Below are positions 1 through 64,000 of a stretch of DNA of 64,000 nt, piece by piece. How positions within the stretch are numbered: position 1 is the first letter of the stretch; every line of letters begins with the position of its first letter. The stretch comes from Solimonas sp. (GTDB taxonomy: Bacteria; Pseudomonadota; Gammaproteobacteria; Nevskiales; Nevskiaceae): positions 1-64,000 of the forward strand of contig JASBRP010000024.1 in assembly GCA_030149365.1 (NCBI GenBank). Reading direction: 5' to 3'. The position numbers and the translations under genes were made by a program. The notes beneath the pieces were generated by a model that had not been told where the DNA came from, ran no database searches, and worked only from the letters and a program-made list of their open reading frames with translations.

Positions 1-45
1 AAACTCCAGACGCTGTTCCACGATCGAAACCTCGTGCCAGGGCAT
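1..45 (-). CDS. Transposase N-terminus, cut by window edge
   Basis: Reading the minus strand from the ATG at 45 gives MPWHEVSIVEQRLEF, which runs off the window. This opening resembles the first residues of IS481/IS3-type DDE transposases. Only 15 codons are visible, so no catalytic residue can be checked. The putative IS terminus lies just upstream (to the right), which fits the start of an insertion sequence. Family assignment rests on recall of the N-terminal pattern. Confidence 0.5.
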   Translation of the reverse strand, partial: MPWHEVSIVEQRLEF

Positions 46-125
46 GGTGGCTCTCCCCAAACGACGCCTGACGTCGGCGTCTGGGGTGTAAACCATGTCC
101 TGGCACGTTTGTTAACCATGTGTCC
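1..125 (-). mobile_element. End of an insertion sequence (IS481-like), partial
   Basis: Upstream of the partial transposase are two related blocks, TGTAAACCATGTCC (87-100) and TGTTAACCATGTGTCC (110-125). This looks like the repeated transposase-binding arrangement of an IS terminus. The outer end of the element is put near 125, but the exact tip and any target duplication cannot be fixed because the other end is outside the window. Confidence 0.45.
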
Positions 126-262
126 GGTCTGAACAGACAAGCAAAGAAAAAGTGACTCGCCCTTAGGCGAAATAAACCTCCAGAGATCCACAGCTCCTGA
201 CCGGCGTAGTCGCCGGCACCACGGCTTCATCTACTCAATGAAAGCTTCGCCCCTCACCCCCA

Positions 263-288
263 CCCTCTCCCCGCAAGCGGGGAGAGGG
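263..288. repeat. GC-rich palindromic repeat (CCCTCTCC family)
   Basis: Perfect inverted repeat CCCTCTCCCCGC-AA-GCGGGGAGAGGG. Close relatives occur near 15252, 48525 and 48680, so this is a dispersed intergenic palindrome rather than a gene-specific terminator. The stretch 46-382 holds only the IS end, this palindrome and the 41-bp repeat at 302-342; no gene is seen there. Confidence 0.75.
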
Positions 289-301
289 AGTAGCAGCAGG
301 G

Positions 302-342
302 CGTGCCTCGATACACCGCTACGCGGCACTCGGCATGAACGG
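302..342. repeat. 41-bp dispersed repeat, copy 1
   Basis: This 41-bp segment, starting CGTGCCTCGATACACCGC and ending GGCATGAACGG, is identical to positions 4978-5018. A diverged, rearranged relative lies at 41161-41260. All copies are intergenic. Confidence 0.8.
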
Positions 343-382
343 GTAGATTGGTAGTCCCAACAAAAAAAGCCAGCGGACTTGA

Positions 383-1894
383 TCAGCCGCGCTTGAACTT
401 GCCTGCCACGTTCACCACGCCGCTGATCAGCTTGACCATGGCCGGCGGGACCGGCTTGCCTTCGATCATCTGGGTGAGCTGCTTCTTGTACTTGTCCGTG
501 AGCGGCGGGAAGAAGTCGCGGGGGTCCATCAGGGCCGGGCCTTCTTCCATTACGGCGCGCTGGTTGGAGCACTCCAGGAAGGTGGCGTGGCCGACCATGC
601 GGCCGATGCCGCTGCTGTTGACGCCGCCGAAGGAGATGTAGGGGTTGGTGCCGGACTGGACCACGTTGTGGTTCAGCACCGTGCTGCCCGAGGTGGTGTT
701 GTTGCGGAAGAACTCCCAGGCGGCCTTGTCCTTGGCGAAGACATAGAGCGCCAGCGGCTTGTCGCGGCCGCGGATCTCCTTGATCACCTCGTCGCGGTTC
801 TTCCAGGGCTTGACCACGATCACGGGGCCGAAGATCTCTTCCTGCATGATCTTCATGTCCTCGGTCACGTTCATCACCACCGTGGGGGCGATGTAACGGT
901 CCTCGGCGCGATACTCGCCGCCCATGACGATCTTGGCGCCCTTGGCCTTGGCGTCCTCCACCAGCGCCTTGATGCGCTCGAAGTGACGGGCATTGATGAT
1001 GCGCGGGAACTCGGGGTTCTTGTCGAAGCCCTCGCCCTTGGGGTTGTACATGGCGGTGATTTCCTTCACCAGGGCGCTGGTGTAGCGCTCGATGATGGAT
1101 TCATGGGCCAGGATGTAGTCCGGCGCGATGCAGGCCTGGCCGGCGTTGCACATGCGGCCCCAGGAGGTCTTCAGGGCGGCGTCCTCGACGTCGGCGCTGG
1201 GGTCGATGATCGACGGGTTCTTGCCGCCCATCTCCAGCGTGACCGAGGCGAAATGGTCGGCAGCGGCCTTCATGACGATGCGGCCGACCGTGTTGTTGCC
1301 GATGTAGAAGATGTGGTTGAACGGACAGGCCAGCAGGGCCTGCGAAACCTCGACGCCGCCCTCGACGACGGTGACGTCGCCGTCCGGGAAGGCTTCCTTG
1401 ACGATCCTGGCGATCAGCGCCGAGGAGTGCGGTGCCAGCTCGGAGGGCTTGAGCATCACGGCGTTGCCGGCGCCGATGGCTCCCAGGGTCGGCAGCAGGC
1501 CGATCACGTAGGGGGCGTTCCAGCTCGGCAACACCAGGGCCATGCCCTTGGCCTCGTAGTGCATGTAGGCCTTCTTGCCCAGGGTCATCAGCGAGGGACC
1601 CTCGGCCAGCTTGGGCTTCATCCAGTTGGCGAGGTTGCGCTCGATGAACTCGGCCTCGAACTTGAGCATGACCAGCTCGCCGTCCATGTCCGGCGGCGTC
1701 AGGCCGCGCTCGAGGCGGCCGGTTTCGTAGATTTCCTGGCGGTACTTGAGCACCGTGGCCATCAGGCGCTTGATCTTCTCGATGCGCTGGGCGGCGGTGG
1801 TGAGGTTGTAGTCCGGCGCCTGGGCGGCGAGACGGTCGAACAGCGGGCGGACGTGGGCGGCCTGGCCGGCGCGGATGTCGACGACAGAACTCAT
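383..1894 (-). CDS. Aldehyde dehydrogenase, coniferyl-aldehyde/class-3 type
   Basis: 503-residue NAD(P)-dependent aldehyde dehydrogenase, oxidising an aldehyde to its carboxylate in the cytoplasm. The general-base Glu is in LEMGGKNPS (about E221) and the catalytic Cys in NAGQACIAP (about C255); the Asn of PSWNAPY (about 126) fits the oxyanion position. The NAGQACIAPDY pattern is that of class-3/coniferyl-aldehyde dehydrogenases, although about 30 residues longer than many of them. The start at 1894 is preferred over an in-frame ATG at 1978 because GAGACACC precedes it and homology begins there. It lies downstream of a DUF1329 gene on the same strand with a gap of about 110 bp, suggesting a role in the same catabolic island. 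The substrate is unknown. Confidence 0.9.
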   Translation of the reverse strand: MSSVVDIRAGQAAHVRPLFDRLAAQAPDYNLTTAAQRIEKIKRLMATVLKYRQEIYETGRLERGLTPPDMDGELVMLKFEAEFIERNLANWMKPKLAEGPSLMTLGKKAYMHYEAKGMALVLPSWNAPYVIGLLPTLGAIGAGNAVMLKPSELAPHSSALIARIVKEAFPDGDVTVVEGGVEVSQALLACPFNHIFYIGNNTVGRIVMKAAADHFASVTLEMGGKNPSIIDPSADVEDAALKTSWGRMCNAGQACIAPDYILAHESIIERYTSALVKEITAMYNPKGEGFDKNPEFPRIINARHFERIKALVEDAKAKGAKIVMGGEYRAEDRYIAPTVVMNVTEDMKIMQEEIFGPVIVVKPWKNRDEVIKEIRGRDKPLALYVFAKDKAAWEFFRNNTTSGSTVLNHNVVQSGTNPYISFGGVNSSGIGRMVGHATFLECSNQRAVMEEGPALMDPRDFFPPLTDKYKKQLTQMIEGKPVPPAMVKLISGVVNVAGKFKRG

Positions 1895-2007
1895 GGCGGT
1901 GTCTCGATTCGAAAAATGGGTGCGGGATGCCAAGGGAAAAGCCCCCGGAAAACGCACAATGACCGCTTTCGCGGTCATTGTGGTCGTCCGGATGGCTTAG
2001 GGGCTGC

Positions 2008-3384
2008 TCAGTGGCCGGCTCTTGCGGCGGCTTCGGGGGTGAACATGCCCGGTGTCATCGGCGTGTTGACGCGCCACCAGTCCTCGGGCTTGCGCTCGTT
2101 GAGCAGGTTGGTGGCCTCGTAGACGCCGGCGGTCAGGTCATGGAACAGCTGCACGCCGCGGTGGTGCGCCGAGGATTCCTGTGAGTAGAAGTACAGGATC
2201 ACGGCGATGCGCCAGAGCTGGTCGCGGCCGTCGTAGTGGTCGGCCCAGAGCACCTGCCAGCTGTCCTCGTCGACGTAGATGCGGCGCGTCTTGTACTGGT
2301 GGCGCAGGCCCTCGATCAGGTTGGCCTCGAGCACCCACACCCGGCGCAGTTCATAGCGCACGTACTTCGGGTTGATGGTGTTGGGCGTGATCAGTTCCTT
2401 GTACTTGATCGCCGGGTCGTTGATCTTGAAGTTGTGGAACGGCAGGTAGATCTCCTGCTTGCCCAGCAGCTTCCAGTTGTAGCGCTCCGGGGAGCCGTTG
2501 AAGCCGTAGTCCTCGTCGGTGGTGTGCAGGCCGGCCGGCGGCACCGGGTAGTCGTAGCCGACCTCCGGCGCCTGGCGCACGCGACGCGTGCCGGGCAGGT
2601 ACTGCCAGGCCTGGGTCGCATCCTTGCTGTAGTCGTTGGGCTGGAAGCCCACGGCCACCAGGCCCTTGTCGCGCTCCGGCAGCAGGTAGCCGGTGTAGAA
2701 GTAGCTGTTGATGCGCTCGGTCAGCGGGCGGCGCGTCTTGGGGTCGTTCATCAGGTTCATAGTGAAGAACTTGTTACGGCCCCAGCCGATGGTGCCGTTG
2801 CCGTAGACGTTGGCGATGTCGAGCACACCCTTCTCGGTCCAGGCGCGGTAGGCGGTCTTCACCGACCAGATCGCCTCCAGGCCACTCTTGGGGATCGGGA
2901 AGGTCGGGCCGCCACCGGTGCCGGTGACCCCCTTGCCACCGTTGACCAGTTCCGACTCCAGCGCGTTCTTCTTGGTGACGTCACAGGCCCACTGCGGATT
3001 GCCGAAGTCACGATGCGTCGGGTAGACGATCATGCTGTAGTTCTGGGGGTACTTTTTGAACAGCTCCTTCTGCCCCGAGGTCAGCTTGGCGGCGTACTTG
3101 CTGTAGTTCTGCGCCGTGATCGTGAACAGCGGCTTCTCCGCCGCATAGGGGCCCGGCTCGTAGCCATGCGGCCCCTTCATGCCCGGCCACTTGCCGACCC
3201 ACTGACCGCCCCACTGGGGGATGCTGCCGTCCTTGTTGGCGGCCTTGGTGCCGCCCATGCAATTGAGCTCCGGCCCGTCGAGCTTCGCCGCTTCCTGCGG
3301 CGTGAGCTTGGCGCTGGCCGTTGCGGGAGCGAGGGCCAATACGACCGCTGCGCTGAGAAAAGCCATGCAAATCCTGGAACGCAT
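2008..3384 (-). CDS. DUF1329 family secreted protein, copy 1
   Basis: 458-residue protein with a Sec signal peptide (hydrophobic stretch, cleavage near ATASA-K). It belongs to the DUF1329 family, LolA-like outer-membrane-associated proteins usually encoded with a DUF1302 beta-barrel and often near hydrophobic-compound or steroid degradation genes. Recognisable segments include [11 protein letters not shown] and DEDSWQVLWADHYDGR. A strong GGAGGAG lies 6 nt before ATG 3384 and only 3 nt before an upstream GTG at 3387, so 3384 is chosen. It is divergent from the LuxR-type regulator at 3610, with a palindrome in the shared promoter region, which suggests direct control. Its biochemical activity is not established; transport or envelope trafficking of hydrophobic substrates is inferred. 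Confidence 0.9.
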   Translation of the reverse strand: MRSRICMAFLSAAVVLALAPATASAKLTPQEAAKLDGPELNCMGGTKAANKDGSIPQWGGQWVGKWPGMKGPHGYEPGPYAAEKPLFTITAQNYSKYAAKLTSGQKELFKKYPQNYSMIVYPTHRDFGNPQWACDVTKKNALESELVNGGKGVTGTGGGPTFPIPKSGLEAIWSVKTAYRAWTEKGVLDIANVYGNGTIGWGRNKFFTMNLMNDPKTRRPLTERINSYFYTGYLLPERDKGLVAVGFQPNDYSKDATQAWQYLPGTRRVRQAPEVGYDYPVPPAGLHTTDEDYGFNGSPERYNWKLLGKQEIYLPFHNFKINDPAIKYKELITPNTINPKYVRYELRRVWVLEANLIEGLRHQYKTRRIYVDEDSWQVLWADHYDGRDQLWRIAVILYFYSQESSAHHRGVQLFHDLTAGVYEATNLLNERKPEDWWRVNTPMTPGMFTPEAAARAGH

Positions 3385-3542
3385 CACTGTCTCCTCCGAC
3401 TGATGGTTGCCCTGCCCCGCGCCCTTTTTCGGGTCTAACGGTGATTGCAGTGTCGGTGAGGGCCTGAACCAGCCGCCTCACCCAAAAACAGTACATTTTT
3501 TGCCCGGTGATGCTGCACTTCGCAATCCACTTGTGGCGTGTT

Positions 3543-3560
3543 ACATTGCAGTTGCAATGT
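3543..3560. promoter_or_regulatory. Palindromic operator candidate between luxR-type gene and DUF1329 gene
   Basis: Perfect 8-bp arms ACATTGCA-GT-TGCAATGT lie in the 225-bp divergent intergenic region, 50 bp before the regulator's start. An 18-bp site with the same outer ACATT-N8-AATGT pattern lies at 28190-28207, upstream of the second Rieske operon. It is a candidate binding site for the adjacent LuxR-type regulator; no binding data are available. Confidence 0.55.
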
Positions 3561-3609
3561 TTTTTGACACAAGACTGCGGCCATGCAGCCGCAGCAGGAG
3601 GAGGAAGCC

Positions 3610-4803
3610 ATGCTAGCCACCCAATCCCGTGTCCGTGCCAAGCTGCCGCCGCCGCGGCGCCTGCCCGCACCGGAGGCCGTTGACACAGAACCCCGCCAGA
3701 TCGGCGACCTGCTGGGAGCCTTCTACGAAGGCGCCCTGGAACAACCGCCCTGGCAGCAGGCCCTGAAGATGCTGCAGCAGCGGCTGCAGGCGGCCCATGT
3801 ATCCCTGATCCTGCGCCCGCCCACCGCCGAGAACTCCGGCGTGATGATCAACGTCGGCGAGGACCACGATGCCCGCGTGTCCTACGAGAAGCAGTTCTTC
3901 GCGGTGGACCCCTTCGTCAGCCTGAAGGAAGGCGAGGTGATGACGCCGGAGGAGTTGATCGGCAAGCAGTGGCTGGAAGGCCCCATGTACCTGGAGTACC
4001 TGCGACCGCAGGACGTGCGCTACGTGCTGGGGGCCGACGTCTACACCGCCGACGGCATCGAATGCCGCCTGCGCGCCACGCGGCGCCACGACTCCCTGCC
4101 CTTCGGCGAGCAGGACAAGGCCCTGTTCCGCTTCATCCTGCCGCACCTGAAGCGCTCGATACAGATCCAGTCGCGGCTGGACTCGCTGGAGTGCGAGCGG
4201 CAGATGCTGGCCGGCACGGTCAACCGCATGCTGCTGGGGGTGATCTCGCTGGCGCAGGGCGGCGAGATCCTGGAGATGAACGACGAGGCGCGCCGCATCC
4301 TGGCCGAGCGCGACGGCATCTGGCGCGGGCCCAATGGCCTGCAGGCCGACAACCCCGACGACAAGCGCGAGCTGCAACGCCTGGTGCAGCGTGCGCTGGG
4401 CCACGGCAGCGGCAATCCCGGCACGGGCATGGTGGAAGCCATGCCGGTGTCGCGGCCCTCCGGCCGCGCGCGCCTGTCGCTGGTGGTCAAGGCGGTGCCG
4501 GCCGGCGACTGGTGCGACACACGCAAGCGCCCGGCCGCGGTGATCTTCCTGCGTGACCCGGACTGCAACACCGCCCCGCCCTCGCTGGACCTGGTGCGGC
4601 GCCTGCTGGGCCTGACGCGGGTGGAATCGCGCATGGCCCTGCTGCTGACCGAGGGCTACACGCTGGACGAGGCGGCCGAGATGATGAACATCCGCCGCAA
4701 CACGGCGCGCACGCACCTGCGCTCGATCTTCTGCAAGACGGGGGTGACGCGGCAGACGATGCTGGTGCGGTTGTTGTTGCGGAGTGTTTTTTCCTTGGGA
4801 TGA
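3610..4803 (+). CDS. LuxR-family transcriptional regulator (TeiR-like architecture)
   Basis: 397-residue regulator with a C-terminal LuxR-type helix-turn-helix (roughly residues 330-392; YTLDEAAEMMNIRRNTARTH spans the recognition region) and a long N-terminal sensory part with a PAS-like middle segment. Length and layout match TeiR of Comamonas testosteroni, the LuxR-type activator needed for testosterone degradation; equivalence is inferred, not shown. GGAGGAGG precedes the ATG at 3610, which is preferred over the in-frame ATG at 3583. It is transcribed divergently from DUF1329 copy 1 and faces the steroid-type Rieske cluster. It is followed by dispersed repeats and no downstream partner on the same strand. 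Confidence 0.85.
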   Translation: MLATQSRVRAKLPPPRRLPAPEAVDTEPRQIGDLLGAFYEGALEQPPWQQALKMLQQRLQAAHVSLILRPPTAENSGVMINVGEDHDARVSYEKQFFAVDPFVSLKEGEVMTPEELIGKQWLEGPMYLEYLRPQDVRYVLGADVYTADGIECRLRATRRHDSLPFGEQDKALFRFILPHLKRSIQIQSRLDSLECERQMLAGTVNRMLLGVISLAQGGEILEMNDEARRILAERDGIWRGPNGLQADNPDDKRELQRLVQRALGHGSGNPGTGMVEAMPVSRPSGRARLSLVVKAVPAGDWCDTRKRPAAVIFLRDPDCNTAPPSLDLVRRLLGLTRVESRMALLLTEGYTLDEAAEMMNIRRNTARTHLRSIFCKTGVTRQTMLVRLLLRSVFSLG

Positions 4804-4820
4804 CTCGTGAGCTCCGGAGC

Positions 4821-4930
4821 CGTTCGCCCTGAGCCTGCCGAAGCCTGTCCTGAGCTTGTCGAAGGGGGTGAACGCCCGCCTGCCGCGGTCGGCGGTCCGC
4901 CCGCGCTTCGACAGGCTCAGCACGAACGGA
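4821..4930. repeat. Dispersed GAACGG/CTTGTCGAAG repeat, copy 1
   Basis: Intergenic mosaic with arms CCGTTCG...CTTGTCGAAG and CTTCGACAGGCTCAG...CGAACGG. Related copies lie at 31929-32028 and 45267-45345. It forms a large imperfect inverted repeat of about 110 bp between the LuxR-type gene and the Rieske gene. Confidence 0.75.
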
Positions 4931-4977
4931 CTGAATCTTCGGCGCACTCAGAGAGCGGGATATATCGAGAGGTCGCG

Positions 4978-5018
4978 CGTGCCTCGATACACCGCTACGC
5001 GGCACTCGGCATGAACGG
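4978..5018. repeat. 41-bp dispersed repeat, copy 2
   Basis: Identical over 41 bp to positions 302-342. It is placed between the GAACGG-type mosaic and the bidirectional terminator. Confidence 0.8.
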
Positions 5019-5039
5019 TTCTGAGGGATCAGCACAACG

Positions 5040-5067
5040 AAAAAGCCCCGCGCATGCGGGGCTTTTT
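5040..5067. terminator. Bidirectional rho-independent terminator
   Basis: Stem GCCCCGC (5045-5051) and GCGGGGC (5056-5062) with a 4-nt loop, flanked by five A on the left and five T on the right, so it can work in both directions. It ends the minus-strand Rieske gene and would stop read-through from the LuxR-type gene. Confidence 0.9.
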
Positions 5068-5087
5068 CGCTACATCCTTTTGCAAGC

Positions 5088-6188
5088 TCACACGTTGTCG
5101 AACGCGTGCTTCATCTCCGGCTTCTTCTCCAGGCCCTTGTCGATCTCGACCACGCGGCGGTTGCGCAGGGCGGCAGGCACGGTGGCGGCGTCCATGTAGA
5201 ACTGCTCGTACCACTGGCGGTTCTGGTAGACCGGGCCGTCGCCGTCGCAGAGCAGCGGGTTGTCGATGCGGATCTTGTTGTGCCAGATCTCCACGTCCTC
5301 ACCGAAGGCCTTGTTGGTCAGGTCAACGTACTGCTTGACCATGGCGTCGCAGGCTTCCTGGGTCATGCCCGGGAACTTCTTCACCAGCACGCCGAAGCGC
5401 AGCTCGAAGCTGTTCTGGTCGATCGGGGTGTGCGAGTTCAGCAGGATCGATTCCACCGGGTAGCCACCCATGGAGCCGAACATGTGGGTGATCTGGTAGG
5501 CCGGGCCGTAGTAGCTGGCGATGGTCGTCAGGTACTCCTCGGAACCGCCGAGCTTGCTGTTGATGCCGACCATGACCTGGGTGGCCTTGTGGTCCTCGAA
5601 CAGGTTGGCGAAGTAGACGACGTTGTCCGAGCCGTGCACGGACACGAAGTGGGCCATGTCGGCGATGTTGTCGACCAGCTCGCGGCAGTTGACCTTGATG
5701 GTCCACTGCACGATGGACCAGTCGGACCACTCTTCCGGGTTGAACACCGGCTCGATGCGCGGGATCGCCACGTCCGGCGTCGGGCCGTTGCCTTCCGGGT
5801 CGTTCCACACGAAGAGCATCTTGTTCTCTTCGCAGGTCGGCCAGGACTTCACGCGCGCCTTGGGCGGGATGCGCTTGGCGTAGGGAATCTCGTTGCACAC
5901 GCCGTCGCCGCCCCAGGCCCAGCCGTGGAACTTGCAGACCACCGACTCGCCCTTGACGCAGCCCAGCGCCAGGTCGGCACCCATGTGCGGGCACCAGGCG
6001 TCGATCACGCTGAGCTTGCCGCTCTCGCCCTTGAAGATCACCAGGCGCGTGCCAAAGATGTTGATGCCGTGCGGCTTGCCGTCCTTGTACTGGTCGGCCA
6101 GGCCCAGGCAGTGCCAGCCGCGCGCGTACCGGTCGGGCGGGGCTTCAGCCTCGATCTTGTGCATCGGCGTCTTGATAACGGCAGCCAT
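5088..6188 (-). CDS. KshA-like Rieske non-heme iron oxygenase, copy 1
   Basis: 366-residue oxygenase component. The Rieske [2Fe-2S] site is CPHMG (C66, H68) and CKFHGW (C85, H88); the mononuclear iron site is in NIADMAHFVSVH (D177 bridging, H180, H185). The overall layout, including YARGWHCLGLADQY at the N-terminus, is that of the 3-ketosteroid 9alpha-hydroxylase (KshA) group, which also contains the bacterial sterol C-4 demethylase oxygenase SdmA. It needs a separate reductase, and none is adjacent. It lies downstream of a 3beta-HSD-like SDR and a SnoaL-like gene on the same strand. A steroid or triterpenoid substrate is inferred; KshA and SdmA cannot be told apart by eye. Confidence 0.88.
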   Translation of the reverse strand: MAAVIKTPMHKIEAEAPPDRYARGWHCLGLADQYKDGKPHGINIFGTRLVIFKGESGKLSVIDAWCPHMGADLALGCVKGESVVCKFHGWAWGGDGVCNEIPYAKRIPPKARVKSWPTCEENKMLFVWNDPEGNGPTPDVAIPRIEPVFNPEEWSDWSIVQWTIKVNCRELVDNIADMAHFVSVHGSDNVVYFANLFEDHKATQVMVGINSKLGGSEEYLTTIASYYGPAYQITHMFGSMGGYPVESILLNSHTPIDQNSFELRFGVLVKKFPGMTQEACDAMVKQYVDLTNKAFGEDVEIWHNKIRIDNPLLCDGDGPVYQNRQWYEQFYMDAATVPAALRNRRVVEIDKGLEKKPEMKHAFDNV

Positions 6189-6364
6189 GGGGTTTGCTCC
6201 TAGGGGCTAATGGGGCGCAGTTTCCCCGGGGTACCGGGGGGGCGCATCATCCGTTTGAGTGAATCACTTGTGTGGTCTGCGCCGGCCCTGGCCGGTGACT
6301 CCGCCCGTACCCTGCGGGATCACGCAAACCCCTGATTTGTGGCGCCTGGCCGCCCTCTTTCCGG

Positions 6365-7363
6365 TCAGGCGCTGCGGGCTTCCAGCCAGCCCTCGGCCTT
6401 CAGGAACACCATTGCATCGCGCAAGGATTCCCGCGGCGGCCGGGGAGAAAAGCCCAGCTCACTCCGGGCCTTGTCGTTGAGCACCACGCGGTTCAGGACG
6501 GCCTGGCGCAGCACGCCGGCATTGAACTTTGGCGGCTGGCCGCTGAGGCGCGCGGCCGCCAGGGCCAGGGGCAGCGAGGCCCAGCCGACCCACAGCGGCA
6601 GCACCGTGCGCGGCATCGGCACGCCGCTGACCTCCTCCCAGACGGCCAGGAAGCGGCGCATGTCCAGCACCTCGCCGGTCAGCAGGTAGCGCTCGCCGCG
6701 GCGGCCACGGGTGGCGGCGGCGACGAAGCCGGCGGCCACGTCGCGCGCGTCGACGTAGTCGCTGACCACTTCCATCATCACCGGGATGCGGCGGTGGTAC
6801 AGGTCCAGCAGGGCCCGGCCGAAGATCGAGGGCTCGTAGTCCTCGGGGCCGATCATGTTGCCGGGCATGCAGACCACGGCGTCGAGCCCGCGCTCCTGCA
6901 CCAGCCGGGCGACCAGGGTTTCGGCCTGGGCCTTGCTGCGGGAGTAGTCGGAGCGCCCCTTCATGTTCAGCGCGCGGGTCTCGTCCAGCGGCAGCGCCAG
7001 CGGACGGTGCTCCAGCGCCGAGTGCGAGGAGCAGTGCACCAGGCGGATGCGGCGCTCGGTGCAGGCCTGCGCCACCGTGCGGGTGCCCTCGACGTTGACG
7101 CGCTGCATGCTGCCGTCGCGGTCGGGCTCGATGCTGACCTTGGCGGCGAGGTGGAACACGCAGTCCACCCCCTCCAGCAGGCGCGCCACGTCCTCGGCCG
7201 ACAGCACCGAGCCGTGGACCATCTCCACGTCCAGCCCTTGCAGCGAACGCGGCATGCCGCGCCCCGGGGGCTCCAGCACGCGCACGCTGTGGCCCTCGGC
7301 CAGCAGCGCCCGCACCAGGGCGCAGCCCAGCCGCCCGCCTCCGCCCGTGACGGCGGCAAGCAT
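6365..7363 (-). CDS. Extended SDR, 3beta-hydroxysteroid dehydrogenase-like
   Basis: 332-residue NAD(P)-dependent epimerase/dehydratase-type SDR. The N-terminal TGGGGRLG (6-13) is the nucleotide-binding glycine motif; Y140 and K144 in DYSRSK with nearby S112/S113 form the catalytic set. 3beta-HSD/sterol dehydrogenases (including the bacterial SdmB reductase type) share this layout, so oxidation of a 3beta-hydroxyl is plausible. The start at 7363 overlaps the upstream stop in TGATG, indicating translational coupling to the SnoaL-like gene. The frame stays open upstream to 7918, but that part overlaps the neighbour and is not homologous. The exact substrate is unproven. Confidence 0.88.
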   Translation of the reverse strand: MLAAVTGGGGRLGCALVRALLAEGHSVRVLEPPGRGMPRSLQGLDVEMVHGSVLSAEDVARLLEGVDCVFHLAAKVSIEPDRDGSMQRVNVEGTRTVAQACTERRIRLVHCSSHSALEHRPLALPLDETRALNMKGRSDYSRSKAQAETLVARLVQERGLDAVVCMPGNMIGPEDYEPSIFGRALLDLYHRRIPVMMEVVSDYVDARDVAAGFVAAATRGRRGERYLLTGEVLDMRRFLAVWEEVSGVPMPRTVLPLWVGWASLPLALAAARLSGQPPKFNAGVLRQAVLNRVVLNDKARSELGFSPRPPRESLRDAMVFLKAEGWLEARSA

Positions 7364-7845
7364 CAGGCGTGCTTCACGCCGTGCTTGGCCAGGTAGTGGG
7401 CAGTGATGTTGGGCGGCTCGGTGAACGGCGTGACGATCTCGAAGATGCGCGAATAGGTGGCGCGCTTGATCAGCCACTTGCCGTCCACCTTGACGTAGCT
7501 GTCGCGGTACAGCGAAGAGCCGTCGGTGTAGATCTTGTTCTTCAGGTCGCAGAACCAGTCCTTCAGGTACCAGACGCCAGTGGCCTCGGTGGGCGACTGG
7601 AAATCGATCTCCGGGTGGTTGACGTGGTGGAAGGCGATGGCCTCGGCGTGGAAGGCGTAGCCGATGGCCTCCAGGATCTTGTCGCGGCCCTGGGCCTCGA
7701 ACAGGTAGGTGCCGCCCTCGTAGCGCACGCTGGCATCCTCGGTGAAGAGCGTCTTGAGCTCGGCGAGGTTGGCCGTGTCGATGCAGCGGCAGTAGGCGTA
7801 CTTCAGGCGCTTGATCAGCTCCAGGTCTTCCAGCGGCAAGGCCAT
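7363..7845 (-). CDS. SnoaL-like (NTF2-fold) protein
   Basis: 160-residue single-domain protein of the SnoaL-like/NTF2 superfamily, recognised from the opening LIKRLKYAYCRCIDTANLAEL, the mid-region HHVNHPEI and the closing strand pattern KWLIKRATY. Members include ketosteroid isomerases, scytalone dehydratase-like enzymes and bile-acid dehydratases, so a dehydration or isomerisation step on a ring substrate is possible. AGGAG precedes ATG 7845. It shares a TGATG junction with the SDR and is divergent from the thioesterase at 8033. The activity cannot be assigned from sequence alone. Confidence 0.8.
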   Translation of the reverse strand: MALPLEDLELIKRLKYAYCRCIDTANLAELKTLFTEDASVRYEGGTYLFEAQGRDKILEAIGYAFHAEAIAFHHVNHPEIDFQSPTEATGVWYLKDWFCDLKNKIYTDGSSLYRDSYVKVDGKWLIKRATYSRIFEIVTPFTEPPNITAHYLAKHGVKHA

Positions 7846-8032
7846 GGGGTTCTCCTCTTTGGATGGTTGGAATTCTTCGGATCGCAGTATCGGAACGGCC
7901 GGGCCGGCCGGGCTTCACCCGTTAGGACGAAAGCGCCTGCGGTTCCGGCCTTAACCCGGGATGCCGAACGATCCGCCCCGGGAGCCGATCCGATATCCTT
8001 GGCCATCCCCTTTATCCCCTGGAAATCCCTCA

Positions 8033-8479
8033 ATGGACCTGGAAGTCGCCAAGAAAGCCCTGGAAACCGGTATCAAGTTCGTCGCCAACTGCGGCCTGAA
8101 GGTCGTGGAGCTGCGCCGAGGCTACGTCAAGTGCCTGGTGCCCTTCGCCGGCAACGGCAACCATATCGGCACCATGTACGCCGGCGCGCTGTTCACCGTG
8201 GCCGAGATCCCGGGCGGTGCGCTGTTCCTGTCGTCCTTCGACATGTCGCGCTATGCGCCGATCGTCAAGGAGATGAACCTGCGCTTCCTCAAGCCCGCCA
8301 AGGGCGACGTGACCATCGAGATCGCGCTGAGCGAGGAGCAGATCACCGCGATCAGCGCCGAGGCCGACGCCAAGGGCAAGGCCGAGTTCACGCTGGACGG
8401 CGAGATCAAGACCGCCGACGGCACCGTGGTGGCGATCAGCCACGGCATCTACCAGATCCGCTCGCTGCAGCGTCTCTGA
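8033..8479 (+). CDS. Hotdog-fold thioesterase (DUF4442/YiiD-C type)
   Basis: 148-residue protein of the hotdog thioesterase superfamily. The pattern NHIGTMYAGALFTVAEIPGG is the conserved turn and helix that usually carries the active site in DUF4442/PaaI-like enzymes, followed by the KEMNLRFLKPAKGDV strand. It probably hydrolyses acyl-CoA thioesters in the cytoplasm. ATG 8033 matches the family's N-terminus, although no strong Shine-Dalgarno is visible. It is divergent from the SnoaL-like gene and convergent with DUF1329 copy 2, within the catabolic island. Confidence 0.8.
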   Translation: MDLEVAKKALETGIKFVANCGLKVVELRRGYVKCLVPFAGNGNHIGTMYAGALFTVAEIPGGALFLSSFDMSRYAPIVKEMNLRFLKPAKGDVTIEIALSEEQITAISAEADAKGKAEFTLDGEIKTADGTVVAISHGIYQIRSLQRL

Positions 8480-8543
8480 GCGGAGCGCAAACCACCAACC
8501 GCCGGCCGAGAGGCCGCCCCTTCATCGGTGTACTACCCGACGC

Positions 8544-9908
8544 TCAGTGGCCCGAGCGCCTGGCCGCCGACTCCGAGAACATCTCGGGCGTCAGGCCACC
8601 CTGGTTCAGCACCCACCACTGCTTCGACTGGTTGACCAGGCGATCGGCAAAATAGGCGCCTGCGGTGAGGTCATGGTAGACCGCGACGCCGGCCTGGAAG
8701 CCGCCGATCTCCGGTGCCCAGAAGTAGTTCACCATGCTGGCGCGCCAGAGGTTGCCGCGGCCGTCGTAGTTGTCCACCCACAGCGCGTGCCAACTGTCCT
8801 CGTCGATGTAGAAGGTACGGCGGCCATAGGCGTGGCGGTAGCCGGACTTCACCGTGGCCTCCAGCACCCAGACGCGATGCAGCTCGTAGCGCTGGTAGTC
8901 GGGGTTCAGGGTGTTGGGCGTCAGCAGGCTGTCGTAGCTGACGGCCGGATCGTTCTGGCGATAGGCGTTGTAGGGGACGTAGATCTCCTTCTTGCCCACC
9001 AGCTTCCAGTCGTAGCGCGCCGGCGAGCCGTTGAACAGGCGATCGTCATCCACGGTGCGGAAGCCACCCGCGCCCTGCGGCGTGTCGAAACCGAACTCCG
9101 GGGCCTGACGCACGCGACGCGTGCCTGGGCTGTAGAACCAGGTCTGGCGGTCGTCGTTGTGGTAGTCGTTGGGATTCCAGCCGATGAACAGCTCGCCGTT
9201 CTGGCGCTCCGGCAACAGGGTGCGCACCTTGAAGAAGGAGTCGATCTGGTCCTGCGAGCTGCGCGTCTGCTTGGGGTCGTTGCTCAGCGACAGGATCTTG
9301 TAGTCCACCCGGCCCCAGGACTTGTTGCCGTTGGGATAGACCACCGCGGAATCCGAGATCACCAGCTCGGTCCAGGCGCGGTGGGGCGTCACCATGCTCC
9401 AGTGCGCCTCGATGCCACTCTTGGGGAACGGGATGGCCGGCGCGCCGCTCACCGCCTGCACGCCCATGCCGTCGTTCACCACCTCGCCGCTGGTGGCGTT
9501 CTTCTTCAGCGCCTCGCAGACCTTGGCCGAGTAGGCGAAGTCGCGGTGGCTGGGGTACACGGGGATGCGGTAGGACTGCGGGTAGCGCTTGAGCAGTTCC
9601 TTCTGCCCTGCCGTGAGCCTGGCCTCGTACTGCGCGGCGTTCTGCGCGGTGATGGTGAACAGGGGCTTCTCGTCGGCATAGGGGCCGGGGCTGTACCTGC
9701 CGGGGCCGTTGTAGCCGGGATAGCTGTCGCTCCACTTGCCGGTCCAGGCGGCGACGGAGCCGTCGGCATTGCCGGCGCGCTCGGCGCCGACGCAGGTGAG
9801 CTTGCCGCCGAGCGCGGCGATCTCCTCGGGGGTGCCCTTGGCGTGTGCCGCAGGCAGCGCCGCTGCGAGCAGGCCGGCCGCCAGGATTCGGGCCATGACG
9901 TGTTTCAT
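8544..9908 (-). CDS. DUF1329 family secreted protein, copy 2
   Basis: 454-residue paralogue of the protein at 2008-3384, with a signal peptide cleaved near AAHA-K. The same landmark segments are present ([46 protein letters not shown]). GAGGAGAT lies upstream of ATG 9908. It follows a DUF1302 gene on the same strand after only 17 nt, the classic DUF1302/DUF1329 arrangement, so the two products very likely act together at the outer membrane. Two DUF1329 copies to one DUF1302 gene suggests different partners or substrates. Confidence 0.92.
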
Positions 9909-9925
9909 TTCGGATCTCCTCGCAA

Positions 9926-11509
9926 TCAATAGCTGTACTTGACGTTGATCGCGACGTAGTCGCGGTCCGCGTAGGGGCGTTCGGCCAGCGTGGCCGAGCC
10001 CAGGTAGGCGTTGTAGCTGACCCCGACCTGCAGGTTCTGCAGGTAGGTGAAGTTGCCGGCCACGCTGAGGCGGCGGTCACCCTGGCCGTAGAGGCTGCCG
10101 AAGGAACCGGCCATCGCCGGGTTGCCCTTGGCCAGGTGCGCCCAGGTGATCGGCACCGCCAGGTCCCAGCCCTGGAAGACGTTGCGGTAGTTCAGGGTGG
10201 CGATCGCCGAGTACCCCCAGGCCATCTTGTCGTTGGTCAGCGTGGTGCTGCCCAGCGCGCCCTCCACGTCCTCGACGTGGATGTAGCCGGCCTCGCCCAC
10301 CAGGCCGATCTCCTGCGACAGGAAGTTGGGCGGCACCGTGTACAGCGACGACAGCAGCACCTGGCTCAGGTCGCCACGGCTGGAGGTGGGGCCGAGCGCG
10401 GTGTTGACCAGCATGTTCACGCCCTCGCGGTAGCTCACCTCACCGGCGACGTTGGCGGGGCCCAGGCGCGTGGAGAAGCTGAGCGCCGTCATGTCGATGC
10501 CGTCGAAGTAGCCGACGTTGTACGACACGGGGGCGATCACGCCGCCGCCGACGTCGGCCAGGTTCAGCAGCACCGCCGGGTTGGTGTCGTGGTAGCGCAG
10601 GCGATACAGGCCGACGTTGGTGGCACCGCTGACCTGGACCTTCACGCCGACGCCGTACTGGCCGTTGTCGCTGGGCTCCTTGTCACCGGCATAGGGGATG
10701 CCCACGCCCGGCGCGAACAGCAGCGTCTCGCGGCCCGGGCCGGTGACGTCGGAGATCGAGAAGTAGCTGCCGACCGGATCGAGCTCGGTGGGCTTGTACT
10801 CCAGGTGGTAGTAGGCCATCAGGCTGGTGCGCGTGCCGATGTCGAGCTGGCCGGAGACCTGCGCCACCGGCAGCAGGATGTTCTTGATCTCGGCACCCGG
10901 CACGTTGGCCTTGGTGGCGTCGGCGGGGCCCTGGGCACCGGCGATGCCGGAGAGGAACAGGCTTTCACCCCAGGCCACCACCTGGCGGCCGCCGCGCAGG
11001 TTCAGCTGCACGCTGTCCGACAACGACCAGTCGCCATAGACGTAGGCATCCAGCACGCGGGCACGTCCGCCGCTGTACTTGCGGGCGTCATCGGTGAATT
11101 CGTCGTTGTCGCCGGCCTTGTTGATGGTGCCGGGCGAATCGTTGTCGTTGCGGCGGTGGTAGACGTCGTCGTAGAACGCGTCGCCGCGCAGCACGGCACC
11201 GTAACCGCCGCGCGACAGATAGAACTCCGCGAGCAGGCTGGCGCGATTGTTGATCAGGCTGCCCGAATCGAAGTTGCGGTCGCCATCGTCGCCGTTCAGC
11301 GCGGCCGGCCCGATCAGGGCGCTGTCGGGGCTTTGCGTACGCATGGCCGCGGCATAGCCCAGCGTCAGGTTGTACTTCGCATCCAGGCCACCGCCGAGAT
11401 CCAGCGCCCCGGCGAAGGCCGTCCCCTGCACTCCCGCCACGCCGATCAGCGCGGCACCCATGAACCCGCGGCGGACAACGAGCCGACGGTCCTTACCCTT
11501 GCTTCTCAT
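9926..11509 (-). CDS. DUF1302 family outer-membrane beta-barrel protein
   Basis: 527-residue protein with an atypical twin-Arg-containing N-terminus (RRLVVRRGFMGAAL) and a signal sequence ending near TAFA-G. It is rich in alternating beta-strand segments and ends in the aromatic KYSY expected of an outer-membrane barrel. It belongs to DUF1302, commonly encoded beside DUF1329. GGAGGAG precedes ATG 11509. It is probably co-transcribed with DUF1329 copy 2. The family is associated with hydrophobic-compound catabolism and possibly uptake; a transport role is inferred. Confidence 0.9.
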   Translation of the reverse strand: MRSKGKDRRLVVRRGFMGAALIGVAGVQGTAFAGALDLGGGLDAKYNLTLGYAAAMRTQSPDSALIGPAALNGDDGDRNFDSGSLINNRASLLAEFYLSRGGYGAVLRGDAFYDDVYHRRNDNDSPGTINKAGDNDEFTDDARKYSGGRARVLDAYVYGDWSLSDSVQLNLRGGRQVVAWGESLFLSGIAGAQGPADATKANVPGAEIKNILLPVAQVSGQLDIGTRTSLMAYYHLEYKPTELDPVGSYFSISDVTGPGRETLLFAPGVGIPYAGDKEPSDNGQYGVGVKVQVSGATNVGLYRLRYHDTNPAVLLNLADVGGGVIAPVSYNVGYFDGIDMTALSFSTRLGPANVAGEVSYREGVNMLVNTALGPTSSRGDLSQVLLSSLYTVPPNFLSQEIGLVGEAGYIHVEDVEGALGSTTLTNDKMAWGYSAIATLNYRNVFQGWDLAVPITWAHLAKGNPAMAGSFGSLYGQGDRRLSVAGNFTYLQNLQVGVSYNAYLGSATLAERPYADRDYVAINVKYSY

Positions 11510-11603
11510 GTTTTCTCCTCCTTGACGGATGCCGCACCCTACCCCCGTCAGGAGGCCCCGCCTTCCACGCTTTGGTTACATCAAAACGGACTAGGAGCCG
11601 ACT

Positions 11604-12164
11604 TCAGCCCTGCTGCATCGCAGCGAAATCGACGACGGTAGGCGTCTGCCGTCCATCCCAGTGTTTCGCCGCCTCGATGCCCTGGGCGAACATGCCGAGC
11701 ATCTGCTCGTTGGCCTCCAGCAACTCGACGTAGACTAGGTCGCCGAGCTCGGCGGACTGCAGGTAGACGTAGCGCCCCGAGGGCATCTGGATGTCGCAGA
11801 CCACCTGGAGGCCACAGGCTGCGGCGCGAGCCAGCTGCTCCTCCACGTGCTCGCAGAGAAAGGCCGTGTGGTGCAGGCCGCTACGGCCGGCGTCGAGCGC
11901 CGTGCGATAGGGCGATGCCGCGTCGTTGCGCTGCTGGATCAGCTCGATCTGCACCTCGTCCCGGTACGACAGGGCGATGTCGATCAGCGGCTGGCTGGGA
12001 GCCCCGTGATAGACGCACTGCAAGGGGATGTTGCGGATGAACAGCCAGGGCCCGACACCGAGTTGCGTGCTCCAGGCCGAGACCGCCCGATCCAGATCCT
12101 CCACCACGTAACCCAGCTGCCGCACCGGGCCGAAACTGCCGGGTGCCATGGCTTGCTTGCTCAT
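11604..12164 (-). CDS. VOC (glyoxalase/dioxygenase fold) protein, large type
   Basis: 186-residue vicinal-oxygen-chelate protein. QLGYVVEDLDRAVSAWSTQLGVGPW is the typical first beta-alpha unit; GLHHTAFLCEH carries a candidate metal-binding His and GDLVYVELLE ends the domain. Members include methylmalonyl-CoA epimerase-like and other lyases or dioxygenases, so the reaction is open. The ATG at 12164 is used; a GTG at 12167 is an equally possible start, with AAGGAGAGG upstream. It lies upstream of the DUF1302/1329 pair and is divergent from the small VOC gene at 12303. Confidence 0.8.
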   Translation of the reverse strand: MSKQAMAPGSFGPVRQLGYVVEDLDRAVSAWSTQLGVGPWLFIRNIPLQCVYHGAPSQPLIDIALSYRDEVQIELIQQRNDAASPYRTALDAGRSGLHHTAFLCEHVEEQLARAAACGLQVVCDIQMPSGRYVYLQSAELGDLVYVELLEANEQMLGMFAQGIEAAKHWDGRQTPTVVDFAAMQQG

Positions 12165-12302
12165 CACTGTCCTCTCCTTGCCGGGTTTCAGTCTGTCGCA
12201 GGAGTCTTCTCGGTACTAGTCCCCGCCACTACATCAACCCGGACGAAGTGTCGCGATCCGGCCGGGCCTAGTCTGGATCGCATCTGCAACACGAGGTGCG
12301 AC

Positions 12303-12638
12303 ATGAAAGCCCATACCCTGCTTTATCCGGTCGAGTGCCTGGACCCGGCGATCGGCTTCTTCCGCGATGCCCTGGGCCTGCCGTTGAAGTTCCGCGACGG
12401 CGACCGCTACGCCGCGCTGGATACCGGAGGACTGACACTGGGCCTGGCGGCCGGCGAGGAGCGCATCGTCGACCGGCCCGCCCTGGCCCTGCGCGTGGAC
12501 GATCTGGACGAAGCGCTGGCCCGACTGCTGGAACAGGGCGCCGACATCCTGCGGCAGCCCGAGGATGGCCCGCACGAGCGGCGCGCCGTGTTGCGGGCGC
12601 CTGGCGGCCATCCGCTGGTGATCAGTGCCAAGCGCTGA
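12303..12638 (+). CDS. Small VOC family protein
   Basis: 111-residue glyoxalase-like protein: YPVECLDPAIGFFRDALGLPLKF is the first VOC unit and LRAPGGHPLVIS the last strand. Such short proteins often act as resistance proteins or lyases after dimerisation; no specific activity can be assigned. It starts a three-gene plus-strand unit with the flavin reductase (10-nt gap) and the SDR at 13648. Confidence 0.78.
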   Translation: MKAHTLLYPVECLDPAIGFFRDALGLPLKFRDGDRYAALDTGGLTLGLAAGEERIVDRPALALRVDDLDEALARLLEQGADILRQPEDGPHERRAVLRAPGGHPLVISAKR

Positions 12639-12648
12639 GGAGATCGAC

Positions 12649-13644
12649 ATGACACAGGACAACGGCTTCGACCCGCGCGAGTTCCGCGCCACGCTGGGCA
12701 CCTTCACCACCGGCGTCACCATCATCACCGCACGCGGTGCCGACGGCCTGCCCGTGGGCGTCACCGCCAACAGCTTCAACTCGGTATCGCTGGACCCGCC
12801 GATGGTACTGTGGAGCCTGGCGAAGAGCTCGCGCAGCCTGCAGGCCTTCCAGCAGGCCGGACACTTCGCTGTACACATCCTGTCCGCCGGCCAGGAAGAG
12901 CTGTCGAACCGCTTCGCCAGGAGCGGCGCCGACAAGTTCAGCGGCGTGGACCTCGGCGAGGCGGCCGGCGGTGCGCCGCTGCTGCCGGACTGCAGCGCGC
13001 GCCTGCAGTGCCTCACGTCCTTCGTCTACGAGGGTGGCGATCACCTGATCTTCGTCGGTGAGGTCGTGGCCTTCAACCGCAGTGGCCTGCCGCCGCTGGT
13101 GTTCCAGGCCGGCAAGTACGCCGTGGCCACGCGCAAGGTGACCGCGCCGGCGCCCGCGGCGACGCTCGACGCCGGCTGGAGCGAGGATCACCTGCCCTAC
13201 CTGCTGGGCCGCGCCTATTTCCAGGTGTACTTCCGCATCCGCGAGCAGGTGCGCGCGGACGGCCTCAGCGACGACGAGTACTTCATCCTCAGCACCCTGG
13301 CGGTGCGCGACGGGCGCACCCAGGCCGAGATCGAGGCCGGGCTCTCGCATGCCGGCTGCAATTGCGGTTTCCCGGTGCTGGCGGGCCTGCGCCAGCGCGG
13401 CCTGCTGCGGGCGGAGGATAACCCGCGTGACCTGCTGTGGTTCCTCAGCGACGAGGGACGCCGCCGCACCCTGCAGCTGATCGCCGCCGCCAAGGACATC
13501 GAGTCCACGGTGCTGGACGGCCTCGGCGAATGGGATGCCGTGGCCTTGAAGAACCTGCTGAAGCAACTGGTGCTGAGCACCGATCCCGGGCTGCCCGATC
13601 TCTGGAGCCCGCCCGCTCTCCACGCCACCGCAGCCGGAGCCTGA
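12649..13644 (+). CDS. Flavin reductase fused to MarR-like domain (HpaC1/C1-type)
   Basis: 331-residue fusion. Residues about 1-165 are a flavin reductase-like FMN-binding split barrel (REFRATLGTFTTGVTIITAR, VTANSFNSVSLDPP, FVGEVVAF); residues about 175-331 resemble a MarR winged helix. The same architecture is known from the C1 reductase of Acinetobacter p-hydroxyphenylacetate hydroxylase, where the MarR-like part is an effector-sensing autoinhibitory domain. It would supply reduced flavin to a two-component monooxygenase, but no oxygenase gene is adjacent. GAGGAG lies 5-7 nt before ATG 12649. The effector is unknown. Confidence 0.85.
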   Translation: MTQDNGFDPREFRATLGTFTTGVTIITARGADGLPVGVTANSFNSVSLDPPMVLWSLAKSSRSLQAFQQAGHFAVHILSAGQEELSNRFARSGADKFSGVDLGEAAGGAPLLPDCSARLQCLTSFVYEGGDHLIFVGEVVAFNRSGLPPLVFQAGKYAVATRKVTAPAPAATLDAGWSEDHLPYLLGRAYFQVYFRIREQVRADGLSDDEYFILSTLAVRDGRTQAEIEAGLSHAGCNCGFPVLAGLRQRGLLRAEDNPRDLLWFLSDEGRRRTLQLIAAAKDIESTVLDGLGEWDAVALKNLLKQLVLSTDPGLPDLWSPPALHATAAGA

Positions 13645-13647
13645 AGC

Positions 13648-14475
13648 ATGAGCTCAACACTGAAATTCCAGGGCGGCGTCGCCGTCATCACCGGAGCCGC
13701 CAGCGGCATCGGCAGCGGCCTGGTGCGCCAGGCCCTGGCCGAGGGCATGCGCGTGGTGGCGGCCGACGTGCAGGCCGAACGCCTGCGTGAGTTCGTCACC
13801 GGGCTGGAGGGCGAGATCCTGGCGGTGCCGACCGATGTCAGCGATCCGGAGTCGGTGGAGGCCCTGGCGCGGCGCGCCTGGCAGGCCTATGGTGGCGTGG
13901 ACCTGCTGTTCAACAACGCTGGCATCATGGCTACCGGTTTCTCGTGGCAGGTGGAACCGGCACGCTGGCGCCGCAGTTTCGAGGTCAACGTGCATGGCAT
14001 CCACCATGCGCTGCGCGCCTTCGTGCCGCGCCTGCTTGCCCAGGGCCGGCCTGCGCAGATCGTCAACACCGCCTCGGTCGGCGGCTTCCTGGCGAGCCCG
14101 CTGATGTCACCCTACTCCGCCACCAAGTTCGCGGTGGTGGCGCTGACCGAGGCGCTGCGCGGCGAGCTGGAGATGCTGGGCAGCCCGGTGGGTGTCTCGC
14201 TGTTGGCGCCGGGCCCGGTGATCAGCGGCATCTTCGATGACCCTTTCGGCCCGCAGGCGCAGCAGGAGCCGGCGGTGCGGCAGTTCGTGGAGCTGATGCG
14301 CGGCATGCTGCAGCAGAACGGCCTGACGCCGGAGGCCTTCGCGCAGCGCGTGTTCGACGGCCTGCGCCAGCGCCAGTTCTGGCTGATCCCGCAGCCCGAG
14401 GCCTTCGACGAGTTGTTCCGCCAGAAGGCGGCGGATGTGCTGGCGCGGCGCGATCCGGTGCTGCCGTCGTTCTGA
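13648..14475 (+). CDS. Classical short-chain dehydrogenase/reductase
   Basis: 275-residue classical SDR with TGAASGIG (15-22), FNNAG (88-92) and the catalytic S143, Y156, K160 in the YSATK motif. An NAD(P)-dependent alcohol/ketone oxidoreductase. It begins 3 nt after the flavin reductase stop, so it is part of the same operon with the small VOC gene. The C-terminal EALRGELEMLGSPVGVSLLAPG segment is typical of broad-specificity SDRs. A hydroxysteroid substrate is possible from context only. Confidence 0.9.
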   Translation: MSSTLKFQGGVAVITGAASGIGSGLVRQALAEGMRVVAADVQAERLREFVTGLEGEILAVPTDVSDPESVEALARRAWQAYGGVDLLFNNAGIMATGFSWQVEPARWRRSFEVNVHGIHHALRAFVPRLLAQGRPAQIVNTASVGGFLASPLMSPYSATKFAVVALTEALRGELEMLGSPVGVSLLAPGPVISGIFDDPFGPQAQQEPAVRQFVELMRGMLQQNGLTPEAFAQRVFDGLRQRQFWLIPQPEAFDELFRQKAADVLARRDPVLPSF

Positions 14476-14508
14476 GACCCGGCGGCCCAGCTACTCTCTT
14501 GCGGGACT

Positions 14509-14532
14509 GGATACCGGCTTTCGCCGGTATGA
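14509..14532. repeat. Small palindromic repeat
   Basis: ATACCGGC-TTTC-GCCGGTAT followed by GAC is the widespread GGAT-N-ATGAC-type intergenic hairpin of proteobacteria. It lies between the SDR and the Ser/Gly-rich gene and may act as a weak 3' stabiliser. Confidence 0.6.
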
Positions 14533-14611
14533 CAGTGGCTTTTTTCCGAAGCGGGCATGGGGCTTGCCACATCCGGGCGAGCAGGAAGCTCGACCACTTC
14601 GAGGAAAGGAC

Positions 14612-15106
14612 ATGAAGAAGCAGATCATCACCGCGGCGGCCTTGGCCGCCTGCATGGGCTTGGCCCAGGCCCAATCCAGCAGCCCGTCTCAAACCACCAG
14701 CCCCGGCAGCAGCAGCATCGGCCGCGCGCCGGGCACGCTGGATTGCCCACCGGGCAGCACGGCGCCTCGTTCCGGCAGCAATACCGGCATCAGCGACTGT
14801 GCTCCCGCGCCATCGGGCAGCACCGGTGTGCCGGGCAGCAGCGTCAATGGCAGCAGCGCTGGGACCGGCAATACGGGTAGTACCGGCAGCAGCAACCGCA
14901 GCGGCACGGGGCGCAGCAGCGGCTCCGGCGGCATCAGCTCCTCGCCGGGGACCAGTGGCGCGGGTAGCAACAATGGGGTCGGCAGTTCCACCGGCATCAA
15001 CTCCGGCAATTCGGGCAGCTCGAGCGGCTCGGGTAGCAGCGGCTCGGGCTCGGGTTCGGGCAGCGGTGGCGGCAGTAGCGGCGGCAGTAGCGGCGGAGGT
15101 CGCTAG
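14612..15106 (+). CDS. Ser/Gly-rich low-complexity secreted protein
   Basis: 164-residue protein with a clear signal peptide (MKKQIITAAALAACMGLAQA). After a short Cys-containing section (TLDCPPGST, ISDCAPAPSG) it becomes almost entirely Gly and Ser, with Thr and Asn. GAGGAAAGGA precedes ATG 14612. No domain is recognised. The composition suggests an exported flexible or adhesive/matrix-like protein, or a family evolving by slippage. It stands alone, followed by a strong hairpin. Confidence 0.7.
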   Translation: MKKQIITAAALAACMGLAQAQSSSPSQTTSPGSSSIGRAPGTLDCPPGSTAPRSGSNTGISDCAPAPSGSTGVPGSSVNGSSAGTGNTGSTGSSNRSGTGRSSGSGGISSSPGTSGAGSNNGVGSSTGINSGNSGSSSGSGSSGSGSGSGSGGGSSGGSSGGGR

Positions 15107-15114
15107 CCGGCAAA

Positions 15115-15141
15115 TGTCCCGGCCCTCGGCGGGCCGGGACA
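15115..15141 (+). terminator. Hairpin after Ser/Gly-rich gene
   Basis: Perfect 11-bp stem TGTCCCGGCCC and GGGCCGGGACA with a 5-nt loop, 9 nt after the stop codon at 15106. There is no T-tract, so it is a strong 3' hairpin that may end transcription inefficiently or protect the message. Confidence 0.6.
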
Positions 15142-15237
15142 CACTTTGCACGGCTGGACCGCGCGTCATGGCTTCGCCCGGCGCAGCCAATCAGGGCTGT
15201 AGCGTTCCGTACGGCGCTGTCGATTGAGGGCGTTGCC

Positions 15238-15282
15238 CCTCACCCTGGCCCTCTCCCCGCAGGCGGGGAGAGGGAACACAGC
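15238..15282. repeat. GC-rich palindromic repeat (CCCTCTCC family)
   Basis: CCCTCTCCCCGC-AG-GCGGGGAGAGGG within this stretch matches the palindrome at 263-288 apart from the loop. It lies between the Ser/Gly-rich gene and the convergent HmuY-like gene. Confidence 0.7.
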
Positions 15283-15300
15283 GTTGGAACAAGTACGCGG

Positions 15301-16539
15301 TTACAGACCCGCAAGCGGGGCGAACTCGAAGGACGGGTTGGCGGTGGCGCCGGACTCGTTGTAGTAGTCGAGCATGCGCAGCTTCCAGCGTTGGCCGTTG
15401 GCGGCGACGACGATGTACACCACCTCGCGCGGCGAGATGTGGTGGATGCCCTCGCCGTCATCGCAGAAGCCGGAGTAGTAGTACCAGCCGTGGTCGCCGT
15501 TGATGCCGCCGCAGGCAGGCCGCGCCGGCGTCTCCGCCAGCGGATAGGTGGTGAAGGCCAGCGCGCTCGCGGTATCCGTGTGGAAGTCCGCCGCCAGCGG
15601 CACGCCGCTGCGGGCGGTCCAGTCGTCGCGCAGGATGCCGTGGATCTCGACGATGCCCGTGCCGGAACTGCCGCCGTTGACCTTGATGTCGGAGCGGCGC
15701 AAGGCGATGTCCCAGCCGGTGGCGTCGTTGGTCGGGTCCGTGGGCACGACCTGCTGCTTGCCGGAGAACTGGATATGGACCCAGGCCGCCTCGTCGCTGG
15801 CATCGACCTTGGCGATGGTGCTGCCGCCGCTGCCGGCCGCGAACGTGGCACGGCCCAGGGGCGCGACCGGTGCGGCACCGCCGCCGGAGCAACTGCCGGC
15901 GGAGGTGATGCGCTGGATGTCGAAGGTCGGGCGGCGGTCGCCGTATCCGGTCATGCGCAGCTTGTAGTAGCGGCACTCCACCGTGCTGATGACGTAGCCG
16001 ACGTTGGCGCGGGCGGTGGTCGCTCCGCCGGAGCGGCGATACCAGCCGTGATCGACGAGCGCCCTGTCGGCGGTGGGTGTCGTGCCCATCGCCTGCCTGG
16101 GGCTGCCCAGGAAACCGGATTCGTCCGTGACGTACTCCACGGCGTTGCGCGGCGGCGCCTGCATCACGGTATCGAAGGGCCAGGCCGTGCCTTCGGTCAC
16201 CTTCTCGCCATAGACGCTCACCGGGTCGCCGCCCGGCGGGGTACCCGACACGCCGCCGTTGAGCTTGATGTCCTGCGCCTTGAAGGCGATGTCCCAGGCG
16301 TCGCTGGCGGCGGGATCGGCGGGCGTCACCTGCGTCTGCGTATCCAGGTCGATGTACACCCAGGCGTCGCCGCTGGCGTCGATGCTGGCCTGGTAGTAAC
16401 CACCGGAGTGTCGGCTGAACGATGCCTGGGCTCCGCCGGGGCCGGGTAGCGAGATGTTGTCGCCATCCGGGTTCGAGGGCGAGATGTCGCCGGTGCAGCC
16501 GGCGATCAGCAGGGCGGCGGCGGCGAGCGCGGCGCGCAT
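15301..16539 (-). CDS. HmuY-family lipoprotein with two repeats
   Basis: 412-residue lipoprotein (lipobox LIAGC; signal MRAALAAAALLIAGC). Two homologous halves each carry the pattern of an Asp/Asn-rich strand, WDIAF/WDIAL, LNGG/VNGG and a closing YYKLRMTGYGD or RWKLRMLDYYN; these are HmuY-type heme-binding beta domains, normally present once. The start at 16539 overlaps the TonB receptor stop as TGATG, so the pair is translationally coupled; an upstream ATG at 16554 gives a poorer lipoprotein signal. The likely role is to capture heme at the cell surface and deliver it to the receptor. The heme ligands of Porphyromonas HmuY are not identifiable by eye. Confidence 0.85.
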   Translation of the reverse strand: MRAALAAAALLIAGCTGDISPSNPDGDNISLPGPGGAQASFSRHSGGYYQASIDASGDAWVYIDLDTQTQVTPADPAASDAWDIAFKAQDIKLNGGVSGTPPGGDPVSVYGEKVTEGTAWPFDTVMQAPPRNAVEYVTDESGFLGSPRQAMGTTPTADRALVDHGWYRRSGGATTARANVGYVISTVECRYYKLRMTGYGDRRPTFDIQRITSAGSCSGGGAAPVAPLGRATFAAGSGGSTIAKVDASDEAAWVHIQFSGKQQVVPTDPTNDATGWDIALRRSDIKVNGGSSGTGIVEIHGILRDDWTARSGVPLAADFHTDTASALAFTTYPLAETPARPACGGINGDHGWYYYSGFCDDGEGIHHISPREVVYIVVAANGQRWKLRMLDYYNESGATANPSFEFAPLAGL

Positions 16540-18554
16540 CAGCGGAAATTCCATGTCAGCTCCAGGTAGGCGGCGCGCGGTGCGATCGGCAGGTACTGCG
16601 GATCGCCCTCGTCGAGCAGGTTGTCCATGCCCACCGCAAGTTCCAGGTGTTCCCAGCGCAGCCATTCGGCGCGCAGGTCGAACAGTGCGTACGCGTCCGC
16701 CGTGCCGGCGGGGGTCGGCGTGCCGCCGGTGTCGAGGTCCACCGCGAAGCTGCGCGAGCCGATCCAGACGCCGCGCAGCTGCAGGGCATAGGCGGGCTGC
16801 TCGTAGCGCAGGACGGCGTTGGCGCGATGCTCCGGACGGCCGCTGAGGGTTTCGCCGGTGTCGTCGTCGCGCGCGCGCAGCCAGCCGTAGCCCAGCTGCA
16901 GTTCCAGCGGCTGCCAGGGGTGCAGGCGCGCCTGCGCGTCGAGCCCGGTCAGCGTGGCGGAGGAGACGTTGCGGTAGGAGAAGACGATGGGCGGACCGGC
17001 GTCGGTCTGGATCACGTCGATCAGGTCGCTGACGCGGTTGTGGTAGGCACCGAAGGAGAAGCTGGCGCGTTCGGTGGCCAGCCAGGTGGCGCCGAGGTTG
17101 AAGCCGGTACTGCGCTCGGGCTTGAGGTCCGGGTTGCCTTCCACGCGGTAGCCGACGCCGGGGTTTTCGAACAGCAGCAGCAGTTGCTTGAAGTCCGGCG
17201 CGCGGTAGCCACGGCCGTAGCCGGCGCGCAGCACCCAGTCGTCGGACAGCTCGTAGCGTGCGGCCAGCTTGGGCGAGAACTGGTCGCCGAACTGCGAGTC
17301 GCGGTCATAGCGCAGGCCCGGCACCAGAGTCAGGCGGCCTTCGCGCCATTCCGGGGTCCACTCGTCCTGCGCGTACACCGCCTGGCGATCACGCTCGCCG
17401 GTATGGTCGAGGCGGTCCGCTTCCAGGCGCTCGAACTGAGCCTCAAGGCCGCCGATCAGGCGATGGGCACCGCTGCGGTGCTCGACCTGCGCGGCGCCGA
17501 CGTAGATTTCATCCAGCGTCTCCTCGTCCAGCGCGACGACGCCGTCGGCGCGGTTGGTCTGCAGGAACTGGTCGAAGTAGCGGTTGTAGTAGAGATCGCC
17601 GCTGATGTCGGTGTTGGCGTCGAGCGCGTAACGCGGCGCGGCTCCGACGCGTACTTCCTCGACACGCTTGTGGGTATTGAAGTAGCGGTTGGCGCTGCCG
17701 CCATCGATGCGCTTGCCGTCGTCCAGCACGTAGGAGCCGGACAGGCCGAGGCTGGCGCGCTCGTCGATCCGCCAGTCGGCGTTGGTGGAGAGGAAGCGGC
17801 TGTCGCCGTCGACGCCATCGTTGGACGGCGTGGCGCTGTTCAGGTCATACGACTCCAGCCGGGAGATCCCGGCGGCGCTGTTGCCCTCAACCGGGCCCAG
17901 CGTCCAGCCGGCGTGGCCGTGCAGGTCGAGGTTCTGGTCTTCATCGATGCGCGCGGTGACCGAGCCGCCGCTGTCGCGGCCGCCGCGGCGGGTGATGATG
18001 TTGATCACGCCGCCGAGTGCGTCGGCACCGTAGAGCGCCGAACTGGGACCCTTCACGATCTCGATGCGCTCGACGTCGCCGATCGGCAGGCGCGAGAGGT
18101 CGATGGCGCCGTTGATGCGGCCGATCATGCGGCGGCCGTCCACCAGGATCAGCACGTGCTCGGAGGACAGGCCCTGCAGCTCGATACGGCTGCCGCGACC
18201 GGCGGAACGGGTGGCGTAGACCCCGCCCTCGCGCTCCAGCAACTCGGCGACGTCGCGCGCGCCGCTGCGGCGGATGTCCTCGGCGTCGATCAGCTGCACG
18301 GCCACCGGGCTTTCGTCCAGGGTGTGCGCGGTGCGGGTGCCGGTGACCACGACCGGCTGCAGCACCACCGGCTTGGCCTCGGCCAGCGCGGCCAAGGCGG
18401 GCACCGGCGGTGGCGTGTCGGGCAACAGGATGGTCGGGGTGTCCGGAGCGGCCGGGGCCGGCTCCTGTGCCGAGGCCATGAAAGGCCCGAGGGCCAGGAA
18501 CATCCCCATCGCGGCCGGCCAGAGGCGGCGCGCGTACTTGTCGTTGTTGGTCAC
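16539..18554 (-). CDS. TonB-dependent receptor, heme/iron type
   Basis: 671-residue outer-membrane receptor: signal peptide to about residue 29, TonB box-like region VVVTGTRT near residue 68, plug domain to about 180 (ESPVAVQLIDAEDIRRSGA, LVDGRRMIGRINGAIDLSRL, VKGPSSALYGADALGGVINI), and a beta-barrel ending in WNFR. Together with the coupled HmuY-like lipoprotein it is a HmuR/HmuY-type heme or iron-siderophore system driven by TonB. A 14/19 match to the Fur consensus lies 50 bp upstream, and a weaker one lies beyond it, indicating iron repression. Confidence 0.92.
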   Translation of the reverse strand: MTNNDKYARRLWPAAMGMFLALGPFMASAQEPAPAAPDTPTILLPDTPPPVPALAALAEAKPVVLQPVVVTGTRTAHTLDESPVAVQLIDAEDIRRSGARDVAELLEREGGVYATRSAGRGSRIELQGLSSEHVLILVDGRRMIGRINGAIDLSRLPIGDVERIEIVKGPSSALYGADALGGVINIITRRGGRDSGGSVTARIDEDQNLDLHGHAGWTLGPVEGNSAAGISRLESYDLNSATPSNDGVDGDSRFLSTNADWRIDERASLGLSGSYVLDDGKRIDGGSANRYFNTHKRVEEVRVGAAPRYALDANTDISGDLYYNRYFDQFLQTNRADGVVALDEETLDEIYVGAAQVEHRSGAHRLIGGLEAQFERLEADRLDHTGERDRQAVYAQDEWTPEWREGRLTLVPGLRYDRDSQFGDQFSPKLAARYELSDDWVLRAGYGRGYRAPDFKQLLLLFENPGVGYRVEGNPDLKPERSTGFNLGATWLATERASFSFGAYHNRVSDLIDVIQTDAGPPIVFSYRNVSSATLTGLDAQARLHPWQPLELQLGYGWLRARDDDTGETLSGRPEHRANAVLRYEQPAYALQLRGVWIGSRSFAVDLDTGGTPTPAGTADAYALFDLRAEWLRWEHLELAVGMDNLLDEGDPQYLPIAPRAAYLELTWNFR

Positions 18555-18603
18555 CCGAAACTCCCGCGGCGTGGCCGAAAAGGCCCGGTCCCGCCTAAAG
18601 ACT

Positions 18604-18622
18604 GAAAATGCGAAGCATTCTC
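18604..18622. promoter_or_regulatory. Fur box upstream of TonB receptor/HmuY operon
   Basis: GAAAATGCGAAGCATTCTC matches 14 of 19 positions of the Fur consensus GATAATGATAATCATTATC. A weaker second match (11/19) lies at 18636-18654. Iron-dependent repression of the receptor is expected from the family's known biology. Confidence 0.7.
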
Positions 18623-18648
18623 AAGTGAGAGTCTGAGGGATGCGAATC

Positions 18649-18666
18649 GTTCTCGTCAACGAGAAC
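18649..18666. promoter_or_regulatory. Perfect 18-bp inverted repeat near Fur sites
   Basis: GTTCTCGT-CA-ACGAGAAC lies between the secretin-domain gene's stop and the receptor promoter, overlapping the second Fur-like match. It could extend the Fur array, bind another regulator, or be a short 3' hairpin for the upstream minus-strand gene. Confidence 0.45.
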
Positions 18667-18690
18667 CGGGTTCAGATGCCACCCAACGTT

Positions 18691-19500
18691 TCAGTCCAGC
18701 AGGTCCACCCGCACCTGGGTACTGCTCTGGCTGCTGCGGCTGATCTCGCCCTGGCTGAGCAGGCCCCGGGAGGCGTCCCGGGACTGCTCCACGGTGCCGC
18801 CGATCTCCACCCATTCGCCCAGGGGCACGATGACGACGTTGCTGGAGTTGCGCGAGCTGATGCTGCCGTCGCGCTGCGGGGTCTGCTGCTGCGCCTGGAT
18901 CTCCAGCCGCACGCGATCGCCCACCAGGCGGGGTATCACGGTGAAGCCGGTGCTGCTGTCGACGTATTCGCTGCGCTGCACGACGGCGCCGTTGGGCAGG
19001 CGCTCGCGCACCTGGTAGGGCACGGCACCGCCGAGGCTGATGCGGGCCTCACGCCCCTCCTCCGCCCGGACCTGCTGGCTGATGCCGCTGTCCTCGCGCC
19101 GCTCGCGCTCGCCGACCTGCAGTTCGATGTCGCGCGGCACGCGCCCGTCCGGGCCCGGCACCACGATGCGGCCGTCACCGCGGCGGTAGGTACCGGAGAC
19201 GCCGACGTTCCGGCCGCTCTGATCGGTGAGGCCGCCCTGGCGCACCGAGATCATCATCTGGCGCGCGGCGCGGTCGAACTGGTCCAGCAGCGTGCGCAGC
19301 TCGGCCATCTGGGCCGGCGTGGCACGCACAATCAGCTTGTTGTCGTAGACGCTGGCACTGCCGGGGCCGGCCACCGATTCCACCAGCGGCACCAGCTCCA
19401 GCGCCGCGCGATGGCGCGGCTCGATCACATCGGTGGCCAGCTGCGCGAAGGCCGTGGCCGGCAGCAGGGTGGACAGCAACAGCAGGGTACGCAGCGTCAT
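18691..19500 (-). CDS. Short secretin-domain protein (NolW/secretin-N like)
   Basis: 269-residue exported protein (signal to about AFA-Q). Residues about 20-95 look like a secretin short N-terminal domain (VIEPRHRAALELVPLVESV, SVYDNKLIVRATPAQMAELR, LLDQFDRAARQMMISV). Residues about 160-240 resemble strands of the secretin pore domain (ARISLGGAVPYQV, GFTVIPRLVGDRVRLEIQAQ). It is far shorter than a true secretin and no other secretion genes are nearby. It overlaps the upstream metalloprotein gene by four bases (ATGA). The function is unknown. Confidence 0.7.
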   Translation of the reverse strand: MTLRTLLLLSTLLPATAFAQLATDVIEPRHRAALELVPLVESVAGPGSASVYDNKLIVRATPAQMAELRTLLDQFDRAARQMMISVRQGGLTDQSGRNVGVSGTYRRGDGRIVVPGPDGRVPRDIELQVGERERREDSGISQQVRAEEGREARISLGGAVPYQVRERLPNGAVVQRSEYVDSSTGFTVIPRLVGDRVRLEIQAQQQTPQRDGSISSRNSSNVVIVPLGEWVEIGGTVEQSRDASRGLLSQGEISRSSQSSTQVRVDLLD

Positions 19501-20123
19501 CGTTGCTCCTTGGGAGGAACCGGTGCGGCCATCTTGCCCGAGGGGGCCGCGGCCGGACTGTGACCCGGTCGACGTGCCGCCCAGTTCACATAGGCCGTGG
19601 CGGCCTGCTCCGCCTCTGCCTCCACCACGCGGTAGTCGTGCACGTAGCGCTGCGCGAAGCCGTCCACGCCCCAGCGGGCGAACTGGTCCACGTGCCAGAG
19701 CTCATGCGCCCACAGCTCGGCATTGGCCAGGGCATCCGCCTCGCGGGCGAACACCACCACCTCGTTCAGCGTGATCGCGGCGCGGTCGCCGTACTGGATC
19801 ACGTTGAGCTGCAGTGATACCTCGCTGCCGCCGCCGGCCCGCCAGCGCACGCGGTCCAGCAACTCGTCACGGAAGTAGCCGCGCAGGCGCTCGCGCACGG
19901 CGGCCGGCAAGGGCTGCGTGCCCGCCGACAGGGCCTCCTGCCGCGATCTCAGGATGGCGTCACGCAGCATCGGCGCTGCATAGACCTCCGCCTGCTGCCG
20001 CATCTGCCCCAGGGCCTCGGGATCGAGTTCGAAGGTCCAGGACTCGGCTTGGGCCATGGGGGCTACGGCCAGCACGGCGGCAAGCAGGCCTGTGGCGAGG
20101 CAAAGATGTCTGGTTGCAATCAT
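19497..20123 (-). CDS. Secreted HExxH metalloprotein (DUF4157-like)
   Basis: 208-residue protein with a signal peptide cleaved near AQA-E and an HELWH zinc motif at 140-144, preceded by ANAELWA. This local pattern is that of DUF4157-like proteins, which often have HELAHVVQ. Zinc peptidase activity is plausible but not shown. The start at 20123 gives a clean signal peptide. It is coupled by an ATGA overlap to the secretin-domain gene at 18691-19500, so the pair probably forms one periplasmic function. Confidence 0.7.
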   Translation of the reverse strand: MIATRHLCLATGLLAAVLAVAPMAQAESWTFELDPEALGQMRQQAEVYAAPMLRDAILRSRQEALSAGTQPLPAAVRERLRGYFRDELLDRVRWRAGGGSEVSLQLNVIQYGDRAAITLNEVVVFAREADALANAELWAHELWHVDQFARWGVDGFAQRYVHDYRVVEAEAEQAATAYVNWAARRPGHSPAAAPSGKMAAPVPPKEQR

Positions 20124-20273
20124 GTTCCCGTAGACCGCTGCGGCGCCCCGGGGTTCTGGGGCAAGAGGGGTACTACAGCGCCCGGCCGCTGTCCCGCGCC
20201 TGAATGTTCGCGCGGTCAATGCCGCCCTTGGCGGCTTGGCCGATACTCGGAAAAACACCACAAGGAGGAGATC

Positions 20274-21083
20274 ATGGATCTTCAGGGCAAGACCGTCGTA
20301 CTGACCGGCGCCTCCGGCGGCATCGGCGAGGAAGCCGCCCGGCAGCTGGCGCGGGCCGGCGCCCGTGTCTGCCTGGTGGCACGCCGCGCCGAGGAACTGC
20401 AGCGCGTGCAGCAGGCGATCGAGGCCGAGGGCGGATGGGCGCGCAGTTATGCCTGCGACCTGTCAGACCCCGCCGACCTCGAGCGCTGCGCCGACCTGCT
20501 GCTGGCGGAGAACCCGCGCATCGACGTGCTGGTGAACAACGCGGCTCGCTCGATCCGCCGTCCGATCCGCGAGGCGCTGGACCGCGTGCACGACTACGAG
20601 CGCACGATGCAGATCAATTATTTCGGCGCGCTGCGGCTGACCCTGCGGCTGCTGCCGCGCTTCCTGGACCAGGGAGCCGGGCACGTGGTGAACATCTCCA
20701 CCATGTCCTCGCAGGTGCCGATCCCGCTGTTCTCGGCCTACCTGGCCAGCAAGAGCGCGCTGGAGTCGTTCTCGCGCTCGCTGAATGCGGAGCTGACGCA
20801 CAAGGGGGTGACCTGCACGGTGGTGTACTTCCCGATGGTGCGCACGCCGATGTCCTCGAAGACCGCGATCTACAAGCACATGCCGATGATGGACACGGTG
20901 AAGGCGGCCGGCTGGATCGTGGAGGCGGCGGCCAAGCGCCCTGCCCGCGTCAGCAGCCCCTTGGGCACGCTGGGCGGCCTGGCCATGGCGGCGCTGCCGG
21001 GCGTGGTGACCCGGCTGAGCCAGCCGCTGTTCCGGCAGATGGACAAGCAGCTCAAGCGCAAGCTGGAGAGCGATTCTCGCTGA
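20274..21083 (+). CDS. Classical SDR (DltE-like dehydrogenase)
   Basis: 269-residue short-chain dehydrogenase with TGASGGIG (11-18), VNNAA (88-91 region), S142 and the YLASK motif (Y156, K160). Two positively charged stretches at the C-terminus (KQLKRKLES) and a hydrophobic segment before it (GLAMAALPG) suggest membrane association, as in SDRs acting on lipids. AAGGAGGAG precedes ATG 20274. The neighbours are convergent or divergent, so it is a single-gene unit. The substrate is unknown. Confidence 0.88.
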   Translation: MDLQGKTVVLTGASGGIGEEAARQLARAGARVCLVARRAEELQRVQQAIEAEGGWARSYACDLSDPADLERCADLLLAENPRIDVLVNNAARSIRRPIREALDRVHDYERTMQINYFGALRLTLRLLPRFLDQGAGHVVNISTMSSQVPIPLFSAYLASKSALESFSRSLNAELTHKGVTCTVVYFPMVRTPMSSKTAIYKHMPMMDTVKAAGWIVEAAAKRPARVSSPLGTLGGLAMAALPGVVTRLSQPLFRQMDKQLKRKLESDSR

Positions 21084-21086
21084 ACC

Positions 21087-22268
21087 TCAGGGCAGCGGCC
21101 CGTCACCCCGCATGACGACCGTTTCCGTGCCGATCCGGACCTCGCTGTCCCACAGCCAGGACAGGTGCGGATCGGCTGTGCGCAGGATCTCCAGCGCGGC
21201 CGGATCGCGTCGCAGGTGCCAGTCCATCCAGGCCAGGGAGTAGCGCCCGGCCAGGTCCAGGCCCCAGGTGGCGGTCGGCAGCAGGGCGTAGTTGGTGTGC
21301 TGGGCGTGGGACGAGGCCTCGGCGACGATGAAGGCCCGGTCGCCCTGGAGCTTCTCGTAGACCGGCCGCACCACCGCCGGATTGAGGAAGGGGATCGGCG
21401 CCACCGGCCCGTCGTGGTCGCCGGTCTGGATCATCACCGGGATGGGGTTGGCGTCGAAGGGGGCGGAGGCCTCGCTGATGGGGGCCGCCGCCACCGCGGC
21501 CCGCAGGCGCGGCTCCACGGCCTGCAGGGCCAGGGTGGCGATCGCCCCCATGCTGTGGCCGACCACGCCGATCCGGCTGCGGTCCAGCACGCCCGCGACC
21601 GGGGAGTCCTGCAGCAGGTAGTCCAGAGCGTCCTGGGCGTCCTGCACGTTGTCGCCGGGGTCGCCCTCCCCTTCGTCCTCGGAATGGCCCTGGCCGCTGA
21701 AGTCAAAGGCGAAGACCAGGTAGCCGGCGTCGGCGTACAACTGGTGCCACCAGCGGTACATCGCCAGGTTGGTGTTGAGCCCTTCCAGCGCCAGGATCAC
21801 CGGGAAAGGGCCGTCCGAGGGCGGTACCTGGGCGCGCTTCGGCAGCACGATCTCGCCGTACAGGGTGGTGCCATGGCGGTTCTGGAAGCGCACCGGCACG
21901 AGTGCCACGGCGTGGTTGTAGTCCGGGTGGCCGTACCAGTGATAGACCTGGTCCAGGCGGGAGCCGTCCTGCAACTGCGCCAGCGTGGCGCGCACGGTGA
22001 AGGCGACCAGGGCCGGATCGGTGAGATCGCGCAGCGTGGCACCGGTGGCGACGGGGTCGAACAGGGTCGTGACCACGGCGGCGGGCAGCAGGGCCGGCAA
22101 GCGGTCGAGCTGGGTGATCACGGCCTCGATGGGGGCCGGCGCCGGGGGCGGGTCTTCGCCGGGCCCATGGGCCGGCCAGGCCTTGGACGCGCTGCCGTCC
22201 GGTGACTCGCTGGCGCCGCAGGCGGCCAGCAGCAGGCTGGCCAACAGAAGTGCGGTATGCCGCGTCAT
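21087..22268 (-). CDS. Alpha/beta hydrolase lipoprotein
   Basis: 393-residue lipoprotein (lipobox LLAAC, lipidated Cys 17). The alpha/beta-hydrolase core has the nucleophile elbow GHSMG (Ser 239), a candidate acid in QTGDHDG and a candidate His in EASSHAQHTN. The segment FDFSGQGHSEDEGEGD resembles dienelactone hydrolase/PET-hydrolase-like enzymes. It is expected to act as an esterase at the outer membrane or cell surface. It converges with the SDR at 20274 with only 3 nt between the stops. The substrate is unknown. Confidence 0.85.
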   Translation of the reverse strand: MTRHTALLLASLLLAACGASESPDGSASKAWPAHGPGEDPPPAPAPIEAVITQLDRLPALLPAAVVTTLFDPVATGATLRDLTDPALVAFTVRATLAQLQDGSRLDQVYHWYGHPDYNHAVALVPVRFQNRHGTTLYGEIVLPKRAQVPPSDGPFPVILALEGLNTNLAMYRWWHQLYADAGYLVFAFDFSGQGHSEDEGEGDPGDNVQDAQDALDYLLQDSPVAGVLDRSRIGVVGHSMGAIATLALQAVEPRLRAAVAAAPISEASAPFDANPIPVMIQTGDHDGPVAPIPFLNPAVVRPVYEKLQGDRAFIVAEASSHAQHTNYALLPTATWGLDLAGRYSLAWMDWHLRRDPAALEILRTADPHLSWLWDSEVRIGTETVVMRGDGPLP

Positions 22269-22370
22269 GGATGCTCCCTGGGTTGGTTTTGTCGTTATGG
22301 ATATAGCCTTCCACAAGCGGCCACGGCGCGCACCCGGCTAAAATGCCCCATTGCCCCGAGATTCTTGCCC

Positions 22371-22919
22371 ATGCGCCGCCGTAAAGACCCTGATTTCAAC
22401 CCCGACGAGTTCTTCGCCGGCCCCAGCAAGTCGCAGCTGAAGCGCGACATGCTGAGCCTGCAGGAGATGGGCACGGCACTAAATGAGCTGCCGCAGGATC
22501 GCCTCGACGCGCTGGAGATGAGCGATCGCCTGCGGGAGGCCTTTGCGGAGCTCAAGCGCCTGAAGAATGGTGAGGCGCGCCGACGCCACATGCAGTTCAT
22601 CGGCAAGCTGCTGCGCGATGAAGACCCGGCAGCCTTCGAGCAGGCCCTGGCCGACTACAAGCAGGGTCAGACGCGCGCGGTGCAGGCGCTGCAGGAGCTG
22701 GAGCGCTGGCGCCAGCGCCTGCTGGCCGATGAAAAGGGCTTGGAGGCCTGGGTGGATATCCACCCGGTCAGCGATACGCCGGCTTTCCGCAAGCTGGTGG
22801 AGCGCGCCCGGCACGAGCTGGCGGACGACGAGGCGCACGGCCGCGGCGGCAGCAAGGGGCCGTATTACCGCGACCTGTTCCAGGCGATCCGTGAGGTTTT
22901 GCAGAAGAAGGACGCCTGA
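22371..22919 (+). CDS. darP: Ribosome maturation factor DarP (YjgA, DUF615)
   Basis: 182-residue all-alpha protein of the YjgA/DUF615 family, now called DarP, which binds late 50S assembly intermediates. Family landmarks are the N-terminal basic KSQLKRDMLSLQEMG, the LNELPQDRLDALEM stretch and the C-terminal KGPYYRDLFQAIREVL. The length is typical. The start at ATG 22371 fits the conserved N-terminus. It is divergent from the hydrolase lipoprotein gene and not part of the catabolic clusters. Confidence 0.95.
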   Translation: MRRRKDPDFNPDEFFAGPSKSQLKRDMLSLQEMGTALNELPQDRLDALEMSDRLREAFAELKRLKNGEARRRHMQFIGKLLRDEDPAAFEQALADYKQGQTRAVQALQELERWRQRLLADEKGLEAWVDIHPVSDTPAFRKLVERARHELADDEAHGRGGSKGPYYRDLFQAIREVLQKKDA

Positions 22920-22939
22920 GCGTTCTCTTCCGTTGGGTG

Positions 22940-23090
22940 GGACGCGAGGCGCGAGGGGGCTTGCTGCAGCGAGCCTTGTTCGCGGCCAGCGGCCGCTCCT
23001 ACGTTCGTGACTCGCTTGTAGCGGCGGCTGCGGGCATCGCCTATTTGAGCTTCGCGACTCGCGTCGCTCCCACGTGTAAAGACATCCAGC
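22940..23090. repeat. Mosaic of degenerate GC-rich repeats
   Basis: This gene-free stretch contains imperfect repeated words (GCGAGCCTTGTTCGCGGCC, GACTCGCTTGTAGCGGC, GACTCGCGTCGCTCCC) typical of decaying REP-like elements. No gene is seen. Confidence 0.45.
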
Positions 23091-23099
23091 CCCACAAAA

Positions 23100-23132
23100 A
23101 AAGAAGGGACGGCGACCCGCAGGCGCCGTCCC
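23100..23132 (-). terminator. Rho-independent terminator of rubredoxin gene
   Basis: Stem GGGACGGCG (23106-23114) and CGCCGTCCC (23124-23132). On the minus strand it is followed by CTTCTTTTTTTGTG, a proper T-tract, about 26 nt after the rubredoxin stop. Confidence 0.85.
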
Positions 23133-23157
23133 CAAGGGCTGACTGTTAACAGCGGTT

Positions 23158-23322
23158 CTAGCCGACGTAGACCTCAAAGGCCGACTTCGGCGAACCGCAC
23201 TCCGGGCACATCCAGTCCTCGGGCAGGTCCTCGAACGAGGTACCTGCCGCGATGCCAGCGTCGGGCATGCCGACTGCCGGGTCGTAGATGTAGCCGCAAA
23301 TCACACAAATCCACTTTTCCAT
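23158..23322 (-). CDS. Rubredoxin
   Basis: 54-residue rubredoxin beginning [20 protein letters not shown]. The iron is bound by two CxxC loops, CVICG (C6, C9) and CPECG (C39, C42); the usual YxYDP and DLPEDWxCP segments are present. It is a one-electron carrier, in aerobes usually serving alkane hydroxylases through a rubredoxin reductase. Here it follows a P450 gene on the same strand after about 200 bp containing two hairpins, so an electron-transfer role in this oxidative cluster is possible but unproven. Its terminator follows. No rubredoxin reductase is nearby. Confidence 0.93.
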
Positions 23323-23401
23323 GCTGTGCCTTCAAGAAGGTGACGCCATCCATGGCGCGACTGCAGCTACCTGATTGAGCCCCGGCCGCGTTTGGCCAGG
23401 G

Positions 23402-23430
23402 CTGGGACATGACATTGAGTCATGTCCCAG
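23402..23430. repeat. Hairpin with ATGACATTNAGTCAT core, copy 1
   Basis: Perfect 12-bp arms CTGGGACATGAC and GTCATGTCCCAG around the loop ATTGA. A second hairpin with the same core is at 23471-23493. It sits between the P450 and rubredoxin genes. A GCCATCCATGGC palindrome follows each unit or lies beside it (23346-23356, 23441-23452). Confidence 0.7.
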
Positions 23431-23470
23431 TAAGCCAAACGCCATCCATGGCCGGGCGTTCGGACTCGCA

Positions 23471-23493
23471 GGCGATGACATTTAGTCATCGCC
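23471..23493. repeat. Hairpin with ATGACATTNAGTCAT core, copy 2
   Basis: Perfect 9-bp arms GGCGATGAC and GTCATCGCC around the loop ATTTA, about 70 bp from copy 1. It lies about 30 nt after the P450 stop on the transcribed minus strand. Confidence 0.7.
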
Positions 23494-23522
23494 AAAGCGC
23501 GAGCCCTCACCCACTTTTCCAT

Positions 23523-24803
23523 TCAAGCAGCCTTACGCGCCGCTTCGACGTTGGTCTTCACCAGCAGGCGGTTGATGCGCCGTGCGTTGTGGTGGTTGTA
23601 GTCGTACTCCACGTCGCCGTTGCCGTTGACCAGTTCGGCGTTGGGGAAGCGCTTCATCAGTTCCTGCAGCATCAGGCCGCCCTGCACGCGCACCAGGTAG
23701 GTGCCGATGCAGAAGTGGGCGCCGGCGCCGAAGACCAGGTTGCCGTCGAGGCGGCGCTGGATGTCGAGCTTGCGCGGCTCGGGCCACTTGGCGTCGTCCA
23801 TCCAGGCGGCGGTGAGGTTGATCAGCACCGACTGGCCCTTCTTGAAGTGCTGGCCGCGCCACTCCAGGTCCTCGGACACGAAGCGGAACTGCGGGGTCTT
23901 GCCGAAGGCGCCGTAGCGCAGCAGCTCGATGATGGCGTTCTCCATCAGCTCCGGCTTCTGCCGCAGCAGCTGGTACTGGTCCGGGTTGGAGAGCAGGCCC
24001 TGGATGGCGTAGGTGTGCAGGTCGGTGGCGGTGTCGGAGCCGGCCACGATCACAGCCTGGATCACCGAGACGATCTGGTAATCGTTGAGCGAATCGCCGT
24101 TGTCGGAGGCCGCCACCAGCTGGCCGACGAAATCGTCGCCCGGGTGCGGCAGCGCGCGGCGCTCCTTGATCAGGTCCAGGAAGTACTGGAAGCCCGGCAA
24201 GGTGTCCTGCATCGCCTTCTCGCGCTCCTTGAGCGGCAGGTTGATGCGGGTGGACTTGACCACGCTCACGGCGAAGTCGTGGAAGAAGGTCTCCATGTTC
24301 GTGGGCACGCCGACCATGCGCGAGATGGAGCGCACCGGCAGCTTCTCCGCGATCATGGCGAAGGCGTCGAACTGGTCGGGCGTGCCGATCTCGTCGAAGC
24401 ACTGCGTGATGAGATCACGGACCTTGGCGTCGATCTTGGCCATCACCGGCTTGGAGAAGGCGGGCATGGTCAGCTTGCGCAGGCGCAGGTGCTGCAAGGG
24501 GTCCACCGCGAACAGGCCGGCGTCGATGGCTCGCTCGAAGTGGTTCTGCTGCTCCACCGGCTTGGGCGGGGGCGCGAACTCCCAGTGCTTGTAGTTGGTG
24601 GAGAAGCGGTTGTCCTTGAGCATGTCCATCAGCGCCTCGTGGCTGCTGACGACCCACATGTTCAGGTGCTTGTGCCAGGCGACCGGAAATTCCTTCACCA
24701 GCTTGTCCCAGGTGGCCCAGGGCGAGCGGATGAAGTCGCGGGAATACGGGTTGAAGATCTTGCCGTCGATCTCGATGCGGGCTGGCGTGGTGCTGGCGCT
24801 CAT
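23523..24803 (-). CDS. Cytochrome P450
   Basis: 426-residue soluble bacterial class I P450. The I-helix oxygen motif is AGSDTAT (254-260), the K-helix ExxR is ELLR (E293-R296), and the heme loop is FGAGAHFCIG with Cys 365. The I-helix lacks the AGxHT signature of sterol 14-demethylase CYP51, so CYP51 is unlikely. GAGGAGAT precedes ATG 24803. It is encoded directly downstream of a TetR regulator (19-nt gap) and upstream of rubredoxin, so its electron donor may come from elsewhere or involve the rubredoxin. The neighbours suggest a sterol or terpenoid substrate; this is inference. Confidence 0.93.
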   Translation of the reverse strand: MSASTTPARIEIDGKIFNPYSRDFIRSPWATWDKLVKEFPVAWHKHLNMWVVSSHEALMDMLKDNRFSTNYKHWEFAPPPKPVEQQNHFERAIDAGLFAVDPLQHLRLRKLTMPAFSKPVMAKIDAKVRDLITQCFDEIGTPDQFDAFAMIAEKLPVRSISRMVGVPTNMETFFHDFAVSVVKSTRINLPLKEREKAMQDTLPGFQYFLDLIKERRALPHPGDDFVGQLVAASDNGDSLNDYQIVSVIQAVIVAGSDTATDLHTYAIQGLLSNPDQYQLLRQKPELMENAIIELLRYGAFGKTPQFRFVSEDLEWRGQHFKKGQSVLINLTAAWMDDAKWPEPRKLDIQRRLDGNLVFGAGAHFCIGTYLVRVQGGLMLQELMKRFPNAELVNGNGDVEYDYNHHNARRINRLLVKTNVEAARKAA

Positions 24804-24822
24804 GTGAAATCTCCTCGATGGT

Positions 24823-25584
24823 TCAGGGCTTGCCGCTGCCCTTGCGCTGGATGGGCACGGCTCTGTCGGCCGCTGGTGTCGCAAGAAGGTCTGCCGGCAG
24901 GGTCTCGCCGCGCGCGGCGGCAACGCCGGCCAGCAGGCTGCGGACGGTGAAGCGCCACTGCCCGATGCCGGGATCCACGAACTGCGGGTAGGCGCGGCGC
25001 ACCAGGGGCAGCTCGTGGTCGTCGCGCGCGCCGAGCACGCGGCGCGTCTCGATCTTCCAGGGCTCGCCGGCCGCCTCGGCGGCGCGGTTGCCGGTCATGC
25101 CGGTGGCGGTGCCGACCACGACGGTGCCCAGCGCATGGAACAGGCTGACGCCCTCGTCGATGCTGAAGCCGTGCAGCGTGATGACGCCCAGGAACTTCTC
25201 CAGCAGGTCCACCTCGGCATGCGGACCCAGGCGGCCGCGCTGCAGCTCGGTGATCAGCTGGGGCTCGGCCAGGAAAGACTGCAGCAGCGTCTCGGCGTAC
25301 TGCAGCGCCACCTCGGACCAGTGCGCGGACTCCGCCGCTGGCGCCTGCCGGCGCAGCATCAGCTCGAAGCTGGCCAGGCGCAGCAGTTCGTCGCGCGTGC
25401 CGACATGGCGGTACAGCGTGGCCAGGCCGATGCCGAGCTGGTCGGCCACCTGCTTCAGGGAGAGGTTGTCCAGGCCCAGTTCCAGGGCCACGGCGACGAT
25501 CTGCGGCACGGTGACGCTGGGTGGCCGGCCGACACGCGGTGCCGCCTGCCCCCTGCCTGCCTTGATCGCCGCGCCGCCGCTCAT
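24823..25584 (-). CDS. TetR-family regulator of P450 unit
   Basis: 253-residue TetR-type regulator. The N-terminal HTH contains LSLKQVADQLGIGLATLYRH followed by VGTRDELLRL; the long C-terminal part would bind a ligand. The ATG at 25584 is preferred to upstream in-frame starts because the region before it carries an operator-like inverted repeat (25606-25633). It is followed by the P450 after 19 nt, so it probably represses itself and the P450/rubredoxin genes. Confidence 0.88.
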   Translation of the reverse strand: MSGGAAIKAGRGQAAPRVGRPPSVTVPQIVAVALELGLDNLSLKQVADQLGIGLATLYRHVGTRDELLRLASFELMLRRQAPAAESAHWSEVALQYAETLLQSFLAEPQLITELQRGRLGPHAEVDLLEKFLGVITLHGFSIDEGVSLFHALGTVVVGTATGMTGNRAAEAAGEPWKIETRRVLGARDDHELPLVRRAYPQFVDPGIGQWRFTVRSLLAGVAAARGETLPADLLATPAADRAVPIQRKGSGKP

Positions 25585-25605
25585 GTGCCGGTCCTGGTCC
25601 CAATA

Positions 25606-25633
25606 CGAGAATTGTTTTGCGAATATATTCTCG
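25606..25633. promoter_or_regulatory. TetR operator candidate
   Basis: Inverted repeat CGAGAAT-N14-ATTCTCG, 28 bp in total, directly upstream of the TetR gene, in an AT-rich island in otherwise GC-rich DNA. It includes the short palindrome GAATATATTC (25621-25630). Position and size fit autoregulation. Confidence 0.55.
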
Positions 25634-25639
25634 AAATTA

Positions 25640-25673
25640 GACAAAAACAACAGGGCCGGGTTTCCCCGGCCCT
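25640..25673 (-). terminator. Terminator after cycloisomerase-like gene
   Basis: Stem AGGGCCGGG (25652-25660) and CCCGGCCCT (25665-25673), followed on the minus strand by TGTTGTTTTTGTC. It separates the Rieske/CMD/cycloisomerase operon from the TetR/P450/rubredoxin genes. Confidence 0.85.
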
Positions 25674-25694
25674 TTATCCAATCAACTCAAGGTC

Positions 25695-26579
25695 TTAAAT
25701 GATCGGCCCGTAGACCCAGGCGAACAGGTCCAGCAGGAACAGCACGATCATGCTGACCGCCGAGGCCTCCATGAAGGCGCGCGAGGCGCTCCAGCGCTCG
25801 CCCTGGGCGCCGGCGAAGTCATCCTCGTCCATGCGATAGATGTTGGGGAAGCTGACTAGGAAATACAGCATGTAGCAGACCGAGCCGATGCTGAGCATGC
25901 GCGCCATGTCCACGTACCAGACGTGCTGCTTGATGCCCTCGTTGACGTAGAAGAAGGTCTCGGCCCAGGCGAAGAAGAAGGCCGTGACCGCGACCGTCAG
26001 CGCCCACAGCAGCTTGCGCAGCAAGGGGCTGACGTTGGGCGTCAGCGTGCGCACGCGGCGCATGATCACCACCGAGGCGCTGTGGTACACCACGAAGAAC
26101 GCGATGGCGTTGAGGTACATGCTCGGCGGGATCTTCTGGAAGGTCTCGCGCGCGGTGGCTTCGTCCGGGCCCAGCAGGAAGGAGTCGAAGTACAGCGTCA
26201 CCTCGGGGAAGTGGTAGCGCAGGCCCAGGATCTGGAAGAAGTACTCGGTGTGGAAGTAGGTCGCCCAGAACACGTAGGTCGACATGTATACGTTGTACTT
26301 GAACCAGTAGCTCTCCACCGCCGGCACGCCGCTGTTGCGGCGCAGCCACCAAGGCAGCAGCAGGCAGTACGGCACCCACATCAGGAAATTCTGGACGATG
26401 TTCCAGAAGTTGCCGGTGTCGAGCCAGCCCATCTGCTGCACCACGGTGTTGAAGACGATGAACACCGGCAGGAACAACAGGAAGAATTTCTCGCCCCAGG
26501 CCTTGTCGGGATTGCGCGAGAACCAGTAACCGGGGATGCGGCCGGAGGAGGCCGTGGCGGATGCGGCGGCGGTGTTCAT
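25695..26579 (-). CDS. Cycloeucalenol cycloisomerase-like membrane protein
   Basis: 294-residue integral membrane protein with about six hydrophobic segments. It matches plant cycloeucalenol cycloisomerase (CPI1) at several recalled landmarks: NPDKAWGEKFFLLFLP (23-38; plant ASKRWGEIFFLCYTP), YWFKYN and YFHTEYFFQILG (91-119; plant YWVKAN and YFWTHYFFTVLG), YFLVSFPNIYRMDE (239-252; plant YFIVSFPMFFRMDE) and a terminal GPII. The plant enzyme opens the 9beta,19-cyclopropane ring of phytosterol intermediates. The gene overlaps the CMD-like gene by four bases (ATGA) and follows a KshA-like Rieske gene, so a sterol or triterpenoid substrate is likely. Activity in this organism is inferred. Confidence 0.85.
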   Translation of the reverse strand: MNTAAASATASSGRIPGYWFSRNPDKAWGEKFFLLFLPVFIVFNTVVQQMGWLDTGNFWNIVQNFLMWVPYCLLLPWWLRRNSGVPAVESYWFKYNVYMSTYVFWATYFHTEYFFQILGLRYHFPEVTLYFDSFLLGPDEATARETFQKIPPSMYLNAIAFFVVYHSASVVIMRRVRTLTPNVSPLLRKLLWALTVAVTAFFFAWAETFFYVNEGIKQHVWYVDMARMLSIGSVCYMLYFLVSFPNIYRMDEDDFAGAQGERWSASRAFMEASAVSMIVLFLLDLFAWVYGPII

Positions 26580-26959
26580 GCGGCCCCCTGCGGCGCGTGC
26601 GCTTCGGCCTTGACGCTGTTGACGATCTGGAACAGCTGCGAGCCTTTGGGGTAACCGACGTACTGCGTCAGGAAGACAGCGACGGCGTCGAGTTGGGCAT
26701 GCGTCAGCTCGCCGCGCAGCAGGGCGGAGCGCAGCTGGATGGTCAGCGTGCCGGCCTCGCCCTGCGCGGCGATGGCGCCGATCAGCAGCAGGCGCCGGTC
26801 GCGGATGGACAGCGTCTCGTCGGCCCATAGCGTGCCGAACAAGGTCTCCAGCATGTAGTCGATGAACGGGCTCTCGCCCTCCCCGGCCGGCAGCGGCACC
26901 TTGCCGCAGTAGACCTCGTTGAACAGTTCGACACCCTTCTTGCGGTCGTAGCGACTCAT
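26576..26959 (-). CDS. AhpD/carboxymuconolactone decarboxylase-like protein
   Basis: 127-residue protein of the AhpD/CMD fold: TLSIRDRRLLLIGAIAAQGEAGTL and RGELTHAQLDAVAVFLTQYVGYP are the conserved helices. The CxxC of true AhpD peroxidases is absent, so a thiol-peroxidase role is unlikely; decarboxylase-like or unknown activity remains. GGAGGAGAG precedes ATG 26959. It lies 25 nt after the Rieske gene and overlaps the cycloisomerase-like gene, so all three form one operon. Confidence 0.85.
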   Translation of the reverse strand: MSRYDRKKGVELFNEVYCGKVPLPAGEGESPFIDYMLETLFGTLWADETLSIRDRRLLLIGAIAAQGEAGTLTIQLRSALLRGELTHAQLDAVAVFLTQYVGYPKGSQLFQIVNSVKAEAHAPQGAA

Positions 26960-26984
26960 GTTTCTCTCCTCCGTTCCGGGCCGC

Positions 26985-28151
26985 TCAGCTTTCCTGCTCG
27001 GCGAGCACGGCCTGGATGTTGTCGCGCAGGTCATGCACGGTCCACTTGGTGTTGTTGTTGTGGAACAGGCGCGTGTCCACCTGGGCGCGGTCGGTGTAGA
27101 ACTGCGAGTACCAGCGACGCAGCTTGGCGATGGGGCCGTCGGCCGCGCAGAGCGTCGGCTCCGGGCGGAACAGCTTGCGCTCCCAGATATAGACGTCTTC
27201 CATGAAGGCCTGGTACGAGGCCTCGCAATAGCCCTGCGCCGCCGCCTCCAGGTGTTCCGGCGGGAAGTTGTCGGCGTTGGCCTTCACGATCACGCCGAAC
27301 CAGTACTCGATGGTGCTCTCGTCGATCGGGCACCAGGCGGTGAGGATCGCCGAGTCGAACATCTTGGAGTCCTGCGTCTGCCAGGTGTACTGGTAGGCCG
27401 GACCGAAGGTCAGCGAGCGCACGTAGAGCTTGTCGTCCTGCGCGTCGGCGGCCAGGCGCGTGTGCTTGCCCCACATCAGTTCGCCGGTCATGTGGCCGTC
27501 CCAGACCGGCAGCCAGGTGTCCACGTCGTAGCCGTGGATCGGCAGCAGGTGGCCCTTGTCCACGGTGTTCTCGATCACCTCGCGCGGATGCGTCTTGATG
27601 GTGATCTGGAAGCGGCGCCAACCCTGGGTCCAACCCTTGGCGTTGAAATCCTCCAGCGGCAGGATGTCGTAGTCCGGCTCGCCACCTTCGGGGTCGAACC
27701 AGATCAGCACGGTGTCGTTGATCTCCAGCGTCTTGAAGGCGCGCGTCTTGGCCTTGGCCGGGATGCTGGCGCAGTACGGGATCTTCACGCACTTGCCGGT
27801 GTCGCCGTGGTACTGCCAGTTGTGGAACGGGCACTGCAGCTCATTGCCGAAGACCTTGCCGGCCGAGAGGTCGGCACCCAGGTGCGGGCAGAAGGCGTCC
27901 AGGCAGCGGATCTTGCCGTCCTCTCCACGGAAGAAGGCCAGGCGCATGCCGAAGTAGTCGCGCGGCACCGGCTCGCCCTGGGGAAACTCGTCGCTCCAGC
28001 CCACCATGTGCCAGCCGCGCGCGTAGCGAGGCGAGCCGTCCGCATGACGTGGGATGGTGATGAGGTTGCGCTGCGCCGTGGCGGCGGAACTGCGCCGCAG
28101 GGTCTCGGCCTTGGCGTTCAGGTCGCCGCCCTTCCTGTTGTCCGTATCCAT
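26985..28151 (-). CDS. KshA-like Rieske non-heme iron oxygenase, copy 2
   Basis: 388-residue oxygenase. The Rieske site is CPHLG (C88, H90) and CPFHNW (C107, H110); the iron site is in ENTVDKGHLLPIH (D198, H201, H206). The N-terminal YARGWHMVGWSDEFPQGE region is shared with copy 1 and with KshA/SdmA-type oxygenases. ATG 28151 is chosen, with GAGAGGGCAAG upstream; an ATG at 28193 lacks a clear Shine-Dalgarno and would overlap a palindrome. It leads the operon with the CMD-like and cycloisomerase-like genes. It is likely to hydroxylate or demethylate a steroid or triterpenoid skeleton; the reductase is not encoded nearby. Confidence 0.9.
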   Translation of the reverse strand: MDTDNRKGGDLNAKAETLRRSSAATAQRNLITIPRHADGSPRYARGWHMVGWSDEFPQGEPVPRDYFGMRLAFFRGEDGKIRCLDAFCPHLGADLSAGKVFGNELQCPFHNWQYHGDTGKCVKIPYCASIPAKAKTRAFKTLEINDTVLIWFDPEGGEPDYDILPLEDFNAKGWTQGWRRFQITIKTHPREVIENTVDKGHLLPIHGYDVDTWLPVWDGHMTGELMWGKHTRLAADAQDDKLYVRSLTFGPAYQYTWQTQDSKMFDSAILTAWCPIDESTIEYWFGVIVKANADNFPPEHLEAAAQGYCEASYQAFMEDVYIWERKLFRPEPTLCAADGPIAKLRRWYSQFYTDRAQVDTRLFHNNNTKWTVHDLRDNIQAVLAEQES

Positions 28152-28189
28152 CTGTCTTGCCCTCTCCAGAACCCGGCTTTTGCCCGGAA

Positions 28190-28207
28190 ACATTTCTTCA
28201 ACAATGT
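28190..28207. promoter_or_regulatory. Inverted repeat upstream of Rieske copy 2
   Basis: ACATT-TCTTCAAC-AATGT (extended AAACATT/AATGTTT) lies 38 bp before the Rieske start. It has the same ACATT-N8-AATGT frame and 18-bp length as the palindrome at 3543-3560, so a common regulator is possible. Confidence 0.5.
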
Positions 28208-28314
28208 TTTTGCAGCATGGAGCCGGCGCCGGGCCCGGTTCATCCCCCGACTGCGGTAGAAATGACCGGCGGCGGGGCTAAGATGGCCCTGCCCGAGCCA
28301 CACGGAGTCTTCCC

Positions 28315-28683
28315 ATGCATCCCTCCCTTCGCGCCCTGCCGCTGTTGCTGTGCCTGGCCAGCCTGCCGGCCTTCGCCGCGGCGCCTGGCGACTGCATCGA
28401 GACCATCAAGCAGGGCCGCTCCGGCGGCCTGATCAGCTTCCAGTCGGAGGCGCACGCCCGCGAGCTGCTGGGCACCGAGGCCGGGCGCTACTGCCGCGAC
28501 CTGGGCGAGCCCACGATCACCGAGGTCCGCTGCGGCCACGATGCGCCGCGGGACCAGTCCGTGGTGTCCTCGGAGGGCGGCAAGCCGCTGGTGCTGGAGC
28601 GCCGCGAGCGCTGGTATTGCTCCGGCGACATCCGCTGCGCACTGCCGGAGAAGCGCTGCGGCACGGCGGCGCCAGCACACTGA
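28315..28683 (+). CDS. Small secreted Cys-containing protein, unknown function
   Basis: 122-residue protein with a signal peptide ending near AFA-A. The mature part has six Cys (GDCIETIK, RYCRDLG, VRCGHDA, WYCSGDIRC, EKRC) that could form three disulfides. No domain is recognised. It is divergent from the Rieske operon and followed after 50 bp by a TonB receptor on the same strand. Confidence 0.7.
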   Translation: MHPSLRALPLLLCLASLPAFAAAPGDCIETIKQGRSGGLISFQSEAHARELLGTEAGRYCRDLGEPTITEVRCGHDAPRDQSVVSSEGGKPLVLERRERWYCSGDIRCALPEKRCGTAAPAH

Positions 28684-28733
28684 TACTGCCTTCAGGGTAG
28701 AACCCGCCCCGGGGGCGCGGGTTAGGATTCCGC

Positions 28734-30842
28734 ATGCACTACCGTTCCCTGCGCCCCCTGCTGGCCCTCGGCCTGCTGCCCTTGCCCCTGTCCGCCGCCC
28801 TCGCCGAAGACGCGCCGACGCCACTGCCCCCGGTGGTGGTCAGCGGCATGCCCTCGCCGCGTCCCGAACTGGAGGCGCCGGCCGCCATCGGCCGTGTCGA
28901 CGCCGAGGACCTGGAATGGACCCAGCCGGGCATCGGGCTGTCCGAAAGCCTGGTGCGCGTGCCGGGCCTGACCGTGCGCAACCGCCAGAACTACGCGCAG
29001 GACCTGCAGATCCAAAGCCGCGGCTTTGGCGCGCGCTCCAGCTTCGGCGTGCGCGGCATCCAGCTGCGGCTCGACGGCATCCCGCTGACGGCGCCGGACG
29101 GCCAGGGCCAACCCTCGAGCCTGTCGGTGACCTCGCTGGATCACGTGGAAGTGTTGCGCGGGCCGCTGGCCTACCCCTACGGCAACGCCTCCGGCGGCGT
29201 GATCGCCGCCTTCTCGGCCCCGCCGCCCGCCGAGCTCACCTTCGGCAGCCGCGTGGTGATGGGCAGCGACGACACCTGGCGCGCCTCGGCCTCCGCCGCC
29301 GGGCAGGCGCTGGACGGCAAGCTCGGGTATCGCGTCGAAGGCCTGCGCTTCATGACCGACGGCTACCGCGAGCACAGTGCCGCGCGCCGCGACCAAGTGG
29401 CGGCGACCGCCAGTTGGCAGATCGACGAGACCAAGCGCCTGGGCCTGGTGTTCAACAGCCTGTCGCAGCCCGATGCGCAGGATCCGCTGGGCTTGAGCCG
29501 CGCGCAGTACGCCGCGAACCCTCGCCAGGTGGACCCCGGCGCCAACACCTTCAACACGCGCAAGAGCCTCAACGATCGCATCGGTGGCCTGCGCTACGAG
29601 CAGCAGCTCGCCAATGGCGACAGCCTGGAGCTGGTGACGTATGCCAGCGCCCGTGCCGTGCGCCAGTTCCAGTCGATCCCAGTGGGGGCGCAGAACCCGC
29701 CGAAACAACCCGGCGGCGTGATCGACCTGGAGCGTGAGGGCTATGGCAGCGACGGCCGCTACAACTGGAAGCTGTCGCGCGGCACGATCAGCGCCGGCCT
29801 GCAGTGGCAGGCGCTGAACGAGAACCGCAAGGGTTACGAGAACTTCGTCGGCGCCACCACCGGCGTGCTGGGTGCGCTGCGGCGCGACGAGGACAACCAG
29901 GTGGACAGCTTCGACCAGTTCCTGTCCGCCGACTGGGCGCTGTCGGAGCGCTGGACCGTGCTGGGCGCACTGCGCCGCAGCGAGGTGGACTTCGAATCCG
30001 AGGACCACTACATCACCGGCGCCAACCCCAACGACAGCGGCGACAAGCGCTACAGCGCCACCACCCCGGCGCTGGCCCTGCGCTATGCCTGGAACCCGGC
30101 CAGCAGCGTCTACGGCAGCTGGGGCCGCGGCTTCGAGACACCCACCTTCAATGAGCTGTCCTACAAGCCGGACGGCAGTAGTGGCCTGAACCTGGACTTG
30201 CGCGCCTCTCGCAGCCAGACCTTCGAGCTGGGCTGGAAGCGCGCGCTGCCGCGTGGCGGGCTGTTCACGCTGGCGTTGTTCGATACGAGCGCGGAGGACG
30301 ACATCGTGCCGGCCGTCAACAGTGGCGGCCGCGCCAGCTTCCAGAATGCCGATACGCAGCGGCGCGGCGTGGAAGCAGGGCTGACGCTGAGGATCGGCGG
30401 CGACTGGTCGCTGCAGCTGGCGGCGGACTATATCGACGCCGAGTTCGACAAGGACTTCAGCTACGTTGCGGGCGGCGCCACGATCCCCGTGAACAAGGGC
30501 AATCGGATCCCGGGCATCGGCCGGAACAACGCCTGGGCGGAACTGGCCTGGCGCCGCGCCCTGCCCGGCTGGTCGGCGGCCGTGGACCTGCGCCACTCGG
30601 GCAGCGTGGCGGTCAACGACCTGAACAGCGACGAGGCCGAGTCCTACCGCGTGCTCAACGCCCGCCTGGCCTGGTTGCGCCCCTATGGCCGCGGCAGCTT
30701 CGGCGCCTTCGTGCGCGTGGACAACCTGCTGGACAAGACCTATGCGGGCTCGGTGATCGTCAACGAGGGCAACAGCCGCTTCTTCGAGCCGGCACCGGAC
30801 CGCAGCTGGTTCGCGGGCGTGGAGATGAATTTCACGCCGTAG
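28734..30842 (+). CDS. TonB-dependent receptor 2
   Basis: 702-residue outer-membrane receptor with a signal peptide (to about ALA-E), a TonB box-like PVVVSGMPS, a plug (VNVEGT-type motifs replaced by GIGLSESLVRVPGLTVRNRQ, QSRGFGARSSFGVRGIQLRL, LRGPLAYPYGNASGG) and a barrel ending EMNFTP. The plug most resembles PrrA/FecA-like iron-complex receptors. A hairpin (ACCCGC...GCGGGT) lies just upstream at about 28701-28721; no Fur box was found, so the ligand may not be iron. It is not obviously linked to rsgA downstream. Confidence 0.88.
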   Translation: MHYRSLRPLLALGLLPLPLSAALAEDAPTPLPPVVVSGMPSPRPELEAPAAIGRVDAEDLEWTQPGIGLSESLVRVPGLTVRNRQNYAQDLQIQSRGFGARSSFGVRGIQLRLDGIPLTAPDGQGQPSSLSVTSLDHVEVLRGPLAYPYGNASGGVIAAFSAPPPAELTFGSRVVMGSDDTWRASASAAGQALDGKLGYRVEGLRFMTDGYREHSAARRDQVAATASWQIDETKRLGLVFNSLSQPDAQDPLGLSRAQYAANPRQVDPGANTFNTRKSLNDRIGGLRYEQQLANGDSLELVTYASARAVRQFQSIPVGAQNPPKQPGGVIDLEREGYGSDGRYNWKLSRGTISAGLQWQALNENRKGYENFVGATTGVLGALRRDEDNQVDSFDQFLSADWALSERWTVLGALRRSEVDFESEDHYITGANPNDSGDKRYSATTPALALRYAWNPASSVYGSWGRGFETPTFNELSYKPDGSSGLNLDLRASRSQTFELGWKRALPRGGLFTLALFDTSAEDDIVPAVNSGGRASFQNADTQRRGVEAGLTLRIGGDWSLQLAADYIDAEFDKDFSYVAGGATIPVNKGNRIPGIGRNNAWAELAWRRALPGWSAAVDLRHSGSVAVNDLNSDEAESYRVLNARLAWLRPYGRGSFGAFVRVDNLLDKTYAGSVIVNEGNSRFFEPAPDRSWFAGVEMNFTP

Positions 30843-30903
30843 GCGCAGGCTGGGAGGGGCCTGGGCGGGCTAGAATCCGTCCTCACCTCTCTCGCAACAC
30901 TCC

Positions 30904-31899
30904 ATGACCGTCCCCCTCGGCGATGAACTGGCAAGGCTGGGCTGGAACGCCGCGCTAAAGGCGGCGCTGGAACAGCTGCCCCCTGGGCCAGGGCGACCGG
31001 TGCGGATCGTCGAGCAGCATCGCAGCGAATACCGCGTCAACGATGGCGAGCACGAATTCAGCGCCCGCACCCATCCCGCGCTGCATCAGGCGCTGACCAA
31101 GGCCGATGACGGCATCGCGGTGGGTGACTGGGCGCTGTACCAGGACGAGGGCGACTGGCTGACCCAGCTCCTGCCCCGCCGCAGCCTGCTGGAGCGCACG
31201 CGCGAGGATGGGCGCCGCCAGCGGCTGGTGGCCAATGTCGATACCGCGCTGCTGGTGATGGGCCTGGACGGCGACTTCAGCCCCGAGCGCCTGATGCGCT
31301 ACCGGCTGATGGCCGTGGCCGGCGATGTGACGCCCGTGCTGCTGCTGACCAAGCTCGACCGCGCCCAGGATGCCGAGGCCCAGCGCCGCGAAATCGCCAG
31401 CCTGGCGCCCGATACTGCCGTGGTCACGCTCGACGCTCGCAGCCCCCAGGTGCCGGAGCTGCTCGCGCCCTGGCTCCAGCCGGGGCAAACGCTGGTGCTG
31501 CTCGGCTCCTCCGGGGTCGGCAAGTCGACGCTGATGAACAGCCTGCTGGGCACCGATACACAGCGCACCGGCGCCACGCAGGACCACCAGGATGACCTGG
31601 GCCGCCACACCACCACGGCCCGCTTCCTGCGACGCTTGCCGGGCGGTGCCTGCCTGATCGACACGCCGGGCTTGCGCGAGCTGAAGCTGTCGGAAGAGCA
31701 GGCCAAGGTCGAAGACGATTTTGCGGATGTCCGGCAGCTGGCGGCCCGTTGCCGCTTCAGCGACTGCCAGCACCAGCGCGAGCCCGGCTGCGCGGTGGTG
31801 CGCGAGCTCTCAGCGCAGCGGATCGCGGCCTGGCGCGACAGCCTGGTGCCAAGGAAGCCGGACAGGAAACCCGGAACGTTCGGGCGCGGTAAGCCGTAG
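30904..31899 (+). CDS. rsgA: Ribosome small-subunit GTPase RsgA
   Basis: 331-residue circularly permuted GTPase acting in 30S maturation. The motif order G4 (TKLD, 149-152), G1 (GSSGVGKST, 201-209), G3 (DTPG, 253-256) is diagnostic; the C-terminal zinc finger is C283, C288, H290, C296. It has an N-terminal OB-like domain. It belongs to the YjeQ-related group in which a second, divergent copy often coexists; another rsgA may exist elsewhere in the genome. It is followed by a dispersed repeat and no operon partner. Confidence 0.93.
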   Translation: MTVPLGDELARLGWNAALKAALEQLPPGPGRPVRIVEQHRSEYRVNDGEHEFSARTHPALHQALTKADDGIAVGDWALYQDEGDWLTQLLPRRSLLERTREDGRRQRLVANVDTALLVMGLDGDFSPERLMRYRLMAVAGDVTPVLLLTKLDRAQDAEAQRREIASLAPDTAVVTLDARSPQVPELLAPWLQPGQTLVLLGSSGVGKSTLMNSLLGTDTQRTGATQDHQDDLGRHTTTARFLRRLPGGACLIDTPGLRELKLSEEQAKVEDDFADVRQLAARCRFSDCQHQREPGCAVVRELSAQRIAAWRDSLVPRKPDRKPGTFGRGKP

Positions 31900-31928
31900 G
31901 GGAACTCTGAAGAATTCAGCTCGCGCTG

Positions 31929-32028
31929 AAGCCCTGGGCTTGTCGAAGGATCGAAGCATGGGCGGACTTGCCGCCAGGTCCGTCAATCCGTTGCCGCCCA
32001 CCCTTCGACAGGCTCAGGGCGAACGGCA
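31929..32028. repeat. Dispersed GAACGG/CTTGTCGAAG repeat, copy 2
   Basis: CTTGTCGAAGGATCGAAGC on the left and CCCTTCGACAGGCTCAGGGC on the right match the copies at 4821-4930 and 45267-45345. Intergenic between rsgA and yajD. Confidence 0.75.
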
Positions 32029-32052
32029 ACTAAACCTGAGTGCCCCCGGCCA

Positions 32053-32433
32053 TCAGGACTTCTTGTTGCCCATCATCGCCTTCAGGTCCGCGAACGGATT
32101 GCCGGTCGCCACCGTCTGGCTGCTCTCTCCCGATGCCTTGCGGCCATCGTTGTCGGTGTAGCGCGAGTGCTCGTTGTCGTGGCAGTACAGGCACAGCAGC
32201 TCCCAGTTGCTGCCGTCCTCGGGGTTGTAGTCGTGGTTGTGGTTCTTGTGGTGCACGGTCAGCTCGCGCAGGTTGCTGCGCGTGAACTCGCGCGCGCAGC
32301 GACCGCAGACCCAGGGGTACATCTTCAGGGCGCGCTCGCGGTAGCCGGCATCACGCTGGGCAGCGTTGCGCTGGGCGTCGGCGACGATCTGGTCGAGCCT
32401 GGCGTTGTCGATCGTGGTTTTCTTGATGACCAT
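32053..32433 (-). CDS. yajD: HNH nuclease family protein YajD
   Basis: 126-residue HNH protein like Escherichia coli YajD. A zinc-ribbon pair (C43/C46 and C81/C84) frames the HNH core VHHKNHNHDYNPEDG (60-74), with CHDNEH at 84-89. It presumably cleaves DNA, but the cellular role of YajD is not known. GGGAGACAG precedes ATG 32433. The amidase gene ends 15 bp upstream on the same strand, so the two may be co-transcribed. Confidence 0.93.
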   Translation of the reverse strand: MVIKKTTIDNARLDQIVADAQRNAAQRDAGYRERALKMYPWVCGRCAREFTRSNLRELTVHHKNHNHDYNPEDGSNWELLCLYCHDNEHSRYTDNDGRKASGESSQTVATGNPFADLKAMMGNKKS

Positions 32434-32448
32434 GGCGCTGTCTCCCGA

Positions 32449-33894
32449 TTACGCGGCGCGGGCGCGGCGCTTGGCCTTGGCGCCCGTATCCTGGATGCGC
32501 CGCCAGGGCTGCGCTTCTTCCAGTGCGTAGGCCAGCTCCAGCAGCGTGCGCTCGTCGCCATGCGCGGCCGATAGTTGCACGCCGATCGGCAGTCCTGCTG
32601 CGCTGCTGCCCATGGGCAGCGAGATGCCCGGGCTGCCGCAGGCATTGTTCAGCGGCGTGAAGGAGACGTAGCGCAGCAGGTTGTCGAACAAGGGCCCGAA
32701 CTCCTGCTTCGGCGACAGGTGGCCCAGCTTGGGCGTGACATGCGCCAGCACCGGTGACAGCACGGCGTCGTAGCCGCGGATGCCGGCGGCGTACTGCGCC
32801 TGGGACTTGCGCAGGCGGTAGAGCATCAGCGGCGTGCGATACATGCCGCGGCGGTACATGTCGGCCAGGCCACGGCTGAGGTTGTCGATCTGCGTGGCGT
32901 CGAAGCCCGGCGCCACGGTCTTCTCGCCGAAGCGCGAGACGAAGAAGGCCAGCATGCCCCAGTAGAGGCTGAAGTCGTCGGCGAACGAGGGCTTCACCGG
33001 CAGCGGCATCTCCTCCACGCGGTGGCCGAGGCTATCCAGCAGCCTGGCGGTGGCGTTAACGGTTTCGCGCGTCTCGGTGTCGGTGGCGTGGCCGTTGATG
33101 GAGTCGTGGACCAGGCCGATGCGCAGGCCGCGCTTGCCCGGGCCTTCCACCAGGCCCACCGGCTTGAGCTTGCGGTTGCGCCAGGTGCCTTCCATGCCGG
33201 CGAAGAAGTGCGCAGTGTCGCGCACGCTGCGCGTGACCACGCCCTCGGAGACGATGTTGACCGGCAGGCTGCGGGCCTGCTCACCGTCGATGAAGCGACC
33301 GCGCGTGGGCTTCAAGCCCACCAGGCCGCAGCAGGCGGCGGGAATGCGGATGGAGCCGCCGCCGTCATTGGCGTGGGCGATGGGCACCACGCCGGCCGCC
33401 ACCAGGGCCGCTGAGCCGCCAGAAGACGCGCCACTGGAGTATTCGGTGTTCCAGGGGTTCAGCGTCGGCTGCTGGCGGATGAATTCGGTGGTGGCATTGA
33501 AGCCGAATTCTGGCAGGCGGCTCTTGCCCAGCACGGTGAAGCCCTGCGCCATGTACTGCTTGGCGAAGGCGCCGTCCTTGACGGCGAGCCGCGAGGGCAC
33601 GGCGTCCGAGCCGTGGCGCGTGGGCATGCCGCTGACGTCGGTGTTGTCCTTGACGAAGGTGGGCACGCCGCAGAAGGCGCCAGCGCGCGGAATGCGCCGC
33701 AGCGCCAGCTCGTAGGCCTCGTATTCCACCGCGTTGAGGGCACCCACCGCCTGGGCACGGGCAACGGCGGCCATGGCGACCTCGCGGGCACCCAACTCGC
33801 CGCCCTGGATCAGGCGCGACAGGGCCACGGCATCGTGGTCGGCCAGGATGTCGTCGCGGAAGGCGTGCAGGGTCGTGGGGGTCTTGGCGGGCAT
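32449..33894 (-). CDS. Amidase (amidase-signature family)
   Basis: 481-residue Ser-cisSer-Lys amidase. Catalytic Lys 82 is in FVKDNTD, the cis-Ser is in SSGASSGGSAAL (about 157) and the nucleophile Ser 181 is in NDGGGSIRIPA. It hydrolyses a carboxamide or possibly an ester; the length and the GLVGLKPTRGR continuation are typical. ATG 33894 fits the family's N-terminus; an earlier ATG at 33939 would add an unmatched tail. The substrate is unknown and there is no GatB/C neighbour, so it is not part of tRNA amidotransferase. Confidence 0.9.
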   Translation of the reverse strand: MPAKTPTTLHAFRDDILADHDAVALSRLIQGGELGAREVAMAAVARAQAVGALNAVEYEAYELALRRIPRAGAFCGVPTFVKDNTDVSGMPTRHGSDAVPSRLAVKDGAFAKQYMAQGFTVLGKSRLPEFGFNATTEFIRQQPTLNPWNTEYSSGASSGGSAALVAAGVVPIAHANDGGGSIRIPAACCGLVGLKPTRGRFIDGEQARSLPVNIVSEGVVTRSVRDTAHFFAGMEGTWRNRKLKPVGLVEGPGKRGLRIGLVHDSINGHATDTETRETVNATARLLDSLGHRVEEMPLPVKPSFADDFSLYWGMLAFFVSRFGEKTVAPGFDATQIDNLSRGLADMYRRGMYRTPLMLYRLRKSQAQYAAGIRGYDAVLSPVLAHVTPKLGHLSPKQEFGPLFDNLLRYVSFTPLNNACGSPGISLPMGSSAAGLPIGVQLSAAHGDERTLLELAYALEEAQPWRRIQDTGAKAKRRARAA

Positions 33895-34044
33895 GCGTCG
33901 TCGGCCGGAGGATGGGAGAGGCAGCACTATAGCCGGCACTCTGCCATTCGTCCGCCGCAGGCGGATGACAGCTCAGGCCGCGGGCAGGGGCAGCGCTGTC
34001 TCTGCCCGATCACCCGCTTGATCGAAGTGCCCCGGCAACCCCGC

Positions 34045-34779
34045 TCAACGCGGCGTTGCCTTCTCCAAGGCCCGCTCGCAGAGGCGGCGATTGGTCCAAG
34101 TGGCCTTGGCCACGCCGATGTAGTTGTCGAAGTCGCTGGGCGGCAGGCTTTCGTGCAGCTGCGGCTCGTCGGGCGCGGCCCAGGCGCGCGTCTCCTGCAG
34201 GGTCTTGAGGCAGGCCTGGGGCTTGCCCAGGTGATGCTGCGTGATGGCCAGGTCGTTGCGCAGCCGGTCCTTTTCGATCCAGTTGAAGAAGGTGCCGCAT
34301 TCGCCGGACAGCGAGCTCATTGTCGCTTCGGCCTTGCCGTAGGCCTTGGCGCGGTACTGCTTCAGGAACAGGTCCTGCCGCGCGCGCAGCTTCTTCTGCG
34401 TGCAGCCGGGCGGCGGCAGGCGGTAGCGGCCGTCGAAGCCGGCCCGGGCGCCGCAGTACATGCGGCAGCCACCGCCGGACTCCACAGTCACCGTGTCGCC
34501 CTCGCCCTGGAAGCGGATCGCGCAGGCTTCCTCGAAGGTCTCGGTGGGGACTCCCTGGCCGGCACGGATATGGCCATCGACACCGCAGACATGGGCATTG
34601 CCGCCCACGGTCTCGATGGAGAAGGGCTGGCCCTTCTGGCCCGGGGACCCCACGGTCAGGCTGCCCCAGCCCTCCTGCAGCACGTAACGTCCCGGCTTCA
34701 GAGGCTCGGTGGCGGCGGCAGCGGTAATCCCGCAAGCCAGCAGGGCGACAGCGACGGCGGCGCGAAGCAAGGCTTTCAT
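34045..34779 (-). CDS. Secreted protein of unknown function, Cys-containing
   Basis: 244-residue exported protein with a signal peptide cleaved near AAA-T. The N-terminal half contains Cys pairs (HVCGVDG, EACAIRF, GGCRMYCGARAGFDG, PPGC); the C-terminal half is helical with a TPR-like tone (YRAKAYGKAEATMSSLSGECGTFF, LGKPQACLKTLQETRAWA). No domain is assigned. It is divergent from the YCII gene. Confidence 0.7.
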   Translation of the reverse strand: MKALLRAAVAVALLACGITAAAATEPLKPGRYVLQEGWGSLTVGSPGQKGQPFSIETVGGNAHVCGVDGHIRAGQGVPTETFEEACAIRFQGEGDTVTVESGGGCRMYCGARAGFDGRYRLPPPGCTQKKLRARQDLFLKQYRAKAYGKAEATMSSLSGECGTFFNWIEKDRLRNDLAITQHHLGKPQACLKTLQETRAWAAPDEPQLHESLPPSDFDNYIGVAKATWTNRRLCERALEKATPR

Positions 34780-34863
34780 GGCGTTTCTTCCTAAAACGAC
34801 ATCCGCACCATAGCAAACCACCCCATGCAGGATAAGATCGCGCCATTCCTTCCGGAGCCCGCC

Positions 34864-35220
34864 ATGGCGCATGTCCTGCTGATCATCGAACAACCCGGCT
34901 GGCGGCAAGGCCGCAGCGCGGAGCAGAAGCAGCTGCACCAGCAGCTCATGGAGAACTTCGGCGGTGAGCTGCAGGCCCGCGGTGTGCTCAAGGCTGCCGA
35001 ATCCCTGCTGCCCACGCACCGGCAGGCCATGCGCCTGGAGACCCGCGACGGCCAGCGCCGTCAGTTCGACGGGCCCTTCGCCGAGGCCAAGGAAATGATC
35101 GGCGGCTTCTTCCTGCTGGACTGCAGCCGCGACGAGGCCCTGGCCATTGCCCAGGCCTGCCCGGCGGTGGAATGGGCCACGGTGGAACTGCGCGAGACGG
35201 GCGTCTGCTCGGAGAGCTGA
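34864..35220 (+). CDS. YCII-domain protein
   Basis: 118-residue member of the YCII-like (YciI/DGPF) superfamily, ferredoxin-like fold. The hallmark DGPFAEAKEMIGGFFLLD is present and typical of the DGPF subgroup found near ECF sigma factors, though none is here. GGAG lies upstream of ATG 34864. The function is unknown. It converges with the lipoprotein gene at 35227, 6 nt away. Confidence 0.85.
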   Translation: MAHVLLIIEQPGWRQGRSAEQKQLHQQLMENFGGELQARGVLKAAESLLPTHRQAMRLETRDGQRRQFDGPFAEAKEMIGGFFLLDCSRDEALAIAQACPAVEWATVELRETGVCSES

Positions 35221-35226
35221 CCCCGG

Positions 35227-35736
35227 CTACTTCTGGAAGAACCCCAGCTTCGCCGAGCCCTTTACCTCAATTTTCTCGGCCACGACTTCCTGCGTCTCGC
35301 TGTCCTCGATCCAGACCGCCGAGTATTCCGGGGTAAGTTGTCCCTTGACTTGATAGTTTCGGCTTGCGACGGGGGTGAATGCCACGTCTCCCTGGACCTC
35401 GTAGACCTCCTGGACCATCGAGAGGATGGGAGCCGCATAGTGGGTGCGTCCCTTGATGGTGAAGATGGCGGCCTCAGCAGGCACCGCACGCCCTATCACC
35501 GCAGGCCGCATGGCCATACCCTGGCCATAGTTCCTTTCAACGGTGGCCCCGATGCTGTCGCCGATCTTCTGCCCGTTCACATGGGACACCACGAAGAAAT
35601 CGGCTTTCGTTGAACCATGGACGGTCGCCGAGTCCTGGACCGCAGCAAGAGGCCCGGTGTAGTCCTTGGGAACCGGATTATGGGTACAGGCGCTCAGTCC
35701 CACTACAAACACCAGCGCTGCCAATGATTTCACCAT
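35227..35736 (-). CDS. Small lipoprotein, unknown function
   Basis: 169-residue lipoprotein with lipobox LSAC (Cys 17). The mature part is mostly beta (HGSTKADFFVVSHVNGQKI, AIFTIKGRTHYAAPIL, AVWIEDSETQEVVAEKIEV). No family is recognised. It is likely anchored in the outer membrane. The gene is somewhat less GC-biased than its neighbours. The 197-bp gap to 35934 shows no further gene. Confidence 0.75.
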   Translation of the reverse strand: MVKSLAALVFVVGLSACTHNPVPKDYTGPLAAVQDSATVHGSTKADFFVVSHVNGQKIGDSIGATVERNYGQGMAMRPAVIGRAVPAEAAIFTIKGRTHYAAPILSMVQEVYEVQGDVAFTPVASRNYQVKGQLTPEYSAVWIEDSETQEVVAEKIEVKGSAKLGFFQK

Positions 35737-35933
35737 GATCTCCCCCCTTGTGATTCCGGGATTCTAGGGGATGGACATCCGGCAGGCAGCCACCCTCTTG
35801 CCGCGGCAGGGGGCGTGAGGAAGGCACGGGTTGTCGCTACATACCCGGCTGACCCCTCCACCGGGGGGGCATCTGTTTTTACCAGTAGTCCCACGCACGT
35901 AGGGCCCTATGATCCCCGCCGAGAGGGGATCAC

Positions 35934-36929
35934 ATGAAAACAACAATCAGGGCCTCAGGCCTGGTGGCGGCCGCATTGCTGGCGGCCTGCAGCAGCAGTG
36001 ACGGCATCGACAGTTCCATGGCGGAGAACGGCCTGCCGCGCGATGCCTATGCCGTGGACGACGCCGCCTGCCCGGCGCCGCGCTGCTTCGAGTTCGCGGT
36101 GCCGCTGCCCGAGGGCGTCAAGATCACCGACAACCGCGTGCGCGTGATCCTGCCCGAGGGCTACGCCACCTCCGGCAAGCGCTATCCCCTGCTCTACCTG
36201 CTGCACGACGCGCCGGGCGACTACACGTCCTGGACGCGCCTGGGCAAGGCGATGGATTACCTCAAGGACGAGGACGTGATCGCGGTCATGCCCGATGGCG
36301 GCGGCGGCCACGCCGGCTGGTATTCCGACTGGGAGGACGGCTCCTTCCAGTGGGAGACCTACCACATGGATGTGATGATGCCCTTCATCGAACAGCGCCT
36401 GCGCGGCCTGGGCGACGGTCATCGCGCCGTGGCCGGCCCCTCCATGGGTGGCTACGGCTCGATGATCTACTCGGCGAAGTATCCCGGCCGGTTCAAGGCC
36501 GCGGCATCCTTCTCCTCGCCGGTGGACTTCCTGCACCTGGACCGCATCAGCGCGCTCTACAGCTTTCTCGGCAACCCCATCGCCGGCACGCCCAACGGCC
36601 CAATCTGGGGCAACCCGGTGACGAACTGGGCCCGCTGGCAGGCGCAGGACCCCGGCACGAATGTGTCCGGCATGGCGGGCATGCGCATCCTGATCAGCAG
36701 CGGCAACGGCCTGCCCGGTGGGCCCAACGGCCTGGCGTCGCCGCCGTTCTACGTGATCGAGCCCCTGGTGCTGCTGCAGAGCATGGCCCTGGCGCAGACC
36801 ACGCAGGCGGCCGGCGTGGATACGCGCACCCTGTTCTACGGTCCGGGCTACCACGACTGGCCCTGCTTCCTGGATGGCTTCGAATGGGCGCTGCCGCAGA
36901 TGCTGGAGGTCATCGCGCCCGGCGCCTGA
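35934..36929 (+). CDS. Esterase-D/antigen-85-like lipoprotein hydrolase
   Basis: 331-residue lipoprotein (lipobox LLAAC, Cys 19) of the putative esterase/Ag85 alpha/beta-hydrolase group. The nucleophile is Ser 170 in GPSMGGYG; LLYLLHDAPGDYTSW marks the oxyanion side and GPGYHDWPCF the catalytic His. Related enzymes include feruloyl and acyl-transferring esterases. It is expected on the outer membrane or cell surface. Start ATG 35934. It is followed by an oxidoreductase with a TTG start. Confidence 0.88.
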   Translation: MKTTIRASGLVAAALLAACSSSDGIDSSMAENGLPRDAYAVDDAACPAPRCFEFAVPLPEGVKITDNRVRVILPEGYATSGKRYPLLYLLHDAPGDYTSWTRLGKAMDYLKDEDVIAVMPDGGGGHAGWYSDWEDGSFQWETYHMDVMMPFIEQRLRGLGDGHRAVAGPSMGGYGSMIYSAKYPGRFKAAASFSSPVDFLHLDRISALYSFLGNPIAGTPNGPIWGNPVTNWARWQAQDPGTNVSGMAGMRILISSGNGLPGGPNGLASPPFYVIEPLVLLQSMALAQTTQAAGVDTRTLFYGPGYHDWPCFLDGFEWALPQMLEVIAPGA

Positions 36930-36986
36930 GCGGGTATCGACCGCCTGATCGCTTAACATGGGCCTCCCCTGCTGCGGAGCCGCGCC

Positions 36987-37943
36987 TTGAAAGCCGCCAT
37001 CGTCGATTCCTTCGAGCGCGTTCCCCGCTACGGCGACATCGACGCACCTGTTCCACAGGCCGGTGAGGTGCTGGTCTCCACCCAGGCCGCGGCACTGAGC
37101 CAGCTGGTGCGGGCGCAGGCTTCGGGCAAGCACTACAGCGCCGGCAAGACCCTGCCGCTAGTGCCGGGCGCCGATGGCGTGGGCCGGCTGCAGGACGGAC
37201 AGCGCGTCTACTTCGCCTTCCCGCGCGCGCCGATCGGCGCCATGGCGGAGCAGGTGGCGGTGAAGGCCAACCAGTGCGTGGCGCTGCCGGACGACATCGA
37301 CGACGTGACCGCCGCCGCTATGGCCAACCCCGGCATGTCGTCCTGGGCGGCGCTGGAAGCGCGTGCCCATTTCCAGCGCGGCGAAGCCGTGCTGGTCAAC
37401 GGCGCGGCCGGCACCTCGGGGCGGCTGGCGATCCAGGTGGCCCGGCACCTCGGCGCCTCGCGCATCGTCGCCACCGCGCGCAAGCCGGAGACGGAAGCGG
37501 AACTGCGCACGCTGGGCGCCACCGACTTCGTCTGCCTGGACCAGCCGCAGGAGGCGCTGACCGCCGCCTTCCGCGAGCAGATCCGCCTGGGCGTGGACGT
37601 GGTGCTGGACTACCTGTGGGGACCGCCCGCGGCGGCGATCATCGACGCCAACGCCGGCCACGGCAGCGGCGAGGCCGCGCGGCGCGTGCGCTTCGTCAAC
37701 ATCGGCTCCATGGCGGGCGCGGCGCTGCCGATCAATGCCGGCATCCTGCGCAGCTCCGGCCTGGAGCTGAGCGGCAGCGGCCTGGGCAGCGTCTCCAACG
37801 AAGGGTTGGTACAGATTGTCGGCAAGCTGCTGCGCGCCGCCGGACCCGCGGGCTTCCGGATCGACGCCACGCCGGTGCCACTGGCGGAGGTCGAGCGCGC
37901 CTGGAACAGCCCTTCCGCCGACCGCATCGTGTTCACACGGTAA
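36987..37943 (+). CDS. Zinc-independent MDR oxidoreductase (quinone-reductase-like)
   Basis: 318-residue medium-chain dehydrogenase/reductase. NGAAGTSGRLAIQVARHLGA is the Rossmann glycine region; the zinc-ligand Cys/His pattern of alcohol dehydrogenases is missing, as in quinone oxidoreductases. It reduces an activated C=C or quinone with NADPH. The start is a TTG at 36987 preceded by CGGAGCCGCG; no ATG fits the N-terminus KAAIVDSFERVPRYG. Confidence 0.88.
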   Translation: MKAAIVDSFERVPRYGDIDAPVPQAGEVLVSTQAAALSQLVRAQASGKHYSAGKTLPLVPGADGVGRLQDGQRVYFAFPRAPIGAMAEQVAVKANQCVALPDDIDDVTAAAMANPGMSSWAALEARAHFQRGEAVLVNGAAGTSGRLAIQVARHLGASRIVATARKPETEAELRTLGATDFVCLDQPQEALTAAFREQIRLGVDVVLDYLWGPPAAAIIDANAGHGSGEAARRVRFVNIGSMAGAALPINAGILRSSGLELSGSGLGSVSNEGLVQIVGKLLRAAGPAGFRIDATPVPLAEVERAWNSPSADRIVFTR

Positions 37944-37998
37944 CGATCCAACACCAGCATCCCGCCTTCAGCCCACTCCTGCATCGACCCGGAACTTC

Positions 37999-38226
37999 AT
38001 GGCCAAGAAACTCAGCAAATCCCAGCGCGCCGTCATGATCTGGCTCAGCCGCGGCTGGAAGGCCTACGTCGCCTACGGCAACCGCGTGGAGGTCAACGGC
38101 AAGCCGGTCTGCACCACCGAGACCATGACCGTGCTGGAGAAGGCCGGGCTGGTTGAACGCGAAGGCGTCGCGGCCTGGTCGGCCACCGAGGCCGGGCGCG
38201 AGTGGCGCGATCCGCCGGCGGAGTAG
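37999..38226 (+). CDS. Small winged-helix-like protein, unknown
   Basis: 75-residue protein, MAKKLSKSQRAVMIWLSRGW at its start, with a pattern (TMTVLEKAGLVEREG, WSATEAGREW) like the recognition helix and wing of small MarR-type winged helices. It could be a small DNA-binding protein. It lies 55 bp after the oxidoreductase on the same strand. No function is assigned. Confidence 0.6.
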   Translation: MAKKLSKSQRAVMIWLSRGWKAYVAYGNRVEVNGKPVCTTETMTVLEKAGLVEREGVAAWSATEAGREWRDPPAE

Positions 38227-38289
38227 CACATCATGAGTGCGGAATATGGAATGATCCGCGCGACCGCATCACTTCAAGGAGGTCGGGCC

Positions 38290-38925
38290 GTGAGAAGCAT
38301 GATCCTGCTCGCTGCTGCAGCGGCTGTCCTGGCCTTGCAAGGCTGTGCTGCGACACCCAAGGCAGCGCTCTCTGCCATGCAATCCTCGCCCAATGCGCTC
38401 TCCCTCGCAGCGGCCGCCGGGTCGGGCGCACAAAGCGCACTGATCAAGCCCGGAGAAAAGCTCGACCTGGCCCTCGGCCCGGAAAGCCCGGTCCTCACGG
38501 ACGGCAGTCTCAAGGCCAGCTTCCAGCACGTCACCCTCACCCTCGACAAACCTGGTCCGGTCGTTATCGAGGTTCATGCCTGGTGCGATTGCCTAGGATT
38601 TGCCAAAAATATCTTCGTGCCGCGCCTGTTTGCACAGGGTGTCCAGGGCACCGTTGTGGAACTCCCTCCCTCAAGCCGGGCGCTGGTCGCTCCGACCTGG
38701 ACGGCGGCGGCCAGTATGCTGAACGTCTGGTCGCTGCTCGATGTGCCCGAAGGGACGCACACACTGCTTATCGCGGCGGACACCCGCTTGGTGGGAGGCG
38801 CCGTGGGCACACAGGGCCGTTCCACCATGGTTGCTGCCGGCAACGGCGTCTACGTCCCAATGGGAGGTGGCGGCCTCGCCATGGCTGTGTACCCCTACGG
38901 AAGATATGAACTCCGCATCAAGTGA
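38290..38925 (+). CDS. Lipoprotein, unknown function
   Basis: 211-residue lipoprotein (lipobox ALQGC, lipidated Cys 19). The GTG at 38290 is chosen because AAGGAGGT, a near-perfect Shine-Dalgarno, lies 6 nt upstream; an ATG at 38233 lacks one and adds a non-signal tail. The mature part is beta-rich with a Cys pair (AWCDCLGF) and a Gly-rich end (PMGGGGLAMAV). No domain is recognised. It is followed after 19 nt by the MFS gene. Confidence 0.72.
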   Translation: MRSMILLAAAAAVLALQGCAATPKAALSAMQSSPNALSLAAAAGSGAQSALIKPGEKLDLALGPESPVLTDGSLKASFQHVTLTLDKPGPVVIEVHAWCDCLGFAKNIFVPRLFAQGVQGTVVELPPSSRALVAPTWTAAASMLNVWSLLDVPEGTHTLLIAADTRLVGGAVGTQGRSTMVAAGNGVYVPMGGGGLAMAVYPYGRYELRIK

Positions 38926-38944
38926 AGGCGGCGGAGAGGCAGCA

Positions 38945-40183
38945 ATGACAGCGGGCATCAAGGAGGCAGTGGCTACCAACCGCGCCGCCTGGCTGCTGAT
39001 GATAGTCGCCGCCACGATCCTGACCTTGACCATGGGCGTGCGGCAGTCGCTGGGGCTGTTCGTGATGCCGATCCACGACAGCAGCGGCCTGTCGATTGTC
39101 TCGATCAGCTTCGCGCTGGCGGTGGGCCAGCTGATGTGGGGCGTGGCCCAGCCCCTGTTCGGCATGTATGCCGACCGGCACGGCTCGGTGGGTGTGGTGC
39201 AGCTCGGCGGCGTGATGCTGGCCGGCGGACTGGTTCTGGCGCCGTTCCTGCCCAGCCAGTGGGGCCTGCTGTTCACGCTGGGCCTGCTGTCGGCGGCCGG
39301 CGCGGGTGCGGGCAGCTTCTCGATCCTGATCGGCGCCACCTCGCGCATGCTGCCGCCGGAGCGGCGGCCCTTCGCGGCCGGCTTCATCAATGCCGGCGGG
39401 TCTTTTGGCCAGTTCCTGTTCGCGCCGATCACCCAAGCGGTGATCGCCTTTGCCGGCTGGGCCGCGGCCATGTTCACGCTGGCCGCCAGCGCGCTGCTGA
39501 CGCTGCCGCTGGCACGCCACCTGCGCGCACCGCCCGCCCCTGCCGGCGCCAGCACCGCGCCGGCCGAAGCCGACCCCGGCCTGGGGCAGGCCGTGCGCGC
39601 GGCCTTCGCCGACCGCAGCTACTGGTGCCTGCACCTGGGCTTCTTCACCTGTGGCCTGCACATCGCCTTCCTGGTGACGCATCTGCCGGGCGAAGTGGCG
39701 CTCTGCGGCCTGCCGGCCAGCGTCTCGGCGGTATCGCTGGCGCTGATCGGCCTGTTCAACATCGCCGGCAGCCTCACGGCCGGCGCTCTGGGGCAGCGTT
39801 ACCGCATGAAGTGGCTGCTGGCCGCGATCTACGCCAGTCGCGCGTTGATGATCGCGATCTATCTGGTCTCGCCGCGCACGGCGCTGACCTTCTATATCTT
39901 CGCCGCCGCCCTGGGCTTCACCTGGCTGGCCACGGTGCCGCCGACGGCGGGGCTGGTGGGCAAGCTGTTCGGCACCCGTTACCTCGCCACCCTGTTCGGC
40001 CTGACCCTGCTGTCGCACCAGATTGGCGGCTTCTTCGGCGCCTGGCTGGGCGGCGTCACGATCACGCGCTTCGGCGACTACAACTGGATGTGGTACGCCG
40101 ACATGGCCTTCGCCCTGCTGGCCGCGGCGGCGAACCTGCCGATCCGCGAGGCGCGCCCTACGCCAAGCCCCGCAACCGCCTGA
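38945..40183 (+). CDS. MFS transporter
   Basis: 412-residue major-facilitator permease with about 12 hydrophobic segments. MGVRQSLGLFVMPI in TM1 and the loop 2-3 motif GMYADRHGS, in place of the usual GxxxDRxGRR, place it near the OxlT/monocarboxylate or MmyJ-like MFS subgroup. It probably moves an organic acid or drug across the inner membrane. GGAGAGG precedes ATG 38945. It lies immediately before the Atu-type cluster but has a separate promoter region between. Confidence 0.9.
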   Translation: MTAGIKEAVATNRAAWLLMIVAATILTLTMGVRQSLGLFVMPIHDSSGLSIVSISFALAVGQLMWGVAQPLFGMYADRHGSVGVVQLGGVMLAGGLVLAPFLPSQWGLLFTLGLLSAAGAGAGSFSILIGATSRMLPPERRPFAAGFINAGGSFGQFLFAPITQAVIAFAGWAAAMFTLAASALLTLPLARHLRAPPAPAGASTAPAEADPGLGQAVRAAFADRSYWCLHLGFFTCGLHIAFLVTHLPGEVALCGLPASVSAVSLALIGLFNIAGSLTAGALGQRYRMKWLLAAIYASRALMIAIYLVSPRTALTFYIFAAALGFTWLATVPPTAGLVGKLFGTRYLATLFGLTLLSHQIGGFFGAWLGGVTITRFGDYNWMWYADMAFALLAAAANLPIREARPTPSPATA

Positions 40184-40229
40184 ACCGGCAGGAAAAATCC
40201 TGTTGGCGGGGGTATCTCGCACAAACGGG

Positions 40230-40242
40230 TGAGGCAGACTCA
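40230..40242. promoter_or_regulatory. TGAGGCRGACTCA site, copy 1
   Basis: TGAGGCAGACTCA, an inverted repeat TGAG-N5-CTCA (extended GGTGAG/CTCACC). A second copy is at 40311-40323, 81 bp away. Both are upstream of the enoyl-CoA hydratase and are candidate operators for the TetR encoded at 43038. Confidence 0.5.
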
Positions 40243-40310
40243 CCAAGCCCTCCCTAGGCTTGCGGAAACTGCATGGGATGAACCGCGCGCGCGGCTGGCC
40301 AGCCTGCGAT

Positions 40311-40323
40311 TGAGGCGGACTCA
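40311..40323. promoter_or_regulatory. TGAGGCRGACTCA site, copy 2
   Basis: TGAGGCGGACTCA, one base different from copy 1 at 40230-40242, lies 28 bp before the enoyl-CoA hydratase ATG. Paired identical dyads are typical of a regulated promoter. Confidence 0.5.
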
Positions 40324-40350
40324 TCCCAAGCCATCTAGCCAGGAGTAGTC

Positions 40351-41133
40351 ATGTCGGAACCCGTCCTTGTCGAACGCCGCGGCGCGGTGCTGTGGATCAC
40401 CATCAACCGCGAGGAACGCCGCAACGCCCTCAATGAGCAGGTCGTGCGGACCATCGACCAGGCCATCGCCGACGCCCAGGGCGGCGGCGAGGTGAAGGCC
40501 ATCGTGCTGACCGGCGCCGGTGACAAGGCCTTCTGCGCGGGCGCGGACCTGGCCAAGAACGCCAAGGGCTTTGCCTTCACGGTGGATTTCGCCCGGCCCA
40601 AGCACTACATCGTGGACCTGTTCAAGCGCCTGCAGGAGTGCACCCTGCCGGTGATCGCCCGCGTCAACGGCCACGTCATGGCCGGCGGCTTCGGCATCCT
40701 CTGCGCCTGCGACATGGCGATTGCCGCCGACGACATCCGCATCGGCACCACGGAATCCAAGATCGGCGTCACGCCGATGATGATCCTGCCCTACATGCTG
40801 CGCGTACTGCCGCCGCGCAAGCTGCAGGAGATGTGCATCACCGGCGAGCAGTTCACCGCGAAGGATGCGCTGGACTGGGGGGTGGTGAACTACGTGGTGC
40901 CCCGCGCCGAGCTCGACGCCAAGCTCGACTGGCTGCTGGCCCGCGTTACCGACAAGTCGCCCACGGCCATCCGCCTGGGCAAGCAAGCCTACAACGCCAT
41001 GCGCGACATGAGCCTGCGCGAGTCCCTGGAATTCGCCCAGGCGATGGTGCCGGTGATGTCCAGCACGGAAGACGCGAAGGAAGGCATGGCCGCCTTCCAG
41101 GAAAAGCGTCCGGCGAATTTCACGGGGAATTGA
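40351..41133 (+). CDS. Enoyl-CoA hydratase/isomerase (AtuE-like by context)
   Basis: 260-residue crotonase-fold enzyme. AFCAGADLAK and the oxyanion segment VNGHVMAGGFGILCACD are typical; TTESKIGVTP carries the second conserved acidic position. It hydrates an enoyl-CoA, and in the acyclic-terpene pathway AtuE hydrates isohexenylglutaconyl-CoA next to the carboxylase genes, which fits this place. AGGAG precedes ATG 40351. Two operator-like dyads lie upstream. The substrate is not certain. Confidence 0.88.
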   Translation: MSEPVLVERRGAVLWITINREERRNALNEQVVRTIDQAIADAQGGGEVKAIVLTGAGDKAFCAGADLAKNAKGFAFTVDFARPKHYIVDLFKRLQECTLPVIARVNGHVMAGGFGILCACDMAIAADDIRIGTTESKIGVTPMMILPYMLRVLPPRKLQEMCITGEQFTAKDALDWGVVNYVVPRAELDAKLDWLLARVTDKSPTAIRLGKQAYNAMRDMSLRESLEFAQAMVPVMSSTEDAKEGMAAFQEKRPANFTGN

Positions 41134-41160
41134 TTCGCCCCTGGCAATGACCCACCAACC

Positions 41161-41260
41161 GTTCATGCCGAGTAGCCCCGCGAAGCGCGGCGTATCGAGG
41201 CACGCGCGGTCCCTCGATACGCACGCTCGCTACGCTCACGAGGCTACTCGGGATGAACGG
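41161..41260. repeat. Inverted relative of the 41-bp dispersed repeat
   Basis: GTTCATGCCGAGTAGCC...CGTATCGAGGCACGCGC on the left and a mirrored CCTCGATACGC...GATGAACGG on the right form a long imperfect inverted repeat, sharing words with the 41-bp repeats at 302 and 4978. It sits between the hydratase and AtuA-like genes. Confidence 0.65.
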
Positions 41261-41280
41261 GCCGGTGTTGGAGCAAGTAA

Positions 41281-43038
41281 ATGAAAGAACAAGTACGCAT
41301 CGGTTGCGGCGCCGGTTTCTGGGGTGATTCCGCTGAAGGCCCCAAGCAGCTCGTCGAGTCCGGCGAGATCGACTACCTGGTGCTCGACTACCTGGCCGAG
41401 ATCACCATGAGCCTGCTGGCGCGCGCCCGCGCCAAGGACCCCAACACCGGCTATGCCACGGACTTCCCGGGCGTGGTCGCCTCGCTGGCGCCCAAGCTGA
41501 AGGAAAAGGGCATCCGCGTCGTCACCAATGCCGGCGGCGTGAACCCGCAGGCCTGCAAAGCGGCCATCGAGGAGAAGCTCAAGGAAAAGGGCATCGAGCT
41601 GAAGGTGTCCATCGTCACCGGCGACGACCTGCTGCCGCGCGCGGCGGAGTTCGCCGGGGTCAAGGAGATGTTCAACGGCTCGGACATGCCGCCGAAGCTG
41701 TGGAGCATGAACGCTTACCTGGGCGCCTTCCCTATCGCGGCGGCGCTGGATGGCGGTGCCGATATCGTGCTGACCGGCCGCTGCGTCGACAGCGCCGAGG
41801 TGCTGGGCGCGCTGATCCACGAGTTCCAGTGGAAGGCGGATGAATTCGACAAGCTCTCCGGCGGCAGCCTCGCCGGCCACGTGGTGGAATGCGGCGCGCA
41901 GGCCACCGGCGGCGTCAGCACCGACTGGGAGAAGGTCTCCGAGGACTGGGACCGCATGGGCTTCCCCATCGCCATCTGCAAGCCGGACGGCTCCTTCATC
42001 GCCACCAAGCCGGCCAACACCGGCGGCCGCGTGGTGCCGGAGACCGTCGGCGAGCAGATCGTCTACGAGATCGGCGACCCCTCCGCCTACCTGCTGCCGG
42101 ACGTGAACTGCGACTGGCGCCACATCCAGCTGACCCAGGTCGGCGAGAACCGCGTGGAGGTCTCCGGCGCCAAGGGCCGTGCGCCCACCGCCAGCTACAA
42201 GGTCTCCGCCACCTACCAGGACGGCTTCCGCACCACCGGCACGATGATGATCGGCGGCGTGGATGCCGTGCGAAAAGCAGAGGCCGTGGCCGCCGCGATC
42301 CTGAAGCGCACGCGCGCGCTGATGGCCAAGCGCGGCCTGGCCGACTACACCCGCACCGACGTGGAGATCCTGGGTGCCGAGGCCAACTGGGGCGCCAACA
42401 GCCGCCGCCGCGATGCGCGCGAGGTGATCATGAAGCTCGCCGTGCAGCATGCCGACAGCAAGGCGCTGGACGTCTTCGGCCGCGAGTTCATCCCGCCGGC
42501 CACGTCCATGGTGCAGGGCATCACCGGCTTCTCCGGCGGGCGCCCCTCGCCGACGCCGCTGGTGCGCCTGTTCTCCTGCCTGGTGGCCAAGGACCAGTTG
42601 CCGATCGAGGTGGACGGCAAGCCTTTCACCGCCCCGGCGGTGAGCTACGGCGAAGCCACCGGCCTGCCGGCCAGCCCGAATCCGGGCGCCGCGCCCGCGG
42701 GGCCGACCAAGAAGGTCCCGCTGATCAAGCTGGCCTGGGGCCGCTCCGGCGACAAGGGCGACGCCGCCAACATCGGCATCCTGGCGCGCAAACCCGAGTA
42801 CCTCCCCTGGCTGGCGAAGCAGCTCACCGCCGACGCGGTGAAGCAGTACTTCGCCCACTTCGTGCAGGGCAAGGTCGAGCGCTTCGACATGCCGGGCCTC
42901 AACGGCTTCAACTTCCTGATGCACAGCGCGCTGGGCGGCGGCGGCATGGCCAGCCTGCGCTATGACCCGCAGGGCAAGATGCTGGCGCAGGTGCTGATGG
43001 ACATCGAGATCGACGTGCCGGCGGACCTCGCCGTCTGA
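41281..43038 (+). CDS. AtuA-family protein (DUF1446)
   Basis: 585-residue member of DUF1446, the family of AtuA from Pseudomonas acyclic-terpene utilisation, whose reaction is unknown. Opening VRIGCGAGFWGDSAEGPKQL, DYLVLDYLAEITMSLLAR and TGRCVDSAEVLGALIHEF are family landmarks; the C-terminal KLAWGRSGDKGDAANIGILA is the shared last domain. It is found beside 3-methyl-branched acyl-CoA carboxylases in most genomes, as here. It overlaps the TetR gene by one base (TGATG). Confidence 0.9.
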   Translation: MKEQVRIGCGAGFWGDSAEGPKQLVESGEIDYLVLDYLAEITMSLLARARAKDPNTGYATDFPGVVASLAPKLKEKGIRVVTNAGGVNPQACKAAIEEKLKEKGIELKVSIVTGDDLLPRAAEFAGVKEMFNGSDMPPKLWSMNAYLGAFPIAAALDGGADIVLTGRCVDSAEVLGALIHEFQWKADEFDKLSGGSLAGHVVECGAQATGGVSTDWEKVSEDWDRMGFPIAICKPDGSFIATKPANTGGRVVPETVGEQIVYEIGDPSAYLLPDVNCDWRHIQLTQVGENRVEVSGAKGRAPTASYKVSATYQDGFRTTGTMMIGGVDAVRKAEAVAAAILKRTRALMAKRGLADYTRTDVEILGAEANWGANSRRRDAREVIMKLAVQHADSKALDVFGREFIPPATSMVQGITGFSGGRPSPTPLVRLFSCLVAKDQLPIEVDGKPFTAPAVSYGEATGLPASPNPGAAPAGPTKKVPLIKLAWGRSGDKGDAANIGILARKPEYLPWLAKQLTADAVKQYFAHFVQGKVERFDMPGLNGFNFLMHSALGGGGMASLRYDPQGKMLAQVLMDIEIDVPADLAV

Positions 43039-43736
43039 TGAGCCGCGCCGCCGCCAGGAAGCCGGTGGTCCGCCTCGCGCGCGAACAGCGCGTGGACGAG
43101 ATACTGCAGGCGGCGCGCGACGTCTTCTGCGAGAAGGGCTACGAGGCCGCGGCGGTAGCCGAGATCGCCGCCCGCATGGACGTGGTGGAAGGCACCATCT
43201 ACAAGTACTTCGCCAGCAAGCGCGAGCTGCTGCTGAAGGTGCTGGAGCACTGGTACGAGGAGATGTTTGGCGACTACGCCCGCGACCTCGCCGGCGTCAG
43301 CGACGCACGCGGCCGCCTGCGCCTGCTGGTCTGGCGCCACCTGCGCTCGATCCGCGACTACCCCCTGCTGTGCCGCCTGATGTTCCGCGAAGTGCGCTCG
43401 GAGCAGGACTATCACGGCTCCGATCTGCACGACATGAACCGGCGCTACACGCAGCTGCTGCTGGACGTGGTCGAGGGCGGCATGCGCAGCGGCGAGTTCC
43501 GCGCCGACCTGCCGGCCACGCTGCTGCGCGACCTGGTCTACGGCGGCATCGAGCACGGCACCTGGAACTACATCTGCGGCCGCGGCGGGCTGGATATCGA
43601 CGCCCTGGCCGAGCAGCTCACCGCGGTGCTCTGCGAGGGCATCGCCGCCCCCGCGCCGGGCGGCGGACTCAAGCAGGAAATGGACAGGCTGTCGCAGATC
43701 GCCAGCCGCATCGAAGAAGCATTACCGAAGAAGTGA
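43038..43736 (+). CDS. TetR-family regulator of carboxylase cluster
   Basis: 232-residue TetR regulator. The HTH is in AAAVAEIAARMDVVEGTIYKYF followed by ASKRELLLKVLEHWYEEMF. In Pseudomonas, AtuR of this type controls the atu operon. It overlaps AtuA by one base and is followed by the biotin carboxylase after 4 nt, so it lies inside the operon it may regulate. The dyads at 40230 and 40311 are candidate sites. Confidence 0.88.
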   Translation: MSRAAARKPVVRLAREQRVDEILQAARDVFCEKGYEAAAVAEIAARMDVVEGTIYKYFASKRELLLKVLEHWYEEMFGDYARDLAGVSDARGRLRLLVWRHLRSIRDYPLLCRLMFREVRSEQDYHGSDLHDMNRRYTQLLLDVVEGGMRSGEFRADLPATLLRDLVYGGIEHGTWNYICGRGGLDIDALAEQLTAVLCEGIAAPAPGGGLKQEMDRLSQIASRIEEALPKK

Positions 43737-43740
43737 ACCC

Positions 43741-45246
43741 ATGACCCAAACGCTACCCGACACCTCGAAGTGGCCCTTCCAGTCCGTGCTCGTCGCCAAC
43801 CGCGGCGAGATCGCCGTGCGCGTGCTGCGCACCGTGCAGAAGCTCGGCCTCAAGGGCATCGTCGTCTACCACGCCGCCGACCGCGGCACCGCGGCGGTGA
43901 AGATGGCGGACCAGGCCATCGAGATCACCGGCTCCACGCCGGTGGCCAGCTACCTGGACGGCGCGCAGATCATCGCCGCGGCCAAGGCCAGCGGTGCCGG
44001 CGCGATCCACCCGGGCTACGGCTTCCTGTCCGAGAACAAGGGCTTCTGCGCCGCCGTGGAGGCCGCGGGCATCCGCTTCATCGGCCCCACGCCGGAGCAG
44101 ATCGACCTGATGGGCGACAAGGTCCGTGCGCGCAACTTCGTCGAGAAGGCCGGCTTCCCGGTAGCACCCTCGGCCATCGAGGACGACGATCCCCAGACCT
44201 TCGTCGAGCGCTCGCGCAAGGTCGGCGCGCCGCTGCTGATCAAGCCCAGCGCCGGTGGCGGCGGCAAGGGCATGCGCATCGTGCGCGACCTGGCGATCCT
44301 GGAGCAGGAGATCGAGCGCGGCCGCTCGGAAGGCCAGCGCTACTTCGGCGACGGCCGCCTGTACTGCGAGCGCTACATCGAGAACCCGCGCCACATCGAG
44401 GTGCAGGTGCTGGGTGACGGCCAGGGCAGCGTGGTGCACGTGTTCGAGCGCGAGTGCTCGGTGCAGCGCCGCTTCCAGAAGATCGTGGAGGAGACTCCCT
44501 CCCCGGCCCTGGACGCCGCGCTGCGCGAGAAGATCTGCGAGACCGCGGCCGGCATCGCCCGCTCGCTGAACTACCGCAACGCCGGCACCGTGGAGTTCAT
44601 CTTCGGCCAGGGTGGCGAGTTCTACTTCCTGGAGATGAACACCCGCCTGCAAGTGGAGCACCCGGTCACCGAGGAGATCACCGGGATCGACCTGGTGCTG
44701 CAGCAGCTGCGCGTGGCCGCCGGCGAGAAGCTGGGCTACGGCCAGGCCGACGTGAAGTCTTCCGGCCACTCCATCGAATTCCGCATCTACGCCGAGGACG
44801 CCGCGCGCGGCTATACGCCGACCACCGGCCCGATCCTGGTGCTGCACCCACCGCAGGGTGAAGGCGTGCGCTGGGACAGCGGCGTGCTGCAGGGCGGTGA
44901 GGTGACCTCCGCCTTCGACCCGATGATCGCCAAGCTGATTATCCGCGGCAAAGACCGGACCGAGGCCATCGCCCGCGCCGACAAGGCGCTGCGCGAGACC
45001 GTGCTGCTGGGCTGCAAGACCAATACCGCCTTCCTGCGCCGCCTGCTGCAGCACCCGGCCTTCGTCGCCGGCGACGTGCACACCGGCTTCCTCGATGCCA
45101 ACCCGCAGATCGCGGCGGAGCCGGAGATGCCGGCGGAGACGCTGCAGGCCCTGCTGGGCGCCGCGGCGCTGAGCACGCGGCCGATGCGCGACGTTGCCGA
45201 CGCGGTCCCGGACATGCATGCAGCAATGGGTGGATGGAGGAATTGA
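43741..45246 (+). CDS. Biotin carboxylase subunit, split from its BCCP
   Basis: 501-residue biotin carboxylase of the MCC/GCC/PCC alpha type: ATP-grasp glycine loop AGGGGKGM (171-178) and the metal and bicarbonate site EMNTRLQVEHPVTEEITG (near 300). It ends at GGWRN, about where fused alpha subunits pass into the BT domain, and has no BCCP of its own. The BT-BCCP part is the separate gene at 45365. Together the two are 666 residues, the normal size of a fused alpha chain. It carboxylates biotin with ATP and bicarbonate. Confidence 0.93.
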   Translation: MTQTLPDTSKWPFQSVLVANRGEIAVRVLRTVQKLGLKGIVVYHAADRGTAAVKMADQAIEITGSTPVASYLDGAQIIAAAKASGAGAIHPGYGFLSENKGFCAAVEAAGIRFIGPTPEQIDLMGDKVRARNFVEKAGFPVAPSAIEDDDPQTFVERSRKVGAPLLIKPSAGGGGKGMRIVRDLAILEQEIERGRSEGQRYFGDGRLYCERYIENPRHIEVQVLGDGQGSVVHVFERECSVQRRFQKIVEETPSPALDAALREKICETAAGIARSLNYRNAGTVEFIFGQGGEFYFLEMNTRLQVEHPVTEEITGIDLVLQQLRVAAGEKLGYGQADVKSSGHSIEFRIYAEDAARGYTPTTGPILVLHPPQGEGVRWDSGVLQGGEVTSAFDPMIAKLIIRGKDRTEAIARADKALRETVLLGCKTNTAFLRRLLQHPAFVAGDVHTGFLDANPQIAAEPEMPAETLQALLGAAALSTRPMRDVADAVPDMHAAMGGWRN

Positions 45247-45365
45247 TGAATACCACGAACCTCTCCGTTCGTACTGAGCTTGTCGAAGTACGAACCCCCA
45301 CCGCGGCGCGGTCCGCCCTTCGACAGGCTCAGGGCGAACGGAAACCTTGCTGGAGCACCCTCTAA
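45246..45365 (+). CDS. 39-codon ORF across inserted repeat (possible coupling ORF)
   Basis: ATG at 45246 shares its A with the biotin carboxylase stop (TGATG) and this ORF's TAA shares its A with the BCCP start (TAATG). The peptide, which includes RTELVEVRTP and ALRQAQGER, is the typical translation of a dispersed repeat and is probably not a functional protein. Its frame may let ribosomes pass from one gene to the other. Confidence 0.4.
   Translation: MNTTNLSVRTELVEVRTPTAARSALRQAQGERKPCWSTL
45267..45345. repeat. Dispersed GAACGG/CTTGTCGAAG repeat, copy 3, inside carboxylase operon
   Basis: CCGTTCGTACTGAGCTTGTC at left and CTTCGACAGGCTCAGGGCG with a terminal GAACGG at right match the copies at 4821 and 31929. 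It lies between the biotin carboxylase and BCCP genes, where the fused alpha chain normally continues. Confidence 0.8.
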
Positions 45366-45862
45366 TGCATCACGCATTCAAGCTCGGTGATAACGAGCAC
45401 AACCTGGAACTCTCGCGCTCGGCCAGCGCCTACCGCCTGCACCTGGGCGAGCAGGTGGTGGACGTGGACCTCAAGACCGGCGCCGATGGCCGCGCCTGGC
45501 TGACGCTGGGCGAGCGTCACATCGAGGTAGTGATCGCCACCCGCGGTGACGACGTCTTCGTGCACCTGGACGGCGAGGCCTACCAGCTGCGCTACCAGCA
45601 TCCGCTGGACCGCCTGGCCGCGCAGGCCGGCGGCAGCGCCGAGGACAACATTCGCGCGCCCATGCCGGGCAGCATCGTCGCCGTGCAGGTCAAGGCCGGC
45701 GATACCGTGACCAAGGGCCAGACCCTGCTGGTGATGGAGAGCATGAAGATGGAAACCACCATCGCCGCGCCGCGCGACGGCACGGTGGCCGCGGTCACCT
45801 ACGAGAAGGGCCAGACCTTCGACCGCGATGCCCTGCTGCTGAGCCTGGAGCCGAACAAGTGA
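45365..45862 (+). CDS. BT-BCCP subunit (biotin carrier) of acyl-CoA carboxylase
   Basis: 165-residue protein. Residues about 1-85 match the BT domain that links carboxylase and carrier in MCC/PCC-type alpha subunits; residues 95-165 are the biotinyl domain with ESMKMET, biotin on Lys 128. GGAG lies upstream of ATG 45365. The stop overlaps the carboxyltransferase GTG start by GTGA. Carriage of carboxybiotin between the BC and CT sites is expected. A stand-alone BT-BCCP of this type is unusual. Confidence 0.9.
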   Translation: MHHAFKLGDNEHNLELSRSASAYRLHLGEQVVDVDLKTGADGRAWLTLGERHIEVVIATRGDDVFVHLDGEAYQLRYQHPLDRLAAQAGGSAEDNIRAPMPGSIVAVQVKAGDTVTKGQTLLVMESMKMETTIAAPRDGTVAAVTYEKGQTFDRDALLLSLEPNK

Positions 45863-47466
45863 AAAGAATCGAATCGAAACTGAACACGGCCTCTGCCGGC
45901 TTCCAGGCCAACGCCGCGCACAACCGCAAGCTGGCCGAGGAGTTCAAGGAAAAGCAGCGCGCGGTACGCCATGACCGCCCGCAGCGCGACATCGACCGCC
46001 TGCGCCAGCAGAACAAGTTACTGGTGCGCGAGCGCATCAAGCTGCTGCTGGATCCGGGCACGCCGTTCCTGGAGTTCTCCTCGCTGGCGGCCAACGAGGC
46101 CTATGACGGCGAGGTGCCGGGTGCGGCCTGCGTCACCGGCATCGGCATCGTGTCGGGCCGCGAGGTCGTCATCAACGCAGGCGACGCCTCGGTCAAGGGC
46201 GGTGCCTGGTATCCGCTGACGGTCAAGAAGACCGTCCGCGCGCTGGACATCGCCATCGAGAACCGCCTGCCGGTGGTGCATCTCTGCGATTCCGCCGGCG
46301 GCTTCCTGCCGCTGCAGGCCGACCTTTTCGCCGACAAGTACATGGCGGGCCGCATCTTCCGCAACCAGTGCATGCTCTCCAAGATGGGCATCCAGCAGGT
46401 GTCGGTGGTGCTGGGCCACTGCACCGCGGGCGGCGCCTACGTGCCCGGCCTGTCGGACTACAACGTGATCGTGCGCGGCACCGGCGCGATCTTCCTCGCT
46501 GGCCCGCCGCTGGTGAAGGCCGCGACCGGCGAAGAGGTCAGCGTCGACGACCTCGGCGGCTGCGACATGCACACCAGCGTTTCCGGCACCGCGGACTACC
46601 CGGCCTCGTCAGAAGAGGAAGCCATCGCCATCGCGCGTGACATCGTGGCGCAGTTCAAGCGGCCGCAGAAGGCGCACACCGAGTGGCAGGCCCCGGAAGA
46701 GCCGCACTACGACCCTAGCGAGCTCTACGGCGTGCTGCCGCAGGACATCAAGCAGGGCTTTGACATGCACGAGATCATCGCGCGCATCGTCGACGGCTCG
46801 CGCTTCCACGAGTACCAGCCGAACTACGGCAAGACCCTGATCTGCGGCTATGCCCATATCTGGGGCTACAAGGTCGGCATCCTGGCCAACAACGGCGTGC
46901 TGTTCAACGACAGCTCGCTCAAGGGCGCGCACTTCATCGAGCTGTGCAACCAGGCCCGCACGCCGATCGTCTTCCTGCAGAACATCACCGGCTTCATGGT
47001 GGGCAAGGAGTACGAGCGCCGCGGCATCACCAAGGACGGCGCCAAGATGATCATGGCGGTGTCCAACTGCGAGGTGCCCAAGTTCACCGTGATGTGCCAT
47101 GGCTCCTTCGGCGCCGGCAACTACGGCATGAGCGGCCGCGCCTTCGACAGCCGCTTCACCTTCAGCTGGCCGCAGTCGCAGATTTCGGTGATGGGTGCCG
47201 AGCAGGCCGCCAACACCCTGGCCGACGTGAAGATCCGCCAGCTTGCCCGTACCGGCAAGAAGTTGTCCCAGGAGGAAATCGACGCGATCCGCGACCCGGT
47301 GCTGGGCGAGTTCAAGCGCAAGCAGAGCGCCTACTGGTCCACTTCGGAAATCTGGGACGACGGCATCATCGACCCGGCGGATACCCGCAATGCCCTGGGC
47401 ATCTCACTGTCGGCGGCGCTGAACACCCCGATCGGCGAGCCCCGCTACGGCGTGTTCCGCATGTAA
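45859..47466 (+). CDS. Carboxyltransferase (beta) subunit, MCC/GCC-type
   Basis: 535-residue acyl-CoA carboxyltransferase. The enoyl-CoA-type oxyanion regions are in GHCTAGGAYVPGLSDYNVIV and HGSFGAGNYGMSGRAFD. The sequence has the 3-methylcrotonyl/geranyl-CoA carboxylase layout, but its RIFRNQCMLSKMGIQQVSVV segment differs from both standard groups as I recall them, so the substrate cannot be assigned. It starts at GTG 45859, overlapping the BCCP stop. It transfers carboxyl to a branched enoyl-CoA. Confidence 0.9.
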   Translation: MKRIESKLNTASAGFQANAAHNRKLAEEFKEKQRAVRHDRPQRDIDRLRQQNKLLVRERIKLLLDPGTPFLEFSSLAANEAYDGEVPGAACVTGIGIVSGREVVINAGDASVKGGAWYPLTVKKTVRALDIAIENRLPVVHLCDSAGGFLPLQADLFADKYMAGRIFRNQCMLSKMGIQQVSVVLGHCTAGGAYVPGLSDYNVIVRGTGAIFLAGPPLVKAATGEEVSVDDLGGCDMHTSVSGTADYPASSEEEAIAIARDIVAQFKRPQKAHTEWQAPEEPHYDPSELYGVLPQDIKQGFDMHEIIARIVDGSRFHEYQPNYGKTLICGYAHIWGYKVGILANNGVLFNDSSLKGAHFIELCNQARTPIVFLQNITGFMVGKEYERRGITKDGAKMIMAVSNCEVPKFTVMCHGSFGAGNYGMSGRAFDSRFTFSWPQSQISVMGAEQAANTLADVKIRQLARTGKKLSQEEIDAIRDPVLGEFKRKQSAYWSTSEIWDDGIIDPADTRNALGISLSAALNTPIGEPRYGVFRM

Positions 47467-47503
47467 GCTTGGGGACTGCTCCTCGCGTCGACAGACCCAA
47501 TCC

Positions 47504-48514
47504 ATGAACGCCCCGAACGCCGCCGTCCCTGCCTCCCGCCAGCCCCTGCTGCCGGCCTCCGTCGAGAGCTGCGTGGTCTATCGGCCCATACCGATCAGCC
47601 TGCGCAGCCGTGTCATCGTCTGGATGCTCCGGCGGGTCCTGCGCCCCTGGCTGGGGCGGATGATCCGCGGCTCGGACGAGAAGATCGCGAAGATGCAGTT
47701 GCTGACGTCGCACATGAAGTGCCCCAACAACCATGGCCTGACGCTGGAGTACACCATCGTCGGCCAGGTGCCGGGGCATGTATTCGGCGACCTGGCGGAT
47801 ACCAGCAAGCCGGTGATCCTGTGGCTGCACGGCGGCGCCTTCCTGCTGCCGGCGGCGCCCTCGGCGCACCTGGAGATGGTGGCGCACCTGGCCTCGAAGC
47901 TCGGCGGCTCGGGTTACCTGCCGGACTACCGCCTGGCCCCGCGCAACCGCTTCCCCGCCGCGCTGGACGACTGCGAGCGTGCCTACCGCGCGCTGCTGGA
48001 CCTGGGGCATGCGCCCTCGCGCATCATCGTCGGCGGCGACTCCGCCGGCGGGCACCTGCTGCTGGGCCTGCTGCAGCGCATCCGCAAGCACGGCTGGCCG
48101 ATGCCCGCCTGTGCCCTGCCGGTGTCGCCCGCCACCGAGCTGGGCCGCATCCACTCGCCGCCCTCGCGCACCTGGAAGCGCCACGCCGACCCGATCCTGC
48201 CGATCGCCGCGCTGCAGCGCGTGGACGAGATGTTCGCCGGCGACTGGGACGCGTCCGACCCCGAGCTGTCGCCCCTGTATGCCGACTGCACCGGCTTCCC
48301 GCCGATGCTGATGCTGGCCACCAACAACGAGGTGCTGACCGACGACACCGTGCTGATGGCGCGCCGCGCCAAGGCCGCGGGGGTCGACGTGAAGTGCGAG
48401 ATCTGGCCGAAGCTGCCGCACGCCTTCCCGCTGTTCGCCTCGCTGTTCCCGGAGGTGAAGATCGTGCGCCAGGAAATGGTCGAGTACATCCAGGCGAAGC
48501 TGAAGCAAGCCTAG
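47504..48514 (+). CDS. Alpha/beta hydrolase, hormone-sensitive-lipase family
   Basis: 336-residue esterase with the HSL-type oxyanion motif HGG (109-111) and nucleophile GDSAGG (Ser 180); the acid and His follow in NEVLTDDT and LPHAFPLF. Enzymes of this family hydrolyse medium-chain esters. It follows the carboxyltransferase by 37 nt and may release a substrate (for example from a terpene or sterol ester) for the pathway; this is inference. Confidence 0.9.
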   Translation: MNAPNAAVPASRQPLLPASVESCVVYRPIPISLRSRVIVWMLRRVLRPWLGRMIRGSDEKIAKMQLLTSHMKCPNNHGLTLEYTIVGQVPGHVFGDLADTSKPVILWLHGGAFLLPAAPSAHLEMVAHLASKLGGSGYLPDYRLAPRNRFPAALDDCERAYRALLDLGHAPSRIIVGGDSAGGHLLLGLLQRIRKHGWPMPACALPVSPATELGRIHSPPSRTWKRHADPILPIAALQRVDEMFAGDWDASDPELSPLYADCTGFPPMLMLATNNEVLTDDTVLMARRAKAAGVDVKCEIWPKLPHAFPLFASLFPEVKIVRQEMVEYIQAKLKQA

Positions 48515-48521
48515 GCAATCT

Positions 48522-48550
48522 GTCCCCTCTCCCGCCTGCGGGAGAGGGTG
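48522..48550. repeat. GC-rich palindromic repeat (CCCTCTCC family)
   Basis: CCCCTCTCCCGC-CT-GCGGGAGAGGG-type palindrome, related to the repeats at 263 and 15238, directly after the hydrolase stop. Confidence 0.7.
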
Positions 48551-48611
48551 GCCCGTTAGGGCCGGCGAGGGCATGGATGCCCGAGGTAGGGCAACGCATG
48601 GAGCAGTTGCC

Positions 48612-48706
48612 GGGAGAGGGTTTCTGTAGAGCGTGGCTGGGCTGACTCCAGCATGTTCTACAGAAACCCTCTCCCCTGCCCCTCTCCCGCAAGCGGGAGA
48701 GGGGTT
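48612..48706. repeat. Nested inverted repeats before prpE
   Basis: Arms GGGAGAGGGTTTCTGTAGA (48612-48630) and TCTACAGAAACCCTCTCCC (48657-48675) are a perfect 19-bp inverted repeat, followed by a CCCCTCTCCCGC-AA-GCGGGAGAGGGG hairpin. The gene-free stretch 48515-48729 is a mosaic of such elements and contains no gene. Confidence 0.75.
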
Positions 48707-48729
48707 CTTGATTTGGTGAGGAGAAACCG

Positions 48730-50625
48730 ATGAGCCGCTACCAGACCGAATACCGCCGCTCGCTGTCGCAGCCCGAGGCCTTCTGGGCCGAGCAGGCGGA
48801 GAAGCTGCACTGGCACCAGCGCTGGGACCAGGTGCTGGACGGCAGCAAGGCGCCGCTCTACCGCTGGTTTGCCGGCGGCCTGTTCAACACCTGCTACAAC
48901 GCGCTGGACCGCCACGTGGAGAACGGCCGCGCCGAGCAGGCCGCGCTGATCTACGACAGCCCGGTGACCGGCACGGTGCGCAGCTACAGCTACCGCGAAC
49001 TGCGCGACACCGTGGCCCGCTTCGCCGGCGCGCTGCGTGCGCAGGGCGTCAAGCAGGGCGACCGCGTGGTGATCTACATGCCGATGGTGCCGGAGGCGGC
49101 CGTGGCCATGCTGGCCTGCGCGCGCATCGGTGCGATCCATTCCGTGGTGTTCGGCGGCTTTGCCGCGCCGGAGCTGGCCAAGCGCATCGACGATGCCCAG
49201 CCCGTACTGGTGGTCTCCGCCAGCTGCGGCGTCGAGGCCGGGCGCATCATCGAGTACAAGCCGCTGCTGGACCAGGCGCTGGACCTGGCCACGCACAAGC
49301 CCGCGCACTGCCTGATCCTGCAGCGCCCGCAGGCCGTGGCGAAGCTGCAGGCCCCGCGCGACCTGGACTGGAACGAAGCCGCCGCGGCCGCCGAACCAAC
49401 CGACTGCGTGCCGGTCGCCGCCACCGACCCGCTGTACGTGCTCTACACCTCCGGCACCACCGGCAAGCCCAAGGGCGTGGTGCGCGACCATGGCGGCCAT
49501 GCCGTGGCGATGCGCTATTCCATGGAAGCGGTCTACGACGTGCAGCCCGGCGAAGTGTTCTGGGCCGCCTCCGACGTGGGCTGGGTGGTGGGGCATTCCT
49601 ACATCGTCTACGCACCGCTGCTGCAGGGCTGCACCACGATCCTCTACGAGGGCAAGCCGGTGGGCACGCCGGACGCCGGCGCCTTCTGGCGCGTGATCGA
49701 GCAGCATCGCGTCAGCACCTTCTTCACCGCCCCCACCGCCTTCCGCGCGATCAAGAAGGAAGACCCCAAGGGCACGCTGCTGCAGAAGTACGACATCTCC
49801 TGCCTGCGCAGCCTGTTCCTGGCCGGCGAACGCTCCGATCCGGACACGATCCAGTGGGCGCAGCAGATGCTGCAGGTGCCGGTGGTGGATCACTGGTGGC
49901 AGACCGAGCTGGGCTGGCCGGCCATTGCCAACTGCCAGGGCCTGGAGCCGATGCCGGTGAAGCCCGGCTCCTCCACCGTGCCGGTGCCGGGCTTCGAGCT
50001 CTGCGCACTGGACGCCGACGGCAAGCGCCTGGGCGCCGACGAGATCGGCAACCTGGTGCTGAAGCTGCCGCTGCCGCCGGGCACGCTGTCCACCATGTGG
50101 AACAACGAGCAGGGCTACCGCGACAACTACCTCAACCGCTACCCGGGCTGGTATCTCACTGGGGACGCCGGCTACATCGACGGCGACGGCTACGGCTGGA
50201 TCATGTCCCGCATCGACGACATCATCAACGTGGCTGGCCACCGCCTGTCCACGGGCGCGATGGAGGAAGTGCTGGCGGGCCACCCGGACGTGGCCGAATG
50301 CGCCGTGATCGGCGCCGCCGACACGCTCAAGGGCCAGTTGCCGGTGGGCCTGGTGGTGCTGAAGGCCGGCGTCGACCGGCCCCAGGACGAACTGCTGCGC
50401 GAGCTGGTGGAGCGCGTACGCTCGCAGATCGGCGCCGTGGCCTGCTTCAAGCAGGCGGCCGTGGTGGCCCGCCTGCCCAAGACGCGCTCCGGCAAGGTGC
50501 TGCGCGCCACGATGCGCTCGATCGCCGACGGCAAGCCCTATACCGCGCCGGCGACCATCGATGATCCGAAGATCCTCGACGAGGTGAGCGCGGCGCTGAA
50601 GGGGTTGGGGTATCCGGCAGCATAA
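48730..50625 (+). CDS. prpE: Propionyl-CoA synthetase-like acyl-CoA synthetase
   Basis: 631-residue AMP-forming acyl-CoA synthetase. The P-loop is YTSGTTGKPKG (239-249) and the adenylation Lys is about 589 in KTRSGKVLR. The opening YRRSLSQPEAFWAEQA and the overall length match PrpE, which activates propionate, as in the methylcitrate pathway. Propionyl-CoA is also a product of branched-chain and sterol side-chain breakdown. The gene follows a repeat-filled gap after the carboxylase cluster on the same strand. Confidence 0.92.
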   Translation: MSRYQTEYRRSLSQPEAFWAEQAEKLHWHQRWDQVLDGSKAPLYRWFAGGLFNTCYNALDRHVENGRAEQAALIYDSPVTGTVRSYSYRELRDTVARFAGALRAQGVKQGDRVVIYMPMVPEAAVAMLACARIGAIHSVVFGGFAAPELAKRIDDAQPVLVVSASCGVEAGRIIEYKPLLDQALDLATHKPAHCLILQRPQAVAKLQAPRDLDWNEAAAAAEPTDCVPVAATDPLYVLYTSGTTGKPKGVVRDHGGHAVAMRYSMEAVYDVQPGEVFWAASDVGWVVGHSYIVYAPLLQGCTTILYEGKPVGTPDAGAFWRVIEQHRVSTFFTAPTAFRAIKKEDPKGTLLQKYDISCLRSLFLAGERSDPDTIQWAQQMLQVPVVDHWWQTELGWPAIANCQGLEPMPVKPGSSTVPVPGFELCALDADGKRLGADEIGNLVLKLPLPPGTLSTMWNNEQGYRDNYLNRYPGWYLTGDAGYIDGDGYGWIMSRIDDIINVAGHRLSTGAMEEVLAGHPDVAECAVIGAADTLKGQLPVGLVVLKAGVDRPQDELLRELVERVRSQIGAVACFKQAAVVARLPKTRSGKVLRATMRSIADGKPYTAPATIDDPKILDEVSAALKGLGYPAA

Positions 50626-50638
50626 GTCTTCGCTTTGC

Positions 50639-50723
50639 TGTAGGAGCCAGCTTGTGACCGCAGGAAATCCCTGCGGGACTGGCGACGTCCAGGCCCGAGG
50701 TCGCCAGCAAGCTGGCTCCTACA
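50639..50723. repeat. REPIN-like nested hairpin element
   Basis: Perfect 16-bp outer arms TGTAGGAGCCAGCTTG and CAAGCTGGCTCCTACA enclose smaller inverted repeats (CTGGCGAC/GTCGCCAG and CCGCAGG/CCTGCGG). This is the style of REP/REPIN elements of gammaproteobacteria. The gap 50626-50779 holds nothing else. Confidence 0.8.
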
Positions 50724-50779
50724 GGAACACTCGCCGGAGAAACCCGCATTCCCCAGCGTGGCGGCGCTAAACTGCGGCC

Positions 50780-51634
50780 ATGACCACGACCACCCTCGCG
50801 GGCCGTAACGGCCTGCCCCTGGCCGCCGACGTCGGCGGCAACCCGGACCAGCCTGCCGTCGTGCTGCTGCATGGCGGCGGTCAGACCCGCCACGCCTGGT
50901 CCAAGGCCTTCCAGCGACTCGTGGCGGAGGGCTACCACGCCATCTCCTACGACGCGCGCGGCCACGGTGGCAGCGGCTGGGCCGAGGACGGCGACTACTC
51001 CACCGACGCCATGGTGGCGGACCTCAAGGCCGTGATCGCCACGCTGCGCTCGCCGCCGGCCCTGGTCGGCGCCTCCATGGGCGGCATCACCTCGCTGACC
51101 GCCATCGGTGAGAGCAGCGCCGCCACCGCTAGCGCGCTGGTGCTGGTGGACGTGGCGCCCACCATCGAGCGCAAGGGCGTGGAGGCGATCCGCCGCTTCA
51201 TGACCGCCAACCCCGGTGGCTTCGCCAACCTGGAAGAAGCGGCCGATGCGGTGGCCGCCTACAACCCCAGCCGTCCGCGCCCCAAGGATGCCTCGGGCCT
51301 GATGAAGAACCTGCGCCGTGGCGACGACGGCCGGCTCTACTGGCACTGGGACCCGCGCATCATCTCGGTGAGCCAGGAAGAGCACGTGGCCTACCTCGAC
51401 GCCTACGAGGCCCGCATGAGCGGTGCCGCGCGCCAGGTGAAGGTGCCGACGCTGCTGGTGCGCGGCAGCCAGAGCGACGTGGTCAGCGCGCAGGGCGCAC
51501 AGCGCCTGCAGGAGCTGATCCCGCAGGCCGAGATCGCGGACATCGACGGCGCCGGCCACATGGTGGCCGGCGACCGCAACGACGCCTTCAACGATGCCGT
51601 GGTGGATTTCCTGGCGCGGCATATCCCGCGATAG
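50780..51634 (+). CDS. Alpha/beta hydrolase (peroxidase/esterase-like)
   Basis: 284-residue cytoplasmic hydrolase: LLHGGGQTRHAW after the first strands, nucleophile GASMGG (Ser 99), and a C-terminal GAGHMVAGDRND with the catalytic His. The family includes non-heme peroxidase-like and esterase enzymes. The substrate is unknown. It is followed by the DUF5706 gene on the same strand after 33 nt. Confidence 0.88.
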   Translation: MTTTTLAGRNGLPLAADVGGNPDQPAVVLLHGGGQTRHAWSKAFQRLVAEGYHAISYDARGHGGSGWAEDGDYSTDAMVADLKAVIATLRSPPALVGASMGGITSLTAIGESSAATASALVLVDVAPTIERKGVEAIRRFMTANPGGFANLEEAADAVAAYNPSRPRPKDASGLMKNLRRGDDGRLYWHWDPRIISVSQEEHVAYLDAYEARMSGAARQVKVPTLLVRGSQSDVVSAQGAQRLQELIPQAEIADIDGAGHMVAGDRNDAFNDAVVDFLARHIPR

Positions 51635-51667
51635 ACGAACGCGATAGACGAAGAAGAACGCAGGCCG

Positions 51668-52213
51668 ATGAACGACCCCACGACAGTCACGCCGCCGACC
51701 CCGCCGCAGTTGCATATCGAGCAGGGCGCCGCGCACCTCGACATCATGGTGCGCCAGACGCGCATCCATCACATGACGCTCAGCATTACGGCCGACACCA
51801 AGGCCAACATGCTGATGATCGCCGCCTCGGTGGTGCTGACCCTGGCCGCGCGCGAGGCCAACGGCGGCGAGAGCCTGCCGGCCCTGATCCTGACGATCTT
51901 CAGCCTGGCCTCGGTGTGCCTGGCGATCATCGCTGCCATGCCCAAGCTCGGCAGCGGCGCCAAAGCCACGCCCAGCCGCAACCTGCTGTTCTTCGCCCAC
52001 TTCACCACGCTGAGCTACGAACAGTACCTGCGCGAGATGGAAGAGGTCATGAGCTCGCCGGCCAAGACCTACGAGATGCAGCTGCGCGAGATCTACGAGA
52101 TGGGCCAGTACCTGAAGCGCTTCAAGTACCGTTACGTGCAGGCGGGCTACCTGGTGTTCCTGATCGGGCTGTTCGCGGCGTGCTGTGCGTGGATCGTGCA
52201 GGCGGTGATGTGA
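51668..52213 (+). CDS. DUF5706/PycTM-like membrane protein (Pycsar effector fold)
   Basis: 181-residue protein with two predicted transmembrane segments (VVLTLAAREANGGESLPALI region and YLVFLIGLFAACCAWIV) flanking a soluble helical part. MTLSITADTKANMLMIAA and RNLLFFAHFTTLSYEQYLRE with YEMQLREIYEMGQYLKRFKY are hallmarks of DUF5706, called PycTM in Pycsar anti-phage systems. In Pycsar a cyclic nucleotide made by a PycC cyclase triggers the membrane effector. No cyclase is adjacent, so its role here is unknown. Confidence 0.75.
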   Translation: MNDPTTVTPPTPPQLHIEQGAAHLDIMVRQTRIHHMTLSITADTKANMLMIAASVVLTLAAREANGGESLPALILTIFSLASVCLAIIAAMPKLGSGAKATPSRNLLFFAHFTTLSYEQYLREMEEVMSSPAKTYEMQLREIYEMGQYLKRFKYRYVQAGYLVFLIGLFAACCAWIVQAVM

Positions 52214-52249
52214 CCGCAGCCGCAGCGCATCCCCTCTCCCGCCGACAGA

Positions 52250-52327
52250 CGTAGGGTGGGCTAAGCGAAGCGTGCCCACCATGGTCACAGTGCGATGGTG
52301 GGCACGCTTTGCTTAGCCCACCCTACG
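52250..52327. repeat. 78-bp long inverted repeat, 33-bp arms
   Basis: Arms 52250-52282 and 52295-52327 are inverted repeats over 33 bp with one mismatch, around a 12-nt loop. The sequence CGTAGGGTGGGCTAAGC and its complement resemble a widespread GTGGGC-type proteobacterial intergenic repeat. It lies between two convergent genes and could also act as a bidirectional 3' hairpin. Confidence 0.85.
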
Positions 52328-52336
52328 GACCTCGCG

Positions 52337-53563
52337 CTACGAAACGCGCTCGAACGTCAGCCCCGCATTCGCCACCAGGCGTTGCACCAGCGCATCGCCC
52401 AGCGCCGTTGCCGGCGTCCAGAAGCCACCCGCGAGCTGGTCCTTGGGCTTGTCCAGCGCCAGGCAGGCGCCGGCCTCGCCCAGCATCTTGCCGGTGGAGC
52501 CGTAGCCCGGATCGCGGTCGCCGGTGACCTTCACCACCAGCTTGCGACCCGAGGCGGTCTCGCCGAAGACGCGGTGGTCGAAGCGGCCCTTCTCCTGCTG
52601 CTCCGGCGTGGGGCCTTCGCCCGGCTGGGGCACCACGTATTTTTCCAGCAGCCGGCGCGTGGGGCCGACCGCGGTCGCGGCGATGAAACCGCCCAGGCCC
52701 AGCGCGGTGCCGGAGGCCACCAGGCGGCCCTTGAGGCCGGGGCCGGTCATCATCGCCTCGTCGTAACGGAAGTCCGCGCCATAGGCGCGGCCGGTCAGCG
52801 CGTTGGAGCGGTGCACCACGCGGGTGTTGATCGCGGCCATCACGAAGGGTGCCAGCCAGCTGCGGGCGTCCTCGTCGTACTCGGCGAAGCTGACGTTGGG
52901 TTGCCGCGGGCCCTTGCTGAACTCCGGCGGGCAGATGCCGTAGGGGTCGCCCATCATGCGACGCACGGCCGGGTCGCGGGCGCTCTCGGCCACGGCGTTC
53001 ATCAGGCTGGCCGCGGTGCCGCCGGAGAAGCCGCCGCGCAGGGTCTTCACGCGCATCTTGACGCGCGTGCAGGGCTCGCCGAACTCGCGCAGCGACTCCT
53101 GCTGCAGGAAGTGCACGCCGAGATCGGAGGGGATGGAGTCATAGCCGCAGCAATGCACGATACGGGCACCGCTGCGCTTGGCCGCGTCCTCGTGGGCGCC
53201 GACCATGCGCCAGATCCACTGCACCTCGCCGGTGAGGTCGCAGTAGTCGGTGCCGGTCTCGGCGCAGGCCTGCACCAGTGGCGAGCCGTAAAGCGCGTAG
53301 GGCCCCACTGTGGAGATCACCACGTCGGTGGACTCGCAGAGCTTGCGCAGGGCCGCCGTGTCGGCCGCGTCCGCGATGACCAGGGGCAGCTTGGCGGCAC
53401 CCGCGCCCAGGCTGTCGCGCAGTTGCTCCAGCTTGGCCTTGGAACGGCCGGCCAGGGCCCAGCGGAAGCTGCCGTCCGCGCCATGGCGCTGGAACAGGTA
53501 GCGGGCCAGGATCTGGCCGACGAAGCTGGTGGCGCCGAAGACGACGACCTGGTACTGGCTCAT
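52337..53563 (-). CDS. Saccharopine dehydrogenase-like reductase (trans-acting enoyl reductase type)
   Basis: 408-residue NAD(P)-dependent protein with Rossmann start VVVFGATSFVGQILARYL. DLTGEVQWIWRMV and CCGYDSIPSDLGVHFL are typical of the saccharopine dehydrogenase-like group that includes mycobacterial trans-acting enoyl reductases acting on lipids. The real reaction here is unknown. It is divergent from the PaaI-type thioesterase. Confidence 0.88.
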   Translation of the reverse strand: MSQYQVVVFGATSFVGQILARYLFQRHGADGSFRWALAGRSKAKLEQLRDSLGAGAAKLPLVIADAADTAALRKLCESTDVVISTVGPYALYGSPLVQACAETGTDYCDLTGEVQWIWRMVGAHEDAAKRSGARIVHCCGYDSIPSDLGVHFLQQESLREFGEPCTRVKMRVKTLRGGFSGGTAASLMNAVAESARDPAVRRMMGDPYGICPPEFSKGPRQPNVSFAEYDEDARSWLAPFVMAAINTRVVHRSNALTGRAYGADFRYDEAMMTGPGLKGRLVASGTALGLGGFIAATAVGPTRRLLEKYVVPQPGEGPTPEQQEKGRFDHRVFGETASGRKLVVKVTGDRDPGYGSTGKMLGEAGACLALDKPKDQLAGGFWTPATALGDALVQRLVANAGLTFERVS

Positions 53564-53692
53564 GGGACGTGCCCCTCTGGAAATTCAGGTGGCCGAGGAT
53601 AGCCGCTGCGGCCCTGCCCTGCACCGTCTGGGCGATGTGCCGCCACGCCGCCTGCCGCAGAATGGTGGCCATCCATTGATGGAGCCCAAGCC

Positions 53693-54103
53693 GTGAGTGC
53701 ACTCGAGCAGTTCCTGCCATATGTGGTCGGCCACCCCCAGCACCGCGCCATGGGCGTGGAGCGCATCGAGGCCGCGGATGGCCGCTCGCGCATCGAGATC
53801 GACGTGGCCGGCGACATGGTCAATGCCGCGGGCATGTTCCTGGGCGGCAACGTCTACACGATCTGCGACATGGCCTGCTATGCCGCCCTACTGAGCGAGC
53901 TGCCGGAGGGCCACAACGCGGTGACCCACGACATCCACGTGTCGCTGATGCGCGGCGCCCGCGCGGGAGACCGGGTGGTCTTCACCGGCCGCGTGATCCG
54001 CCGCGGCCGCTCGGTCGCCTTCATGGAGGCCGAGGCCCGCGTCGGCGACGAGATCATGGCCCGCGCCACCGTCACCAAGAGCATTCTCAAGCCACGAGAC
54101 TGA
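53693..54103 (+). CDS. PaaI-like hotdog thioesterase
   Basis: 136-residue hotdog protein: NAAGMFLGGNVYTICDMACY is the typical PaaI helix and turn, with the following THDIHVSLMRGARAGDRVVF strand. It hydrolyses an acyl-CoA. The start is GTG 53693 with GGAG upstream. It is divergent from the reductase gene and ends before a repeat-rich regulatory region. Confidence 0.88.
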   Translation: MSALEQFLPYVVGHPQHRAMGVERIEAADGRSRIEIDVAGDMVNAAGMFLGGNVYTICDMACYAALLSELPEGHNAVTHDIHVSLMRGARAGDRVVFTGRVIRRGRSVAFMEAEARVGDEIMARATVTKSILKPRD

Positions 54104-54142
54104 CCCCGGAGCGGGACCGCCGGGCCAGGTCGCACTTGATAT

Positions 54143-54157
54143 ATGAACACTGATCAT
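54143..54157. promoter_or_regulatory. ATGAACANTGNTCAT operator-like site, copy 1
   Basis: ATGAACACTGATCAT, an imperfect dyad preceded by TAT, matches 13 of 15 bases of the perfect dyad at 54274-54288. It sits downstream of the thioesterase and upstream of the secreted-protein gene. Confidence 0.45.
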
Positions 54158-54180
54158 TTAAGTTGATCAGGAAGCGATCG

Positions 54181-54209
54181 CGACCAGCCTGCCCCACGTA
54201 GGCTGGTCG
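54181..54209. terminator. Hairpin between thioesterase and secreted-protein genes
   Basis: Stem CGACCAGCCT and AGGCTGGTCG with a 9-nt loop GCCCCACGT. No T-tract follows on either side, so it is a possible attenuator or 3' hairpin. Confidence 0.45.
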
Positions 54210-54273
54210 TGACCGCCTCTCCGGATTCGCGTCCGGCGGATGCCTGCTGCCCGCGTTTCCCTTCGAAATTTAT

Positions 54274-54288
54274 ATGAACAATGTTCAT
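54274..54288. promoter_or_regulatory. ATGAACANTGNTCAT operator-like site, copy 2
   Basis: ATGAACA-A-TGTTCAT, a perfect 7-bp dyad of the kind bound by TetR regulators, 12 bp before the ATG 54301 and overlapping the ribosome-binding region. A related copy is 131 bp upstream. No regulator gene is adjacent. Confidence 0.55.
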
Positions 54289-54300
54289 TGAGGAGATGTC

Positions 54301-54750
54301 ATGACCACTACCCGTCCGCTCGTTGCCGCATCCGCCGCCCTGGCCCTGGTGCTGGTGGCCGCCCAGCCACTGACCGTGGCTGCCGCCGACCCTTCCGGCC
54401 TGTCGCGCGGATCCGAGCTGTCTGCCAACGGCAGCGCCACCGTCGCCGAGGGCAGCCTTGCCGTGGTCCAGGGCAGCGCGGACATGATGGTGGTGGCGGT
54501 AGTCGCGGTGGGCGATGGCCTGCGCGTGACGCTGCAGGGCAGCGCCAAGGTCGGCAAGGTCGTGCTCGCGGTGCCCGTGGCGATGGCCGGCGGCCTGTCC
54601 TATGCCGCGGGCCAGACCGTGACGGTGATCGCCGAGGGCGCGGGCTGGCTGATCGTGCGCACCGGCGAGGTGATCGCCTTCGTGCCGAACGAGGCCGGCA
54701 AGGCCCTGATGCATTCGCGCCCGGTGCGCTCGCTCGGCGCCGGCGCGTGA
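54301..54750 (+). CDS. Secreted protein, unknown function
   Basis: 149-residue protein with a signal peptide ending near VAA-A. The mature part is Val/Ala/Gly-rich with short repeated GSA units (NGSATVAEGSLAVVQGSADMM, LQGSAKVGK). No family is recognised. GAGGAG precedes ATG 54301. The stop overlaps the DUF2145 gene by GTGA, so the two proteins are probably made together. Confidence 0.72.
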   Translation: MTTTRPLVAASAALALVLVAAQPLTVAAADPSGLSRGSELSANGSATVAEGSLAVVQGSADMMVVAVVAVGDGLRVTLQGSAKVGKVVLAVPVAMAGGLSYAAGQTVTVIAEGAGWLIVRTGEVIAFVPNEAGKALMHSRPVRSLGAGA

Positions 54751-55550
54751 AGCCCCTGCGCTGGGCGCAGGCCGCGCTGCTCGCTTTGGCCATGTTGGCC
54801 AGCGCTCCGCTGCAGGCCGGCCAGACCTGCACGGACAAGCCGGTGACCCCGGCGGAGATGGGCAAGGCGATGCGCCTGGCGCAGCAGGTCCAGCAGGAAC
54901 TGGACCGGCGGCAGGCACAGGTGGCGATCCTCGGCCGCGTCGGTTCCGACGTGTCGAAGTACGGCCTGCGCTACACCCATGCCGGCATCGCCTACCGTGC
55001 ACCCGGCGACGCGGGCTGGACGATCCTGCACAAGCTCAACCACTGCGGAGAGGACCGCGCCTCGCTGTTCCGCGATGGCCTGATGAATTTCTTCCTTGAC
55101 GACCCGCACGAGTACCGTGCGCTGCTGCTGTTCCCCACCGCGCCGCTGCAGACGCGGCTGGCCCCGGCGGCGGCGGGCGATCTCGGCCTGGGACTGGACC
55201 AGCCGCGCTACAGCCTGCTGGCCTATCCCTTCACGCTGGAATACCAGAACTCCAATAGCTGGCTGCTGGAATTCCTGGTATCCGCGGGCTCGGAGGTGCC
55301 GGTGATCGGACGCGCCGCCGCGCAGGCGCAACTGAAGCGCGCGGGCTATCGCCCCGACCGCATTGCGATAGCCCCCACCGAGCGCCTCGGCGCCACGCTG
55401 TTCCGCGCCAATATCGCCTTCACCGATCACCCGCTGGGCGAGCGCCTCAGCGGCAACTACTCGGTGGTGACGGTGGAATCCATCGCCCGCTGGCTCGGCG
55501 AGCGCCAGTGGCTGGCGGAGAGCCGCGAACTGTCGCTGGCCAGTCCTTAG
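54747..55550 (+). CDS. DUF2145 family secreted protein
   Basis: 267-residue exported protein with signal peptide (to about LQA-G). It belongs to DUF2145, proteins of unknown function, recognised by YTHAGIAYRA, WTILHKLNHCGEDRASLFR, GLMNFFLDDPHEY and TLEYQNSNSWLLEFLV. The GTG start at 54747 overlaps the previous stop by four bases. It converges with the minus-strand DUF2937 gene, overlapping by four bases. Confidence 0.85.
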   Translation: MKPLRWAQAALLALAMLASAPLQAGQTCTDKPVTPAEMGKAMRLAQQVQQELDRRQAQVAILGRVGSDVSKYGLRYTHAGIAYRAPGDAGWTILHKLNHCGEDRASLFRDGLMNFFLDDPHEYRALLLFPTAPLQTRLAPAAAGDLGLGLDQPRYSLLAYPFTLEYQNSNSWLLEFLVSAGSEVPVIGRAAAQAQLKRAGYRPDRIAIAPTERLGATLFRANIAFTDHPLGERLSGNYSVVTVESIARWLGERQWLAESRELSLASP

Positions 55551-56077
55551 CGAAACCCATCGGCCCGGCGCGCGCCGGAGCCGCGGAAGGCCAGGCCCAG
55601 CAGCGAGGTCAGCATCCAGGCCAGCAGGATGCCGGCCAGCGCGTAGGCGCCCGCCTCCAGCGTCAGCGGCAGGCCCGGCTCGAAGCGCGTGGCGGCATGG
55701 ATCGCCGGATCGAAATTGCGTGCCAGGGCCAGCGGACGTTCCCAGGCCGGGGCGCTGCGCAGGGCGTCCTGCATCGCGGTATAGCGGCGGTGGCGTTCGA
55801 TGGTCGTGCGGTGGATGCGGCCGGAGGCCTGGAACACCGCGTCCGCATTGTTCTCGTGGTGCCCCACGAAGTCTTCCACGTCCAGGTGCAATTGCGCCGC
55901 CTCGGCCAGCAGTTCGCGGTAGCGCACCTCGGCCTCCATCTGGGCGCCGGCCAGGGTATTGCCGTAGGCCAGGAAGTAGACCGGGAACTGCGCCGCCGCG
56001 ATCGCCAGCACCACGGCCGCGATCCGCTCGGTAATACCGCCGAAGAAGCGCGCAAGAAGGTTCATGGGCCTGAGCAT
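55547..56077 (-). CDS. DUF2937 family membrane protein
   Basis: 176-residue protein with an N-terminal transmembrane segment (RIAAVVLAIAAAQFPVYFLAYG) and a C-terminal one (GAYALAGILLAWMLTSLLGLAF), with a soluble coiled stretch between. It matches DUF2937 by LAGAQMEAEVRYRELLAEA. The function is unknown. The start 56077 has AGGTG upstream; ATG 56065 is an alternative. It converges with DUF2145. Confidence 0.78.
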   Translation of the reverse strand: MLRPMNLLARFFGGITERIAAVVLAIAAAQFPVYFLAYGNTLAGAQMEAEVRYRELLAEAAQLHLDVEDFVGHHENNADAVFQASGRIHRTTIERHRRYTAMQDALRSAPAWERPLALARNFDPAIHAATRFEPGLPLTLEAGAYALAGILLAWMLTSLLGLAFRGSGARRADGFR

Positions 56078-56214
56078 AGGTTCACCTGCCTCCGACCGCC
56101 AGCAGGGGCCGCGGGTTCCGGAGCGCCCTACTCCGGCAAGACGAGGTTGCCCCCGGACAGCGGCGTCATAGTGGCCAAAATAACCGCAGCACCGATCCCG
56201 GAGGGGGAGACAGG

Positions 56215-57087
56215 ATGGCTAGCAAATCGGATTTCGCGCCGATCGTGGTGTCGTACATCATCTGCACGGGCGTGGCACTGGCCGTGATGCTGGGGCTGGG
56301 CCTGCCCCAGCCCTACGATGCGCTGGCCGGCGACATCGCCGCCACCTTCGTGATCTTCGCCTTCAGCCGCAAGTACAAGAACTCCAGTTTCTACGATGCC
56401 TACTGGAGCGTGATCCCGCCGCTGCTGGCGGTGTACTGGTACTGGCTCAACGCCGACGCCGGCGCCAATCCCGTGCGCGTCGCCGTGGTAGTGGCCCTGG
56501 TCTGGATCTGGGGCATCCGCCTGACGGCCAACTGGGCGACCTTCTGGGGCGGCCTGCATCACGAGGACTGGCGCTACCCGATGATCAAGCAGCGCGCCGG
56601 CAAGGCGGAAATGCCGGTGGACTTCCTCGCCATCCACCTGTTTCCCACCATCCAGGTCTTCCTGGGCTGCCTGCCGATCTATGCGGTGATCCGCTACGGC
56701 CAGGGTGAGCTGGGCTGGCTGGATGCGGCAGCCTTCATCGTCACGCTGGGGGCCATCACCATCGAGACCGTGGCGGACCTGCAGCTGCACGCCTACATCG
56801 CCAAGAAAAAGCAGCCGGGCGAATTCATCACCAGCGGCCTCTGGGGCTGGTCACGCCACCCCAACTACTTCGGCGAGCTGAGCTTCTGGTGGGGCCTGAT
56901 GCTGTTCGGCCTCGCCGCCGCGCCGCAGTACTGGGCCTGGCTGATCCCGGGCGCCCTGGCGATGACGGCGATGTTCGTCTTCGCCAGCATCCCGCTGATG
57001 GACAAGCGCAGCGTCGAGCGCCGGCCGGCGTATGCCGAGCACATGCGCAAGGTCTCGGCCCTGGTGCCGCTGCCGCCGCGGCGCTGA
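56215..57087 (+). CDS. DUF1295 membrane protein (steroid 5-alpha-reductase family)
   Basis: 290-residue polytopic protein with about six TM segments. The C-terminal GLWGWSRHPNYFGELSFWWG and the following helices are the signature of DUF1295, part of the isoprenylcysteine methyltransferase/steroid 5-alpha-reductase-like superfamily, using NADPH in some members. The substrate is unknown; a sterol or lipid reductase role is possible. A good terminator follows. Confidence 0.85.
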   Translation: MASKSDFAPIVVSYIICTGVALAVMLGLGLPQPYDALAGDIAATFVIFAFSRKYKNSSFYDAYWSVIPPLLAVYWYWLNADAGANPVRVAVVVALVWIWGIRLTANWATFWGGLHHEDWRYPMIKQRAGKAEMPVDFLAIHLFPTIQVFLGCLPIYAVIRYGQGELGWLDAAAFIVTLGAITIETVADLQLHAYIAKKKQPGEFITSGLWGWSRHPNYFGELSFWWGLMLFGLAAAPQYWAWLIPGALAMTAMFVFASIPLMDKRSVERRPAYAEHMRKVSALVPLPPRR

Positions 57088-57107
57088 GCGACAGGAAACA
57101 CGGGCAA

Positions 57108-57141
57108 GGCGCGCAGCGATCCCTCGCTGCGCGCCTTTTTT
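57108..57141 (+). terminator. Rho-independent terminator after DUF1295 gene
   Basis: Perfect 12-bp stem GGCGCGCAGCGA and TCGCTGCGCGCC, loop TCCC, followed by six T. Confidence 0.92.
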
Positions 57142-57179
57142 GCGGTGAAGCGGCGGGGCTTTCGCTACACTCCGCCGCC

Positions 57180-57719
57180 ATGGCACAGACCGCTACCCTG
57201 CATCACTTCGCGATCCAGCTCGCCGACATGGATCGCGGCATCTACGAGAACTTCGAGCTGCGTGTGGCGCGCCAGCCCTCGGAGACCGCCGAGTTCATGC
57301 TCACCCGCGTGCTGGCCTACTGCCTGGAATACCAGGACGGCATCGTGCTGACCGAGGGTATCGCCGCGGTGGACGAACCGGCGGTGATGGTGAAGGACCT
57401 GACCGGCCGCGCGACCGCCTGGATCGAGGTCGGCGCGCCTGACCCGGAGCGCCTGCACCGCGGCAGCAAGCTGGCCGGCCGCGCCGCGGTCTACACGCAC
57501 CGCGATCCGGGCCAACTGCTGGCGCAGTACGCCGGGCAGCGCATCCACCGCGCCGCCGATATCCCGGTCTACAGCTTTGATCGCAAGCTCATCGGCGACA
57601 TCGCCGGCAAGCTGGAGCGCCGCAACAGCCTGTCCGTCACCGTCACCGAAAGGCAGCTCTACCTGGACCTGGGCGGCGAGAACCACACGCTCGCGATCAC
57701 CGAGCAGCGCGCCGGCTGA
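57180..57719 (+). CDS. yaeQ: YaeQ family protein
   Basis: 179-residue YaeQ-type protein, PD-(D/E)xK-like fold. The conserved start is a TATLHHFAIQLADMDRGIYE stretch; PSETAEFMLTRVLAYCLEY, GRATAWIEVGAPDPERLHR and VYSFDRK are further family landmarks. The ATG at 57180 follows the terminator. The cellular function is not established; its E. coli relative was linked to transcription elongation. Confidence 0.94.
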   Translation: MAQTATLHHFAIQLADMDRGIYENFELRVARQPSETAEFMLTRVLAYCLEYQDGIVLTEGIAAVDEPAVMVKDLTGRATAWIEVGAPDPERLHRGSKLAGRAAVYTHRDPGQLLAQYAGQRIHRAADIPVYSFDRKLIGDIAGKLERRNSLSVTVTERQLYLDLGGENHTLAITEQRAG

Positions 57720-57725
57720 GGCGCA

Positions 57726-58067
57726 TCAGCGTCGTTGCTTGAGCCGGTGGCCCACGTCGACGATCGCCGCGATCGCCGGCCGCAGCTCCGCACCCAGTTC
57801 GCTCAGCGAGTACTCCACCGTCGGCGGCGAGCTGTCCACCTCGCGGCGGATCACCACGCCGTCCCGCTCCAGTTGCCGCAGTCGCGCGGTGAGTACCTTG
57901 GCCGACACGCCCTTGATGTCGCCACGCAGTTCGCTGAAGCGCCGCGGGCCATCGCGCAGGTACCAAATCACGTGCGGCGACCAGGCGCCGCTGATCAGGC
58001 TCATGCATTCGCCCAGGGGGCAGACCTCCGGCGGCTGTTCGACCTTGTTCCTGCGGACTTTCACCAT
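57726..58067 (-). CDS. HxlR-family regulator
   Basis: 113-residue winged-helix regulator of the HxlR family: CPLGECMSLISGAWSPHVIW at the N-terminus with the characteristic Cys pair, and FSELRGDIKGVSAKVLTARL as the recognition helix. Family members sense aldehydes, quinones or oxidants. It is divergent from the nitronate monooxygenase gene; two palindromes between them are likely its operators. Confidence 0.92.
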   Translation of the reverse strand: MVKVRRNKVEQPPEVCPLGECMSLISGAWSPHVIWYLRDGPRRFSELRGDIKGVSAKVLTARLRQLERDGVVIRREVDSSPPTVEYSLSELGAELRPAIAAIVDVGHRLKQRR

Positions 58068-58086
58068 GCGCCAGCTCCGGCCGAGC

Positions 58087-58104
58087 GGTTACCTGCAGGT
58101 AACC
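58087..58104. promoter_or_regulatory. HxlR operator 1: 18-bp perfect palindrome
   Basis: GGTTACCTG-CAGGTAACC is a perfect 18-bp palindrome 20 bp upstream of the HxlR gene. A related GTTACC-AAG-GGTAAC is at 58124-58138. The shared half-site GTTACC is characteristic of HxlR-type dyads. Confidence 0.7.
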
Positions 58105-58123
58105 CGAATATTTTCCCGAATCA

Positions 58124-58138
58124 GTTACCAAGGGTAAC
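58124..58138. promoter_or_regulatory. HxlR operator 2
   Basis: GTTACC-AAG-GGTAAC dyad about 44 bp before the nitronate monooxygenase start. Two sites in one divergent region suit cooperative repression of both genes. Confidence 0.65.
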
Positions 58139-58181
58139 CAGCGCAGTATAGTGCCGCCACATTCGGACCAGGAGCCTTCGC

Positions 58182-59267
58182 ATGTGGCAGGACACCGCGG
58201 TAAGCCGGAAGCTGGGATTGCGCTACCCGATCGTGCAGGGCCCCTTCGGCGGCGGCCTGTCCTCCGTGGACCTGCTGGCGGCGGTGTCGAACGCCGGCGG
58301 CCTGGGTTCCTTCGGCGTGCATCACCTGACGCCGGCCCAGATCCGCGAGCTGGACACCACGATCCGCTCCCGCACGAACCAGCCCTACGCCCTGAACCTC
58401 TGGGTTTCCAACCACGACGAGGGCGGCCTGTCGCTGACCGCCGAGCAGTTCGCAGCGGGCATCGAGCGCTTCCGCCCCTACTACGAGGAACTCGGCGTAG
58501 AGCCTCCGACCATGCCGGCGCGTTACGGCCAAAGCTTCGAGGAGCAGGTGGAGGCCGTGCTGGAAGCCAATCCGCCGGCCTTCAGCTTCGTCTTCGGCAT
58601 TCCGTCGGCCCGCATCCTGGAGGAGTGCCGCCGCCGCGGCATCGTCACCATCGGCGCCATCACCACTATCGACGAGGCCGTGGCGATGGAAGCGGCCGGC
58701 GTGGACCTGATCGTGGCCACCGGCTTCGAGGCCGGCGGCCATCGCGTGTCCTTCCTGGCGCCCGCGGAGGATTCGCTGACCGGCAGCTTTGCCCTGATCC
58801 CCACGGTGACGGACCGCGTGAAGACGCCGGTGATCGCCGCCGGCGGCATCGCCGACAGCCGCGGCATCGCGGCGGCGCTGATGCTGGGCGCGCAGGGCGT
58901 GCAGATCGGCACCGCCTTCCTGGCCTGCCAGCAGTCCTCGGCCAGCGCGCCGCACCGCCGCATGCTGTTCGACGAGCGCAGCCGCTACACCGCGCTGACG
59001 CGCGTCTTCAGCGGCCGCCTGGCGCGCGGCATCCGCAACCGCTACCTGGAAGAGATGACGGCCTCCGGCGTGGCGCCCTTCCCCTACCCGATCCAGAACT
59101 GGTTTACCGGCAGCTTCCGCAAGGCCGCCGGCGAGCAGGACCGCCCGGATCGCATGTCGCTCTGGGCCGGCCAGGCCGCGCCGCTGCTGCGCCAGCATGA
59201 CGCCGGGGAGCTGTTCGCGGCCCTGGTGCAGGGCACCGACACCCTGCTGGGCCGGCAGGCGGGGTAG
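58182..59267 (+). CDS. Nitronate monooxygenase-like FMN enzyme
   Basis: 361-residue TIM-barrel flavoprotein of the nitronate monooxygenase/2-nitropropane dioxygenase family: RYPIVQGPFGGGLSSVDLLA at the start, ATGFEAGGHR and AAGGIADSRGIAAALMLGAQ as FMN-binding phosphate loops. It oxidises nitronates or related anions; some members are enoyl reductases. It lies after the HxlR operator, so it is probably induced by the regulator's signal. Confidence 0.9.
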   Translation: MWQDTAVSRKLGLRYPIVQGPFGGGLSSVDLLAAVSNAGGLGSFGVHHLTPAQIRELDTTIRSRTNQPYALNLWVSNHDEGGLSLTAEQFAAGIERFRPYYEELGVEPPTMPARYGQSFEEQVEAVLEANPPAFSFVFGIPSARILEECRRRGIVTIGAITTIDEAVAMEAAGVDLIVATGFEAGGHRVSFLAPAEDSLTGSFALIPTVTDRVKTPVIAAGGIADSRGIAAALMLGAQGVQIGTAFLACQQSSASAPHRRMLFDERSRYTALTRVFSGRLARGIRNRYLEEMTASGVAPFPYPIQNWFTGSFRKAAGEQDRPDRMSLWAGQAAPLLRQHDAGELFAALVQGTDTLLGRQAG

Positions 59268-59321
59268 CGCACCGGGGGACCGGGTAGAATGCCCGCCTCC
59301 CCCTCTGCGGTGCCCCTGCCC

Positions 59322-60191
59322 ATGTCCTTCCTTTTCCATGTCCTGGCATGGCTGCCCCTGGCCGTGCTGCAGGGGCTGGGCGCCTTTGCCGGCTGGCTGC
59401 TGTGGGTCACCTCGTCCTCGCGCAAGCGCGTGGCGCTGCGCAACATCAGCCGCTGCATGCCGGAGCTTTCCCAGGCCGAGCAGCATCGCATCGCGCGCGC
59501 CTCGGTGGGCCACGAGATGAAGACCTACATCGAGACCGCGCGCGTCTGGCTGGGCCCCGGCGGCCCGGTGAAGAACGCAGTCAAGGAGTGGCGCGGCATC
59601 GAGGTGCTGGAGCGCGCCTTCGCCCAGGGCAAGGGCGTGATCCTGCTGACCCTGCACCAGGGTGCCTTCGAGGCCGTGGCCATCCCGATGTCGGCCAACT
59701 TCCCCTTCTATGGCCTGTACAAGCCGCAGAAGGGCGCGCTCAACGCCCTGTCGCTCAAGGGCCGCTGCCGCTTCGGCGGCCGCATGGTCGCGGCCGAGGC
59801 CGGTGTGCGCAAGGCGGCGCTGCCGCTGCTGGCCGAAGGCCTGGGCGTCTACTACATGCCGGACCACGATCCGCCGGCGGGCCGCGGCGTGTTCGTGCCC
59901 TTCATGGGCGTGCCGGCGCATACGCCGACCCTGATCGCGCGCCTGGTGCAGGAGTCGGGCTCGCCGGTGGTCTTCATGTTCGGTGAACGCCTGCCCTGGG
60001 CGCGCGGCTACATCGCGCACTACGTCGAGGCACCCGCCGGCATCCACGACCCCGACGTGGAGAAGGCTACCGCGGCGATGAACCTGGGCCTGGAGCAATG
60101 CGTGCGCGACTGTCCGGAACAGTACTGGTGGGGCTACAAGCGCTTCCGCCGCCAGCCAGACGGAGCCCCGGACTTCTACCGCGGCGCTTAG
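59322..60191 (+). CDS. Lipid A acyltransferase-family protein (LpxL/HtrB type)
   Basis: 289-residue membrane-anchored lysophospholipid-type acyltransferase. An N-terminal TM segment precedes NISRCMPELSQAEQ; the catalytic HxxxxE is H112-E117 in LHQGAFEA; YKPQKGALN and MPDHDPPAGRGVFVPFMG are further family motifs. It starts a four-gene lipid operon. It may act on lipid A or another glycerolipid. Confidence 0.9.
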   Translation: MSFLFHVLAWLPLAVLQGLGAFAGWLLWVTSSSRKRVALRNISRCMPELSQAEQHRIARASVGHEMKTYIETARVWLGPGGPVKNAVKEWRGIEVLERAFAQGKGVILLTLHQGAFEAVAIPMSANFPFYGLYKPQKGALNALSLKGRCRFGGRMVAAEAGVRKAALPLLAEGLGVYYMPDHDPPAGRGVFVPFMGVPAHTPTLIARLVQESGSPVVFMFGERLPWARGYIAHYVEAPAGIHDPDVEKATAAMNLGLEQCVRDCPEQYWWGYKRFRRQPDGAPDFYRGA

Positions 60192-60256
60192 GCCGGGATT
60201 GAACCCGGCGAGGTTTGTGGCAGTCTGAGCGGCACCACCCCAGGCCGCCCGACCCC

Positions 60257-61198
60257 ATGACCCTGCCCCGCAGCGACGGACCGCTGTTCATCGTCATCAA
60301 CGCCGGTTCCGGCGCGCAGCACGCCAGCGAGACACAGCTGCAGATCGCGGCGCTGCTGGATGCCGCCGGCCGCCCCCACCAGTTCCTGCCCGCCAACGGC
60401 GGCGGCGTGGTGGAGGTGGCGCGGCAGGCCGTGGCGCTGGCGCGCGAGCAGCAGGGCGTGGTGGTTGCCGCCGGCGGCGACGGCACCATCAACGCCGTGG
60501 CCCAGGCGGTGATCGAGACCGGCCTGCCCTTCGCGGTACTGCCGCAGGGCACCTTCAACTACTTCGGCCGCACCCACGGCATCCCGCAGGACACCGAGGC
60601 TGCGGTGCATGCGCTGCTGTCCGCAGAACTGCAGCCCGTGCAGGCCGGCCTGGTCAACGACCGCCTGTTCCTGGTCAACGCCAGCCTGGGCCTCTACCCC
60701 ACGCTGCTGGAGGACCGCGAGGCCTACAAGCAGCAGTTGGGGCGCAGCCGCTTCGTCGCGCTGATCGCCGGTCTGGCGACGCTGTTGCGCGAGCGGCGCC
60801 AGCTGGAGCTGTGCATCGAGCAGGACGGCCAGGAGCTATGCCTGCGAACGCCGACGCTGTTCGTCGGCAACAACCGCCTGCAGTTCGAGCGGATCGGCAT
60901 CGCCGAGGCGCCGGCCCTCGAAGCCGGCCGGCTGGTGGCCGTCATGCTCAAGCCGATCCGCGGCCTGAGCATGCTGGGCCTGCTGCTGCGCGGCGCCCTC
61001 GGGCGCCTGGGCGAAGCCGACACGGTGACCAGCTTCAGCCTGCACAGCCTGACAGTGCGCACGCGGCGCCGGCGCCGCCTCAAGGTGGCCACCGACGGCG
61101 AGGTCTTCCATCTGCACTCGCCGCTGCAGTTCCGCGTGGCGCCGCAGCCGCTGCTGCTGATGGTGCCGGGTCCGGAACATCGCGTGGAGCCGGCATGA
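60257..61198 (+). CDS. Diacylglycerol/lipid kinase (DAGK catalytic domain)
   Basis: 313-residue lipid kinase with the nucleotide motif GGDGT (73-77), an N-terminal INAGSGA and the TFNYFGR stretch. It phosphorylates diacylglycerol or a sphingoid base with ATP. Start ATG 60257. The stop overlaps the metallophosphoesterase start by ATGA, and the downstream PAP2 phosphatase would reverse its reaction. Confidence 0.9.
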   Translation: MTLPRSDGPLFIVINAGSGAQHASETQLQIAALLDAAGRPHQFLPANGGGVVEVARQAVALAREQQGVVVAAGGDGTINAVAQAVIETGLPFAVLPQGTFNYFGRTHGIPQDTEAAVHALLSAELQPVQAGLVNDRLFLVNASLGLYPTLLEDREAYKQQLGRSRFVALIAGLATLLRERRQLELCIEQDGQELCLRTPTLFVGNNRLQFERIGIAEAPALEAGRLVAVMLKPIRGLSMLGLLLRGALGRLGEADTVTSFSLHSLTVRTRRRRRLKVATDGEVFHLHSPLQFRVAPQPLLLMVPGPEHRVEPA

Positions 61199-62007
61199 CA
61201 CTGTTGCTGCAGGTCTCCGACCCGCACTTCGGCACCGAGCGGCCCCAGGTGGTGCAGGCCCTGCGGCGGCTGGCCGAGGCACAGCGCCCGCAGGTGCTGG
61301 TGGTTTCCGGCGACATCACCCAGCGCGGCAGCAATGCGCAGTTCGACGCGGCGCGCCGGTTCCTCGACAGCCTGGGCATCCCGGCGATGCTCACGGTGCC
61401 GGGCAACCACGATATCCCGCTGCTGAACCCGCTCGCGCGCTGGCTGTGGCCTTATGCCGCCTACCAGCGTGTCTTCGGGCCGGAGCTGGAGCCGGTGCTG
61501 GATCTGCCCGAACTGCTGCTGATCGGCGTCAACACCACGCGTCCGCGCCGCCACAAGGATGGCGAGGTTTCGGCGGCCCAGGTGCGGCGCGTGGCCGAAC
61601 GCCTGCGCGCGGCCGGCGAGCGCCAGCTGCGCATCGTGGTCACGCACCAGCCGGTGCATGTGGTGCGCACGCGCGACGAGCACAACCTGCTGCACGGCGC
61701 CGGCCCTGCCGCGCGCGCCTGGGCCGAAGCCGGCGCCGACCTGGTGCTCGGCGGCCACATCCATTTTCCTTCCGTGGGCCTGCTGGCGGACCGCTATCCG
61801 GACATTTCCCGGCGTGCCTGGGGCGTGCAGGCCGGTACCGCGCTGTCCTGGCGCATCCGCTTCGAGGCCGGCAATTCGGTGAACCTGCTGCGCTACGATG
61901 CCGCCGCACCGCAATGCGCGGTGGAGCGCTGGGATTATGTCGATGCGGCCGACCGCTTCGAGCTCGCCCGCCACGAGGAGCTGCCACTGCAGCGCGACGC
62001 CGCATGA
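61195..62007 (+). CDS. Calcineurin-like metallophosphoesterase
   Basis: 270-residue phosphoesterase with D9-x-H11, GDITQ (D40) and GNHD (71-73) and the distal GGHIHFP metal motifs. It hydrolyses a phosphomonoester, phosphodiester or phospholipid head group. ATGA overlaps on both sides couple it to the lipid kinase and PAP2 genes, so a phospholipid substrate is likely. Confidence 0.92.
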   Translation: MTLLLQVSDPHFGTERPQVVQALRRLAEAQRPQVLVVSGDITQRGSNAQFDAARRFLDSLGIPAMLTVPGNHDIPLLNPLARWLWPYAAYQRVFGPELEPVLDLPELLLIGVNTTRPRRHKDGEVSAAQVRRVAERLRAAGERQLRIVVTHQPVHVVRTRDEHNLLHGAGPAARAWAEAGADLVLGGHIHFPSVGLLADRYPDISRRAWGVQAGTALSWRIRFEAGNSVNLLRYDAAAPQCAVERWDYVDAADRFELARHEELPLQRDAA

Positions 62008-62783
62008 ACGACACCGCGGCCTTCGTCGCCGATCATCCCCTGCTGGTCTTCGGCGCACTCTGCTCCGGCATGCTGCTGCTGATGGGCCTGGCCTGGGCGC
62101 TGATCCGGCGCCTGCGCGCCCTGCACTTCTTCGACCGCCGTGAGCTGGCCTGGCACCTGGGCCTGGGCTTCTGCATCGTGCTGGCCACGCTGTCGGCCTT
62201 CCTGGCGCTGGCCGACGAGATCGGGGTGGACGAGGAACTGGGCGACTTCGACGAAGCCCTGGCCGGAGAGCTGTCGCAGCGCCTGCAGCCGCAGACCCTG
62301 CGGATCTTCGGCGCACTGACCCACCTGGGAGATTTCTGGACGCTCACCGCGCTGTGCGTCGTGGTGGCGATGCTGCTGTTGCGGCAGGGCCATCGCCGGC
62401 TGGCGATCGCCTGGGTGGTCGCGCTGGCCGGCAACGGCTTGCTGAACCGGGCACTGAAGGAGCTGTTCCAGCGCAGCCGCCCGCTGCACGAGCACGGCTG
62501 GGCCCACGCCAACGGCTGGAGCTTCCCCAGCGGGCATTCGTCCGGCTCACTGGTGGCCTACGGCATGCTGGCCTGGGTGCTGATGCGCTTCACACCCCGC
62601 GTGCTGCACCTGCCCCTGGCCCTGGCGGCCATCGCCACCGCCCTGCTGGTCGGCTACAGCCGCATCGTGCTGCAGGTGCACTGGTTCAGCGACGTCCTGG
62701 CGGGCTTCATGCTCGGCAGCGCCTGGCTGGCGGTCTGCATCGCCGGGGCGGAAATGGCGCGTCTGCGGGGCGAGACAACCTGA
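62004..62783 (+). CDS. PAP2-family lipid phosphatase
   Basis: 259-residue integral membrane phosphatase. The three PAP2 motifs are KELFQRSRP (152-160), PSGH (175-178) and SRIVLQVHWFSD (219-230), with about six TM segments. It removes phosphate from phosphatidic acid or an undecaprenyl-like lipid. It is the last gene of the acyltransferase/kinase/phosphoesterase operon. Confidence 0.93.
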   Translation: MNDTAAFVADHPLLVFGALCSGMLLLMGLAWALIRRLRALHFFDRRELAWHLGLGFCIVLATLSAFLALADEIGVDEELGDFDEALAGELSQRLQPQTLRIFGALTHLGDFWTLTALCVVVAMLLLRQGHRRLAIAWVVALAGNGLLNRALKELFQRSRPLHEHGWAHANGWSFPSGHSSGSLVAYGMLAWVLMRFTPRVLHLPLALAAIATALLVGYSRIVLQVHWFSDVLAGFMLGSAWLAVCIAGAEMARLRGETT

Positions 62784-62875
62784 CGACACGTTCAGGTGTT
62801 CAAGCCTGCTGCACCCCGATATCGTTGCCGACCATCAAGGCACACGATCATCGTTTTCGAGGGGAGCCGCCGTTC

Positions 62876-64000
62876 ATGAGCCTGTTTTCCAGAGCTACCG
62901 TGGCATTGCTGGCGGCGGTGCTGACCGCCTGCGGGGGAGGCGGTGGCGGAGGCGCTTCGCCCGAGCTTCGGCTCCCGACAGCCAGCGTCGTCGTCACGGC
63001 AAAGACCACCGGGGTGGCACCGTCCAGTTCGATCTATTTCAGCTATGGCAGGACAAGCGGCCGGGAGGTTCATGCCACTGCTGTTGCGACGACCACGACC
63101 GGCATCGCCCGCACCGAGGTCGCAATCGATGATTCCGGCAACGGCCGTCTGCAGATCTTCTTCAAGGACCCGGACCGGATCGGGCCCAACACCTACTCCG
63201 ACCAGGTGTCGCTGAAGCTGTGCTACGACACCGCCTGCGCCGAGCACCTGCCCGGCAGCCCACGCGTCGTGGACACGCGCTACACCGTCACCGGCAGCGC
63301 AGCGCCCGAACCGGCTCCGGCACTGCCGGCGTCAGCAGCACCGGTGGACGGCGGCCTGCTCACCGCCACGATGCTGGCCATGGGCGACCACAACGTGGTC
63401 GACGCCGCCTACAGCACCGCGCTGGAAGCCATCGTGATGATCTCCACGCTGCCGACCCCCGCGCTCTACGTCTACGACACCGCCGCCGATACCGAGGCGA
63501 AACTGGCGCTGGACCAGGCGCCCGCCGCCCTGGCGCTGGGCAGCGACGGCCGGACCGTGGCCATCCTGCTGGCAGCCTCCGAGACGGCCGTGGCCAAGCT
63601 GGTGTATGCGGCTTTGTCCGCTTCCGGCGTGCCCGGCACCTTGACCACCGCTTCCACCACCCTGGTGCCGGCGTCCGACCTGCTGCTGGAGGACAATCGG
63701 GTCGCCCATCTGCTCCCCGGGAGCATCGGTTCCCTGACGCAGGGATTCATCACCTCGATCGATCTCGAAACCAAGGCCGTCCAGGCCAGCAACTTCGACG
63801 TACCGGTGCAGCTGACCGGCGCGCTGCACCCGGCCGGCCAGGCGATCTACGCCATCCCGCCCCTGCCGTCCACCGGCGACATCGTCAAGTTCGAGGTGAA
63901 CGAGCGCGGCACGCTGCGGCTGTACGAGTCCGGCGACGGCGGTGTGCATCCGGGCTGCGGACGCCTGTGGCTGTCAGCCGATGGCAGCCGCATCTACACC
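62876..64000 (+). CDS. Large secreted lipoprotein, beta-propeller-like, truncated at window end
   Basis: The open frame from ATG 62876 runs to the window end (375 codons, no stop). The signal peptide ends in lipobox LTAC followed by a run of Gly (ACGGGGGGG). After about 140 residues of beta-rich sequence the pattern of repeated strands (NVVDAAYSTALEAIVMISTL, LGSDGRTVAILLAAS, LHPAGQAIYAIPPL) resembles a beta-propeller. GAGGGGAG precedes the ATG. The function is unknown. Confidence 0.75.
   Translation, partial: MSLFSRATVALLAAVLTACGGGGGGGASPELRLPTASVVVTAKTTGVAPSSSIYFSYGRTSGREVHATAVATTTTGIARTEVAIDDSGNGRLQIFFKDPDRIGPNTYSDQVSLKLCYDTACAEHLPGSPRVVDTRYTVTGSAAPEPAPALPASAAPVDGGLLTATMLAMGDHNVVDAAYSTALEAIVMISTLPTPALYVYDTAADTEAKLALDQAPAALALGSDGRTVAILLAASETAVAKLVYAALSASGVPGTLTTASTTLVPASDLLLEDNRVAHLLPGSIGSLTQGFITSIDLETKAVQASNFDVPVQLTGALHPAGQAIYAIPPLPSTGDIVKFEVNERGTLRLYESGDGGVHPGCGRLWLSADGSRIYT

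Follow-up and report, generated by a model that had tools for sequence, protein, structure and literature searches.

Inserts between the two genes of a split carboxylase alpha subunit are mostly open from stop codon to start codon

The carboxylase locus and its REP insert

The window, a 64,000-nt stretch of Solimonas sp. contig JASBRP010000024.1, carries the genes of an acyl-CoA carboxylase that appears to be of the MCC/GCC type (Table 1). The biotin carboxylase (BC) has the Pfam domains Biotin_carb_N, CPSase_L_D2 and Biotin_carb_C, and its C-terminus corresponds to the helix and hook portion of a BT domain, stopping where the BC of relatives stops. Between BC and the following gene, BT-BCCP, lies a paired REP element spanned by a short ORF, which begins on the BC stop codon, has no match in Pfam or NCBIfam and overlaps the BT-BCCP ATG at 45365 with its own stop (TAATG). 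The first-pass annotation had this layout exactly right: a BC ending in GGWRN, a repeat in the gap, an ORF of 39 codons running from TGATG to TAATG, and then BT-BCCP. Taken by itself, BT-BCCP covers only positions 41-115 of the BT_MCC_alpha model (23.1 bits, under the cut-off of 31), and that model does not match the C-terminal 48 aa of BC when these are scanned by themselves. The best solved relatives of the carboxyltransferase further downstream are MCC beta chains. At the beta-subunit pocket residue, which is Phe191 in MCC and Gly162 in GCC (PMC4673880), the window protein has neither Phe nor Gly but Ala, as counted by eye in an ungapped column of an alignment to human MCC beta.

Table 1. 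Features of the BC/BT-BCCP region, in window coordinates
Feature	Position	Strand	Description
BC gene	43741-45246	+	501 aa; ends GGWRN; TGA at 45244-45246
Likely ancestral Shine-Dalgarno and old TGATG	45235-45248	+	TGG AGG = W-R codons; GGAGG at 45236-45240
Bridging ORF	45246-45365	+	39 codons; ATG 45246-45248 within TGATG of BC stop; TAA 45363-45365
Paired REP (BIME/REPIN-like) insert	45253-45353	+	inverted repeat; cores at 45274 (+) and 45318 (-)
Candidate new BT-BCCP Shine-Dalgarno, GGAG	45352-45355	+	inside bridging ORF, 9 nt upstream of ATG; putative function
BT-BCCP gene	45365-45862	+	165 aa; BT barrel and biotinyl domain; Pfam Biotin_lipoyl 95-160
Carboxyltransferase (beta subunit)	45859-47466	+	Pfam Carboxyl_trans; 4-nt overlap with BT-BCCP

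The two arms of the insert (45253-45296 and 45310-45353) are imperfect inverted copies, 75% complementary. The 4.83-Mb genome has 108 copies of the core, CTGAGCYTGTCGAAG (47 + 61), against one match to a reversed-pattern control, showing that the insert in the window is a copy of a dispersed repeat. When 71 clusters of core sites were examined with a simple gene caller, 41 lay between tandem genes, 22 between convergent genes and one between divergent genes, with three in genes and four at edges. REP, BIME and REPIN families are short palindromes that occur in pairs, in about 100 copies and chiefly between genes. The window REP, one of many dispersed short palindromes that are often in inverted pairs and mostly extragenic, resembles them in pairing, copy number and mainly intergenic placement, but differs in that no RAYT gene was found adjoining it; the genome has four Y1_Tnp genes, none with this core within about 1.5 kb. 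An Rfam scan of the junction region returned nothing at gathering thresholds. In the open-licence literature, four spellings of the core had no text match, a search joining REP with translational coupling and intergenic found nothing, a looser REP query gave none on the subject among the matches listed, and DUF559 joined with palindromic found only unrelated work. The right flank of the insert, CTAATGCATCACGC, is common to a congener. A candidate target-site duplication (TTGATGAAT on the left, CTAATGCAT on the right) is no more than a hint, as the left copy would need three changes.

Bridging frames at the BC-BT junction and at control junctions

Of the 58 loci compared (window included), 57 have BC and BT-BCCP as separate genes, with gaps under 38 nt in 34 and inserts of 38-839 nt in 23. 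A bridge was defined as an ORF that starts between -4 and +30 relative to the BC stop and ends between -12 and +4 (later +1) relative to the BT start, a rule that was noticed by reading BC-BT junctions and then formalised on that same set. In 19 of the 23 inserts such an ORF connects the BC stop with the BT start. The inserts comprise the window REP, palindromes of the CCCTCTCCC type, some of which include a DUF559 frame, the GTGTATCGAGG and GTAGGAGCG types, and six that are unclassified. A stricter rule gave 15/23, and counting once the insertion shared by loci L136 and L140 gave 18/22; between the two copies of this insertion there are 20 substitutions and a single 3-nt indel, and the frame is intact. 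The DUF559 frame occurs in seven inserts: Pfam confirmed it in all six that were scanned (L136, L145, L146, L148, L161 and L182), and the seventh, L140, closely resembles L136. The openness of these seven is less surprising for that reason, and because they share sequence, not every insertion event is proven independent. Among all the other inserts, 16 in number and at most 220 nt long, 13 have a bridge where 3.7 would be expected. The four unbridged inserts are L145, in which an ORF covers most of the gap and ends at -80, L173, in which it starts at +56 and ends at -4, and the short inserts of L147 and L149 (38 and 53 nt), indicating that coupling can be lost. Outside the family, four further gaps included one bridged (L080, 62 nt) and three unbridged (L082, 27 nt; L088, 30 nt; L090, 42 nt), which is one of two for gaps of at least 38 nt.

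At the other junctions of the gene row, 2 of 29 inserts are bridged, compared with 19 of 23 at BC-BT (Fisher 1.9e-8, ORF end at -12 to +1). By junction, the counts were 2/10 at AtuA-TetR, 0/16 at BT-CT, 0/1 at TetR-BC and 0/2 at CT-EST, for inserts of 38-900 nt, longer ones having been excluded at BT-CT (two) and CT-EST (one). A laxer rule allowing ends to +4 gave counts above expectation, with 7/10 at AtuA-TetR (2.7 expected), 8/18 at BT-CT (4.6 expected) and 7/26 in REP gaps including the window (3.0 expected), so some bridging may occur at other sites; this rule was abandoned because ATGA starts of downstream genes make such stops by themselves.

Bridging might stem from the element and its choice of target, if repeats that carry an ORF enter stop-start overlaps by preference, with no selection on the gene pair. 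Such behaviour is reported for MIRUs (PMC12548453), and two observations agree with it: the two bridged AtuA-TetR inserts are of the same REP kind and come from congeners of the window (L129 and L131, ORFs ending before +4), and an ATG overlapping the BC stop is kept in 7 of the 23 BC-BT inserts. However, repeats of several kinds are bridged at BC-BT and none of the 16 inserts at BT-CT is, and of the 25 other tandem gaps with this REP in the window genome only two have a bridge, with 1.1 expected (a set of sixty stretches from the listed part of the 108 cores, with genes called by a simple codon-usage caller). The last count rules out a general REP-bridge rule for the window genome, and a pure element property is an unlikely source of the BC-BT bridges.

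Untranslated stretches of a transcript may invite Rho-dependent termination. Selection could therefore be directed against the untranslated stretch itself, through such termination or through RNA decay, since a bridge would likewise shield the transcript; coupling of BT initiation would then be unnecessary. Against this, unbridged inserts of 38-124 nt are tolerated at the next gene down, BT-CT, on the same transcript if the genes belong to a single operon, which their spacing suggests, and we regard protection of the transcript as an improbable sole cause.

Dinucleotide shuffles of the inserts gave 1.0-1.06 bridges per 23, or 3.8 when the terminal 15 nt on both sides (10 nt in short inserts) were held fixed and length was varied. 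Reverse-complementing the inserts left 2/23 bridged, and deleting 1 nt or 2 nt in mid-insert left 4/23 and 3/23. Tandem gaps without REP in the window genome were bridged in 2 of 45 cases, with 2.2 expected, and the agreement of observed with expected counts in these 45 gaps and the 25 REP gaps suggests that the shuffle null is calibrated. For the window insert alone a bridge arose in 13.5% of shuffles (8% in another run), so that its 39-codon bridge is by itself within chance and gains significance only through comparison with other genomes. While this shuffled probability of 0.135 would suit the notion that G+C-rich REP DNA is often open and the 39-codon ORF meaningless, chance is a very poor explanation for 19 of 23 bridges that are mostly lost on a 1-2 nt deletion, where about one (3.8 with ends fixed) is expected and control gaps stay near expectation. 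The idea in the first-pass annotation that ribosome passage was kept is thus strongly supported as a sequence pattern, one that falls close to chance at the other junctions.

The split of the alpha subunit and the division of its BT domain

The same annotation suggested that an originally fused alpha-subunit gene was split by insertion of the repeat, in line with two products that jointly match the MCC/GCC alpha domain order and a repeat exactly at the break. This is refuted by an observation that the annotation itself had named as telling against it, separate genes in relatives that lack the repeat: repeat-free split pairs are found in congeners, in the family, in Bradyrhizobium, Ensifer and others, and on plasmids, and belong to one clade. 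In three congeners (BC identity 99, 97 and 98%) the genes are separate with gaps of -1, -1 and +13 nt, and the REP is absent from the join. All 29 loci other than the window among the best 30 have a BC ending at the same place and a separate BT-BCCP. The break is identical in Bradyrhizobium, Ensifer and others, and on Roseibium and Sphingopyxis plasmids the pair is annotated as two genes with a 1-nt overlap. The 58th locus, L167, is an in-frame fusion via a short linker. In a midpoint-rooted BC tree of 90 rows (bootstrap not fully settled; L114 left out of alignment and tree), the 52 rows split at WRN and the re-fused L167 form one clade with support 100/98, and fused and otherwise-split chains fall outside it. 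The tree reads most simply as a single old split and a single re-fusion; a fused ancestor further back is plausible. In a phylum sample, this BC was found in 2 of 398 genomes, the window's own and that of locus L264.

The position of the break within the protein was examined by reading through the in-frame stop of L049 as a device (product P0001). Pfam BT_MCC_alpha matched P0001 at 467-578, above its cut-off, with the break at 499, and a second read-through, from L040, matched at 470-581, also above the cut-off. An AF2 model of P0001 has helices at 462-493 and barrel strands at 504-579, with a mean pLDDT of 89 and only 56 across 491-500, and its Foldseek matches are full-length MCC/PCC alpha chains. 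The profile match across the break, the model and the structural matches indicate that the BT domain itself is common to the two chains, with helix and hook predicted on BC and the barrel on the BCCP chain; the two chains presumably reassemble one BT domain. In GCC, the BT domain consists of a long helix, a hook loop and an eight-stranded barrel, and the conserved Trp483 of the hook is buried in the beta subunit (PMC4673880). The Trp of GGWRN, W496 of P0001, is nearly invariant in an alignment of fused and split chains alike and by its position probably corresponds to this hook Trp.

The codons around this residue carry a second signal. After removal of 26 of 111 loci (18 duplicates, six with an uncertain BT start, one without BT and one fused), GGAG was scored in the last three BC codons of 85 distinct split loci, where it was present in 42/45 junctions with gaps of at most 7 nt, 0/16 with gaps of 8-37 nt and 15/24 with gaps of at least 38 nt. 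The Arg codon is AGA or AGG in 36 of 38 close junctions, whereas AGR makes up 4.1% of Arg codons elsewhere in BC genes, and six close junctions carry Ser (AGC) instead with GGAG retained. Gap class changed nine times on a tree of the 61 rows with gaps of at most 37 nt. Relatedness limits the GGAG statistic, as only three independent GGAG/gap pairs could be drawn on supported branches, with the same direction in nearly all of 200 pairings and a median p of 0.25. The W-R codons of BC likely hold the ancestral Shine-Dalgarno of BT-BCCP, which offers a probable explanation for the conserved codon pair.

Predicted coupling across the insert and relation to known systems

We propose that an MCC/GCC-type acyl-CoA carboxylase long ago had its alpha subunit divided within the BT-domain hook. 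Ancestrally, the genes would probably have touched (TAATG/TGATG or gaps of at most 7 nt), with the BT-BCCP Shine-Dalgarno in the W-R codons of BC, and ribosomes ending BC would have restarted on BT-BCCP. Palindromic repeats of several kinds would then have entered the join many times, the survivors being mostly those that ribosomes can translate all the way between BC stop and BT start. The event in the window would have placed a REP pair right behind the old start codon, leaving the old GGAGG and ATG intact to feed the bridge. Re-initiating at this ATG, ribosomes would read 39 throw-away codons across the hairpin, terminate in TAATG and begin again on BT-BCCP with the aid of the new GGAG. According to Huber et al., a gap of about 20 nt nearly abolishes termination-reinitiation, and gene overlaps are enriched among subunits of heteromeric complexes (PMC10666635); a 118-nt hairpin would thus uncouple the pair unless ribosomes cross it.

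That the inserts are mostly open end to end suggests that BT-BCCP must be made by ribosomes coming from BC; a Shine-Dalgarno-like motif near BT in 19 of the 23 inserts makes independent initiation possible. Judging from the comparisons above, the BC-BT bridges are very probably maintained by selection. Translational coupling, with translation and re-initiation as predicted here, is the probable reason for that selection. Why the pair should be coupled can be answered only tentatively: coupling may serve balanced, perhaps co-translational, assembly of the two-chain BT domain. It is with similar reserve that we suggest a general form of this idea, in which a two-chain domain might impose coupling so strict that palindromes entering the stop-start join persist mostly as translated bridges.

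Inserts between co-transcribed genes can be viewed as natural coupling experiments, and the contrast between 19 of 23 open at BC-BT and none of 16 at the next join implies that sequence alone may reveal which neighbours need coupling. The split also points to a carboxylase subclass in which the BT domain must be assembled from two chains. If the proposed coupling is real, selfish repeats would do in nature what bicistronic spacers do in engineered constructs, and looking for bridges in any genome could reveal gene pairs that are obligately coupled.

The nearest precedent is the MIRU, an ORF-bearing repeat at stop-start overlaps (Supply et al. 1997, via PMC12548453). In the window, the 39-codon ORF has the geometry that coupling to the next gene would require. 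In the MIRU as reported there, the element itself carries the coupling property, whereas here a single gene pair is bridged by several repeat kinds and bridging is not general to copies of the element, as the 2 of 25 other tandem REP gaps attest. The locus is also like the termination-reinitiation pairs described in PMC10666635 and PMC6728339 in its TAATG/TGATG overlaps, in encoding subunits of one complex and in a predicted coupling that would be sensitive to distance. It is unlike them in that, where there is a bridge, 68-687 nt now separate the formerly overlapping ends, with two overlaps or near-overlaps flanking a filler that is predicted to be translated. The small ORF mgtQ, located between mgtC and mgtB, boosts downstream translation through mRNA structure and shares with our case a short intergenic ORF; mgtQ is described as translation-aborting and dependent on acidic residues, whereas the fillers here are mostly unrelated and look like plain passage (PMC8092293).

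At the protein level, the pair has a BC domain recognised by Pfam and, by the read-throughs and AF2, a BT helix, hook and barrel followed by BCCP. This is the order of GCC and MCC alpha subunits, in which BC is followed by the BT helix and the hook with its conserved Trp, then the barrel and BCCP (PMC4673880). The alpha subunits of GCC, MCC and PCC are single chains in that account, whereas 57 of the 58 loci here have two, broken just past the presumed hook Trp. Acyl-CoA carboxylases that depend on AccE (PMC3199775) are similar in that a domain-interaction helix is supplied by another polypeptide. As described for those systems, the helix comes from a separate small subunit, whereas here it would stay on BC, with the barrel joined to BCCP on the other chain.

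Inserts and a fusion at the BC-BT junction

At the junction between the genes for biotin carboxylase (BC) and for the BT barrel with its biotinyl domain (BT-BCCP), relatives at loci L136, L140, L145, L146, L148, L161 and L182 carry a DUF559 frame near palindromes of the CCCTCTCCC/GGGAGAGGG type, and this combination occurs at the identical gene join in several genera. All six of the insert frames scanned from this junction matched DUF559 in Pfam. The frame together with its palindromes is possibly a mobile unit; a text search of open-licence papers returned nothing relevant linking DUF559 to palindromic sequences.

At L167, BC, a short linker and BT-BCCP form one reading frame; this single chain, which comes from a draft genome (G062), is most simply a natural re-fusion. 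A more distant BC/BT set adjoins AtuA in several family members (L175-L181; about 58-61% identical); its gaps measure 9-22 nt, and the codon before the last is CGC, not AGR.

Repeats and inserts at other sites

Two congeners (L129 and L131) have an insert of the window's dispersed paired REP kind at another junction of this gene row, between AtuA and TetR, where it too is bridged, here by a 41-codon ORF; in the window these genes meet in a -1 overlap. Inserts of about 1.1 kb separate BT-BCCP from the carboxyltransferase gene in L149 and L163. Four Y1-transposase (RAYT-like) genes (L186-L189) are flanked by palindromic-looking repeats that differ, by eye, from the window's BC-BT repeat. The window also contains two identical copies of a 42-nt repeat, GCGTGCCTCGATACACCGCTACGCGGCACTCGGCATGAACGG, lying 4.7 kb apart.

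Coordinates of the features discussed
Feature	Location	Position
42-nt repeat, first copy	window	301-342
42-nt repeat, second copy	window	4977-5018
Carboxyltransferase	window	45859-47466
Single BC/BT-BCCP chain	L167	about 6989-9034 (strand read)

Carboxyltransferase substrate

The window's carboxyltransferase has Ala at the position of MCC Phe191 and GCC Gly162 (counted by eye). Because of this residue, its substrate may be neither methylcrotonyl-CoA nor geranyl-CoA.
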